The notes below the pieces were generated by a model. The model made no database searches. It was given only the letters and a program-made list of their open reading frames with translations, and had not been told where the DNA came from. A program made the position numbers and the translations under genes. Shown here piece after piece: positions 1-46,712 of a DNA stretch of 46,712 bases (positions within the stretch are counted from its first letter, which is position 1; the number at the start of each line of letters is the position of its first letter). Source of the stretch: an uncultured Bacteroidales bacterium (lineage in GTDB: Bacteria > Bacteroidota > Bacteroidia > Bacteroidales > Paludibacteraceae). The DNA lies in contig CALZRN010000004.1 in the NCBI GenBank assembly GCA_945828585.1, positions 1 through 46,712 of the forward strand. Direction: 5' to 3'.

Positions 1-87
1 ACCTTCATATGAATGCTGAAGGGTTAAAACTTGTGCGTCTGTCAGAACAGCACACGAAACCAATAAAAGAACTAAAAATTTCCTCAT
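1..87 (-). CDS. N-terminus of a secreted protein, truncated by the window edge (MRKFLVLLLVSCAVLTDAQVLTLQHSYEG...)
   Basis: Reverse complement of 1-87 is an open frame from ATG (87-85) with a signal-peptide-like start, 11 nt after the stop of the upstream gene; missing from the ORF track because it is short and partial. Confidence 0.6.
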   Translation of the reverse strand, partial: MRKFLVLLLVSCAVLTDAQVLTLQHSYEG

Positions 88-98
88 AATGTTTCAAT

Positions 99-683
99 TT
101 ATTTGTTGTCAATTTCAATTATCTGAATAGCTTTTTCTTTACGGATAGAACGCTCTTCCGTATTGATACGCTCCATAGCTTCTAAATAATAATCGGTTGG
201 ACTTGTGCATATTGTATAGTATTCATCATCACTTATAATATGCGCATCTCTGGCAACCAATAAAGCCCTATAATTCCAATGAGGGACAGACTCTAACGGT
301 AAGCATACCATAGCTTCTTTGCAAAACAGTTCAACCGTTTCTTCAACGCCAAGGCTCATAAGTGGATTTGAAATGTTGAATGTGCCATCTGACAAACCAA
401 TGCCCGTCCGCAAGAACTTTATATACCTTCGAAAGGCAGCAAGGATTGGCTCTAAATACCCCGGCTCTTTCGGCATATTGTCAATATATTCCATAACGTG
501 CTTTGTCAGGTTAAAGCCATGCTCGATAGCAAACCGCAGATCTGAGATTTTGATGTAAGTCTCAAGGCGGTCCTCGAAATCAGTTTCCCACACATTCAAT
601 TCAAAATAGAACTTGTCGGGGCGAAAAAAGTAAGTTTTGCCTTCTGAAAGGTATGGTTTAATAGCGGCGATAAGTGGTTCCAT
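99..683 (-). CDS. hypothetical protein, 194 aa
   Basis: Long ORF preceded by a TAnnTTTG promoter (minus strand TAATTTTG near 743-750). Confidence 0.7.
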   Translation of the reverse strand: MEPLIAAIKPYLSEGKTYFFRPDKFYFELNVWETDFEDRLETYIKISDLRFAIEHGFNLTKHVMEYIDNMPKEPGYLEPILAAFRRYIKFLRTGIGLSDGTFNISNPLMSLGVEETVELFCKEAMVCLPLESVPHWNYRALLVARDAHIISDDEYYTICTSPTDYYLEAMERINTEERSIRKEKAIQIIEIDNK

Positions 684-740
684 AATGTAATAATTTAGCA
701 GTTAATAAAGTTACAACGTGACTCGCTTTTCCGAATCACG

Positions 741-780
741 CTGCAAAATTACTACATTATGCCTTCACAAGATGAAAGAA
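741..780 (-). promoter_or_regulatory. Promoter of the 99-683 gene with a matching box CTTTCATCTTGTGAAGG
   Basis: Minus strand CTTTCATCTTGTGAAGG-10 nt-TAATTTTGCAGCGT, same spacing as the WYL promoter. Confidence 0.6.
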
Positions 781-792
781 GGAGAAAATTAT

Positions 793-1641
793 TTAGAAAT
801 TTTCGAAAAATTCAGGATGTTTTTCTAATAATTTGCGGAAAGGACTTACAACCCGTTCGAAAATTGTCCATTGAATTTTACCACGGTTTGTAGGATGATA
901 CGATTTAACTACTGCTAAATTTCTCCGCTTATAATACCAGAGGCAACAATCAACAAACTCTGCATCATCGTATGCATACTCTATCTTATCACATTCTTCT
1001 ATATACTCGTCAGCAAGATAATTCCGTGTAATAAAGTCAAATTGTGCATCATCACAAGAACAAACTATCACATTCGGTTGTAAATAGTCCAGCTCTTGTT
1101 TCAACAGATCGCCATCAGTCTCTAAGAATTTCTTTATAATTTTTACGTCCACTTTCTTCTCTCCAGCGACTTTCTTTGTCTCAACGAAAGCAAAAGGAAG
1201 TTCATTCCAAGCGTCTACAATTTGATTTTTATATCTGCTCTTGAACTCTTCAAAGTCAGCGTATTTCAATTGCTTTATATAGCGTAAGCCATATAGTATC
1301 CTTGCTATGTTAGGAAGGAAGCCCGTTTTGCCAACTCGACCTCCAGCAAGATTGCGTGATTGTTCACTTTCTGGTGTGTCTAAAACCATCCACTTACGGA
1401 CATCATCTTTCCCGCTGTCATTTGTGTCTTTAAGAAGAAATGCTATACGCAAAGGTGATGTGTTCCATAATTCTTCTACAGCCATATCTTCTTCAGACCC
1501 AGCAATTTCCTCCTCCCATTTAATTTTCCGATAGGCTTTCTTGTACACTAGACCATCACTTACAAATACATCATCGCTATAATGACGTTCTTCTTTCCAC
1601 TTCTCAAAAAGTGCGTTCAACTTTTGGTTTGTTGTTTCCAT
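793..1641 (-). CDS. hypothetical protein resembling the uracil-DNA-glycosylase superfamily
   Basis: 282-aa ORF; PNVIVCSCDDAQF strand/helix and SYHPT motif near the C-terminus resemble UDG-fold families; by-eye call. Confidence 0.5.
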   Translation of the reverse strand: METTNQKLNALFEKWKEERHYSDDVFVSDGLVYKKAYRKIKWEEEIAGSEEDMAVEELWNTSPLRIAFLLKDTNDSGKDDVRKWMVLDTPESEQSRNLAGGRVGKTGFLPNIARILYGLRYIKQLKYADFEEFKSRYKNQIVDAWNELPFAFVETKKVAGEKKVDVKIIKKFLETDGDLLKQELDYLQPNVIVCSCDDAQFDFITRNYLADEYIEECDKIEYAYDDAEFVDCCLWYYKRRNLAVVKSYHPTNRGKIQWTIFERVVSPFRKLLEKHPEFFENF

Positions 1642-1657
1642 ATATTTCTTACTTTAT

Positions 1658-1930
1658 TTATTCTTCAAACATATCCAACTGGCGGCTTACGTGCCATTCT
1701 TCGACGCGTGCCTGCCGCTCATTTTCGTGCGCATCACACCAACGGGCATAGAACTGGTTATAACACCAATAGCCTTTTCGGAGGTCTGTATCTATCTTAT
1801 CCAAGGCGCGACGAACCGACAGTAATTCCTTGCTAAATGAGCGTAGCTCTTTTTCGGTCGGATCGCTCGTCTGGTAGCGTTCCATTCGTTGCAAAATATC
1901 TGCAACTTTGTTTTCAATTGTTGCTTCCAT
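1658..1930 (-). CDS. small hypothetical protein, 90 aa
   Basis: Internal start MEATIENK overlaps the stop of the WYL gene (TGATG), suggesting translational coupling; the track start at 1990 lies inside the upstream gene. Confidence 0.6.
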   Translation of the reverse strand: MEATIENKVADILQRMERYQTSDPTEKELRSFSKELLSVRRALDKIDTDLRKGYWCYNQFYARWCDAHENERQARVEEWHVSRQLDMFEE

Positions 1931-2889
1931 CAGTCTTGATATTTTGAAAGTTGATACTCTAGATCTTTGCGGAACTCGTCCCGCAACCATTGAGGTTTAA
2001 GCACCTCTAACACTGAGCCATGCTTGCGCAGTTCCTGTTTGAACTCAAACGAAGGCACAATGTTGTATCTAAAAATAGAGTATTGTTCCTGGCGCTCAAT
2101 CTCTGTCTGCGAAGAGTGTAAAGGTAGCGTACGCAAGAAATTGGCTTGGTAGGTCTCTATCTTGATTTCCACCTCTTGCGGCTCATCTTCCATGCCGCTC
2201 ACTCCGTACACGTTGCGAAAATAGAACTCCGCATCAAAGTCCTTTGGCAGTTGGAATTTCTGCGTGGTTGGCTCCAGAGCGTGAATACGGTCGAGCGAAT
2301 AGATAAGCGTCTTATCTCTGCCAACTGAATGCGCCAACATATACCAACGCTGCTTGAACATCTTCAGGCAATATGGCTCAACCATAAACGAAGAAGGCTC
2401 TGTTTTAGCGAAGCCTTGGTAAGTCATTTCCAAGACGCAGCCATCTCGCATAGCTTCTACAACCGTTGTGAGGTACTTCTCGCCGGAAGGCACATGCTCG
2501 TGCAAAATGCGATGACGCAGTTCCTTACTGTCTTTGATGAGCGAGTTCATCGCAAAGAGTTGGAACATGCGATTACGCCAATCGTCGCTATGCAAGTTGT
2601 TCCCATCCTCAATGTAGTACTCACCGCGCGTATTGCATTTGATGGTGACATCGAAGAGCAGTTCTACATTATTGCGCCAGCGATGGAATGTACATTCCGG
2701 GATAGAATCCGTCTTGTAATCATTCACGGACGCACGCGCCCACTTATCATCTATAGCGGCGCGGGTGATTGGTCCGCGTGCGATAGTGTTTACAAGCCAG
2801 ATGTAACACTCAAAGAGATACGATGTTGATGATTTGTTCATAATGCGATTTTCGTTTGACGCTGCAAAAGTACAACTTTCTTCTTTCAC
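1930..2889 (-). CDS. WYL-domain transcriptional regulator
   Basis: 319 aa, HTH-like N-terminus, central YCLKMFKQRWYMLAHSVGRDKTLIYSLDRI typical of WYL domains. Confidence 0.85.
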   Translation of the reverse strand: MKEESCTFAASNENRIMNKSSTSYLFECYIWLVNTIARGPITRAAIDDKWARASVNDYKTDSIPECTFHRWRNNVELLFDVTIKCNTRGEYYIEDGNNLHSDDWRNRMFQLFAMNSLIKDSKELRHRILHEHVPSGEKYLTTVVEAMRDGCVLEMTYQGFAKTEPSSFMVEPYCLKMFKQRWYMLAHSVGRDKTLIYSLDRIHALEPTTQKFQLPKDFDAEFYFRNVYGVSGMEDEPQEVEIKIETYQANFLRTLPLHSSQTEIERQEQYSIFRYNIVPSFEFKQELRKHGSVLEVLKPQWLRDEFRKDLEYQLSKYQD

Positions 2890-2912
2890 AAAATGAAAGT
2901 CTATGCAAAATT
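2864..2912 (-). promoter_or_regulatory. Promoter of the WYL operon with palindromic box CTTTCATTTTGTGAAAG
   Basis: Minus strand CTTTCATTTTGTGAAAG-10 nt-TACTTTTGCAGCGT. Confidence 0.6.
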
Positions 2913-3366
2913 AGTGTATTTTTTTCAAAAAAGCAAATTTTGATCGCAAAAAATGAAAAAAAACTTGCTTTTTTCCGCGTTAGAGATTGGACGGGCTACG
3001 GTATTGTGTAACAATGCGGAGCTTGCGAACCCCTGCAAAGCCCGACCTCGTCGAAACGTACATGCAAGGCCGAAAGAGCACGCTCTTTTGAATTTGCTGT
3101 GGTTTCTCCTCTCCCCACAAATTGACAATTTGCGGGGACCCCAAGGTGTTAGAGGGAAACTTCGTTTAGAGGGACCCCAAACCAGCGGCTCTGCCGGCTG
3201 GTATATGAAGAGGCAGACATCTTTCGCAGGTGTTTTTCTTTATGTTGTCCAAGACAAAGCGATTGCCGCAACATGGCGCTGCGGGACATCGGGGCGGATT
3301 GCAGATCTCCGCACACAAACAGCAAGTGATCTTTGTCAAACCAAGGATGGCTCGGGAGTTGCTTAG

Positions 3367-3408
3367 GTAAAAAAAGAAAGCGGCCCAAAAGGGTCGCTTC
3401 TTTTTTGA
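3367..3408 (-). terminator. Intrinsic terminator of the small lipoprotein gene
   Basis: aaaaaaagaaGCGgCCCaaaaGGGtCGCttctttttt hairpin with flanking A/T tracts. Confidence 0.7.
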
Positions 3409-3422
3409 AACAACAAGAGAGA

Positions 3423-3575
3423 TTACTCAGCAACCTCTACAGCAGCCTCTGCCTCAACTACCTCTACGGTGTCCTGATGGCAGCAGGTGTCCTGGCAGCA
3501 CTTTTTGTCGCAGCACTTGTTGCCGCAGCTCATAGCAGCGAATGCTACAGCTACGATAAGAAGCATTTTCTTCAT
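3423..3575 (-). CDS. Cysteine-rich small lipoprotein, 50 aa (MKKMLLIVAVAFAAMSCGNKCCDKKCCQDTCCHQDTVEVVEAEAAVEVAE)
   Basis: Read from the reverse complement; signal peptide plus lipobox-like AMSC, then CC-x3-CC-x3-CC and an acidic tail; followed by a terminator. Not in the supplied track. Confidence 0.75.
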   Translation of the reverse strand: MKKMLLIVAVAFAAMSCGNKCCDKKCCQDTCCHQDTVEVVEAEAAVEVAE

Positions 3576-3714
3576 AATTGTAAATTTTTTTTTAGTTAAT
3601 AAAGCTTTATTTTACTGTATTTCTCGTATTTCTGCGAAAAACGATGCAAAATTACAAACTTTTTTGCACATATCCAAAAAAAATTGTAATTTTGCACAAT
3701 AAATCTTACATTTT

Positions 3715-4533
3715 ATGAGAAAAGGGAGTTTTTTTGACAAATCTGACGCTAAGTTTCTTGGAATTAACCTGATTTTAGCTGTTCTTGTCGGAGTGGGAAT
3801 CCTTGTCGGGTTGATCGCCTGGCTGCGTACTTATACGCAACACGGAGTTGAGGTAGAGGTGAACGACGTGCGAGGGATGGTTGTGGCGGAAGCGGAACCT
3901 CTCTTGGCGGCAGAAGGATTAGTTCTGGTAGTGATTGATTCGACTTATTCGGAGAAAGTTCCTTTTGGGACGATTGTGGAGCAAGACCCGAAACCCTTCA
4001 GCCATGCCAAACACGGTCGGGCTGTATATGTAACGATTAACGCCACTACCAAACGCCAGGTAACGATGCCGAATCTGCAGGATATGAGTTATCGCCAGGC
4101 TGAGACCACGCTCCGTGGAATAGGGATCGAGGTGGACACGATTTACGACTATGAACCCTCCGCCTTCCGGGATCTGGTTTTAGACGTGAAACGCAATGGA
4201 GAAAGTGTCCTGCCGGGGGATAAACTGCCGGTCGGTACCCAAGTTCGCTTGGTTGTAGGTTTTGGCCGGGGTACAGAAGAGGTCGAAGTGCCTTCTGTCA
4301 TTGGCATGAAACTGCAAGAGGCGCGTTCCGTCCTTTTGAGCCACCGTCTCACCGTGGGATCTATCAGTTATGATGAGCCGCAGCAGGAAGGGGTGGATCA
4401 GTATGTCTATCGCCAGATACCGGCAGAAGGATCGAAACTGATAGAAGGAGAAACAGTCGCTTTGAGACTCTCTGCAGAAATAGAGAAAGCAGCGACCGTG
4501 GGCAACGAAAACGATAGCGAAGAATGGTTCTAA
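3715..4533 (+). CDS. PASTA-domain membrane protein
   Basis: N-terminal TM segment followed by PASTA-like repeats (VPSVIGMKLQEARSVLLSHRLTVGSI). Confidence 0.85.
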   Translation: MRKGSFFDKSDAKFLGINLILAVLVGVGILVGLIAWLRTYTQHGVEVEVNDVRGMVVAEAEPLLAAEGLVLVVIDSTYSEKVPFGTIVEQDPKPFSHAKHGRAVYVTINATTKRQVTMPNLQDMSYRQAETTLRGIGIEVDTIYDYEPSAFRDLVLDVKRNGESVLPGDKLPVGTQVRLVVGFGRGTEEVEVPSVIGMKLQEARSVLLSHRLTVGSISYDEPQQEGVDQYVYRQIPAEGSKLIEGETVALRLSAEIEKAATVGNENDSEEWF

Positions 4534-4539
4534 GGCCCA

Positions 4540-5592
4540 ATGAATGAAGAGTTGGAAATAGAGAACGAAGAGCTGTGGGAGCGTTGGCGATGCGAGGTGG
4601 ACAAAGGTCAAGGCAAAGAACGTATTGACAAATACCTCGCGGAGCACATGACCAACACCAGCCGAAACCGCATCCAGACGGCTGCGGACGCGGGAAACGT
4701 GTGGGTTAACGGGCAGCCTGTTGCTTCTAATTATCGCGTCAAACCGGGAGATATCATCCAAGTCTTATTGGACCACGAACCCCATGACTTCACCATCACC
4801 CCAGAGAATATCCCTCTGACGATAGTCTATGAGGATGAGGATCTGCTGGTTATCAATAAACCTGCAGGATTAGTCGTGCACCCCGGGCATGGCAACTACG
4901 ATCACACGCTCCTGCACGCCCTCGCATGGCATTTTGCGCACAACGACCAAACGGTAAATGACCAAATAGTAGATATCAATGATCCTTCAATCGGTCTCGT
5001 GCATCGTATCGATAAAGACACCTCCGGACTCTTGTTGATTGCCAAAACGCCGGAAGCGAAGGCGCATCTTGCCAAACAGTTCTTCGACCACACGACCGAG
5101 CGCACCTATAATGCCCTTGTTTGGGGTACTTTCAAGGAGCAAAGCGGCACTATCGCAGGAGCTTTAGCCCGAGACAACCGGGATCGCACAATCTATCGTG
5201 TTTGGGATACGGAGGAATGTCCGCAAGCCAAAGAAGCCATTACGCACTGGCGGGTTCTCGAGCAATTTCCATACGTCACACTTGTTGAATGTCGCCTGGA
5301 GACCGGACGAACCCACCAGATTCGTGTGCACATGAAACATATCGGTCACCCGCTTTTTGCAGATGAGAAGTATGGGGGCTGCGAAATACTGAAAGGCCTT
5401 CGCACACAGAAATACCGTCAATACATAGAGAACTGCTTTGCGCTTTGTCCGCGGCAGGTACTACATGCCAAGACGCTCGGATTTACCCATCCGCGCACGG
5501 GAGAAAGGATGTTCTTCGACAGCCAGTGGCCCGAAGACATGACCGCCCTCATTGAGAAATGGCGGCATTACGAACCCAATACTTTGAATTAA
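4540..5592 (+). CDS. rluD: RluA/RluD-family pseudouridine synthase
   Basis: S4-like N-terminus, VHRIDKDTSGLLLIAKT, LETGRTHQIRVHMKHIGHP. Confidence 0.9.
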   Translation: MNEELEIENEELWERWRCEVDKGQGKERIDKYLAEHMTNTSRNRIQTAADAGNVWVNGQPVASNYRVKPGDIIQVLLDHEPHDFTITPENIPLTIVYEDEDLLVINKPAGLVVHPGHGNYDHTLLHALAWHFAHNDQTVNDQIVDINDPSIGLVHRIDKDTSGLLLIAKTPEAKAHLAKQFFDHTTERTYNALVWGTFKEQSGTIAGALARDNRDRTIYRVWDTEECPQAKEAITHWRVLEQFPYVTLVECRLETGRTHQIRVHMKHIGHPLFADEKYGGCEILKGLRTQKYRQYIENCFALCPRQVLHAKTLGFTHPRTGERMFFDSQWPEDMTALIEKWRHYEPNTLN

Positions 5593-5599
5593 TCGAAAA

Positions 5600-7411
5600 T
5601 CACTCGTCGCTGAAATGCACGAGTACATGTCGATACGAATTGAAGATCTTGGACTTGGACACGAATCCCAGATACCGACGGTCTTGGTCCACTACCGGTA
5701 AGTTCCATGCACCGGTGTCTTCAAAAATCTCCATCACTTTATCCATCGTCAGATCAAACCGCAAAGTCGCGGGCGGCGAAGTCATGAGTTGACCAACCGT
5801 AAACCGCTTGTACAGCCGCGGTTGAAACATAATATTCCGTACTTCGTCCAGCAGCAAAATACCCTTCAGATGCCCCTCATGGTCAATCACAGGGAAGATA
5901 TTCCGCTTGCTCTCGCTGATCACTTTGACTAATTCGCCCAAAGTCATTTCCGGGAGGATAGTAATGAAATCCGTCTCCAAGACACTATCCATCTTCAGTA
6001 ATGTCAGTACGTTACGGTCTTTGTTGTGGGTCAACAGCTCGCCTTTCTGCGCCAGACGCATCGCGTACAACGAGTGGGGCTCGAACAACATAATCGTCAA
6101 ATAGGAGATGACCGAGACGATCATCAGTGGCATGAATAAGTGATACCCGCCGGTTAACTCCGCAATGAGGAAGATACCTGTCAGCGGAGCATGCATCACG
6201 CCGGACATCAGTCCTGCCATGCCTACCAGCGCGAAATTCGTCTCCGGTACGATAAGCCCCGCCAAATTCATAATCCGTGCGGTCACAAATCCCACGATAG
6301 CACCCATGAATAGCGAGGGAGCGAAGATACCTCCGACACCTCCGGCTCCGTTCGTCGCAACGCTGGCAACGATCTTCAAAAAGATAATCGCAATGAAATA
6401 ACCCAAGATAATCAACTGCGTGTTGGTCGTGGATAGACTCGCGTAGAAGTCTGTAGGAATGAGGTATTTATGCAGCGGACTGTTGTCGAGTGCCGAGAGG
6501 CTGTCGCCGTTGATAAGCTGCTTAATCACGTCGTAACCCTCACCGTATAGCGGCGGGAAGAGGAAGATCAGGACGCTTAGCGTCAGTCCTCCGATAAGGA
6601 TCTTCAACCCAAAAGACCGAATCGAATGCTTCGCCCATTGCTCCAAGCCGTTCATGCCCCGGGTGAAATAGAGGCTGATCAGACCGCAGATAGCGCCCAA
6701 AACCAGATACCAAGGGATACGCTCCACCAGGAACGGCTCTGCTACATCCAGCGGGAACATCGGTTCGGTACCTGTCAGGATATAAGAGATGGCGGTCGCC
6801 GTGACGGAAGAGATCAGCAGCGGAGCTACGGACGCCATCGTCAGGTCCATCATCAGAACCTCCAGCGTGAAGACCAGACCGGCTATCGGAGCCTTGAAGA
6901 TACCGCCTATGGCTCCCGCAGCGCCACAGCCGATCATCAGCATCATCGTCTTTTGATCCAAACGAAAGGCTTTCGCTAAGTTCGAACCGATGGCTGCACC
7001 CGTGAGTACTATAGGTGCCTCGGCGCCGACCGATCCACCGAAACCGATCGTCAGACCCGAACCAACGATGGACGACCACATGTTATGTGCCTTGATGATC
7101 GATTTGCGTTGGGAGATTGCGTAGAGGATCTTCGTGATACCATGGGAGATGTCGTCACGAACGACATATTTGACAAACAAGGCCGCCAGCGTGATACCGA
7201 TAACCGGCGTGATGAGGTACCACCAGGTTCGTTCATCCGCGATCAACTGCTCCTCTACAAGCCTTTGTATCAAGTGGATAAACGATTTCAACAAGGCCGC
7301 TGCGGCTGCGGAAAACGCTCCTACGAAGAACGAGAGAAGCAGCACTAAGTGCTTCTCGCTGAGATGGCGTTCCCGCCACTCGATTATTCTATCGTACCAC
7401 AAGTTCGTCAT
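5600..7411 (-). CDS. ClC-family chloride channel with C-terminal CBS domains
   Basis: [30 protein letters not shown], tandem CBS tail. Confidence 0.9.
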
Positions 7412-8583
7412 TCGTCCCAGCCTATGCCTTTATATTTGTCGAGGTCCCATTCCTCTTCTACCTCGTTGAGGTAGATAGTTTGCTCCTCGTCGTCTTCTTG
7501 CGCCTCGGGCTCCTCTTTCTCTATCAGGGTCACGTCTATCGGTGCATGGCTGATCTCGATCACCTGGTTCTGCTCCTTGTTGAGTTCGGTCCACAACTGG
7601 TCTTTGAGTTCGTCGATGCCCTCGTTCGTGAGCGAGGAGATGGGTATCACGGGTATCTCCAGTTCTTTTCGCAGCGCGTCGAAATCAATCTCCGGCAGTT
7701 CGTTGCCCTCATCATCCACACGTGGCACATCCATCTTGCTGATTGCTAAGATTCTCGCCTTGCTCAGCAGTTCAGGATTATACTTTTCTAACTCGCGAAG
7801 AAGAATCCGATACTCGCCTTGTATATCTTCGCTGGTGGCGGGAACCATAAATAGAAGAACCGCGTTGCGCTCGATATGTCTCAGGAATCGGAGACCAAGA
7901 CCTTTGCCTTCACTGGCTCCCTCAATGATACCGGGAATATCCGCCATGCAGAAAGACCGGCCGTCGCGGTAAGAGACGATGCCTAATTGTGGCGTAAGGG
8001 TCGTGAAAGGATAGTCTGCTATCTCCGGCTTGGCTGCCGAGACAACACTTAGCAGCGTGGATTTGCCGGCATTAGGGAAGCCCACGAGACCCACATCGGC
8101 AAGCACCTTTAGTTGCATAATCACGGTGCGCTCTTGAGCCGGTTCGCCGGGCTGCGCATAACGAGGTGCCTGGTTTGTAGCCGTGCGGAAATGCCAGTTA
8201 CCCAGACCTCCGCGGCCGCCTTTTAATAGCACCACGCGCTCGTCATGTGCCTTCACCTCGCATATATATTCGCCGGTCTCGCCGTCGTAAACCACCGTTC
8301 CGCAAGGTACTTCGATAATCTTGTCCTCTCCGTCCTTGCCGAACGAACGGCTCTGACCGCCCTTACCGCCGTCGGTAGCCATGATATGCTTCTGGTACTT
8401 CAGATGCAGTAAGGTCCACAGGTTGCGGTTGCCGCGTAAGATCACCGACCCTCCTTTACCTCCGTCACCGCCGTCCGGACCGCCTTTCGGCAGATATTTC
8501 GCGCGGTGAAGGTGCATGCAACCTGCGCCACCCTTTCCAGAGCGGCAGTAGATCTTGACGTAGTCGATAAAATTAGCGGCCAT
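7408..8583 (-). CDS. obg: Obg/CgtA GTPase
   Basis: Glycine-rich Obg N-domain, [27 protein letters not shown]. Confidence 0.95.
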
Positions 8584-8591
8584 AAAAAATA

Positions 8592-9164
8592 TTATTTTGC
8601 GAGGTCAATAATTCGCTCGATCTGCAGGAACACGTCCTCTACCGAGTGATTGCCGTTCACGGTAAAATAATTACCGTGATGCAGGTAATAATGTGCGATA
8701 GGCTCCGTCTGATTGTGATAAACGGCGATGCGGTGACGGATGGTATTGAGGGTGTCATCCGCACGACCGCTCACTTTTCCACGATCAATCAGGCGTTGGA
8801 TCAGTAACTGCTCATCCACCAGGAGGTCGATCATGATCGCATCCATGTTGTATTTTTTGAGCAACTCGGTCAATGACTCTGCTTGGGAAACCGTACGAGG
8901 ATAGCCATCGAAAATAGTACCTTTGCAATCTGCCGGCAGCGAGGAGATATAATTCTCAATCACGCCGTACATCATCTCGTCCGGTACCAAGTTGCCTTTG
9001 GATATCAGTTCATCGATGCTTTTACCGAGTTCACTACCTTTGGCGATCTCTGCGCGCAGGACGTCACCTGTCGAGAGATGTTTCAAACCATATTTTTCTG
9101 CTATATACCCCGATTGCGTTCCTTTGCCGCTGCCCGGAGCACCACACAATATTATATTTAACAT
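8592..9164 (-). CDS. adk: Adenylate kinase
   Basis: [32 protein letters not shown]. Confidence 0.95.
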
Positions 9165-9190
9165 AACTAATACCTTTTAATGAACAGACA

Positions 9191-9223
9191 AAACGAGTTG
9201 CCCGTTGGTAGGGCAACTCGTTT
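9191..9223 (-). terminator. Terminator of the HU gene
   Basis: AAACGAGTTGCCC-gttggta-GGGCAACTCGTTT, perfect 13-bp stem. Confidence 0.8.
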
Positions 9224-9242
9224 ATGAAGCTACATTGCCTAA

Positions 9243-9506
9243 TTAGAGAGCAAATTTAGCACCCGGTTTGATTTTAACAACCTTGCGAGCCGGGATATCG
9301 ATAGCCTGCTTGGTTGCCGGGTTGATACCCTTGCGAGCAGCTTTGCTTACTACGTTGATAGAAGCGTAGCCAACGAGCTGTACGTTCTCACCTTTCTTAA
9401 CTGCCTCAACGGTTGCCTCAAGAGCTGCGTCAAGTACTTTTGCAACTTCTGCCTGCGGGAGCTCTACCTGAGCAGCAACCGCCTTTACGAGTTCGGATTT
9501 GTTCAT
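9243..9506 (-). CDS. HU family DNA-binding protein
   Basis: MNKSELVKAVAAQVELPQAEVAKVLDAAL...GINPATKQAIDIPARKVVKIKPG. Confidence 0.95.
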   Translation of the reverse strand: MNKSELVKAVAAQVELPQAEVAKVLDAALEATVEAVKKGENVQLVGYASINVVSKAARKGINPATKQAIDIPARKVVKIKPGAKFAL

Positions 9507-9708
9507 AACTTTGTGTTTTTTAGTTATTAATAATGTGAACTATTGATTCCTTTTTGGAAATACGCTTGCAAAGTTACAACTTTTTCTTTATATACCAAAT
9601 ATTTTTGTAAAAAAAAATGCATTTTTTGCAAAAAAACGCGATTTTTTACACTTTTGGTGCATTTTTTGTGTGTTTATATGCGTATTTTTTAGTATCTTTG
9701 CACTCGTT

Positions 9709-10473
9709 ATGCGTAATTTACCAAATGTAACCCGCTATTTGTTAATAGCCAACTTAGTAGTTTTTTTGTTGACAGGTATCCTGTCTCGTTATGGTATCGA
9801 TTTGAATGCCCTTTGTGGACTGCACTACTATGGTGCTGCGTCCTTTCATTGGTGGCAGCCGATCACGTACATGTTCCTCCATGCCAACTGGAGTCATATT
9901 TTCTTTAATATGTTTGCCGTGTGGATGTTTGCCCCGATGATTGAAAACGAATGGGGCGAACGTCGCTTCGCAATCTATTATCTGGTCTGCGGTTTAGGAG
10001 CTGCAGTTATCCAGGAGGTGGTGTGGGCGTTGATGCTCTCTAACATGAGCGACGCTTACGGAGCAGCATACCTGGCGCAGTATTCGTATTTCCTCAACAC
10101 CATCGGTGCCTCCGGAGCGGTCTTCGGCATCCTTTTCGCTTTCGGATGGCTCTACCCCTCGGTGCCCTTGTATTTCCTGTTTATCCCCATTCCCATACGT
10201 GCGCGCACGTTCGTTATTATATATGCGGCTATCGAACTCTTCGCCGGCTTGGGCTCCGTAGCGGGCTTCTCCGTGGATAACGTAGCGCATTTTGCCCATT
10301 TGGGCGGAATGCTCTTCGGATGGCTTCTGATCCTCTATTGGCGTAAGATGGAGTGGCGTGAACCGCGGTTCGGCAATCTCTGGCGCCGGATCAAAGAAAA
10401 AATAACCGGTCATGAGCACTTGGATAGTACAGATGACCGATTTAAAGATTATCATTACCACAAACGCGTGTGA
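9709..10473 (+). CDS. Rhomboid family intramembrane serine protease
   Basis: MRNLPNVTRYLLIANLVVF, NTIGASGAVFGILFAF (GxSG), AHLGGMLFG; start at 9709, not 9670. Confidence 0.9.
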   Translation: MRNLPNVTRYLLIANLVVFLLTGILSRYGIDLNALCGLHYYGAASFHWWQPITYMFLHANWSHIFFNMFAVWMFAPMIENEWGERRFAIYYLVCGLGAAVIQEVVWALMLSNMSDAYGAAYLAQYSYFLNTIGASGAVFGILFAFGWLYPSVPLYFLFIPIPIRARTFVIIYAAIELFAGLGSVAGFSVDNVAHFAHLGGMLFGWLLILYWRKMEWREPRFGNLWRRIKEKITGHEHLDSTDDRFKDYHYHKRV

Positions 10474-10476
10474 TTT

Positions 10477-11280
10477 TTACCACTCGATAGTGGCAACAAC
10501 CGGCTTGTGATCCGAGCCGGTTGTTTCTTTGACCTCGCACGCCGTGGGCTGCAGGCTCTCCGACGACAGGATATAATCGATCCGCAAGCCATATCCTCTT
10601 TTCTCGCACGTCGCGCCCCATTCCCAGGGATGCGTACTGCTCCATGCATCGTGCAAACCTCTGCTGATATGCCAATAGGCATAACTCAGTACCGGCGCAT
10701 TGAAATCTCCGACTACGACTACCGGATACGGACTCGCCTCTATCTCTCTTCGCACTACTCGCGCTTGATTATTACGCAAACCTACCGCGCGTTTCCATTT
10801 GGCTTTCAGACGCCTGAAAGAGGACATGAAACCCTCGTAATTGCGTTGTGTCTCCGCTTCGATGAGGTCATCCGGAGTGAAACTATAGGACTCTAAATGA
10901 TTGTTTATCAGCCGAATAGTATCGTTCCCCACCACTATATCGCAGCGGTTGGAAAGATTACCCCGTGTCTCGTAGTGGATACTTTGCTTGTTGACAAGCG
11001 GATATTTGGACCAAACCATCGTACCGTATTGGTGCCTCTTGTTGTACACCGAGAAATCCAGATATGAGTATGGATATTTTTGTCCCAGAACGCGCTTCAC
11101 ATCCGGTAAAGTAAGGAATTGGGCGTCCTTATATACATCTACCTCCTGCAGACAGATGACATCCGCGTCTTGCGCCGTCAGATAGTGCAGGACCTCGTTC
11201 TTCCCGGGTTTTTCAAAACCACCCATCCGGCCCGTGTTCCATGTCAAAACGGTAATCGCTATGAGGATAAAATGGCTCAT
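10477..11280 (-). CDS. Endonuclease/exonuclease/phosphatase family protein
   Basis: TWNTGRMGG, ICLQEVD, VVVGDFNAP, GSDHKPVVA; start overlaps the porX stop (ATGA). Confidence 0.9.
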   Translation of the reverse strand: MSHFILIAITVLTWNTGRMGGFEKPGKNEVLHYLTAQDADVICLQEVDVYKDAQFLTLPDVKRVLGQKYPYSYLDFSVYNKRHQYGTMVWSKYPLVNKQSIHYETRGNLSNRCDIVVGNDTIRLINNHLESYSFTPDDLIEAETQRNYEGFMSSFRRLKAKWKRAVGLRNNQARVVRREIEASPYPVVVVGDFNAPVLSYAYWHISRGLHDAWSSTHPWEWGATCEKRGYGLRIDYILSSESLQPTACEVKETTGSDHKPVVATIEW

Positions 11281-12833
11281 TTCTTCGGACTCAGAGTTAC
11301 CAGCGGGATAATCATCTCTTCCAGCGAAATGCCGCCGTGTTGGAAGGTGTTGCGGTAGTATTGCGCGTAGTAGTTGAACTGATTCGGATATGCAAAAAAG
11401 TCGCTTCCCGTACAGAACGCATAACTGCTGCTCACGTTCGGACAAGGCAATCCCACTTTCTTCGGGTGCTCGATGGTGAACACGTTTTTGGAGCTGCAGT
11501 TCAGCGCTTTGCCTACTTTGTAACGGATATTGGTATTCGTATTTTTGTCGGCAATGATTTGTACGGCGTTTTTAACCCGTGTCGTACCATGATCGGTTGT
11601 CAGCACGACCGTAAACCCTAATTCCGAGGCGCGGCGGAGAAGTTCATAGGTCGGCGAGTGCTTAAACCAACTGATGGTCAGACTGCGGTAAGCCGCTTCG
11701 TCATTCGCCAACTCGCGCATCATCTTGCTTTCCGTCCGGGAGTGAGAAAGCATATCGATGAAATTCAGCACAACGATGTTCAGCGGCGCTTGCGCGCCTT
11801 TCAGTTGATGAATGACACGCTCGCAGAAATCACTCTCGTTCACCTTCCAGTAGTTGAAACTCTCCCGTCTCCGATAGCGGTCCAGCAGGGTCTGTACCAA
11901 CTCTTTCTCATACTGGTTTTTGCTCTCTTCATCGCCTTCTTCGACCCAGTAATCGGGAAACATCTCTTGGATCTGAAGTGGCATCAGGCCGGAGAAAATA
12001 GCATTCCGGGCATATTGGGTAGCTGTCGGCAAAATAGAAGTGTACTGTTCCTCCGTACGGATGGTGAAAAACTCGCTGATCAGCGGCTGGATACATTTCC
12101 ATTGGTCGTACCGGAAATTGTCTATCACGCAAAGCAGCACTTTCTCCCCTTTGTCCAGAAGAGGAAAAACGCTGTGTTTCATCACGTCCTGCGACATGAT
12201 CGGCCGTTGCGCATTCTCTTCAAACCACCCCTCGTAGTTCTTGGCGACCCATTTGCTGAAGGCGGCATTCGCTTGCGTCCGTTGGTCGGCAATCAGACTG
12301 CGCATGCCCGAATGACCTGCCTGCTCCTCTACGTCCGCTAACTCCAGGTCCCATTTGCTCAGACTGCGTTCGATAGCCTGCCATTCCTCGATGGTGGAGG
12401 CGGTATCGATCATATACGAGATGTCGCTCCACTCCTGACGGTAGTTTTGCTGCACTTGTTCGGTCACGATCTCCTGTTGGTGAATATGTTTCTTCAGACA
12501 AAGCAGGATCTGACTCGGATTAACCGGCTTGATCAGGTAATCGGCGATCTTCTCGCCGATGGCCTGCTCCATAATGTGCTCCTCCTCGCTCTTCGTGATC
12601 ATCACTACCGGCACTTCCGGATGAAGACGCTTGATCTCCTGCAAGGTCTCCAGACCGCTCATGCCGGGCATGTTTTCGTCAAGAAACACGATATCCGGAG
12701 CGTCTAATCCTAGACCATTCAGCGCATCTTCCCCATTGCTGGCGGTGATGACCTCGTAGTTCTTTTCTTTCAGATAAATAATGTACGGCTGCAACAAGTC
12801 GATCTCGTCGTCAACCCATAAAATCCTATTCAT
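11277..12833 (-). CDS. porX: PorX-type response regulator with PglZ-like effector domain (T9SS regulator)
   Basis: Receiver MNRILWVDDEIDLLQPYIIYL...FLDENMPGMSGL...ITKSEEEHIMEQAIGEKIADYLIKPV and phosphatase-superfamily C-terminus. Confidence 0.9.
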   Translation of the reverse strand: MNRILWVDDEIDLLQPYIIYLKEKNYEVITASNGEDALNGLGLDAPDIVFLDENMPGMSGLETLQEIKRLHPEVPVVMITKSEEEHIMEQAIGEKIADYLIKPVNPSQILLCLKKHIHQQEIVTEQVQQNYRQEWSDISYMIDTASTIEEWQAIERSLSKWDLELADVEEQAGHSGMRSLIADQRTQANAAFSKWVAKNYEGWFEENAQRPIMSQDVMKHSVFPLLDKGEKVLLCVIDNFRYDQWKCIQPLISEFFTIRTEEQYTSILPTATQYARNAIFSGLMPLQIQEMFPDYWVEEGDEESKNQYEKELVQTLLDRYRRRESFNYWKVNESDFCERVIHQLKGAQAPLNIVVLNFIDMLSHSRTESKMMRELANDEAAYRSLTISWFKHSPTYELLRRASELGFTVVLTTDHGTTRVKNAVQIIADKNTNTNIRYKVGKALNCSSKNVFTIEHPKKVGLPCPNVSSSYAFCTGSDFFAYPNQFNYYAQYYRNTFQHGGISLEEMIIPLVTLSPKK

Positions 12834-12913
12834 GCTGCAAAATTAGTATTTTTTTTTCACATATGCAAGAATAGTGCCATTTTTATTTATCCAAAAACTT
12901 TTTTACCGCTTTC

Positions 12914-15148
12914 TTACCATTTTACTACAAATCCTGCGTGTACATTGATGCCCGCTTGCGCGTAGTACCATGGCCAGCATGCTTTGCCGTCCTGAAAATA
13001 GGAGCAGTCGCTACCGCCGTTTGACGCATATTTTGCGTTAAAGATATTATTGAGTTGGCAGAGCAATTTGATGTTTGGCACTCCTTTTTTCTCTTTGCAC
13101 CATTGTTTCATCGGCAGGCTGTACTCCAAGTGTACGTTCGTCGTCGTGTAGGCTTTGAGCGCAGCGGTCACGTTCTGAGTGTTGTCCAAGTACTGTTTGC
13201 TTGTGACGTTCGTCTGAATGGTTCCTACAAAACCTGCGTAGTCAAAGGTAAAGAGGCTCATCGCTGTGATGGTCGGAGAAAAAGCGATAGTCGTTTCTTT
13301 GAAGAACACCTCTTCTTCTCCTACCTCTTCCCAGTTCTCGTCATAACGGGTGATAGTCTCCGTATAGTTCTGTATCTTGTTACGGCTCACAACCATGTTT
13401 CCTTCCCATCTGAACCAGTTGGTTATCCGTACGCCGGCCATCAGTTCCATACCCATCCGGTAGGAGTCTTTCACGTTCGTTGTGCTCTGTTTACCTACGT
13501 CGTTTACGCGCCCTGTCAGTACCAACTGGTTGTCGTAATCCATGAAATAGAGGTTGAGACCTATATTAAAACGCCTGTGCGCGTACGTATAACCTAACTC
13601 ATAGTCATATAACGTCTCCGCTTGGGGCATCTTGCCTATATAAGACTGCGTGGAGGGATCGTAGATGATGTTTTCTGTGTAGTTGGCGCGGCTGGGTTCG
13701 CGGTTAGCCATGGCGAATGAACCTGATAGCAGGTGTCCGTGATTTTGGTAGGTCAAACCGGCTTTGGGGTTGAAAAAATGAAAATCCTTGGCAAACGGCA
13801 ATTCAGTCATGCTGTCGTCACTTATACCTTTCATCGTGTAACGGATGAAACGGTATTGCAGGTCTGCATATAACGCCAGTTTCTCCTGAGCTTTGTTGAT
13901 CACTCGCCAGTTGACTTTTGCATACGTGTTGAAATCAATCTTGTTGGCGGAGTTGCGATAGTATTCGTAGTGGAAAGGAAGTGGGGTGGCGGAAGGTGTC
14001 TCTAAATAGTCCAGAATACCCCAGTGGGCTCCAATATAATCGTTCGCCGCAGCACCGAATTGCGCATCTACGTTTTCGGAAATATATTTGGCTGAAACTA
14101 CGGCGCCGGCAAAATGGTTATCCAGCCATTTCTGGTAAAAACCATAGCTCTTGCCACTGTCGTTGAGGCCCCAATAAGTGTATTTTTTCTTTTTGTATTG
14201 TTCGTAATTGCCTTTCCCGTGCGTGTAATGCAAGGTGGCGTTGAGGCTCCACTGATGCGTAAAACGATGAGTGACAGCGAGTTGTGCATGTTGCTGGGCA
14301 TACGTGTCCCAGTTCAGCGAGTCGGCGGGATTAGTACGTCTGTCTTTGCTGTTCAGTCCATACGCGGTCTCGTAGTCCACGCCTTCCCATGCTTGAGCGG
14401 TCTTCTCACTGCCGCCGAAGATACGTGCCACTACCTGTGTCTGCTTCCCGTACCAGCCGAAATCACCGTAGTAGCTGTAAAGATCGCTTGTCGAGTGGTA
14501 TAGAAAACCATCGGAGTTGACCTTCGAGAATCGCGCGTTCGCCATCCATTTTCCAGGCAGAACCACATGTGCGTTCACCACTTCGCGGAAGGTGTTGTAC
14601 ATACCGCCGTTAAAAGCTATCGTTACACTGGAAACGGTATCTTTATTGCCGCTTTGCATGTTTAGACTTGCTCCGAAAGAAGCCGACCCGTTGGTACTTG
14701 TACCCACACCGCGTTGTACATCGATCTGCGAAAGTGACGAACTCATATCCGTCATGTTCACCCAGAAAACGCCCTGGCTCTCGCTGTCGTTCAAAGGGAC
14801 GTCGTTGACCGTCATGTTGATACGTGTGTGGTCGGTCCCGCGCACACGGAAATACGTGTATCCTACGCCTAAACCGTCATCCGAAGTGACCTGCAAACCC
14901 GGAGTGGTGGAGAGTAGGTACGGCAGGCTCTGACCCGTGTTGTCGCGGTTCAGATCACCGTTCTTGACGGTCGTACTGGAAACGGTCTGCTGCTCCACGC
15001 GCTGCGCGGTGACCTCTACCTCCTGGATCTGAAAATCATTGACGGACAATGTGTCCTCACTCGTCTGCCCGAACGCAGACATAACTGGTGCGAATGCACC
15101 AAAAACCATCAACCATACATGGTTGATTGAAAGAATGTTTTTTCTCAT
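12914..15148 (-). CDS. TonB-dependent outer-membrane receptor, probably for thiamin or a precursor
   Basis: Plug and barrel motifs (QEVEVTAQRVEQQTVSSTTVKNGDLNRDNTGQSLPYLLSTTPGLQV); start corrected to ATG at 15148-15146; TPP riboswitch directly upstream. Confidence 0.85.
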   Translation of the reverse strand: MRKNILSINHVWLMVFGAFAPVMSAFGQTSEDTLSVNDFQIQEVEVTAQRVEQQTVSSTTVKNGDLNRDNTGQSLPYLLSTTPGLQVTSDDGLGVGYTYFRVRGTDHTRINMTVNDVPLNDSESQGVFWVNMTDMSSSLSQIDVQRGVGTSTNGSASFGASLNMQSGNKDTVSSVTIAFNGGMYNTFREVVNAHVVLPGKWMANARFSKVNSDGFLYHSTSDLYSYYGDFGWYGKQTQVVARIFGGSEKTAQAWEGVDYETAYGLNSKDRRTNPADSLNWDTYAQQHAQLAVTHRFTHQWSLNATLHYTHGKGNYEQYKKKKYTYWGLNDSGKSYGFYQKWLDNHFAGAVVSAKYISENVDAQFGAAANDYIGAHWGILDYLETPSATPLPFHYEYYRNSANKIDFNTYAKVNWRVINKAQEKLALYADLQYRFIRYTMKGISDDSMTELPFAKDFHFFNPKAGLTYQNHGHLLSGSFAMANREPSRANYTENIIYDPSTQSYIGKMPQAETLYDYELGYTYAHRRFNIGLNLYFMDYDNQLVLTGRVNDVGKQSTTNVKDSYRMGMELMAGVRITNWFRWEGNMVVSRNKIQNYTETITRYDENWEEVGEEEVFFKETTIAFSPTITAMSLFTFDYAGFVGTIQTNVTSKQYLDNTQNVTAALKAYTTTNVHLEYSLPMKQWCKEKKGVPNIKLLCQLNNIFNAKYASNGGSDCSYFQDGKACWPWYYAQAGINVHAGFVVKW

Positions 15149-15152
15149 TTTC

Positions 15153-15250
15153 TTTAGCAGCATTACCTGCCCAAGTTCAACGGGTTTTATCTCAGCCAAA
15201 ATATAGGACCCACGCAGATTTTTAATCTGTGGGGAGAGCGGCACCCCGAA
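15153..15250 (-). promoter_or_regulatory. TPP riboswitch (THI element)
   Basis: Minus strand GGGGTGCC...GGCTGAGATAAAACCC.GTTGAACTTGGGCAGGTAATGCTG with an extended P3 hairpin CCCCACAGATTAAAAATCTGCGTGGG. Confidence 0.92.
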
Positions 15251-15389
15251 TGAAGATGACAGAATGTTAATGTTCGTTTGTTAAAAAATCGTGCAAAAGT
15301 ACAAAAAAATTTTGATATTTCAAAAAAAAGCAGTAAATTTGTGCGCATTTTTTTGAAAACTACATTTTTGAACTTAATTTTTTGAAAAT

Positions 15390-15941
15390 ATGATATATAA
15401 ATTTACTTTCTCGTGTGAAGAGGGCGACCCTAATTTCCGCCGCGTCTTTGAGGCTTCGGCCGATGCTACTTTTCTGGAGCTGCACGAGGCTATCTTGAAG
15501 AGTGTGGGCTATCCCGATGACCAGATGACCTCGTTCTTCCTCTGCAACGACGAGTGGGAGAAAGGCCAGGAGATTACCCTCGTGGAGATGGACTCCAACT
15601 TCGAGTACGACAACATGGTCATGAATGAGACCCACCTCAATGATCTCATTGAGGAGCAGGGCCAGCGTCTGATCTATGTCTTCGATCCGATGTTCGAGCG
15701 CTATTTCTTCGGCTCGCTCAAAGAGATCAAGCCGGGTACCATGACCGGAGTAGAGTGTGTGGAGAGCAAGGGCAAAGCGCCGAAGCAACTGAAATCCGAG
15801 GATCCTTTGGCAGGGGGCGGTGCCGGCAAGGGCAACGATGATTTCATGTTTGATGACGAGTTCAAGGACGAGTACGATCTGGGCGATATCGACATGGAGG
15901 GTTTCCAGGACCTCAGTTTCGATGATGGCACCATGTTCTAA
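15390..15941 (+). CDS. pRiA4b ORF-3-like / IS1096 TnpR-like domain protein
   Basis: MIYKFTFSCEEGDPNFRRVFEASADATFLELHEAILKSVGYPDDQMTSFFL. Confidence 0.7.
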   Translation: MIYKFTFSCEEGDPNFRRVFEASADATFLELHEAILKSVGYPDDQMTSFFLCNDEWEKGQEITLVEMDSNFEYDNMVMNETHLNDLIEEQGQRLIYVFDPMFERYFFGSLKEIKPGTMTGVECVESKGKAPKQLKSEDPLAGGGAGKGNDDFMFDDEFKDEYDLGDIDMEGFQDLSFDDGTMF

Positions 15942-15949
15942 ATGACCCA

Positions 15950-16873
15950 ATGGTAAATCGCAAAACCCTGGTTTTGCTCCTTGGTCCTACAGGTGTCGGC
16001 AAAACGGAGCTGTCATTGCGGGTAGCGGAGCATTACGGCTGCCCTATCCTCAATTGTGACAGTCGTCAGGTTTTCCGGGGCATACCTATCGGAACGGCAG
16101 CCCCGACGGCGCAGGAGCTCGCGCGCGCAAAACATTATTTTATTGCTACGCGCGACCTGCAGGACGACTATAACGCCGGCCAGTACGAGCGGGACGCCCT
16201 CGAACTCCTCGACCAACTCTTCCTCACCCACGATGTGGTGGTCATGACGGGTGGTTCGATGTTGTACGCCGACGCCGTCTGCAACGGCTTGGACGACCTG
16301 CCTACGGTACCGGATGCCATCCGCGCCGAGGTAACCGAAAACTACAAGACCCGCGGCCTTTCGTGGCTGCAACAGGAGGTACAGCGCCTTGATCCGGAGT
16401 ATTGGAAGATCGTGGACCCAAATAACCCGGCGCGTCTGGCGCACTGCGTAGAGCTGTCGCTCACAACGGGCAAACCCTATAGTTCGTTACGGACGAACAC
16501 CCGAAAAGTCCGGCCGTTCCGCATCCTCAAGATCGCGCTCGAGCGCCCTCGGGATCAGCTGTACGAGCGCATCAACACCCGCGTCACCCGGATGATGGAC
16601 GACGGACTGCTCGAGGAAGCCAAAGCCGTTTATCCGCTTCGCCATCTCAATAGTCTGCAGACGGTCGGATATAAAGAATTGTTCGGATACCTCGATGGCG
16701 AATACGACCTCCGGCGCGCAATCGAGCTTATTCGCCAAAACTCCCGGCACTACGCCAAACGCCAAATGACCTGGTTCAGGAGAGATAAAGATATCCATTG
16801 GATAGATGCAAATAACGATTATGAAAAAAATATTGATAGTATTGACACTTTGTTGCGCGGTGGTAGCGTGTAA
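15950..16873 (+). CDS. miaA: tRNA dimethylallyltransferase
   Basis: LLGPTGVGKTELSLRVAEHYGCPILNCDSRQVFRGIPIGTAAPT. Confidence 0.95.
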   Translation: MVNRKTLVLLLGPTGVGKTELSLRVAEHYGCPILNCDSRQVFRGIPIGTAAPTAQELARAKHYFIATRDLQDDYNAGQYERDALELLDQLFLTHDVVVMTGGSMLYADAVCNGLDDLPTVPDAIRAEVTENYKTRGLSWLQQEVQRLDPEYWKIVDPNNPARLAHCVELSLTTGKPYSSLRTNTRKVRPFRILKIALERPRDQLYERINTRVTRMMDDGLLEEAKAVYPLRHLNSLQTVGYKELFGYLDGEYDLRRAIELIRQNSRHYAKRQMTWFRRDKDIHWIDANNDYEKNIDSIDTLLRGGSV

Positions 16874-17831
16874 AAAGAACGATGTCTCTTTTTCCTATTC
16901 GCCGCAGTCACCCCGTGCGGGACAGCCGGTGACCTTCTCCAACCTCTCTTCCTCCGGAGAGGAGTGGGAGTGGACCTTCGGGGATGGCGCTACTTCGACG
17001 CTCAAGTCACCTTCCCACACTTTCAAACAGCCCGGAGAGTACGACGTCATCCTTAAGGTGGATAAGAAAAACCGTTGGACGGCGTATAAGAGGATTGTCG
17101 TCCTCGACACCATCCCTACTTTCGTGGCATCCGACACTACTTTTTATATCTTCCGCGACTATACCTTCACGGCGAATGTCTATAACCCCTACAACTACGA
17201 CATCTCGTATGCCTGGTACTTAGGAGACACCCTGGCCGCAAAAGACAAACCCTCCGTCAAGTGCTTCTTCACGCACCCCGCTCAGGAGGAGAAAGTCAAA
17301 CTGGTTGTTATCCTCAACAAGGATACTACGGTGGTGGAGAAAGTTTTCCAAATCCAAGATTATGCCACTAACTCCGTCCTCTTCCGTACGCTGGACGCCG
17401 ACTACCGACAGCGGCTTTTTGGTACTCGTTTCGAGCCTTACAAGGCCGACCCGAGCGCAAAACAGCTCTTGGATAAGGAGCAAGACACCGTCCAGACCTA
17501 CAACGGCTTTACCTTCCGCCTCTCCGAACTGAAAACCACCTTCCCCGAGATGGAGGGCTTCCATATCGCCAACCGCAAGATCTACTACCGCGCTAACGGG
17601 CTTTGGGTGGCGAATATCGATGGAGCCTACCCCGTGCAGATTGACGCTTCCCCTTGCGCCGCCATGACGCTGGATGACGTGCTGGACAACCGTATCTATT
17701 GGGCGAACGCGCAGGGCGTGTGGTACATGCCTTTTGTCGGGTCGGATAACAACAAGTTTGTCACGACCCCTGTCCTCTTGAATTCATTAACGAATATAAC
17801 AAAAATCGCTGTGGATAGCGACCTCAAATAA
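16821..17831 (+). CDS. PKD-domain lipoprotein
   Basis: MKKILIVLTLCCAVVACKK lipobox, PKD motif EWEWTFGDGATSTLKSPSHTFKQPGEYDVIL; start lies inside the miaA 3' end. Confidence 0.85.
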   Translation: MKKILIVLTLCCAVVACKKNDVSFSYSPQSPRAGQPVTFSNLSSSGEEWEWTFGDGATSTLKSPSHTFKQPGEYDVILKVDKKNRWTAYKRIVVLDTIPTFVASDTTFYIFRDYTFTANVYNPYNYDISYAWYLGDTLAAKDKPSVKCFFTHPAQEEKVKLVVILNKDTTVVEKVFQIQDYATNSVLFRTLDADYRQRLFGTRFEPYKADPSAKQLLDKEQDTVQTYNGFTFRLSELKTTFPEMEGFHIANRKIYYRANGLWVANIDGAYPVQIDASPCAAMTLDDVLDNRIYWANAQGVWYMPFVGSDNNKFVTTPVLLNSLTNITKIAVDSDLK

Positions 17832-19423
17832 TGCAACCTGATTATATTTTTGAAACCTCTTGGGAAGTATGCAACCGCGTAGGCGGTATTTATGCGGTGC
17901 TCAGTACCCGTGCGGCTTCCATGCAGGCGGAGCACCCCGACAAAGTGTTTTTCTTCGGTCCCGATTTCGGCGATCACAGTGATATCTTCTTTCAGGAAGA
18001 CAAATCCCTCCTGAAAAAATGGCTTTCTTCTTTCGACTTTGAGCAAAGCGGTCTATCTTCTCTTCGTGTCGGCCGTTGGAAAGTGCCCGGAGAACCCATC
18101 GCTATCTTGCTGAAGTGCGATGGACTCTGGTCGCGCAAGGACGAGATATACGCCTGGGCGTGGGATAAGTTCCAAGTCCAGAGCCATGCCGCCTACGGCG
18201 ATTACGACGAGTCCTGTCTCTTCGGCTACGCTGCCGGCATCGTCATGGAGAGCCTCTATCACTGGCTGTGTGTAAATCAGTCTGTCAGCCCGAAGGGCGG
18301 TCTGCCAGCAAAGCGGTCTGTGCTCCGTCAGCAGGCGCAGCCTGCGGTCTGTATGCACGCCAACGAGTGGCAGACGGCGTTCGCTATCTTCTACCTTCGG
18401 GAGCATTGTCCGCAGATTGCGACCCTCTTCACCACCCATGCTACGGGTATCGGCCGCTCCATCGCCGGAAACGGCAAACCCCTCTACGACTATTTCGAGG
18501 GCTATAACGGCGATCAGATGGCGGCGGAGCTGAACATGGTCTCCAAGCACTCGGCGGAGAAACAGGCTGCACATTTTGCCGACTGCTTCACCACCGTCAG
18601 CGACATCACCGCGCGCGAGTGTGCACAGCTCCTCGACAAACCCGTAGATATCGTTACCCCCAACGGTTTCGAAACGACGTTTGTGCCCAAGGGAAAAGCC
18701 TTCGACGCTCGCCGTGAAGAGGCGCGCGAGGCCCTACGCCGCGTGGCGGGGGAGAAGTTGGGTGGAATAGTGCCGGAGGACGCACTCTTTGTCGCTATCT
18801 CCGGTCGCCAGGAGTGGAAAAACAAAGGCATCGATGTCTTTGCGGCAGCGCTGGATAAGCTCGCGCAGAAGATCTACCATAGCGACCGGCCCGAGAAAGA
18901 AGTCGTGGCGTTTGTCATGATCCCTTATCTCGATCGCGCACCTACGCGCAAAGGTAAAGTGAGCGCCGTCTTCGTGCCTTACTATCTTGATGGCCATGAT
19001 CCCCTCTTCGGCAAGACTTACTACGATCTGCTCATCGGCATGGATGTCACCGTCTTCCCCTCGTATTACGAGCCCTGGGGCTACACGCCGCTGGAGTCCT
19101 GCGCCTTCCATGTTCCGACAATCACCACCTCTCTCGCGGGCTTCGGAGCTTGGGCGGCACAGCAAAAAGAACAGTTTGGCATCATCGTCATCGACCGCAA
19201 TGACTCTAACTTCGATGCCGTCGCAGAGCACATTGCCGATGACCTCTTGCGCTTCACCCGCCTGTGCGTCGAAGACAAAGCACGGGCCCGCAAAGAAGCT
19301 GCCGCGGTGGCGAAGAAGGCCGATTGGAAGCATTTCTTCAAGTACTACCGCAAAGCCTATGAGATAGCTTTGAAAAATAAAGATAACCGAATTACAGAAC
19401 TCCAAAACCCCCGTTTATTATGA
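17831..19423 (+). CDS. Glycogen/starch synthase, GYS-like
   Basis: FETSWEVCNRVGGIYAVLSTRA, VFPSYYEPWGYTPLESCAF. Confidence 0.85.
   Translation: MQPDYIFETSWEVCNRVGGIYAVLSTRAASMQAEHPDKVFFFGPDFGDHSDIFFQEDKSLLKKWLSSFDFEQSGLSSLRVGRWKVPGEPIAILLKCDGLWSRKDEIYAWAWDKFQVQSHAAYGDYDESCLFGYAAGIVMESLYHWLCVNQSVSPKGGLPAKRSVLRQQAQPAVCMHANEWQTAFAIFYLREHCPQIATLFTTHATGIGRSIAGNGKPLYDYFEGYNGDQMAAELNMVSKHSAEKQAAHFADCFTTVSDITARECAQLLDKPVDIVTPNGFETTFVPKGKAFDARREEAREALRRVAGEKLGGIVPEDALFVAISGRQEWKNKGIDVFAAALDKLAQKIYHSDRPEKEVVAFVMIPYLDRAPTRKGKVSAVFVPYYLDGHDPLFGKTYYDLLIGMDVTVFPSYYEPWGYTPLESCAFHVPTITTSLAGFGAWAAQQKEQFGIIVIDRNDSNFDAVAEHIADDLLRFTRLCVEDKARARKEAAAVAKKADWKHFFKYYRKAYEIALKNKDNRITELQNPRLL
18281..18352. repeat. In-frame repeat, family B (TCTGTCAG..CGAAG..CGG), three units in the synthase gene
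   Basis: tctgtcagcccgaagggcgg / tctgccagcaaagcgg / tctgtgctccgtcagcaggcgcagcctgcggtctgt. Confidence 0.7.
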
Positions 19424-21228
19424 AAAATCTATCAGCGAACATTGTAGCCGGTCTTTCAGCCATGATAATGGCGGTCTCGTTTCCTTCGGAAACGTCCGCG
19501 TGTACGAATTTTTTAGTTGGCAAAGACGCCTCCGCGGATGGTAGTACCATCATCTCCTACGCCGCGGACTCCTACGGCATGTACGGATTCCTGCATTTCG
19601 TCCCGGCTGCCGATCATCCGGAGGGTGCCCTGCGCGAAGTGAAAGACTGGGACACCGGACGTCCGCAAGGATCCATCCCCCAGATCGCCCACACCTATAC
19701 CGTGGTGGGAAACATGAACGAGCACCAAGTCACCATCGGTGAGACCACTTGGGGCGGCCGAGAAGCCCTTTGGGACACCGTCGGCATCGACTATGGCTCA
19801 CTCATCTATATCGCCCTCGAGCGCAGTAAGACCGCCCGCGAAGCCATCGAGTGGTTCATCACTCTCGTCAACGAATACGGCTATGCCTCCGAAGGAGAGT
19901 CCTTCTCTTTCGGCGACCCCAATGAGGTATGGATCATGGATCTGATCGGCAAAGGAAAAGGGCAGAAAGGCGCTGTCTGGGTGGCTGTCCGCATTCCTGA
20001 CAATGCCATCGCGGCCCATGCCAACCAAGCGCGCATCACCACACTGCCTCTCTCCGCAAAGCACAAACTGACCAAAGAGGAGAAACGCCTCCAGAAAAAG
20101 CTTAACTGCGTTTGCAAGGGCGATTGGATGTGGAGCAAGGATGTCATCTCCTTTGCCCGCGAAAAAGGATTCTTCTCCGGCGCGGACAAAGATTTCTCCT
20201 TTCAGGCTGCCTATAACCCCTTTGAATTCAGCGGTTTATATGTCTGCGAAGCACGCGTATGGTCCTTCTTCAACCATTTCAGTGACGACATGGACAAGTA
20301 CTTCGACTACGCTACCGGCAAGACCTTCCGCGAAAATAATCAATCATCAATCATCAATCATCAATCATCAATTAGCCCGGAGGGCGAACACATGCCTCTT
20401 TGGATCGTCCCGAACCGCAAAGTCTCCGTCCAGGATATCAAGGAATGTATGCGGGATGAATACAAAGGTACGCCGCTGGACATCACCCAAGGTACCGATG
20501 CCGGCCCCTGGAACAGCAAACTTCGTTACGGCGGCTTAGGTTTCAAACTGTCTGTCAGTCCGGCGGACGGTCTGTACTCTGTCAGTCCAGAGGACGGTCT
20601 GTCAGGCGAAGCCGGTCCTGCAGCGGATACGCTGCAATATTGGTACGAGCGCCCGACGGCTACCCAGCAGACCGCTTGGTCGTTCGTCGCGCAGATGCGT
20701 CCGTACAGCAAGTATGGTATTTTCTGGTTTGGTGTGGACGATGCCGCCTGCAGCTGCTACACCCCGATGTACAGCTGCCTCAAGCATGTGCCGGAGTGTT
20801 TTGCCGAAGGCAATGGCGACAGCTACACCTATTCCCCTACCTCCGCTTGGTGGACCTTCAACCTCGTAGCGAACTGGGCGTACACCAAATATAGCCGCAT
20901 GTACCCCCACATCCGCGAGACCCAGCAGATTTGGGACGAAAAATTCAATACCCAGATAGCCGGAGTCGATGCACAGGCTTCCGAACTCAGCGAAGAGGAT
21001 GCTAAATCTTTCCTCTCGTCCTATTCGTGCTCGCAGGCAGAGAATCTTGTGGCGGATTGGCAGAGACTCTACTTCTATCTGGTGACGAAATTTATCGACG
21101 GACAGGAGCGCAAAGAAGAGAACGGACAGTTCAAGCGCAACCAGTATGGCAACAGCTGCGGACCGAATCGACTCCCTCTTCCCGAGAAATTCCTCCGACT
21201 CGTCGCCCCGGAAATAACCCACGAATAA
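19420..21228 (+). CDS. C69-family dipeptidase
   Basis: N-terminal Cys after signal peptide (ACTNFLVGKDASADGSTIISYAADSYGMYGFL); C69 pattern. Confidence 0.85.
   Translation: MKNLSANIVAGLSAMIMAVSFPSETSACTNFLVGKDASADGSTIISYAADSYGMYGFLHFVPAADHPEGALREVKDWDTGRPQGSIPQIAHTYTVVGNMNEHQVTIGETTWGGREALWDTVGIDYGSLIYIALERSKTAREAIEWFITLVNEYGYASEGESFSFGDPNEVWIMDLIGKGKGQKGAVWVAVRIPDNAIAAHANQARITTLPLSAKHKLTKEEKRLQKKLNCVCKGDWMWSKDVISFAREKGFFSGADKDFSFQAAYNPFEFSGLYVCEARVWSFFNHFSDDMDKYFDYATGKTFRENNQSSIINHQSSISPEGEHMPLWIVPNRKVSVQDIKECMRDEYKGTPLDITQGTDAGPWNSKLRYGGLGFKLSVSPADGLYSVSPEDGLSGEAGPAADTLQYWYERPTATQQTAWSFVAQMRPYSKYGIFWFGVDDAACSCYTPMYSCLKHVPECFAEGNGDSYTYSPTSAWWTFNLVANWAYTKYSRMYPHIRETQQIWDEKFNTQIAGVDAQASELSEEDAKSFLSSYSCSQAENLVADWQRLYFYLVTKFIDGQERKEENGQFKRNQYGNSCGPNRLPLPEKFLRLVAPEITHE
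20337..20387. repeat. In-frame heptamer array (aatcatc)n followed by AGCCCGGAGGGCG palindrome
   Basis: aataatcaatcatcaatcatcaatcatcaatcatcaattagcccggagggcg inside the C69 gene. Confidence 0.75.
20551..20616. repeat. In-frame repeat, family B, in the C69 gene
   Basis: tctgtcagtccggcggacggtctgtactctgtcagtccagaggacggtctgtcaggcgaagccggt. Confidence 0.7.
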
Positions 21229-21229
21229 G

Positions 21230-21290
21230 ACGAATCGTTAGTGATTCGTTAGTTATTAGTTGGTTATTCGTTAGTTATTGAGCCAACGAA
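21230..21290. repeat. Intergenic AT-rich tandem repeat (attcgttagttatt)
   Basis: gattcgttagttattagttggttattcgttagttattgag. Confidence 0.6.
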
Positions 21291-21307
21291 TACGTAAGGT
21301 CTTTTAC

Positions 21308-22099
21308 CTAAAACTTATAGCAGAAGCTGACGAACCATCCCCACTCGGACATGTACTGGGTGGGGATTTGTTTGTGTCTGACGAGATTGTTCAGACCGAA
21401 ATCATACCCGCTCTGCAGCCGGTAGCAGTCCCATTCCAGGCCGCCGCCTACGCCCCATTGGATATTCGCGCGGACTAACTCATCCGCCATCCGGTCGTAC
21501 GGCTCGGTCGCGATGCCTTGATCCTTCAGCCACGTCTCCGTGCCGGCGCTCAGGTGGTTCTGGATATAGTCCGTTTGCGCCATGCCGATATGCAACTGCG
21601 GACCCGTGTAGAAGAATAAATTCAGTTTTTTCCAGAGCGGAATGGTGTAGTACGCCCTCACTGGTATGGTCAGGTTATGCGCTAAAACGCGGTGTGTGAC
21701 GTACTCCGTCTGAACCGACGGAGCGTCCATCGACCGCCAGTGTTGCTCTCTTTGCCCGTACAGCAAGGTATAGTACACACCCGTCTGCAGGCTGAAATGG
21801 ATCGGCAGCAGGAACGTGAAAGTAGCGCCGGCGCGTACGCCGTGAAGGTACATCTCCGGGAAAGAGAGACTGTGCGTCCGTTGTTGGTGCTGCGCGTAAC
21901 CCACCTCAATGCGGTATTCCACACCAAACTGGTAACTCTCCTCCTTTTCCACTTTCTTCGTCGGATCGAAGAACGTGTTATCTGCTATCTGGTACGCCGG
22001 TTTATTGGGCTCGTCTGCCCACGCCATTCCTGACCACAAACATGTTATGAAGAGGAGGATTCCTGCCTGTTTATTCCTTAAACTGCCCATTTGTTTCAT
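21308..22099 (-). CDS. Outer-membrane beta-barrel (porin-like) protein
   Basis: Signal peptide, alternating aromatic beta strands, C-terminal GWFVSFCYKF. Confidence 0.6.
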   Translation of the reverse strand: MKQMGSLRNKQAGILLFITCLWSGMAWADEPNKPAYQIADNTFFDPTKKVEKEESYQFGVEYRIEVGYAQHQQRTHSLSFPEMYLHGVRAGATFTFLLPIHFSLQTGVYYTLLYGQREQHWRSMDAPSVQTEYVTHRVLAHNLTIPVRAYYTIPLWKKLNLFFYTGPQLHIGMAQTDYIQNHLSAGTETWLKDQGIATEPYDRMADELVRANIQWGVGGGLEWDCYRLQSGYDFGLNNLVRHKQIPTQYMSEWGWFVSFCYKF

Positions 22100-22173
22100 A
22101 ATTTGGCTGCAAATTTACTACTTTTTTTTGAAATATGCAAAAAAAATTGTATCTTTGCACTCGATTTTGTATC

Positions 22174-23580
22174 ATGACCTATACTTTTCGAGAAATAGTG
22201 CCCTATTATAAGCGAAATCTCAAAGTCGCTTTCCCCGTCATGCTCACCCAGCTCGGCGCGGCTCTGGTCGGTCTTGCGGATAGTATCATGGTGGGGCATT
22301 ACGGTACGGCGGACTTGGCGGCGGTCAGTTTCTCCAATGCCATCTTCTTCACTGTCATGGTCTTTGCCATGGGAGCCGTCATGGGCATCACGCCGCTGGT
22401 AGGGCATGTACACGGCCGCCTCGAGAAACTGCTCCAGCAGTCCGCGCCTGCCGAAGAGATTGCCCACAAGCGTGAGCAGGTCTCTTCGTATCTCGCTAAC
22501 GGACTCATTTTCACGTTCCTCATGTGCCTGGCGTCCCTTTTGTTGCTGGCGCCATGTATCCCCTATCTCGATGCGTTCGGCCAGGAACCCGTGGTTATCG
22601 CGTGCGCGCGCCCGTACTATATATTAATAGTGCTCTCTATCATCCCTTTCCTGCTTTTCTGTTTCAGCAAGCAGTTCCTTGAGGGATTGGGCAACACCAC
22701 GGTCGCGATGGTGATCACGCTCGCGTGCAACCTCTTGAATATTCTCCTGAACTGGGTCTTCATCTTCGGTCATTGGGGCTTTGAACCCATGGGAGCCAAA
22801 GGTGCCGGCATCGCTACCCTCATTGCCCGCGCGCTCATGCCTCTCTGCTTCTTTGCCGTTATGTTCTGGAAGGCGGATTGGCGCAAATATATCGTCTCCA
22901 TGCGTACGCGGATGATCACCCGCCGCGAGATTGAGCACCTGCTGGCGATCGGTACACCTATCGGACTACAGTCTTTCGCGGAGGCTTTCCTCTTCACCGC
23001 CTCTTTCGTCATCATCGGCTGGATCAGCAAGGAAGCCCTGGCGGCGCACCACGTCGCCAACCAGATGTGTGACCTCACTTTTATGTTGGCGCAAGGCATC
23101 GGAGCAGCTACTACCATCCGCGTCTCTCATCAACTCGGCAAAGGTGACCTCCACGCGGTGCGAATGGCATCTACCGCCTCTATCCACCTCTGTCTTCTGA
23201 TGAACACCATCGGCGCAAGTATCATGCTTTTCTTCCGGTATCAGATACCCTATATCTTCACCGGTGATCCCGAGGTGGCGAATATCGCTTCCACCTTGCT
23301 GGTGATAGGAGCGCTCTTCCAGTACGCGGACGGCTTGCAATGTATCGGAGCCGCTATGCTGCGCGGCATTCAGGATGTACGCGTCCCCATGCGTATCGCC
23401 CTCTTCGCCTATATAGGTGTCGCCCTGCCCCTCGGACTATATCTGACCTTCCCTGCCGGTCTTGGCGCCAAAGGCATGTGGATGGCCTTCGTCATCGCCC
23501 TTGCGATCCCGGCCGTCCTTTTCCATATACGGTTTAATAGACAACTAAAACGACTGAAATATGAATCAAAAAGTATTTGA
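22174..23580 (+). CDS. MATE family efflux transporter
   Basis: KRNLKVAFPVMLTQLGAALVGLADSIMVGHYGTADLAAVSF; start at MTYTFREI. Confidence 0.9.
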   Translation: MTYTFREIVPYYKRNLKVAFPVMLTQLGAALVGLADSIMVGHYGTADLAAVSFSNAIFFTVMVFAMGAVMGITPLVGHVHGRLEKLLQQSAPAEEIAHKREQVSSYLANGLIFTFLMCLASLLLLAPCIPYLDAFGQEPVVIACARPYYILIVLSIIPFLLFCFSKQFLEGLGNTTVAMVITLACNLLNILLNWVFIFGHWGFEPMGAKGAGIATLIARALMPLCFFAVMFWKADWRKYIVSMRTRMITRREIEHLLAIGTPIGLQSFAEAFLFTASFVIIGWISKEALAAHHVANQMCDLTFMLAQGIGAATTIRVSHQLGKGDLHAVRMASTASIHLCLLMNTIGASIMLFFRYQIPYIFTGDPEVANIASTLLVIGALFQYADGLQCIGAAMLRGIQDVRVPMRIALFAYIGVALPLGLYLTFPAGLGAKGMWMAFVIALAIPAVLFHIRFNRQLKRLKYESKSI

Positions 23581-25066
23581 CATCTTTGCTGAGATATGCA
23601 AAGTCCCCCGTCCCTCCAAGCACGAGGAGCAAATCAGCCGCTGGCTGCAATCTTTCGCCGCTGCCCATGGTATCGAGTGTGTCGCCGATGAGGCGATGAA
23701 CGTCATCATGCGTGTCCCCGCTACACCCGGTTACGAGGACCACGAGGGCGTCATCCTCCAGGCGCACATGGACATGGTCTGTGAGAAGAACGGCGATGTA
23801 ACCCATGATTTCATGACCGATCCTATCGAGACCTATATCGACGGCGAGTGGCTCAAAGCCAAAGGCACCACCCTCGGCGGTGATGATGGTATCGGTATCT
23901 CCATGGCGCTCGCTGCCATCACCGACCCCGAGCTCCCGCACCCCGCTATCGAGTGTCTCTTCACGGTCGATGAAGAGACCGGACTCACCGGCGCCATGAA
24001 GCTCCAGAATGGCATGCTTCGCCATAAGCGCCTCATCAACCTCGACTCCGAAGACGACGGCCAGATCTTCATCGGCTGCGCCGGCGGCATCGACACCCTC
24101 GCCAAGATGCACTATGAGCCGGTGTCTGTCAGCGAAGCGGTCTGTCAGCGAAGCGGTCTGTGTTCTGTCAGCCCGCAGGGCGGTCTACTCGCAGTAAAGC
24201 TGCGAGTAAGCGGATTGCTCGGCGGTCACTCCGGCGACGATATCAACAAAGGCCGCGCCAACGCCAACCAGATCCTCGTCTGGTTCCTCGCGCGTATCAT
24301 GCCCCAGACCGAAGTGCAGCTCGCGTCCATCAACGGCGGTAACCTCCGCAATGCCATCGCACGCGAAGCGGAAGCCGTCATCGCCATCCCCATGGCTTTC
24401 AAGGAGCAGATCCGCATTGAGTGGAACCATTTCGTGGCGCAGATGGAGCAGGTCTTCGGCGCCGTGGAGACGGACATGCGCCTCGACCTTGAGACAACCG
24501 ACATGCCCGAGACCTTCATCCCTGCCGACAAGGCCTACCGCCTCGTCATGGCACTCTGCGAGTGCCCCCACGGCATGATCGCCATGAGTCACGACATCCC
24601 CGGCCTCGTCGAGACCTCCACCAACCTCGCTTCTATCAAGATGTATGAAGACACCTCTCTCCCTTGTGGGGAGAGCCGGAGAGGGGTTGTAGAAATCAAC
24701 ACCTCCCAGCGGTCCTCCAAAGAATCCGCCAAGCACCATCTCAAATGGGTCGTTGAGCAGGCGCTCTCTATGGCTTGCGACGAAGTGACCCACGGTGACG
24801 GGTACCCCGGATGGACGCCCAACCCCTCTTCGCCGCTTCTCGACATCACCAAGAAAGCCTATATTGACCTCTTCAAATCCGAGCCCAAAGTGCTGGCGAT
24901 CCATGCCGGTCTGGAGTGCGGACTCTTCCTCGAGAAGTACCCCTATCTCGACATGGTCTCCATCGGTCCGCAGATGTACGGCGTCCACTCCCCCCAGGAG
25001 CGTCTCTCCATCCCCTCCACCGATCGCTGCTACGCCTGGCTCTGCCAGATACTCAAATCCCTATAA
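23561..25066 (+). CDS. pepD: Aminoacyl-histidine dipeptidase (PepD, M20 family)
   Basis: VILQAHMDMVCEKN, LGGDDGIGISMALA, LGGHSGDDINKGRANANQ. Confidence 0.93.
   Translation: MNQKVFDIFAEICKVPRPSKHEEQISRWLQSFAAAHGIECVADEAMNVIMRVPATPGYEDHEGVILQAHMDMVCEKNGDVTHDFMTDPIETYIDGEWLKAKGTTLGGDDGIGISMALAAITDPELPHPAIECLFTVDEETGLTGAMKLQNGMLRHKRLINLDSEDDGQIFIGCAGGIDTLAKMHYEPVSVSEAVCQRSGLCSVSPQGGLLAVKLRVSGLLGGHSGDDINKGRANANQILVWFLARIMPQTEVQLASINGGNLRNAIAREAEAVIAIPMAFKEQIRIEWNHFVAQMEQVFGAVETDMRLDLETTDMPETFIPADKAYRLVMALCECPHGMIAMSHDIPGLVETSTNLASIKMYEDTSLPCGESRRGVVEINTSQRSSKESAKHHLKWVVEQALSMACDEVTHGDGYPGWTPNPSSPLLDITKKAYIDLFKSEPKVLAIHAGLECGLFLEKYPYLDMVSIGPQMYGVHSPQERLSIPSTDRCYAWLCQILKSL
24124..24186. repeat. In-frame repeat, family B, in pepD
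   Basis: tctgtcagcgaagcggtctgtcagcgaagcggtctgtgttctgtcagcccgcagggcggtct. Confidence 0.75.
24652..24693. repeat. In-frame palindromic element, family A, in pepD
   Basis: cctctctcccttgtggggagagccggagaggggttg. Confidence 0.7.
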
Positions 25067-25118
25067 ATAGGTATTGCGTATGTCGCAAAAAAGCAGTAAT
25101 TTTGCACCGCAAAATTTT

Positions 25119-25152
25119 TAACTGAACACTGAACACTGAAAACTGAATACTG
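25119..25152. repeat. Heptamer array (actgaac)n directly upstream of feoB
   Basis: aactgaacactgaacactgaaaactgaatactgaatg. Confidence 0.8.
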
Positions 25153-25153
25153 A

Positions 25154-26827
25154 ATGACCAAAATCGCTGTCATAGGACTGCCTCAGAGCGGCAAATCCGC
25201 TCTCGCCTCTGCCCTCCAGAACCTGGCGGACAAAGATGCGCATGACCTGCAATTTACGGAGGTACATAACCCCGACGAGCTCCACGGACATTCCTACGAC
25301 ATCGTCCTGCAGGTCGTGGACTCCACGCGACTCGAGGAGTCGCTCCTCCTCACGCCGCATATCATCGACGAGCATGAGAAGATCGTCCTCGCTATCGGTC
25401 GTTATGACCTTCTCTTGGAGACCGACCACTCGCTCAATCTTCCCAAACTCCAGCAGCTCATCGGTGTACCCGCTTGCCGTGTCTCGGTTCATAAGAACTA
25501 CGGCTTGTCCAACTGTCTGCATGTCTTGCAGGAGGTCGCTTCGCGTCCTTTATCCAAGGCGCACCCGATCTATCACCTCCGCGATCAGGGCGATGAGGAT
25601 ACGTACCGCGCGTACGTACACGGTGTCCTCACCCAGACCCTCACCCATGCTAAAGATGATCAGAACCAGACCCGCCTGGAGAAGATCGATAAGGTCCTCA
25701 CGAACCCTTGGCTCGGTTTTCCGATCATGATGGCGGCGCTGTATCTCGTCTTCTGGTGTACCTTCACTCTCGGTGCGTACCCCCAGGGATGGATAGAGCA
25801 GGGCGTCGGAGCGGCGGCAGAGTGGTTGAGCGGCTTAATGCCGCATACCTGGTGGAGCGGTCTGCTCATCGACGGCGTCTTGCAAGGCGTCGGAGCGGTA
25901 CTGGCTTTCCTGCCGAATATCATCATCCTCTTCTTTTTCATCTCCCTCATGGAGGACTCCGGCTACATGGCGCGTGAGGCGTTTATCATGGATACCATCA
26001 TGCACCGCGTCGGGCTTCACGGACGTTCCTTCGTGCCGATGCTCATGGGCTTCGGATGTAACGTACCGGCGATCATGGCGGCCCGCGACATCCAGAATCC
26101 CAAGGACCGCGTACTGACGATGCTCATGGTGCCGTTCATGTCCTGCTCCGCAAGGCTGCCGGTATATATGCTCTTCGTAGATACTTTCTTTGCCGACCAT
26201 AAGGCCCTCGTCATGATCTCTCTCTACGCGATAGGTATCTGCCTATCCGTGCTCTTTGCCGTGTTGATGAAGAAGACCCCGTGGTTCCGGCAGGATGACG
26301 ACGACTCCGTCAACGAGTTGCCGGAGTTCCGCCTGCCCAAGGTTCGCGTCACTGCCGTGCATATATGGGAACGCGTAGCGGACTACCTCCAGAAGATCTG
26401 TACCGTCATCCTCTGGGCGTCGATCATCATCTGGGCGCTCGAGTACTTCCCCTCGCAGGACCTCAACGACCTCGAGAACTCTTACCTCGCCTCTATCGGC
26501 AAGGCCGTCTCGCCGATTTTGGAGCCGCTTGGCTTTGATTGGAAGATGTCTGTCTGCCTTCTCACCGGTCTGCCGGCGAAGGAAGCGATCGTCTCGACCC
26601 TCGCTATCCTCTACGACGGAGATATAGCGACCGCAGGCTTCACGCCCCTCACGGCGTTCTCCTTCCTGCTCTTCGTCCTGCTGTATTTCCCTTGTATCGC
26701 GACGATAGCTACCCTCCGCCGCGAGGCAGGAAAGGTCTGGGCGTGGTTCACCGTCTTCCACTCCCTCGCCCTCGCCTGGCTCGTATCCTTCCTCGTCTAT
26801 CAACTCGGATCCCTACTAGTATCCTAG
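25154..26827 (+). CDS. feoB: FeoB-like ferrous iron transporter with eroded G domain
   Basis: GLPQSGKSAL P-loop, FeoB membrane core (GYMAREAFIMDTIMHRVGLHGRSFVPMLMGFGCNVPAIMAAR), GLPAKEAIVSTLA. Confidence 0.85.
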   Translation: MTKIAVIGLPQSGKSALASALQNLADKDAHDLQFTEVHNPDELHGHSYDIVLQVVDSTRLEESLLLTPHIIDEHEKIVLAIGRYDLLLETDHSLNLPKLQQLIGVPACRVSVHKNYGLSNCLHVLQEVASRPLSKAHPIYHLRDQGDEDTYRAYVHGVLTQTLTHAKDDQNQTRLEKIDKVLTNPWLGFPIMMAALYLVFWCTFTLGAYPQGWIEQGVGAAAEWLSGLMPHTWWSGLLIDGVLQGVGAVLAFLPNIIILFFFISLMEDSGYMAREAFIMDTIMHRVGLHGRSFVPMLMGFGCNVPAIMAARDIQNPKDRVLTMLMVPFMSCSARLPVYMLFVDTFFADHKALVMISLYAIGICLSVLFAVLMKKTPWFRQDDDDSVNELPEFRLPKVRVTAVHIWERVADYLQKICTVILWASIIIWALEYFPSQDLNDLENSYLASIGKAVSPILEPLGFDWKMSVCLLTGLPAKEAIVSTLAILYDGDIATAGFTPLTAFSFLLFVLLYFPCIATIATLRREAGKVWAWFTVFHSLALAWLVSFLVYQLGSLLVS

Positions 26828-26860
26828 TACCCTAGTACCCTAGAAAAAAACTATACAATA

Positions 26861-27226
26861 ATGAAAAAATATCTCTTTATTATTATCTGCCTATTATTCT
26901 CCTTCCCCTTTCAGGGGGAAGGCCGGGAAAGGGGCTCCAAGCGGTCTAACTCCCGCCAGACGGTTGTCCTCTCCTGTGACCTCCATTGTCAGGGTTGTTG
27001 CGATAAGATCATGAAGAATATCGCTTTCGAGAAAGGTGTCAAGGATCTGGTCTGCGACCTCGATACCAAGACCGTCACCCTCACCTATGACACGACCAAG
27101 ACCAATCTCCCGACGCTCCTCAAGGCCTTCGAGAAGATCCATAAACCCGCGAAACCTATACAAAAAGAAGCATCGGATCCCAAGACGGAATCCGATGCCA
27201 ATTCAGGAGCTTCTACTCCCGATTAA
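26861..27226 (+). CDS. HMA-type (heavy-metal-associated) domain protein
   Basis: CDLHCQGCCDKIMKNIAFEKGVKDLVCDLDTKTVTLTYD after a signal-peptide-like N-terminus. Confidence 0.75.
   Translation: MKKYLFIIICLLFSFPFQGEGRERGSKRSNSRQTVVLSCDLHCQGCCDKIMKNIAFEKGVKDLVCDLDTKTVTLTYDTTKTNLPTLLKAFEKIHKPAKPIQKEASDPKTESDANSGASTPD
26899..26938. repeat. In-frame palindromic element, family A
   Basis: ctccttcccctttcagggggaaggccgggaaaggggctcc. Confidence 0.7.
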
Positions 27227-28294
27227 TTATTTGAGCTCTGCGAGGTACTTGATAGTACGTACCATCTGGCTGGTGTAGCTGTTCTCGTTATCGTACCAGC
27301 TAACAACCTGTACCTGATAGGTATCCTCGTCGATCTTAGCAACCATGGTCTGGGTAGCATCGAAGAGCGAACCGAACTTCATACCGATTACATCGCTGGA
27401 AACGATCTCATCCTCGGTGTAACCGAAGGACTCGGTCTGAGCAGCCTTCATAGCTGCGTTGATACCCTCTTTGGTGATGTCTTTACCCTTTACTACTGCT
27501 ACCAGGATAGTGGTCGAACCCGTAGGCGTCGGAACGCGTTGTGCGCTACCGATCAGCTTGCCGTTCAGCTCAGGAATAACCAGACCGATAGCCTTAGCAG
27601 CACCGGTAGAGTTCGGAACGATGTTCTGTGCACCTGCGCGGCTACGACGGAGGTCACCCTTACGTTGCGGACCATCGAGAATCATCTGGTCGCCGGTGTA
27701 AGCGTGGATAGTGCTCATGATACCGCTCTGGATCGGAGCGTATTTGTGAAGAGCTGCTGCCATCGGAGCGAGGCAGTTGGTCGTACAAGAAGCTGCGGAG
27801 ATAACCTTATCTGCCGGAGTCAGAGTCTTGTGGTTTACGTTATAAACGATGGTCGGAAGGTCGTTTCCTGCAGGAGCAGAGATAACTACTTTCTTTGCGC
27901 CAGCCTGAATATGAGCCTCTGCTTTAGCTTTCGAGGTATAGAAACCGGTGCACTCGAGAACTACGTCGATGCCCAGCTCACCCCAAGGCAGCTCAGCTGC
28001 GTTCGGCTTAGCGTAGATAGTGATCTCCTTGCCGTCAACAGTGATCGAACCCGGAGTAACGACAGTCTTGCCGTCCTCTGCGAGAACTGCGTCCTTGTAA
28101 GCTACAGTGTGCTTGCCCTCACCGAACTTGCCTGCGAAACCACCCTGAGCGGTATCGTATTTCAGAAGGTGAGCCAACATTTTCGGGCTGGTAAGGTCGT
28201 TGATGGCAACTACCTCGTAACCCTCTGCCTCGAACATCTGACGGAAAGCCAGACGACCAATACGGCCAAAGCCGTTAATTGCTACTTTTGTCAT
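27227..28294 (-). CDS. gap: Glyceraldehyde-3-phosphate dehydrogenase
   Basis: [49 protein letters not shown]. Confidence 0.97.
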
Positions 28295-28446
28295 AATTGT
28301 AGATTAATTTAAGTTATTTGTGTATTAATTGTTTTTCTTTGTCAAAGCTCTTTTCTTTGAAAAGCGGCGCAAAGTTACTGTTTTTTTTGCACGTATGCAA
28401 ATAATTCGTCCAAAAATCTTATTTTTGTAATCTTATTTTTACAAAA

Positions 28447-28866
28447 TCACTTCCTTCCAAAGTCCGCAGGTATCTCTCCCCAGGCTTTCGTGTCCCATTT
28501 GTATATCGGCGTGGTCCAAGTGTTGTCATGCAGCCACATCTCCGCTTTCCGTACCATGAAGAACAAGTCCTGGTTCTTGGCCGACCACTCGATCTTGGTC
28601 TTGCATCGTTTCTGGCGTACCCACGCGAGCGCCGTCACGGAATCTGTATAGATAACCCAAGGAAGGTTATATTTCTTGATATACGCCAAGCCCAATACCA
28701 ACGCTAAAAACTCGCCGATATTATTCGTCCCTTCGACGAACGGACCGCGGTGAAAGACCTCCGTGCCGGTATCCGCTATCACGCCGCGAAACTCCATGAC
28801 ACCGGGGTTGCCGCTGCATGCAGCATCTACCGCCAGAGCCGGTAATATAGGTTTTGAAGTACTCAT
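28447..28866 (-). CDS. Ribonuclease H-like protein
   Basis: AVDAACSGNPGVMEFRGVIADTGTEVF, TNNIGEFLALVLGLAYI, YTDSVTALAWV. Confidence 0.8.
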   Translation of the reverse strand: MSTSKPILPALAVDAACSGNPGVMEFRGVIADTGTEVFHRGPFVEGTNNIGEFLALVLGLAYIKKYNLPWVIYTDSVTALAWVRQKRCKTKIEWSAKNQDLFFMVRKAEMWLHDNTWTTPIYKWDTKAWGEIPADFGRK

Positions 28867-28871
28867 TGTTT

Positions 28872-28946
28872 TGGTGACTCGCCCGGGAATCGAACCCGGA
28901 TTTGAGCTTTAGGAGAGCCCCGTTCTATCCATTGAACTAACAAGTC
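28872..28946 (-). tRNA. tRNA-Arg (anticodon CCU), CCA encoded
   Basis: Cloverleaf GACTTGT-TA-GTTCAATGGATAGAAC-G-GGGCT-CTCCTAA-AGCTC-AAATC-CCGGGTTCGATTCCCGG-GCGAGTC-A-CCA. Confidence 0.95.
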
Positions 28947-28958
28947 TTTTTACACCCT

Positions 28959-29672
28959 TTAGCACCTTGAAGGGAACTCCCCATACTCCTCGAAGGTATA
29001 GTTTAGGAAGTCGTTCATCGGCTTGGCAGCCTTTGCTATATCGGTGATTTTATCGATGAAATCGGGAGAAATGACCTCTTTATCGCTCAGCGGCACGCTG
29101 AAAGTGTACATCTTATGTTTGAGCCATTCGGCATGTACGAAGTTCGGGTCAAAACCTGCCGGCACTTTCTTCAGTCCCGTACCCCAGTAACTGTCAAAAT
29201 CCTGCGCAAAATATCTCTTCCATTCCTTGCTGCCCATGATTGCCTCGACCTCTTCGTAGTTCGCCTCGATCTCCGTGCGCAGGGCTTTCAGCAGCTCTTT
29301 GGACGGATCCCATATACCTCCGGCAAACATGCATTGTCCCGGTTGGATATGTACGTAGTAGCCGCCTCGCATGGATTTCTTACCCCAGGTCTTCGGTTGA
29401 CCGGGTACACCGGTAGCGGGAAAACAGCCGAACCACTCTTTGTACGGTCGTTTGTCCGCGGAGAAACGGATGTCGCGGTTGATGCGCCAGATACAGTCTT
29501 TCGGCTGCAGACCTTCGAGCGTCGGGTCGAACTTCGTCAGACGGGAGATATACTCTGTTGAAAACGCGACAAATCGATCCCGGCATGCTTGGTACCGATC
29601 CCGGTTGGCGTCAAACCACTCTTTGTTGTTATTGACCGCTAACTCTGCCAGAAAATCTAAGGTCTCTTTCAT
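28959..29672 (-). CDS. DUF2461-like (TIGR02453) protein
   Basis: TLDFLAELAVNNNKEWFDANRDRYQACRDRFVAF, RINRDIRFSADKRPYK. Confidence 0.85.
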   Translation of the reverse strand: MKETLDFLAELAVNNNKEWFDANRDRYQACRDRFVAFSTEYISRLTKFDPTLEGLQPKDCIWRINRDIRFSADKRPYKEWFGCFPATGVPGQPKTWGKKSMRGGYYVHIQPGQCMFAGGIWDPSKELLKALRTEIEANYEEVEAIMGSKEWKRYFAQDFDSYWGTGLKKVPAGFDPNFVHAEWLKHKMYTFSVPLSDKEVISPDFIDKITDIAKAAKPMNDFLNYTFEEYGEFPSRC

Positions 29673-29707
29673 TTTTTTTGTAATAACGTGATCACGTAAT
29701 TGCGTAA

Positions 29708-30568
29708 TTACGACAATTTTTTAATGCACCGTATAAGCGCTTCGCGCCAGTGCGGTATCTCCACGCCGAAGGTCTTTTTGAACTTCGATTTGTCTAAGAC
29801 GCTATAGTGCGGCCGTGGGGTTTTGTATTGATATTCCTCCGATAAAATCGGGCGAACTTGACATTTTGTGATTCCTGCGAGCTCATGGATAGCGAGTGTG
29901 AAGTCGTACCAGGAGCACACGCCTTCGTTCGTGAAATGGTACACACCCGGATGCCATGCCGGCGTCTCGATGACCGTGAAGATCGCCCATGCTAAGTCGG
30001 CTGCGTAGGTCGGTGTACCGATCTGGTCAAAGACCACACCGAGCTTCTCTTTCTCTTGCCCCAGACGGATCATCGTCTTCACGAAGTTATTGCCGTAGAT
30101 CGAGTACAGCCATGCCGTACGGAGAATCACCGCTTCGGGGCACGCTGCCAGCAGGTTCTTCTCGCCCATGTATTTCGTTCGGCCGTACGCCGTGCGCGGT
30201 GCAACCGGGTCGCTCTCGCGGTAAGGTACATGCTCATCGCCGGAGAAGACATAATCGGTGCTGATATGAATCACCTTCACACCTTGGCTGCCTAATACAA
30301 CTAAAGCGTCAGCGTTGATCTTCTGCGCCGTCGCCTCATCCTCCTCTGCCTTGTCCACATTCGTATAAGCTGCACAATTGACAATCAGATCGATGGAATG
30401 TGCCTCAACGAATGCCGATACCGCTGCTTTGTCCGTGATATCCAACAAATAGGTATCGTCCGCCTGAATGACGTCCGTGAAGAAATATTGATGCTTCCCG
30501 TGCTCCTTACTCAGCACCTTCATCTCATTTCCCAACTGCCCGTTACTACCTGTAATTAGTATTTTCAT
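29708..30568 (-). CDS. rfbD: dTDP-4-dehydrorhamnose reductase
   Basis: MKILITGSNGQLGNEMK, STDYVFSGDEHVPYRESDPVAPRTAYGRTKYMGE. Confidence 0.95.
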   Translation of the reverse strand: MKILITGSNGQLGNEMKVLSKEHGKHQYFFTDVIQADDTYLLDITDKAAVSAFVEAHSIDLIVNCAAYTNVDKAEEDEATAQKINADALVVLGSQGVKVIHISTDYVFSGDEHVPYRESDPVAPRTAYGRTKYMGEKNLLAACPEAVILRTAWLYSIYGNNFVKTMIRLGQEKEKLGVVFDQIGTPTYAADLAWAIFTVIETPAWHPGVYHFTNEGVCSWYDFTLAIHELAGITKCQVRPILSEEYQYKTPRPHYSVLDKSKFKKTFGVEIPHWREALIRCIKKLS

Positions 30569-30610
30569 AAAGTCATTTACGATATAACGATATTACGTAA
30601 TTACGACATT

Positions 30611-31159
30611 TTAAAATGGAGAATCGAATTCTGCCATTTTAGGATGTTTCTTGTCCTTTTCGCTGATAATCCGCAGCTCTGCAGGGACTTGCCAGTCGAT
30701 GGCTAAATCCGGGTCGCTCAGCAGCAGTCCGCCATCCGCTTCAGGATGGTAGAGGTTATCGCATTTATAGGTGAAGATCGCCTGATTGCTCAGCACCGAG
30801 AAGCCGTGCGCAAAGCCCCGGGGAATGAAGAACTGCCGTTTGTTATCTTCGCTCAGCTCTACGCTGTACCATTGTCCGAAAGTAGGACTGTCCTTGCGCA
30901 GATCAACCGCTACGTCCAGCACTCTGCCGACCGTGCAGCAAACTAATTTCGCCTGACTGTACGGCGGACGCTGGAAATGCAGCCCGCGTACGACACCATA
31001 CGACGAGCAGCTCTGGTTGTCCTGTACAAACTGCGCATCGATACCCGCCTCGCGGTAACGCTGCTCGTTGTAGGTCTCTACAAAATACCCCCGCGCGTCC
31101 TTAAACACCTGCGGCTCGATGACCAGTAACCCCTCAATCGGTGTCTTGATAATATTCAT
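30611..31159 (-). CDS. rfbC: dTDP-4-dehydrorhamnose 3,5-epimerase
   Basis: EGLLVIEPQVFKDARGYFVETYNEQRY, VRGLHFQRPPYSQAKLVCC. Confidence 0.95.
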   Translation of the reverse strand: MNIIKTPIEGLLVIEPQVFKDARGYFVETYNEQRYREAGIDAQFVQDNQSCSSYGVVRGLHFQRPPYSQAKLVCCTVGRVLDVAVDLRKDSPTFGQWYSVELSEDNKRQFFIPRGFAHGFSVLSNQAIFTYKCDNLYHPEADGGLLLSDPDLAIDWQVPAELRIISEKDKKHPKMAEFDSPF

Positions 31160-31296
31160 AAAATCATTTACGATTTAGCCATTTACGATGTGCCATTAGC
31201 AAAAATGCGTGCAAAGGTACTGCTTTTTTTTGATATACGCAAATAAAATCGTAGATTTTTTAGGAATTAGGGCTTAGGTTCTAGGGATTAGGGGTA

Positions 31297-31332
31297 GAAA
31301 ACCCTCCTTTAAGGGAGGGGCAGGGGTAGGCT
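31297..31332. repeat. Intergenic copy of family A palindromic element
   Basis: aaccctcctttaagggaggggcaggggtaggc. Confidence 0.65.
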
Positions 31333-31337
31333 TACAC

Positions 31338-32249
31338 CTACCGGCTGAAGGGCAGGCATTGGCAGCGATAAGCTCTCCTGCGGCTGGCGCGGTCGTATGG
31401 AGAGATAGCGTAGGAGATCTTGAGGCCGGCGTCGAAGAGGGCGGCTTCTTTGACGAGTTTGCGCCCCTGCCGGTTCGCCTCCATGACCGGCGTGAGGAGA
31501 CGTTGCAGCGGGAAGCCGTCCCGCGTGTCGCTGAGCATGGTCAGGCTCACCGCCTCGCTTTGCGAAGCCGTATGCTTGCTGAAACAATAGTCGAAATATG
31601 CGCCTACCATGATATACGAGCGGTAGGACTTGCCCCATGTCTTGATCGGGATGGCATAGCCCGCTTCGATGGCGCCCCACCACTGTACGGTAGGTAGGCT
31701 CAGCTTGCCGTTCTGCATCATCTCAAAATCCCGCGAAGCGGCTAAGGGGTACGACTCCTCGACGATATTGTCGTAATCCGGATAGTAAACCGCGAGCGCC
31801 GCGTGCCGGACGGTCTGCTTCCATCTGTTCGCCAGCGGAAAGACCGCCTTGGCGCCCGCTAAGAAATGAAAACCCTTCGCCGTCACCGCCAGTTGCAACG
31901 GGATGCCGACCGAGTATGTCGTGTAACGCTCGTTGAGGTCGCGGATGGAGTAGAGGATATCCATCTGCTCGTTCTCCACGTCGATGGTGGTGTAGGCGTC
32001 CTCGTAGTTCGTCTTGCCGAGCGAAGCGTTATGCATATCGATCGTCACGCCGGTACGAAAACCGATCACGTACGGCGAGAAATAGTCATAGTACACATGT
32101 GCTCCGCCTTGCGCCCCGACGCGTCTCTCGATGTACTCTGTCTTCCCGTTCCATCCGGCGACACCGCCGTGGAGACCCATTTCAAACAGGTGCTCGGCAT
32201 GCAATAAGACGGGCAGAAGAAGCAATATGACGATTCCTGTTTTTCTCAT
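31338..32249 (-). CDS. Outer-membrane beta-barrel protein, hypothetical
   Basis: MRKTGIVILLLLPVLLHAEHLFEMGLHGG signal peptide; ATGA overlap with upstream gene. Confidence 0.55.
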   Translation of the reverse strand: MRKTGIVILLLLPVLLHAEHLFEMGLHGGVAGWNGKTEYIERRVGAQGGAHVYYDYFSPYVIGFRTGVTIDMHNASLGKTNYEDAYTTIDVENEQMDILYSIRDLNERYTTYSVGIPLQLAVTAKGFHFLAGAKAVFPLANRWKQTVRHAALAVYYPDYDNIVEESYPLAASRDFEMMQNGKLSLPTVQWWGAIEAGYAIPIKTWGKSYRSYIMVGAYFDYCFSKHTASQSEAVSLTMLSDTRDGFPLQRLLTPVMEANRQGRKLVKEAALFDAGLKISYAISPYDRASRRRAYRCQCLPFSR

Positions 32250-34255
32250 AGCACGATCTTCTTTTCCGTCCATACTTCTTTGCCTTTCTCGTAACGGTAG
32301 AGATAGACGCCGCGCGTCATCTGTCCTTCGCTCACAGGCATACCTTGACTATTGTATATCTGCACCCGCGCAGGTGCCTCTTTCGGACCGTCTATCTCGA
32401 TGATATTCGACCAGATGCTGCGGCCGTCGTTCAGGTGCACGTTCAGCTGGAACACGCCCTGCAGCTCGTTATGCTCCGAGTAGTCATCGCCCGTTGCACC
32501 GGGGATGGCTTGCTCATTCTTGTACCACTGGAACGCCGTCGCTGTCTGAGCCGGGAAATAGTTCCGCAGCGCCACGTTATTACAAAGCAGCTGCCAGTCA
32601 TATTTATTGACGATGATCAGCCACAATTTCTCGCAATGGAACGTATCCAGACGCAGCACATAGTTCGTACCGGTACACTCCGTCCATTTCGGGTGTGGCA
32701 TTTCCCGTTCTTGCGTCTCTACTTGTTCAAACACAAAAGTCTGACCGCCTATCGTCCACGTAAAAGGCATCAAAGTGTCGCAAACCGTGGTGTCAGCGGT
32801 AATAGTCACCACATTGGGACAACACACTTGTGTACCTAAAGTCAGTACACGGAGCATACTGTCGCAACCGAGTTCGTTCTTATACAGAATCTCATAGGTG
32901 GCAGGTTCTGTAAACAGCGTATCCCGCCAGCGATACGGCATCAAAGTGTCGCAAACCATGGTATCAGCAGTAATAGTGATTAACTCCGGGCAAGGCGGTA
33001 CAGGCGGCTCACAATGCTCCGTAGTTACGTGCAACTCATAGTAGATACTGTCAAACCCGCAGTGACTATATACCGTGTCGCGCAGGGTGTCTGCGAGGAC
33101 GAACTCCTTGCCGCGCCACGCAATCTGATCAATAGTGTCGCAGACCGTCGTGTCCGTCCTAATCGTATCCGGCGTCGGCGGTGTAGGTGGTTCCGGCGGC
33201 TCACATTCGTTCACTCTCAGTCGGAAGGGTTCACTCATCGCACGGCAGTTGACGCTCTCGATATTTCCATCGCCGGAGACGGCTACTTTGTACCATCCTG
33301 AGTCGGCTTTCTGGATGGTGCTGAAAGTGAGGATTTCTCCGTTGAAATCGGACATTTCTGTCCATGTGACGCTATCCGCTGAGTGCCACCATTTATAGGC
33401 TAAAGGTTCCGCAAACGTACCATCGTTGGTAAAGTTGGCAGTGAGGGTTGTTGAGGTGTTTGTACATACTTCCGCCTCGCCCTCAATCGTTACCGGCGGC
33501 GCGCAGAGACGGATCTCGATGTCATCGATGGCAAAGTCGTTGCCGTTAGACTGCATACAAGCATTCTTGATAATCAGCTTGATCGCCGTTCTACCCGGCG
33601 GCACCGTGAAATTCATACCCACCAGGTTCCAATGCGCCGAGTTTCTCCATTCGCCGGGCATCCCCTTATAACTTCGATCGACAGGAATAGGACCGGTGTT
33701 ATAAGGTGTTGTGATCTCTGAACCTGTCTCCGGATCAGCCAGCACAAAACTTAACTGGGGGTCACCATTATTTCTATCTACGTCGTAGGAATGAGCGGTG
33801 GTTACATTCACGGCGTACGCAGTGAAGGTCAGCCGGGATCCTTCGCATAGGCCATCGATGATCGTCTCATAGATGGTAGCACCATCCGTCCTGCCATCGA
33901 TCTCTAAGAGGTAGCCTCGGCTGTAGTCATTGGGGTAAGTGTGGTCGTCCATGATGAACCAGTGTGAGTAATTATACCCTCTAGAGTTACGGTATCCGAC
34001 TTTGGTTACGAGGTACCGACCGCTACCCATGCCCCTGCAGCCTGGTCTGCCGTTGCAATGAGCGGTGTCGTAGATCTGCATGTAACTGCTGGTCATGCCC
34101 GGGACAGGATCCGTACCGGCTACCGGATCGGACGGGTCATTGCCGCCGAAATCTTCGCGGAAGAGAAGCGTCCCGTCCATGCAAAGCGTCTCCTCCTGCG
34201 CCATCATCGGCAGCGCAAGCGCCAAACATAGTACTATACCTAAGATCCGTTTCAT
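32246..34255 (-). CDS. Secreted multidomain protein with Ig-like and DTxVCDT repeats and T9SS-type C-terminal tail
   Basis: Signal peptide MKRILGIVLCLALALPMMAQ; TADTxVCDTLMPxxW repeats; tail VQIYNSQGMPVSEGQMTRGVYLYRYEKGKEVWTEKKIVL. Confidence 0.7.
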   Translation of the reverse strand: MKRILGIVLCLALALPMMAQEETLCMDGTLLFREDFGGNDPSDPVAGTDPVPGMTSSYMQIYDTAHCNGRPGCRGMGSGRYLVTKVGYRNSRGYNYSHWFIMDDHTYPNDYSRGYLLEIDGRTDGATIYETIIDGLCEGSRLTFTAYAVNVTTAHSYDVDRNNGDPQLSFVLADPETGSEITTPYNTGPIPVDRSYKGMPGEWRNSAHWNLVGMNFTVPPGRTAIKLIIKNACMQSNGNDFAIDDIEIRLCAPPVTIEGEAEVCTNTSTTLTANFTNDGTFAEPLAYKWWHSADSVTWTEMSDFNGEILTFSTIQKADSGWYKVAVSGDGNIESVNCRAMSEPFRLRVNECEPPEPPTPPTPDTIRTDTTVCDTIDQIAWRGKEFVLADTLRDTVYSHCGFDSIYYELHVTTEHCEPPVPPCPELITITADTMVCDTLMPYRWRDTLFTEPATYEILYKNELGCDSMLRVLTLGTQVCCPNVVTITADTTVCDTLMPFTWTIGGQTFVFEQVETQEREMPHPKWTECTGTNYVLRLDTFHCEKLWLIIVNKYDWQLLCNNVALRNYFPAQTATAFQWYKNEQAIPGATGDDYSEHNELQGVFQLNVHLNDGRSIWSNIIEIDGPKEAPARVQIYNSQGMPVSEGQMTRGVYLYRYEKGKEVWTEKKIVL

Positions 34256-34317
34256 ATGTCCGTCCAAAAATTTGCGACTGCAAAGGTACTGCTTTTTTTG
34301 GGAATATGCAAGAGGAA

Positions 34318-34749
34318 TCACATATTTTTTATCTCCTCGTAGGTAAAACCGCGTTGGAGGAGGAAACGGAGACGTTTGTCTTCGGAGTCGTTTTTGCGGG
34401 CGCGGATGAGCTTGCGTAAGTTGTCAAAATACGCGGTTTCATCGATGTTTTCCAACGCTGCGCGTATCTCTGATTCGGGAAGTTGGAGAGCCCGAAGGGA
34501 TGCCTGTATCTTGAGACGCCCCCAAGACTGGTAGGCGACTTTGTCATGGACGTACGCTTCGCAGAAACGGCGGTCGTTGAGGAAGTTGTTGGAGTAGAGA
34601 TTTTCTTCGATAAAATCGGCGGTTTCTGCATCTTGCAGTCCCCACTCGTAAAACTTACGACGTACATCTGCGGCGCAATGTTCCGCGCGGGCACAATAGG
34701 CCTGGGCTTTAGCGAGCCATTCGAGCTTCGATAATTCGGTCTTTGCCAT
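34318..34749 (-). CDS. recX: Regulatory protein RecX
   Basis: AQAYCARAEHCAADVRRKFYEWGL, LYSNNFLNDRRFCEAYVHDKVAYQSWGRLKIQASLRAL; start MAKTEL. Confidence 0.85.
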   Translation of the reverse strand: MAKTELSKLEWLAKAQAYCARAEHCAADVRRKFYEWGLQDAETADFIEENLYSNNFLNDRRFCEAYVHDKVAYQSWGRLKIQASLRALQLPESEIRAALENIDETAYFDNLRKLIRARKNDSEDKRLRFLLQRGFTYEEIKNM

Positions 34750-35614
34750 AGATATCTTTGTGGATTTGGATGTCGGTGTAGCCAAGGTTGTCAAGCATGG
34801 CGGATAGTTGGGGTCCGTAGGCTTCGTTGATCTCGAAGAATAAACCCCTTTCCCGACCTCTCCCCTCAAGGGGCAAGGAGAACAACTCTGCGATGCGGCG
34901 GTAGAATCTCAAGGGGTCGTCGTCGGGGACGAAGAGGGCGGAGGAGGGTTCGAAGTTCAGGACGTTCGGCCGCATGGAGGTTTTTTCCGACTCGCAGATA
35001 TAGGGAGGGTTGGAGACGACGAGGTCGTATTTAGGATTTAGGATTTCTTTACCCGCAGGGGGTACGATTTCTTCAAATTTAGGAGTTTCTTCGTTGAAAT
35101 CGAAGATATCTGCGACTTGGAAGTTGACTTCGACCTTATTGCGGCGGGCATTCTCACGGGCGATGGCGATGGCTTCGGGGGAGATGTCGATGCCGGTGAC
35201 GGACCATGAGGGATGCGCTTTCTTAAGGGCAATCGCAATACAACCAGAGCCGGTACCGATATCAAGGACATTTACCATTTGGTCATTTACCATTTGGACA
35301 TTTATTCTCTCGACGAGTTCGGCGGTTTCGGGGCGGGGAATGAGGGTGGCGGGGGTGACGAGCAGGTCGAGGCCGCACCATAAGGTATGCCCGAAAATAT
35401 ACTGAATCGGTTCAAAATGCAAGAGTCGGGAGATGATTTCCTGCGATTTCTCTTGCATAATTGGAGAAAAAGCAGTATCTTTGCACCCGAATTGCAATTC
35501 GGTGCGGCTTTTGCCGGTGAGTTCTTCCATGATCCACCACGCCAGAGAGCGGGCTTCGTCCTCCGGATAAGCCGACTGAAGTTGCGAACTAATTTGACTG
35601 ATTATTTGTTTCAC
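34709..35614 (-). CDS. prmC: Peptide chain release factor methyltransferase
   Basis: LIPRPETAELVERI, VLDIGTGSGCIAIALKKAHP, YDLVVSNPPYICESE; GTG start. Confidence 0.93.
   Translation of the reverse strand: MKQIISQISSQLQSAYPEDEARSLAWWIMEELTGKSRTELQFGCKDTAFSPIMQEKSQEIISRLLHFEPIQYIFGHTLWCGLDLLVTPATLIPRPETAELVERINVQMVNDQMVNVLDIGTGSGCIAIALKKAHPSWSVTGIDISPEAIAIARENARRNKVEVNFQVADIFDFNEETPKFEEIVPPAGKEILNPKYDLVVSNPPYICESEKTSMRPNVLNFEPSSALFVPDDDPLRFYRRIAELFSLPLEGRGRERGLFFEINEAYGPQLSAMLDNLGYTDIQIHKDIYGKDRIIEARMAR
34842..34885. repeat. In-frame palindromic element, family A, in prmC
   Basis: aaacccctttcccgacctctcccctcaaggggcaaggagaac; translates SLPLEGRGRERG. Confidence 0.75.
35268..35307. repeat. In-frame AT-rich tandem repeat, family C, in prmC
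   Basis: acatttaccatttggtcatttaccatttggacattt; translates QMVNDQMVN. Confidence 0.75.
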
Positions 35615-35658
35615 GGTGCAAAGTTACAAAAAAATAATGAAATACGCAAATTTTGCTT

Positions 35659-36747
35659 ATGAATTACGAACAATATATAGCTCGATGCATTGAAATTGCC
35701 CGTCGCGGGGAGTACTATGTGGCGCCAAATCCGATGGTGGGAGCGGTGCTGGTAGCCCCCTCCGACTCCCCTATGGAGGGGGAGGGAAAGGTTGCGTGCG
35801 AAAGGATTATTGCTGAGGGATGGCATGAGCGGTTCGGAGAAGGGCACGCGGAGGTGAATTGTTTTAAGAGCCTCGAGAAATCGAAATATCGCGACATCGA
35901 TTTATCGAAATGTACGTTGTTTGTTAGTCTGGAGCCGTGCTCGCATTACGGGAAGACGCCGCCATGCGCGAAGTTGATTATCGAGAAGGGCGTCGGGAGA
36001 GTTGTTGTCGGGATGTTAGACCCGAACCCGTTGGTTGCCGGAAGAGGTGTGAAGATGCTGCGTGAGGCAGGGATTGAGGTGGTGGTCGGCGTGATGGAGA
36101 AAGAGTGCCGAGAGCTGAATAAACGGTTTCTGATGCTGCACGAGCACCACCGGCCATACGTGGTGCTGAAATGGGCGCAGACGGGGGACGGGTTTATAGA
36201 CCGCCTTCGGCTGACAGACCGCTTCGCTGATAGACCGATTCACTTGAATGGTGCTCTTGCTATCTCGACGGAGCGGACGAAGGCGATAGTGCATCGGATG
36301 CGGGCGGAAAATATGGCGATTATGGTGGGGACGAATACGGTGATTATGGATAACCCGCGGCTGATGACGACTCATTGGGAGGGTCGCAACCCGATACGCG
36401 TGACGGTAGATCGGCACGGACGGATACCGGAGGATGCAAGGATTTGGGGAAGGGAGTCAGATTATCCCGGAATCGACCCGGTGATTGTATATCGAGAGAG
36501 GACCGATTGGGAGTATATATTAGAGGATCTCGCGGGAAGGGGTATTCACTCGATTATGGTAGAAGGCGGTACGACTTTGTTGAACCATATTCTCGAAACG
36601 GGAGTCTGGGACGAGATGCATATCGAGGTGGCACCGGAGATCACGATCGGCGAAGGAGTAGCGGCTCCCAACGTCAATTTGTCCGATTTCAACGGAGATT
36701 TTGAAGTGGTGGATGGGCATAAGTTATATACGATTTATCGAAAATAA
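35659..36747 (+). CDS. ribD: Riboflavin biosynthesis deaminase/reductase
   Basis: PNPMVGAVLV, GHAEVNCFKSL, SLEPCSHYGKTPPCAKLIIEKG. Confidence 0.94.
   Translation: MNYEQYIARCIEIARRGEYYVAPNPMVGAVLVAPSDSPMEGEGKVACERIIAEGWHERFGEGHAEVNCFKSLEKSKYRDIDLSKCTLFVSLEPCSHYGKTPPCAKLIIEKGVGRVVVGMLDPNPLVAGRGVKMLREAGIEVVVGVMEKECRELNKRFLMLHEHHRPYVVLKWAQTGDGFIDRLRLTDRFADRPIHLNGALAISTERTKAIVHRMRAENMAIMVGTNTVIMDNPRLMTTHWEGRNPIRVTVDRHGRIPEDARIWGRESDYPGIDPVIVYRERTDWEYILEDLAGRGIHSIMVEGGTTLLNHILETGVWDEMHIEVAPEITIGEGVAAPNVNLSDFNGDFEVVDGHKLYTIYRK
35756..35791. repeat. In-frame palindromic element, family A, in ribD
   Basis: ccccctccgactcccctatggagggggagggaaagg. Confidence 0.65.
36198..36237. repeat. In-frame repeat, family B (reverse orientation), in ribD
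   Basis: agaccgccttcggctgacagaccgcttcgctgatagaccg. Confidence 0.7.
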
Positions 36748-36802
36748 TGAAAAAAATGTGCAAAAAATTTGCGTATGTCAAAAAAAAGCAGTACTTTTGC
36801 AC

Positions 36803-36900
36803 CCGCTTTTGTGAGAAAGCGTAATAAATGTGGCGAAGTTTTGATACAAGTATGATGCTTTAGCCACCATTGTTTAACTCTCATTTACCGGGTGGCTCGT
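36803..36900 (+). promoter_or_regulatory. Structured rpsO leader with mutually exclusive hairpins
   Basis: GTGGC(36829)/GCCAC(36863) versus AGCCACC(36862)/GGTGGCT(36891). Confidence 0.5.
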
Positions 36901-36903
36901 AAA

Positions 36904-36934
36904 CGACCAAATGGTAAATGACCAAATCGTAAAT
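36904..36934. repeat. AT-rich tandem repeat, family C, just upstream of rpsO
   Basis: cgaccaaatggtaaatgaccaaatcgtaaatg. Confidence 0.75.
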
Positions 36935-36940
36935 GCTTTT

Positions 36941-37210
36941 ATGTATTTAACTTCTGAGAAGAAAGCAGAGTTGTTCGCTAAGTACGGCAACGACGCCAAA
37001 AACACCGGTTCTGCTGAGAGCCAGATCGCATTGTTCACCTTCCGTATCAACCACCTGACCGAGCACCTGAAGGCAAACCGCAAGGACTTCGGTACGGAGC
37101 GCGCGCTGACCGCTTTGGTAGGAAAGCGTCGTCGTATGTTGGATTACCTGAAGGCGAAAGACATTGAGCGTTACCGCGCGATCATCAAAGAGCTGGGTAT
37201 CAGAAAATAA
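36941..37210 (+). CDS. rpsO: 30S ribosomal protein S15
   Basis: TGSAESQIALFTFRINHLTEHLKANRKDFGTERALTALVGKRRRMLDYLKAKD. Confidence 0.95.
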   Translation: MYLTSEKKAELFAKYGNDAKNTGSAESQIALFTFRINHLTEHLKANRKDFGTERALTALVGKRRRMLDYLKAKDIERYRAIIKELGIRK

Positions 37211-37213
37211 GAT

Positions 37214-37280
37214 CGGCCTGCGGTCTGACAGAGTACAGACCGTTTCAATGACAGACCGGCCTTATGGCCTGACAGAAAAC
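37214..37280. repeat. Intergenic copy of family B repeat, downstream of rpsO
   Basis: cggcctgcggtctgacagagtacagaccgtttcaatgacagaccggccttatggcctgacag. Confidence 0.7.
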
Positions 37281-37282
37281 AG

Positions 37283-37308
37283 AAAAATCGTCCACACGGA
37301 CGATTTTT
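37283..37308 (+). terminator. rpsO intrinsic terminator
   Basis: AAAAATCGTCC-acac-GGACGATTTTTTTT. Confidence 0.85.
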
Positions 37309-37344
37309 TTTGTATATATCAAAAAAAAGTTGTAACTTTGCACC

Positions 37345-38664
37345 GTGATTGAGATTAAACCATATATAGAGCATGCGGTGCTGGTGGGTCTGATAACGCC
37401 GAGCCAGCCGGAGGACAGAACGAAAGAGTACCTGGATGAGTTGGCGTTTTTAGCGGATACGCACGGCATAGTGCCCGTCAAACGCTTCACGCAACGACTC
37501 GACCAACCCAATACCGCCACCTATGTCGGAGAAGGCAAACTCGAAGAGATAGACCAATATATCGCTGAGCATCATCCTATAGATGTGGTGATCTTCGATG
37601 ACGAACTCTCGCCGCGGCAGATACGCAACATAGAGAAAGCGCTTAATCATAAAGGTCAGCCTGATGTCCGCGTGATTGACAGGACGATATTGATCTTGGA
37701 GATCTTCCTTCAGCGTGCGCAGACGAGTTACGCGAAGACGCAGGTGGAGATGGCGCATCTGCAATATATGCTGCCGCGCTTGACGAGGATGTGGAGTCAC
37801 CTGGACCGTCAGCGCGGTGGTGGCGGCACCAACCGTGGTATGGGTGAGACGCAGATTGAGGCGGACAAGCGCGTCATCGGTCAGCGTATCGCGTTGCTGC
37901 GCGAGCAGCTGAAGACCATCGACAAACAGATGGCGACCCAGCGTCAGCACCGCGGGAAGATGGTTCGCGTGGCGTTAGTGGGGTACACGAACGTGGGCAA
38001 GAGCACGCTGATGAACCTGCTGAGCAAGAGCGAGGTCTTCGCGGAGAACAAACTCTTTGCGACCTTAGACACGACGGTGCGGAAGGTGACGATCGAGAAC
38101 CTGCCGTTCCTGCTGAGCGACACGGTAGGGTTCATCCGCAAGCTGCCGCACCACCTCGTCGAGTCCTTCAAATCGACTTTGGACGAAGTGCGCGAAGCAG
38201 ATCTCCTCATCCATGTAGTAGATATATCCCATCCGAATTTCGAGGAGCAGTACGAGGTGGTGGAGCAGACGATAAATGAAATAACCTCACCCCGCCCCTC
38301 TCCACAAGAGAGGGAGAGCAAGAAGGAGCGCAATCCTTGGGAACGCATCTCCTCCCTTGAGGGGAGGTCGGGAGGGGTTTCCATCCCGGAGATAGTGGTG
38401 TTTAACAAGATTGATAACTTCTCGTACGTCCCGAAAGAGGAGGACGACCTGACGCCGATGCAAAGGGAGAACTACTCGTTGGCGGATTTGCAGAAGACCT
38501 GGATGGCGCGACTGGGCGAGGATGCGATCTTCATCTCCGCGCGCAACAAAGAGAATATCGACGCGCTGCGTGCGTTGCTCTACGACCGTATCAAGGCAAT
38601 CCACGTGAAGCGGTATCCGTACAACGATTTTCTTTTCCAGAACTATGAAGAGACAGATAATTAA
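37345..38664 (+). CDS. hflX: GTPase HflX
   Basis: RGGGGTNRGMGETQIEADKR, ALVGYTNVGKSTLMNLL, DTVGFIRKLPHHLVESFKSTLDEV; GTG start. Confidence 0.95.
   Translation: MIEIKPYIEHAVLVGLITPSQPEDRTKEYLDELAFLADTHGIVPVKRFTQRLDQPNTATYVGEGKLEEIDQYIAEHHPIDVVIFDDELSPRQIRNIEKALNHKGQPDVRVIDRTILILEIFLQRAQTSYAKTQVEMAHLQYMLPRLTRMWSHLDRQRGGGGTNRGMGETQIEADKRVIGQRIALLREQLKTIDKQMATQRQHRGKMVRVALVGYTNVGKSTLMNLLSKSEVFAENKLFATLDTTVRKVTIENLPFLLSDTVGFIRKLPHHLVESFKSTLDEVREADLLIHVVDISHPNFEEQYEVVEQTINEITSPRPSPQERESKKERNPWERISSLEGRSGGVSIPEIVVFNKIDNFSYVPKEEDDLTPMQRENYSLADLQKTWMARLGEDAIFISARNKENIDALRALLYDRIKAIHVKRYPYNDFLFQNYEETDN
38283..38385. repeat. In-frame composite palindromic element, family A, in hflX
   Basis: cctcaccccgcccctctccacaagagagggagag...tctcctcccttgaggggaggtcgggaggggtttcc. 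Confidence 0.8.
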
Positions 38665-38695
38665 CAATATAGTTTAACTTTAAAATTGTACCATT

Positions 38696-40483
38696 ATGAA
38701 TGAAGAATTGAAACAAGTAATGGCAGTCGCCGAGGCTTGGACGAAAGAGCCGTTTGACGCGGAAACTCGCGCACAAGTGAAGGCGATGATGGAGGCAGAG
38801 GACAAGACCGAGCTCCTCGACGCTTTCTATCGTACCCTCGAATTCGGTACCGGCGGTCTGCGCGGCATCATGGGTCCGGGTACGAACCGTATGAACAAGT
38901 ACATCGTTGCGATGGCAACGCAGGGTTACGCCAACTACATGCTGAAAGTGCAGAAAGAAGGCGGTTTTGAGCACGTGCAGGACGGTCGTGTAGCGGTTGT
39001 CGTTGGTCACGACTGCCGTAATAACGGTCGGCTCTTCGCGGAGACGGTAGCCAATATCTTCTCTGCGAACGGCATCAAGGTGTATCTCTTTGAGAGCCTG
39101 CGTCCAACGCCGGAGGTGAGCTTCGCTATCCGGCATCTCAAATGTCAGGGCGGTGTGAACGTGACGGCTTCTCATAACCCGAAAGAGTACAACGGCTATA
39201 AAGCCTACTGGGAGGACGGTTCGCAGGTGCTGCAGCCGCATGACCAGGGTATCATCGACGAGGTGAATAAAGTGACCCTTGCGGATGTCAAATGGGAGGC
39301 GAACAAGGACCTTATCGAGATCATCGGCGGTGAGATGGATTACGACTACATGATGGCGGTTAAGTCCGTTATGATCGACCAGGAGACTATCCTTCGTCAG
39401 AAAGACCTCAATATCGTCTATACCCCGATGCACGGAGCCGGTCGTCAGATCGTGCCGTTGTGTCTGCGTAGCTGGGGATTCCAAAACATCCACGTAGTAC
39501 CGGAGCAGATGGTCATCGACGGTAACTTCCCGACGGTAGTCAGCCCGAACCCCGAGAACGCTGAGGCGATGACGCTTGGTATGAAACTCGGTACGAAGCT
39601 TGGTGCCGATCTCGTTATCGCGAGTGACCCGGATGCGGACCGTATCGCTATCGTCTGCCGCAACGACAAGGGCGAGTGGGTCATCATCAACGGCAACCAG
39701 ACCAACATCATGTTCCACTACTACATCATCAATAACATGAAGCGGCTGGGTAAGTTCCGCGACGACATGTATATCGTCAAGACCATCGTGACCTCGGAGC
39801 TCATCCGTAAGATTGCGGACGCTCAGGGCGTTACCCTCACCGATGAATACACCGGCTTCAAGTGGATCGCCAACCGTATCCGTATGTGGGAAGGCAAGCG
39901 TAAGTATATCGGTGGCGGTGAGGAGAGCTTCGGCTTCCTGCCGTACGACGCCGTTCGCGATAAATGTTCGCCTTCGGCTATCTGCTTGATCTGCGAGATC
40001 GCAGCCTACGCGAAGGACAACGGCATGACGCTGTACGACTATCTGCTGAAGATCTACGCCGACTACGGCTTCCAACGCGAGACGACGATCAATGTCGTTC
40101 GTCCGGGTAAGACCGGCGCGGAGGAGATCCAGCAGATGATGAAGGACTACCGCGCTAATGCGCCGAAAGAGATCGCCGGCGAGAAGGTATGCCTCATCAA
40201 GGACTATAAGACCCTCGAGCAGAAGAAATTGGTAAATGGTAAATGGGAAAATGAGAAAATCGAAATGCCTCTGAACGCGACGAGCAATGTGCTGCAGTAT
40301 TTCACCGAGGGCGGTCTCAAAGTCTCCGTTCGTCCGTCGGGTACCGAGCCGAAGATCAAGTTCTATTTCGAGATCCCGGTCAAGACCGAGATCGGCAAAC
40401 CCTTCACCGGTGCCGACTACGAGCGCTGCACTGCGGAAGCGGAAGCCCGTGTTCCGGAAATCAAGAAGAGCCTGGGACTCTAA
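38696..40483 (+). CDS. Phosphoglucomutase/phosphomannomutase
   Basis: FGTGGLRGIMGPGTNRMN, VTASHNPKEYNGYKAYW, DPDADRIAI, RPSGTEPKIKFY. Confidence 0.94.
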   Translation: MNEELKQVMAVAEAWTKEPFDAETRAQVKAMMEAEDKTELLDAFYRTLEFGTGGLRGIMGPGTNRMNKYIVAMATQGYANYMLKVQKEGGFEHVQDGRVAVVVGHDCRNNGRLFAETVANIFSANGIKVYLFESLRPTPEVSFAIRHLKCQGGVNVTASHNPKEYNGYKAYWEDGSQVLQPHDQGIIDEVNKVTLADVKWEANKDLIEIIGGEMDYDYMMAVKSVMIDQETILRQKDLNIVYTPMHGAGRQIVPLCLRSWGFQNIHVVPEQMVIDGNFPTVVSPNPENAEAMTLGMKLGTKLGADLVIASDPDADRIAIVCRNDKGEWVIINGNQTNIMFHYYIINNMKRLGKFRDDMYIVKTIVTSELIRKIADAQGVTLTDEYTGFKWIANRIRMWEGKRKYIGGGEESFGFLPYDAVRDKCSPSAICLICEIAAYAKDNGMTLYDYLLKIYADYGFQRETTINVVRPGKTGAEEIQQMMKDYRANAPKEIAGEKVCLIKDYKTLEQKKLVNGKWENEKIEMPLNATSNVLQYFTEGGLKVSVRPSGTEPKIKFYFEIPVKTEIGKPFTGADYERCTAEAEARVPEIKKSLGL

Positions 40484-40496
40484 TCTCCCCTCTTGC

Positions 40497-40547
40497 ATCC
40501 GCCAAACTTGGCGGATATAAATAAGGTACGCGCACCCGCGCGTACCT
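40497..40547 (+). terminator. Two consecutive terminator-like hairpins after the mutase
   Basis: ATCCGCCaaactTGGCGGAT; AGGTACGCGCacccGCGCGTACCTttgttttt. Confidence 0.75.
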
Positions 40548-40585
40548 TTGTTTTTGTCTCCTTCCCCTTTGCCCTTCGTCCCCTT

Positions 40586-40876
40586 CTCGCGCATTTTTGC
40601 GCGAGCCCTTACATTGTTCATTGCGTCCGGATATTATCCGGACACGGCTCCGCCGTCCTGTATGTCTGTTTCCGGCGGATTGTATCCGCCGTTTTCTTTT
40701 TCCCTTTTGCGCGAGCCCTTACTTTGTTCATTGCGTCCGGATATTATCCGGACACGGCTCCGCCGTCCTATATGTCTGTTTCCAGCGGATTGTAACCGCC
40801 GTTTTCTTTTTCCCTTTTGCGCGAGCCCTTTCTTTGTTCATTGCGTCCGGATATTATCCGGACACGGCTCCGCCGT
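40586..40876. repeat. 110-bp tandem repeat array of hairpins (about 2.5 units)
   Basis: gcgagccctt recurs at 40601, 40711, 40821; each unit has TCCGGATATTATCCGGA and ACGGCtccGCCGT, with GGCGGATTGTATCCGCC or a variant in the first two. Confidence 0.9.
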
Positions 40877-40892
40877 CATTAATTCGTAATTT

Positions 40893-41294
40893 TTAATTTT
40901 TAATTTTTAATTCTTTATATATCTGCACATACACATACGTGTACAGACTCCCGTACCCCTTCTCGCCTTCTTGTAACCCGGCGCGATACGCTTGGAACCG
41001 CTCCTGCCACTCCTTCGCCTCGGCTACTGCCTCCGCGGTACACTCCTCCGGCTTGCGGGCGGCTTTCTCGATGGCGTGGGCGCGTTTCTGGGCGGCCTTG
41101 ATCAGCTCCCGGTTCTTCGTTGCACCCTCGGACCACGCACCCTCATGTTTCTGCATGAAATAAATCTGGTGTTCGCTCCCGCTCCCTTTCCGGTGACGCG
41201 ACACCAAACGCATGCCGTGGCTCTCACCGTATTTCTTGCTGTCCAGAGCCCCCGTCAGTTGATCTACAACTACATGATACTTTACTTTTCCCAT
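40893..41294 (-). CDS. hypothetical protein, 133 aa
   Basis: Intact ORF with lysine-rich N-terminus; no family recognised. Confidence 0.6.
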   Translation of the reverse strand: MGKVKYHVVVDQLTGALDSKKYGESHGMRLVSRHRKGSGSEHQIYFMQKHEGAWSEGATKNRELIKAAQKRAHAIEKAARKPEECTAEAVAEAKEWQERFQAYRAGLQEGEKGYGSLYTYVYVQIYKELKIKN

Positions 41295-41512
41295 AAAAAT
41301 GTTTTTTAGGTTTATGTCTTTGAGTGCTTTTTCCCGTAAGGGTTTGGGATTTTGGAGATAAAAAGGACTAAAAGTTTACTTTTAAGGCATTTTTAGCAAC
41401 AAAAGCACGGAAGTGCGTAGCACAAAAGCACTTAAAGGGTTTTATTGGTTTTTGTTTAATTTTGGTGCATCAGTATTAAGAATATATAATTGCTACTCGG
41501 ATACATAGTATG

Positions 41513-41548
41513 CTAGACCATACCTAGACCATACCTAGACGATATAAC
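41513..41548. repeat. 11-bp tandem repeat (ctagaccatac)
   Basis: ctagaccatacctagaccatacctagacgatat. Confidence 0.7.
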
Positions 41549-41616
41549 CTACCTCACAGGCACATCTCCTTACTGTCCTTTACCTCTGCAACCCCCATTT
41601 GTCCGTTTTTTTCTTT

Positions 41617-41660
41617 CCCGCTGCAAAGATACAAAAAAAATCTGAGATATGCAAATTTTG
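41617..41660 (-). promoter_or_regulatory. Strong consensus promoter about 320 nt upstream of the 133-aa gene
   Basis: Minus strand TTTGCATATCTCAGATTTTTTTTGTATCTTTGCAGCG. Confidence 0.65.
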
Positions 41661-41727
41661 TTCCCATTTTCGGTGATTTACAAAAACCGGCGAGGTTACC
41701 CCCCCCGCCGATTTTCTTTGTTCCTTT

Positions 41728-41918
41728 CTCGTGCATCCTTGCGCGAGTTTTCTTTCTTGGCACTTTCGCGGGGTATTATCCCGCTTGACTGTGTCTTTTT
41801 TCGCGGGATATTATCCCGCTTTTATTTTCTTCTTTTTCAGGGCAATTCGATTGCCCGCCTTGTATGTCCGTTTCTGCGGAATTATATTCCGCCCACCGCA
41901 CGGTGCATTGATGCACCG
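41728..41918. repeat. Second hairpin array, non-identical stems
   Basis: CTCGtGCATccttGCGCGAG, GCGGGgtattatCCCGC, GCGGGATattATCCCGC, GGGCAATtcgATTGCCC, GCGGAATtatATTCCGC, ACGGTGCATTGATGCACCGT. Confidence 0.85.
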
Positions 41919-41927
41919 TCATCCGCT

Positions 41928-44900
41928 TTATCGTACTTCCTGCCCGGTAATGGTATATACCTTCTCCCCGCGGAGGATGAAGATTTGACCGTTGATGAGG
42001 ATCTTACGAACAACGTCTCTCTTTTGAGATGAAGTGTTATCTATATTTTTAGTAACCTCGGTACACTGAGCGTCCAAATGTAGATTTTTAATTTCCCATG
42101 TCGCATAGTTATTCGCTGCGCTTGTGTACTTGAATCCGAATACAGTATGCTCACCTACTTTATCAAGAGGAACATTAACGACAACATCCACGTAAGTCCA
42201 ACTGGTATTGGATGCATAAGGCGAAATGGGGAGTTGCTGCCATGAGGAGGATTCTACACTGCCCTGATAGTCAGCAGAGATCCATAATGTCATTTCGCTC
42301 TCAAAATCTACTGCATCTCGGTGTACATGGCTGAACGAAAGTGTAATATTCTCCTTTTCGTTCAAATCTTGCTGTGGAGTCAATAACCATGCAGAAACTC
42401 CTCCGCGCTTCTTGCTTACTGCGCCATATCTGCTATTCCAAGTCCACACTTCCGCATTGTTAGTGGACATTTCGCCCCAGTCGCTCTCGCCGGTTGTTAA
42501 CCAATCCATGTGAACACAACCGCTTACCGGTTTTTCTGTAGCCGTGTAGGTCGCGGTATAATCAGCATCTGCCGTTGCAGCAACGATAGTCGGAGACCAA
42601 CCATCGAACAAATAAGTGTACTGCTCATCTTCGGGGCGTACTGGCGTAGTGCCGTCATAAGCAGGCATATCACCTTCTTCCACTTGGCTGCTTTGTAATA
42701 CCGTTCCGTCCCAGTTGAGGAAGCGGATGGTGTAGTAAGTGGGTTGTGGTTTGGTTGTAGCCGTGTAGGTTGCGATATAATCAGCATCTGCCGTTGCAGC
42801 AACGATAGTCGGAGACCAACCATCGAACAAATAAGTGTACTGCTCATCTTCGGGGCGTACTGGCGTAGTGCCGTCATAAGCAGGCATATCACCTTCTTCC
42901 ACTTGGCTGCTTTGTAATACCGTTCCGTCCCAGTTGAGGAAGCGGATGGTGTAATAAGTCGGTTGAGGAGGTGTAGAGCCTTCGCAAATAGCATCTAATT
43001 GTAGATTCTTTATAGACCAATAGGCATAACTTACACTTGCGCCTCCGTATGAAAATCCAAAAACTGTATTTTCGCCCACATATTGCTTTTTAACATTTAT
43101 TACGGCTGTTTTATATCTCGGAATTGTAAGTTTTTGCCACTCGTCATCTTCTCTATCTTTGAAATCAGCACAAACCCAAAGTGTCAAATCTTGTGTAGAT
43201 ATATCTGAAGATACGTGGCTAAAGGATAATGTTACAGATGACATATTAGATAAGTCTTTAGCGGGTGTCCTTAAGAAATCATAGTTTGTTCCATGTATAG
43301 TAGCTCCACTATTTACATGATAGCCCCATAAACCATTATCACTTACAATTTCTCCCAAGCCATCTTGTCCAGTCTGTAGCCATATTTCATGTATGTCTTC
43401 GCATTCTCCTGAAGACGTTTTAAGCGTGTCATATTGTGCCGTATAAGTAGCATTACCGGTAACGGGAGTCAACTCCGGCACCCAGCCTGTGAATGTATAA
43501 GAGTAAATACCGTTTGACGGTTTGGCTGGATCTGTATGAGATGGCATTGAACCATAGTCATATTCTACTTGATCAATGATTGCTCCATCATTATCTTGGA
43601 ATGTAATAGTATATTTTTTTAGTTCAAACTCTGCTGTAAACGCTGTATCTTGTGTTATCACTACACGACGCGAGTTTCTCGTCTCTCCATCATTCCATTG
43701 TACAAAACGATAACCGGTATTTGGAGTGGCGTAAAGAGAGATGCTTTGCATATATTCTGCTTGCTCATGATAGGAGACCGAACCTTGATTTGGATCATAT
43801 ATCACCGATACAGAGTAGGTATTTTTCGCTAAAGATGCTACATAGAGTTTATGCTCGGTGACAGTAACTGTACGTGGATTGTCTGTATTTCCATCAGACC
43901 ATTGAACAAAATGGTAACCATAATTTGGTTCTACAGCAATAGTAACAACACTTCCGTACTCATATTCTCCCTCGCCTGTTAACGTGCACCATGTTTCTTG
44001 AGTTGCGGTGGACGTTCCGACTTTGATTTCATATAAAGTCTTAGCGAACAGAGCTTTAAACGTAGTGTCTTGAGTAATAATAACCGTTCGTGGGTTATCA
44101 TGAACGCCATCAGCCCAACCCGCGAAATGGTATCCCTCCGTTGGAATAGGCATCAATTTGACAGACTCTTGGCATTCAACTTCAGTAGGTCCGTATCCTC
44201 CTATTTGATCATATATACCGCCTTGTTCTTCGTTGACTATTTTTGTAATAGTATATGTTGCTTTGGCAAAATAAGCAATATATGTTTTGTTCTCCGTGAC
44301 TGTAACTATACGTGGGTTGTCTGTATTGCCGTCATTCCATTTGTCAAAGCGATAGCAGTCCGCAGGGGTCGCAGAAATGGTTACTTGGTCTTGGTATAGT
44401 GCAGAATCACTCCCCGAAGTTGTACCATACTGATCATTGAGAGTAATAGCTGAGATACTATATGAATTCTTCGCAAACTCTGCGGTAAACGTAGTGTCCT
44501 GCATAAAGTCGATTGAACGAGGATTATCGATATTACCATCATTCCATTGCACGAAATGGTAACCGCTGTTAGCTATCGCGGAGATAGTTACTAATTCGCC
44601 TACACTGTATTTACCGGCTCCTTTAACAGTACCCATTTCTGTGTTATTAACGGACAAAGAAAGAGTGGTCTTAAACCCGCCTACAGTAATATCCCGCTCG
44701 GCATAAACTCCGGAACCGTCAATGGCTGTGGCGCGAACTCTGACAGTACCGTTTCTTCCCTCGGTATTAGCTACTAACAAGCCGCTACTGTTGATGGTCG
44801 CCACTCCTTCTCCACTAACGATTTCCCATTTGACTTGTTTGAAGGTAGCTGAAATAGGTGACGTCTCTACATACAGATGCAGTACGTTTTGAGACGGAGA

Positions 44901-46712
44901 AAGCTCTACGGTACGCTCCATTGCCAGAATCGTCATCTGCTCTACCAATGTCGCTTGTACGGAAGAAGCGGAAGCCATTATATTACTGTGTCCGTTGCGG
45001 ATTTGTCTTGCTTGAGGCATACGCTTGATGGCAGGCGCATTAGCTGCTGGAGCGCTAATTGTCCATTCTTCCGTAAACGCTTCGTTGGAATAGGCGATTG
45101 CATAGTAGCCGTTTGCTATAGGATTGTTGTCCGTGTAGGTACATTCATCTCCCGCAACTGTAGCAAAGACTTGCATGTTCGAAGCAGAAGAACCCCTCAG
45201 AATTTGGTAGGAGTCCACTACATCGCCTTGATAATAAGTCCAATAGAGGTTAATAGCCCCATTTAGACCATAGTTAGTCTGCAAATGCGGCGTTTTATGC
45301 GGTTTACTCTTAGGACTTTCGCCTCCGTATATAGAGGTGTACGCTATGCAATAGGAATTGCTCTTTACCGATGGATCAGAAGAATTGTCTATCCATTGTC
45401 CGGCGGAAACAGGAAGCTTGGCTTGTTTTACCCAGTTATTGGTTTTGCCTTCCTCTTTATATACAATCACGCTATCCACATACGCAGGCAGGTTCGCCGG
45501 TGCATCCCAAGTAACCATATTCTTTCCGGTAGTAGCGTCTACCATGACCAAAGAGATAGCAGGTGCATTACCGTTCCCTACAATGGTTGTGGAATCACGG
45601 AATGTATTCACCTCTCCGCAAACAGGATTATTCTGATAGAATTCAATCCAACCTATCTCGGAATCATTGGGAGAAGTTCCACTAAAACGAACACGGAAGA
45701 TACGGGAATCCTTCTTGGGCAATACATATCCTGTGCAGTTGTCCGAAGTACGGAGAGCGAGGTTATCCAAATTCAAGTAGTTCTCCGGTAACATTACCTC
45801 TACCCATGAGTTATTCAATACTCGCTCAGGAAGGGCGAAAGTAAGGTCTTTTTGTGCGTTCTGCACATAGATAACCCGGGACGAAGTCTTGCCGTTCAGA
45901 GTTGCAGTCACGGTTTTAACGCCTTCCGTTGCCCATGAAACAGTGTATGTGCCATCGTTGTTTTGAGATGCCGTACCGCCGTTAAAGTTCCACGATATGC
46001 TGCCATTGTTCGTGCCTGTATAGGCAACTGTAACCGGCTCATTGAGGCAAGTATTGGCGGGCATGGAGATCAGAACCTGAGGTTGTACCGTAAAGGTATA
46101 TACCGCGGACATAGGACTATGGGCGTTCCAAAGGTCTATAGACTGGATTTGGAACTCGTAGGTCTGTCCGCCGGTGAACTTGTCAATAGGAATGAAGTAA
46201 CTGGTACCTGTAAAGTATGCATATCCCGGAATAATGGCAGCTTCATCATATAAGCCGTTTACAGGCGAGATGACAAAAGCATTATCCGTTCCGACTGACA
46301 TTCCTTGTTTCTTGACACTGATATTGTATCGCATCTGGGCATATGGTGTCTCTTTATCTTTGGCAGCGTCCCAATACAAATATACGCCATCACTTTCTTG
46401 TACAGCTCGTAAGTTGGTCGGCACAGCAGGGACTGCGTTCCGGATATTACTTTTGAGTATATACTCATTCAAGTCCGGCACACCATCACCATTTAAATCT
46501 ACAAAAGGATAGGTGTCTATATCACGAATGAATGTATAACTACTTTCATTGATATATTGACAAGAAACCGTACAATCATCATACATATATATTACGAATA
46601 CTTTTGCTGCTGAAGAGTTTCCTGTAGATATAAAATCAAGATAACCATTGTTATCAAAATCATATCCCACCTTTAAATATCTGGTTTCTAACTCATTTAA
46701 CTGAAAATCGCT
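41928..46712 (-). CDS. Giant secreted/surface protein (fragment at right edge): FN3/PKD-like, Ig-like, InlB/Flg_new-type repeats, jellyroll-like modules, T9SS-type tail
   Basis: At least five FVQWNDGNTDNPRxVTVTxxxTYxAxFAK repeats, two 73-aa YYTIRFLNWDGTVLQSSQVEEGDMPAY repeats, C-terminus KILINGQIFILRGEKVYTITGQEVR; 5' end probably beyond the window. Confidence 0.85.
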   Translation of the reverse strand, partial: SDFQLNELETRYLKVGYDFDNNGYLDFISTGNSSAAKVFVIYMYDDCTVSCQYINESSYTFIRDIDTYPFVDLNGDGVPDLNEYILKSNIRNAVPAVPTNLRAVQESDGVYLYWDAAKDKETPYAQMRYNISVKKQGMSVGTDNAFVISPVNGLYDEAAIIPGYAYFTGTSYFIPIDKFTGGQTYEFQIQSIDLWNAHSPMSAVYTFTVQPQVLISMPANTCLNEPVTVAYTGTNNGSISWNFNGGTASQNNDGTYTVSWATEGVKTVTATLNGKTSSRVIYVQNAQKDLTFALPERVLNNSWVEVMLPENYLNLDNLALRTSDNCTGYVLPKKDSRIFRVRFSGTSPNDSEIGWIEFYQNNPVCGEVNTFRDSTTIVGNGNAPAISLVMVDATTGKNMVTWDAPANLPAYVDSVIVYKEEGKTNNWVKQAKLPVSAGQWIDNSSDPSVKSNSYCIAYTSIYGGESPKSKPHKTPHLQTNYGLNGAINLYWTYYQGDVVDSYQILRGSSASNMQVFATVAGDECTYTDNNPIANGYYAIAYSNEAFTEEWTISAPAANAPAIKRMPQARQIRNGHSNIMASASSVQATLVEQMTILAMERTVELSPSQNVLHLYVETSPISATFKQVKWEIVSGEGVATINSSGLLVANTEGRNGTVRVRATAIDGSGVYAERDITVGGFKTTLSLSVNNTEMGTVKGAGKYSVGELVTISAIANSGYHFVQWNDGNIDNPRSIDFMQDTTFTAEFAKNSYSISAITLNDQYGTTSGSDSALYQDQVTISATPADCYRFDKWNDGNTDNPRIVTVTENKTYIAYFAKATYTITKIVNEEQGGIYDQIGGYGPTEVECQESVKLMPIPTEGYHFAGWADGVHDNPRTVIITQDTTFKALFAKTLYEIKVGTSTATQETWCTLTGEGEYEYGSVVTIAVEPNYGYHFVQWSDGNTDNPRTVTVTEHKLYVASLAKNTYSVSVIYDPNQGSVSYHEQAEYMQSISLYATPNTGYRFVQWNDGETRNSRRVVITQDTAFTAEFELKKYTITFQDNDGAIIDQVEYDYGSMPSHTDPAKPSNGIYSYTFTGWVPELTPVTGNATYTAQYDTLKTSSGECEDIHEIWLQTGQDGLGEIVSDNGLWGYHVNSGATIHGTNYDFLRTPAKDLSNMSSVTLSFSHVSSDISTQDLTLWVCADFKDREDDEWQKLTIPRYKTAVINVKKQYVGENTVFGFSYGGASVSYAYWSIKNLQLDAICEGSTPPQPTYYTIRFLNWDGTVLQSSQVEEGDMPAYDGTTPVRPEDEQYTYLFDGWSPTIVAATADADYIATYTATTKPQPTYYTIRFLNWDGTVLQSSQVEEGDMPAYDGTTPVRPEDEQYTYLFDGWSPTIVAATADADYTATYTATEKPVSGCVHMDWLTTGESDWGEMSTNNAEVWTWNSRYGAVSKKRGGVSAWLLTPQQDLNEKENITLSFSHVHRDAVDFESEMTLWISADYQGSVESSSWQQLPISPYASNTSWTYVDVVVNVPLDKVGEHTVFGFKYTSAANNYATWEIKNLHLDAQCTEVTKNIDNTSSQKRDVVRKILINGQIFILRGEKVYTITGQEVR
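42538..42975. repeat. Near-identical 219-bp tandem duplication in the giant protein gene
   Basis: gccgtgtagg motif at 42541 recurs at 42760; the intervening sequence is almost unchanged. Confidence 0.9.

Follow-up and report, generated by a model that had tools for sequence, protein, structure and literature searches.

Hairpins with freely varying stems in an uncultured Bacteroidales genome: probable REP-like repeats of a divergent RAYT clade with a predicted DprA-like domain

Introduction

The present analysis is concerned with a question that is raised by a window of 46,712 nucleotides, i.e. the whole stretch of DNA that was analysed (contig C4 of a 135-contig, 1.83-Mb assembly of an uncultured Bacteroidales bacterium): what are the short hairpins that fill two neighbouring arrays, sharing one architecture and differing in their stems? 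The arrays are flanked by a phosphoglucomutase gene (38696-40483) on one side and a long repeat-protein gene (41928-46670, minus strand) on the other, and are separated by a 133-aa open reading frame (40893-41294), for which the family profile search has returned no family match; Rfam has no match at either array. A first-pass annotation of the same DNA had regarded the hairpins as a single structural family, possibly bearing specificity in the free stem, and had suggested that a REP-associated Y1 transposase might be linked to them.

REP, REPIN and BIME sequences are short palindromes with a 5' foot, which occur in many copies per genome and flank RAYT genes (PMC2817692, PMC3116915, PMC8266576); in the E. 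coli REP, the upper stem-loop is mainly a structural requirement, while the GTAG foot either makes contacts or has a guiding role (PMC8266576). In RAYT subclass 2.4 (Bertels group 4), which occurs in Bacteroidetes and Cyanobacteria, "double foot" REPs are located in the transposase gene itself (Quentin et al. 2018, PMC6006769). The recognition by RAYTs of their own repeats, and the co-change of repeat and enzyme, have been studied in only a few systems.

Results and discussion

The two hairpin arrays of the window

The five kinds of 17-nt hairpin that had been described are all present (TCCGGATattATCCGGA at 40626, 40736 and 40846, GGCGGATtgtATCCGCC at 40674, GCGGGATattATCCCGC at 41803, GGGCAATtcgATTGCCC at 41840 and GCGGAATtatATTCCGC at 41876), but only three of them are located in the interval 41728-41918, to which all five had been assigned; the first two kinds are located outside it, in array 1. 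In total, the window contains seven perfect clustered hairpins and one stray copy at 28411, against 0.2 expected under a second-order Markov model. Array 1 (~40580-40880) is built of 110-bp tandem units; the features of both arrays are listed in Table 1. The linker that the two arrays had been noted to share is real, but is one instance of a general foot (tag, TCNNTT and 2-3 nt), and the CTCGYGC..GCGCGAG lead-in does occur in both arrays, but as a separate hairpin.

Table 1. Features of the two hairpin arrays, in window coordinates.
Position	Strand	Feature	Sequence	Basis or remark
40586..40605	+	Array 1 lead-in, separate hairpin	CTCGCGCA-tttt-TGCGCGAG	Sequence; common to array 2 as repeat D3
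40595..40924	+	Array 1 tandem 110-bp units, third partial		Repeat family D2
40611..40642	+	Element, foot and hairpin	ACATTGTTCATTGCG + TCCGGAT-att-ATCCGGA	
40659..40690	+	Element, foot and hairpin	TGTATGTCTGTTTCC + GGCGGAT-tgt-ATCCGCC	Same element in relative G083
40721..40752	+	Element, foot and hairpin	ACTTTGTTCATTGCG + TCCGGAT-att-ATCCGGA	
40769..40800	+	Degraded copy of the 40659 element	AGCGGATtgtAACCGCC at 40784	Sequence
40831..40862	+	Element, foot and hairpin	TCTTTGTTCATTGCG + TCCGGAT-att-ATCCGGA	Equals the single copy in relative G065
41728..41747	+	Array 2 lead-in hairpin, one G-T pair	CTCGTGCA-tcct-TGCGCGAG	Sequence, repeat D3
41753..41784	+	Imperfect element, foot and hairpin	TTTCTTGGCACTTTC + GCGGGGT-att-ATCCCGC; GCGGGGTattATCCCGC at 41768	
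41788..41819	+	Element, foot and hairpin	GACTGTGTCTTTTTTC (last 15 nt) + GCGGGAT-att-ATCCCGC	Stem in G083: GCGGAAT/ATTCCGC
41825..41856	+	Element, foot and hairpin	TTTTCTTCTTTTTCA + GGGCAAT-tcg-ATTGCCC	Tag class of the resident C130 transposase
41861..41892	+	Element, foot and hairpin	TGTATGTCCGTTTCT + GCGGAAT-tat-ATTCCGC	

Two side hairpins of the arrays recur genome-wide, CGGC-TC[CT]-GCCG (40643-40660) at 22 sites and GCATCCTTGC (41728-41747) at 11 sites. The neighbouring long repeat-protein gene, which has InlB B-repeat-like domains, contains two 219-bp direct repeats that are 96% identical (42529-42966).

A repeat family with free stems

In the 1,760,363 bp that our assembly counts cover (96% of 1.83 Mb), perfect hairpins of the form N5-AT-NNN-AT-N5' occur 101 times, against 3, 3, 5, 8 and 12 times in five third-order Markov genomes, and footed hairpins, i.e. 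those with T[CT]NNTT located 2-3 nt upstream, occur 76 times, against 0, 0, 1, 0 and 0 times. The closing context is specific: AT closes 82 of the 248 hairpins with a 7-bp stem and a 3-nt loop in 1.52 Mb, while each other dinucleotide closes 3-20. When the sites that have a foot and an AT-NNN-AT core are sorted by the number of complementary stem bases, from zero to five, the counts are bimodal (65, 113, 87, 42, 26 and 78); in the same foot-anchored test, the 15 other closing dinucleotides have 0-6 sites with all five bases complementary. The 76 footed copies comprise 24 stems, 34 six-base tags and 27 loops, so that a single structural family with a fixed AT-NNN-AT context and freely varying, complementary stems, as the first-pass annotation had supposed, is found throughout the genome at a frequency well above that of the Markov genomes, contrary to the refuting condition of that annotation.

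Since the stems vary freely, such families are missed by ordinary repeat searches. A genome search with a single stem sequence has retrieved local copies only, and the linker alone is too loose as a genome query (36 matches versus 29 for the reversed control). For one group of stems, a degenerate pattern is found in 30 of the 37 genomes of the genus and, when read backwards, only once; the same pattern is found in none of the 24 genomes from other families of the order.

The hairpins might be intrinsic terminators or mRNA-stabilising 3' ends that have the closing context in common by chance, the arrays being redundant terminators. At least five T within the 8 nt that follow the hairpin are found in 18 of the 76 footed copies, versus 7 of 76 at control positions 50 nt further on, and the window copies at 41803 and 40674, downstream of the phosphoglucomutase gene, have T-rich tails. 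However, three quarters of the copies have no T run, 29 of the 76 are located inside ORF models, several of them in long conserved genes, and terminators leave unexplained the 5' foot, the copies inside transposase genes and the tag agreement that are described below; we consider this explanation very unlikely.

Footed hairpins, up to three per gene, are also located within four DUF3987 genes (L141:2355-4742, L282:1113-3359, L270:1473-3734 and L034:346-1653), three of which have a BT4734-like N domain as well. Two other classes of 7-bp hairpins are in excess, those with AT and a 2-nt loop (47 versus 4) and those with CC and a 5-nt loop (56 versus 5). The hairpins at L072:14085, L087:16259 and L115:9996, which are possibly a separate small repeat family, have the common flanks GGCTATCTATTATC and AAGCAAAAAA, unlike the transposase-tagged class.

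The transposase

A Y1 transposase is indeed present in the genome, but it is encoded elsewhere, the window contig having no Y1_Tnp match: there are four genes of one clade (C84, C66, C10 and C130, the last known from search matches alone, its contig being outside the 96% that was read) and two distant relatives (C61 and C58). The named carriers of homologues are rumen and gut Bacteroidales MAGs, many of them labelled Paludibacteraceae and some Prevotella, while the phage and plasmid collections contain no relative of the transposase. The element pattern occurs in 25 of the 26 genomes of the genus that have a protein match, versus 5 of the 11 that have none (Fisher P = 0.0012); some of these five genomes are incomplete.

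The C84 protein (329 aa) scores below the cut-offs of both relevant families, REP_Tyr_transpos (NF047646; E 1.7e-6, 28 bits, cut-off 80) and Y1_Tnp (PF01797; 19.8 bits, cut-off 23). The HUH motif P[DN]H.H, mostly as PDH[LVI]H, is found in 87 of 87 homologues, and the catalytic-tyrosine motif Y[VIL]..NP, mostly as Y..[ML]NP, in 84 of 87, with Y158 being invariant in 54; IF[TS]E or a similar sequence is located at the aligned place of the usual W[QE] before the tyrosine helix.

An AlphaFold2 model from 54 homologues (pLDDT 84.6, pTM 0.72) has Foldseek matches with IS608 (TM 0.67 by target), ISDra2 and the REP transposase-REP complex 4er8, and also with the DprA family, i.e. ShosA (E 6.7e-6), H. 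pylori DprA (E 2e-3, TM 0.46 by target) and S. pneumoniae DprA; an earlier model from 15 sequences has returned the same fold families. The Foldseek table gives no residue ranges; the motifs place the HUH fold in the N-terminal half, and the DprA-like fold would correspond to the C-terminal half, for which Pfam has no match, while PADLOC has no model for the protein. The hairpins appear to be REP-like elements of a divergent RAYT (Y1/HUH) family, multicopy in the genus.

The element inside the transposase gene

Among 80 named homologues, 71 have the element within the reading frame, between the HUH motif and the tyrosine; the other nine mostly seem, by eye, to have a different hairpin at that place. 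In the numbering of the model, the element occupies a poorly modelled loop, which follows helix 98-120 and precedes strand 142-146. The full element consists, from the outside in, of an outer stem or "tag" (5-8 bp, free in sequence but complementary), an internal loop formed by the nearly constant foot TCNNTT and 2-3 nt, and a 7-bp inner stem, of which the five outer pairs are free and the two loop-proximal pairs are A-T and T-A, with a free 3-nt loop. The in-gene element is complete, having a foot on both sides and the outer stem at a nearly fixed offset; the dispersed copies mostly have the 5' foot and the inner hairpin alone. A GT[AG]G foot is found within 12 nt of the hairpin in one of 76 in-gene elements.

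At least six Watson-Crick outer pairs are formed in 40 of 72 genes, versus about eight genes when the 3' arms are swapped between genes, and, in an alignment of 37 sequences, two-sided changes occur in five of the seven outer pairs; the covariation score of the outer stem is 0.319, versus 0.120 when shuffled and at most 0.108 when slid. The same two helices are proposed by RNAalifold.

Two explanations centred on the gene product or its transcript have to be weighed here. If the protein linker were the conserved thing, the DNA hairpin would be a by-product, as might be expected in a poorly modelled loop where insertions are tolerated; however, the element is translated in one codon frame in 45 distinct cases and in a second one in 24, so that the encoded peptide changes and both DNA helices persist. 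The conserved thing is therefore the DNA, not the peptide, and the linker explanation is scarcely credible. Alternatively, the in-gene hairpin could be an mRNA autoregulatory site bound by the protein, the dispersed copies putting other genes under the same control: the structure is kept while peptide and frame change, RNA folding predicts both helices, and copies do occur within ORF models. Against this, HUH transposases act on DNA and whole insertions are observed; we find an mRNA site highly improbable.

The transposase genes at L163, L262 and L172 have two in-frame elements; at L163/L262, the second has a different stem, which is still complementary.

The tag and the HUH domain

The proposal that the free stem bears the specificity is not supported in that form: the inner stem of the in-gene elements hardly varies (CCCG[AC]AT), unlike that of the dispersed copies, and lineages differ instead in the 5-7 nt outer-stem tag that is located 5' of the TCNNTT foot, in which the gene and the adjacent copies agree. 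Between the in-gene six-base tag and the copies of the same locus, the agreement is 4.48 of 6, versus 3.00 by permutation (sd 0.15; maximum of 2000 permutations 3.52).

The DNA identities of the N and C parts of the gene correlate at only 0.52, the two halves having recombined, as is seen in mosaic pairs (N and C identities of 0.71 and 0.92 for L209/L213, 0.84 and 0.68 for L205/L115). Across pairs, the similarity of the tag correlates modestly with that of the N part (partial r 0.24, permutation maximum 0.145) and not with that of the C part (-0.07), the loci being non-independent. Because the in-gene tag physically adjoins the N part, a second test used only those copies that lie downstream of the gene, i.e. 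beyond the C part (28 loci); here, the values, again modest and from non-independent loci, are 0.20 (P = 0.0005) for the N part and 0.01 (P = 0.44) for the C part. The tag follows the HUH domain rather than the C domain, despite domain recombination; the specificity is probably not located in the free stem, the foot and outer-stem tag being the better candidate.

Of the 76 tags in this genome, only 23 have a match among the four resident main-clade enzymes. Two window copies belong to the TTTCT class of the C130 enzyme, namely the one at 41825-41856 and, less exactly, the one at 41753-41784, whose foot looks like the 3' foot of in-gene elements of the TTTCT class in reverse complement; for the TGTATG tag class, the nearest are enzymes of other genomes (AGTATG). 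The arrays of the window are clusters of copies from several tag classes.

More tentatively, the TnpA-DprA chimera might be a self-addressed system, which carries in frame the tag that is read by its own HUH domain, with the in-gene hairpin marking the point where HUH and DprA-like halves are exchanged, yielding new tag-specific transposases together with their address; we regard this as possible but doubtful.

Reshuffling of the two halves between lineages is observed at L209/L213, L191/L258 and L205/L115, the similarity often shifting around the in-gene element. In a set of six loci (L192, L206, L208, L209, L210 and L213), the copies upstream of the gene are for the most part in inverted orientation to it, many of them with the GGGCAAT stem, while those downstream are mostly direct and have GCCGGAT, GTCGGAT or TCCGAAT stems; at these loci, the stem may differ by position relative to the gene.

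Mobility and turnover

At L191 and L156, 62 bp that include a footed hairpin with a tag of the same class as that of the gene are inserted relative to L189, which has none, the flanks being 95-97% identical; in comparison with L207, a hairpin insertion of 30 bp is found at L224. At L184, 51 bp are duplicated in tandem in comparison with L239, and an in-frame 42-bp duplication, having a hairpin with another stem, is located inside the transposase gene at L163 and L262 (L156 and L191, like L163 and L262, appear to represent one locus retrieved twice). In IS200/IS605 insertion sequences, for comparison, the gene moves as a unit bounded by its end hairpins; among similar transposase genes here, homology often stops at the gene plus 0-200 bp.

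The locus of the window varies between relatives: the three units of the window are matched by a single TCCGGAT element in G065, GGCGGAT and GGACAAT elements are present in G083, and both G022 and G018 are without any. Stem turnover between relatives, which had been put forward as a check, is seen at the orthologous array 2 site, where GCGGGATattATCCCGC corresponds to GCGGAATtgtATTCCGC in G083, a paired, compensatory change; the last element of array 2 differs from that of G083 on one side only. Judging from the empty sites, the repeats are probably mobile.

An explanation without mobility is that the repeats are passive local palindromes, multiplied by slippage during replication, by template switching and by tandem duplication, to which the transposase is unrelated. 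Wherever two copies are neighbours within 200 nt (33 of 33 pairs), they have the same orientation, so that local clusters probably do grow by duplication; tandem duplications of 110 and 51 bp and the in-frame one of 42 bp are at hand, and template switching would also preserve the complementarity of the arms. Passive copying does not explain, however, why there are copies at distant sites and why the position within transposase genes is fixed, nor does it account for the tag agreement with the neighbouring gene, the association with the HUH domain or the absence of the pattern in the 24 genomes of other families, and we consider it unlikely.

Proposed mechanism

We therefore favour, with a probability of about 0.78, the reading that the hairpins are REP-like repeats, probably mobile, which are spread by a divergent RAYT clade that has a C-terminal DprA-like domain. 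By analogy with the known biochemistry of TnpA_REP (PMC8266576), the HUH domain would bind the folded single strand, probably of the lagging-strand template, reading the inner hairpin mainly by its shape, and the foot and tag by contact; it would then nick the strand and paste a copy elsewhere, while the DprA-like domain may hold or anneal the strand. Tandem duplication would subsequently enlarge the local clusters, and the in-gene copy would keep each transposase gene together with a usable substrate. An inner stem that is read by shape would drift by paired changes, the free stem being a consequence of shape recognition. Against this model stand the family scores below cut-off, the missing W[QE] and GT[AG]G, the mere 23 of 76 tags matched, the five genomes that have elements but no protein match, the modest tag-HUH correlations, and the growth of some arrays by plain tandem duplication.

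Comparison with known systems

Like the known RAYTs, the present proteins have an HUH motif and a single tyrosine followed by NP, on a Y1 fold, and their genes are flanked by repeats that are also found elsewhere in the genome; they depart from them in the curated family score, in W[QE] and in the GT[AG]G foot. The closest likeness is to subclass 2.4, in which the repeats also flank the gene and are located in frame between HUH and tyrosine, with a foot on both sides. That subclass has the motifs NH[IFV]H, WQ and YIxNNP, a median length of 194 aa, GT[AG]G at the base of the stem and the insertion between beta3 and alphaC (PMC6006769); here, by contrast, most proteins have PDH[LVI]H and Y..[ML]NP, with IF[TS]E where W[QE] would be expected, the length is approximately 330 aa with the predicted DprA-like domain, the foot is TCNNTT with a variable tag, the insertion follows, in the numbering of our model, an alphaC-like helix, and a covarying outer stem is added.

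With REP, REPIN and BIME sequences, the hairpins share footed short palindromes, high copy number and a position flanking a transposase gene; they differ in lacking the GTAG foot, in having 24 stems in one genome, and in that neighbours are always direct, never inverted pairs. Stem-variable palindromes with a constant tag, and in-frame insertion into genes, are also known from SMAG/GTAG repeats and Rickettsia palindromic elements, which have other tag and stem rules and are not known to have an in-gene copy in a dedicated DprA-fused transposase. The CGTC palindromes have a stem of 8-9 bp starting with AT, loops of 4-5 nt, a mostly head-to-head dimeric arrangement and no transposase (Di Nocera et al. 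2013, PMC3733652). They resemble the present elements in the unpaired [CT]GTC-like motif located 5' of a short stem, the A-T at constant positions, their occurrence in Bacteroidetes and some in-gene copies; here, the stem has 7 bp with AT beside a 3-nt loop, a spacer follows GTC, the clusters are direct, and there is a transposase. Linking a transposase to palindromes with a GTC-type foot is relevant to the CGTC-tagged repeats, reported without one.

DprA binds single-stranded DNA (PMC9122126); the predicted fold of the C-terminal domain is like that of DprA and the antitoxin ShosA, but here it would be joined to a transposase domain. Neither REP/RAYT systems nor the presence of REPs within RAYT genes (subclass 2.4) is new as such. 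In the literature consulted, mostly without subscription papers, there is no description of a DprA fusion, of RAYTs in defence loci, or of such repeats in Bacteroidales; the covarying tag, the missing GT[AG]G foot, the DprA-like fusion and the restriction-gene neighbourhood look new. The family offers dozens of natural enzyme-element pairs whose tags differ by lineage, as well as natural domain swaps by recombination, the outcome of which points to the HUH domain.

Gene neighbourhood

No neighbour gene is constant, the commonest cluster occurring in 6 of 82 loci. Among the upstream neighbours, 8 of 59 match Eco57I-type methylases (several of them MmeI-like or type IIG) and three match HsdS, while 3 of 60 downstream neighbours match HsdR. 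The background for Eco57I is typically 1-5 matches per genome; assuming 3 in 1800 genes, which is a rough background of our own, and with loci that are non-independent, the binomial value is ~1e-13. The family joins a Y1 transposase to what is predicted to be a DprA-like domain, often beside restriction genes, and, if the self-addressed system were real, the frequent restriction-modification neighbours would point to a device acting on single-stranded DNA in defence islands, by moving, editing or sensing it.

At L185, L186, L191, L210, L215, L224, L241 and L258, the restriction-modification neighbours (type IIG/MmeI-like, HsdM/S/R) are co-directional and located 10-200 bp away. Single neighbours of the RAYT-DprA loci include a RuvC_III (Cas9-type) domain, a YhcG nuclease and Fic.
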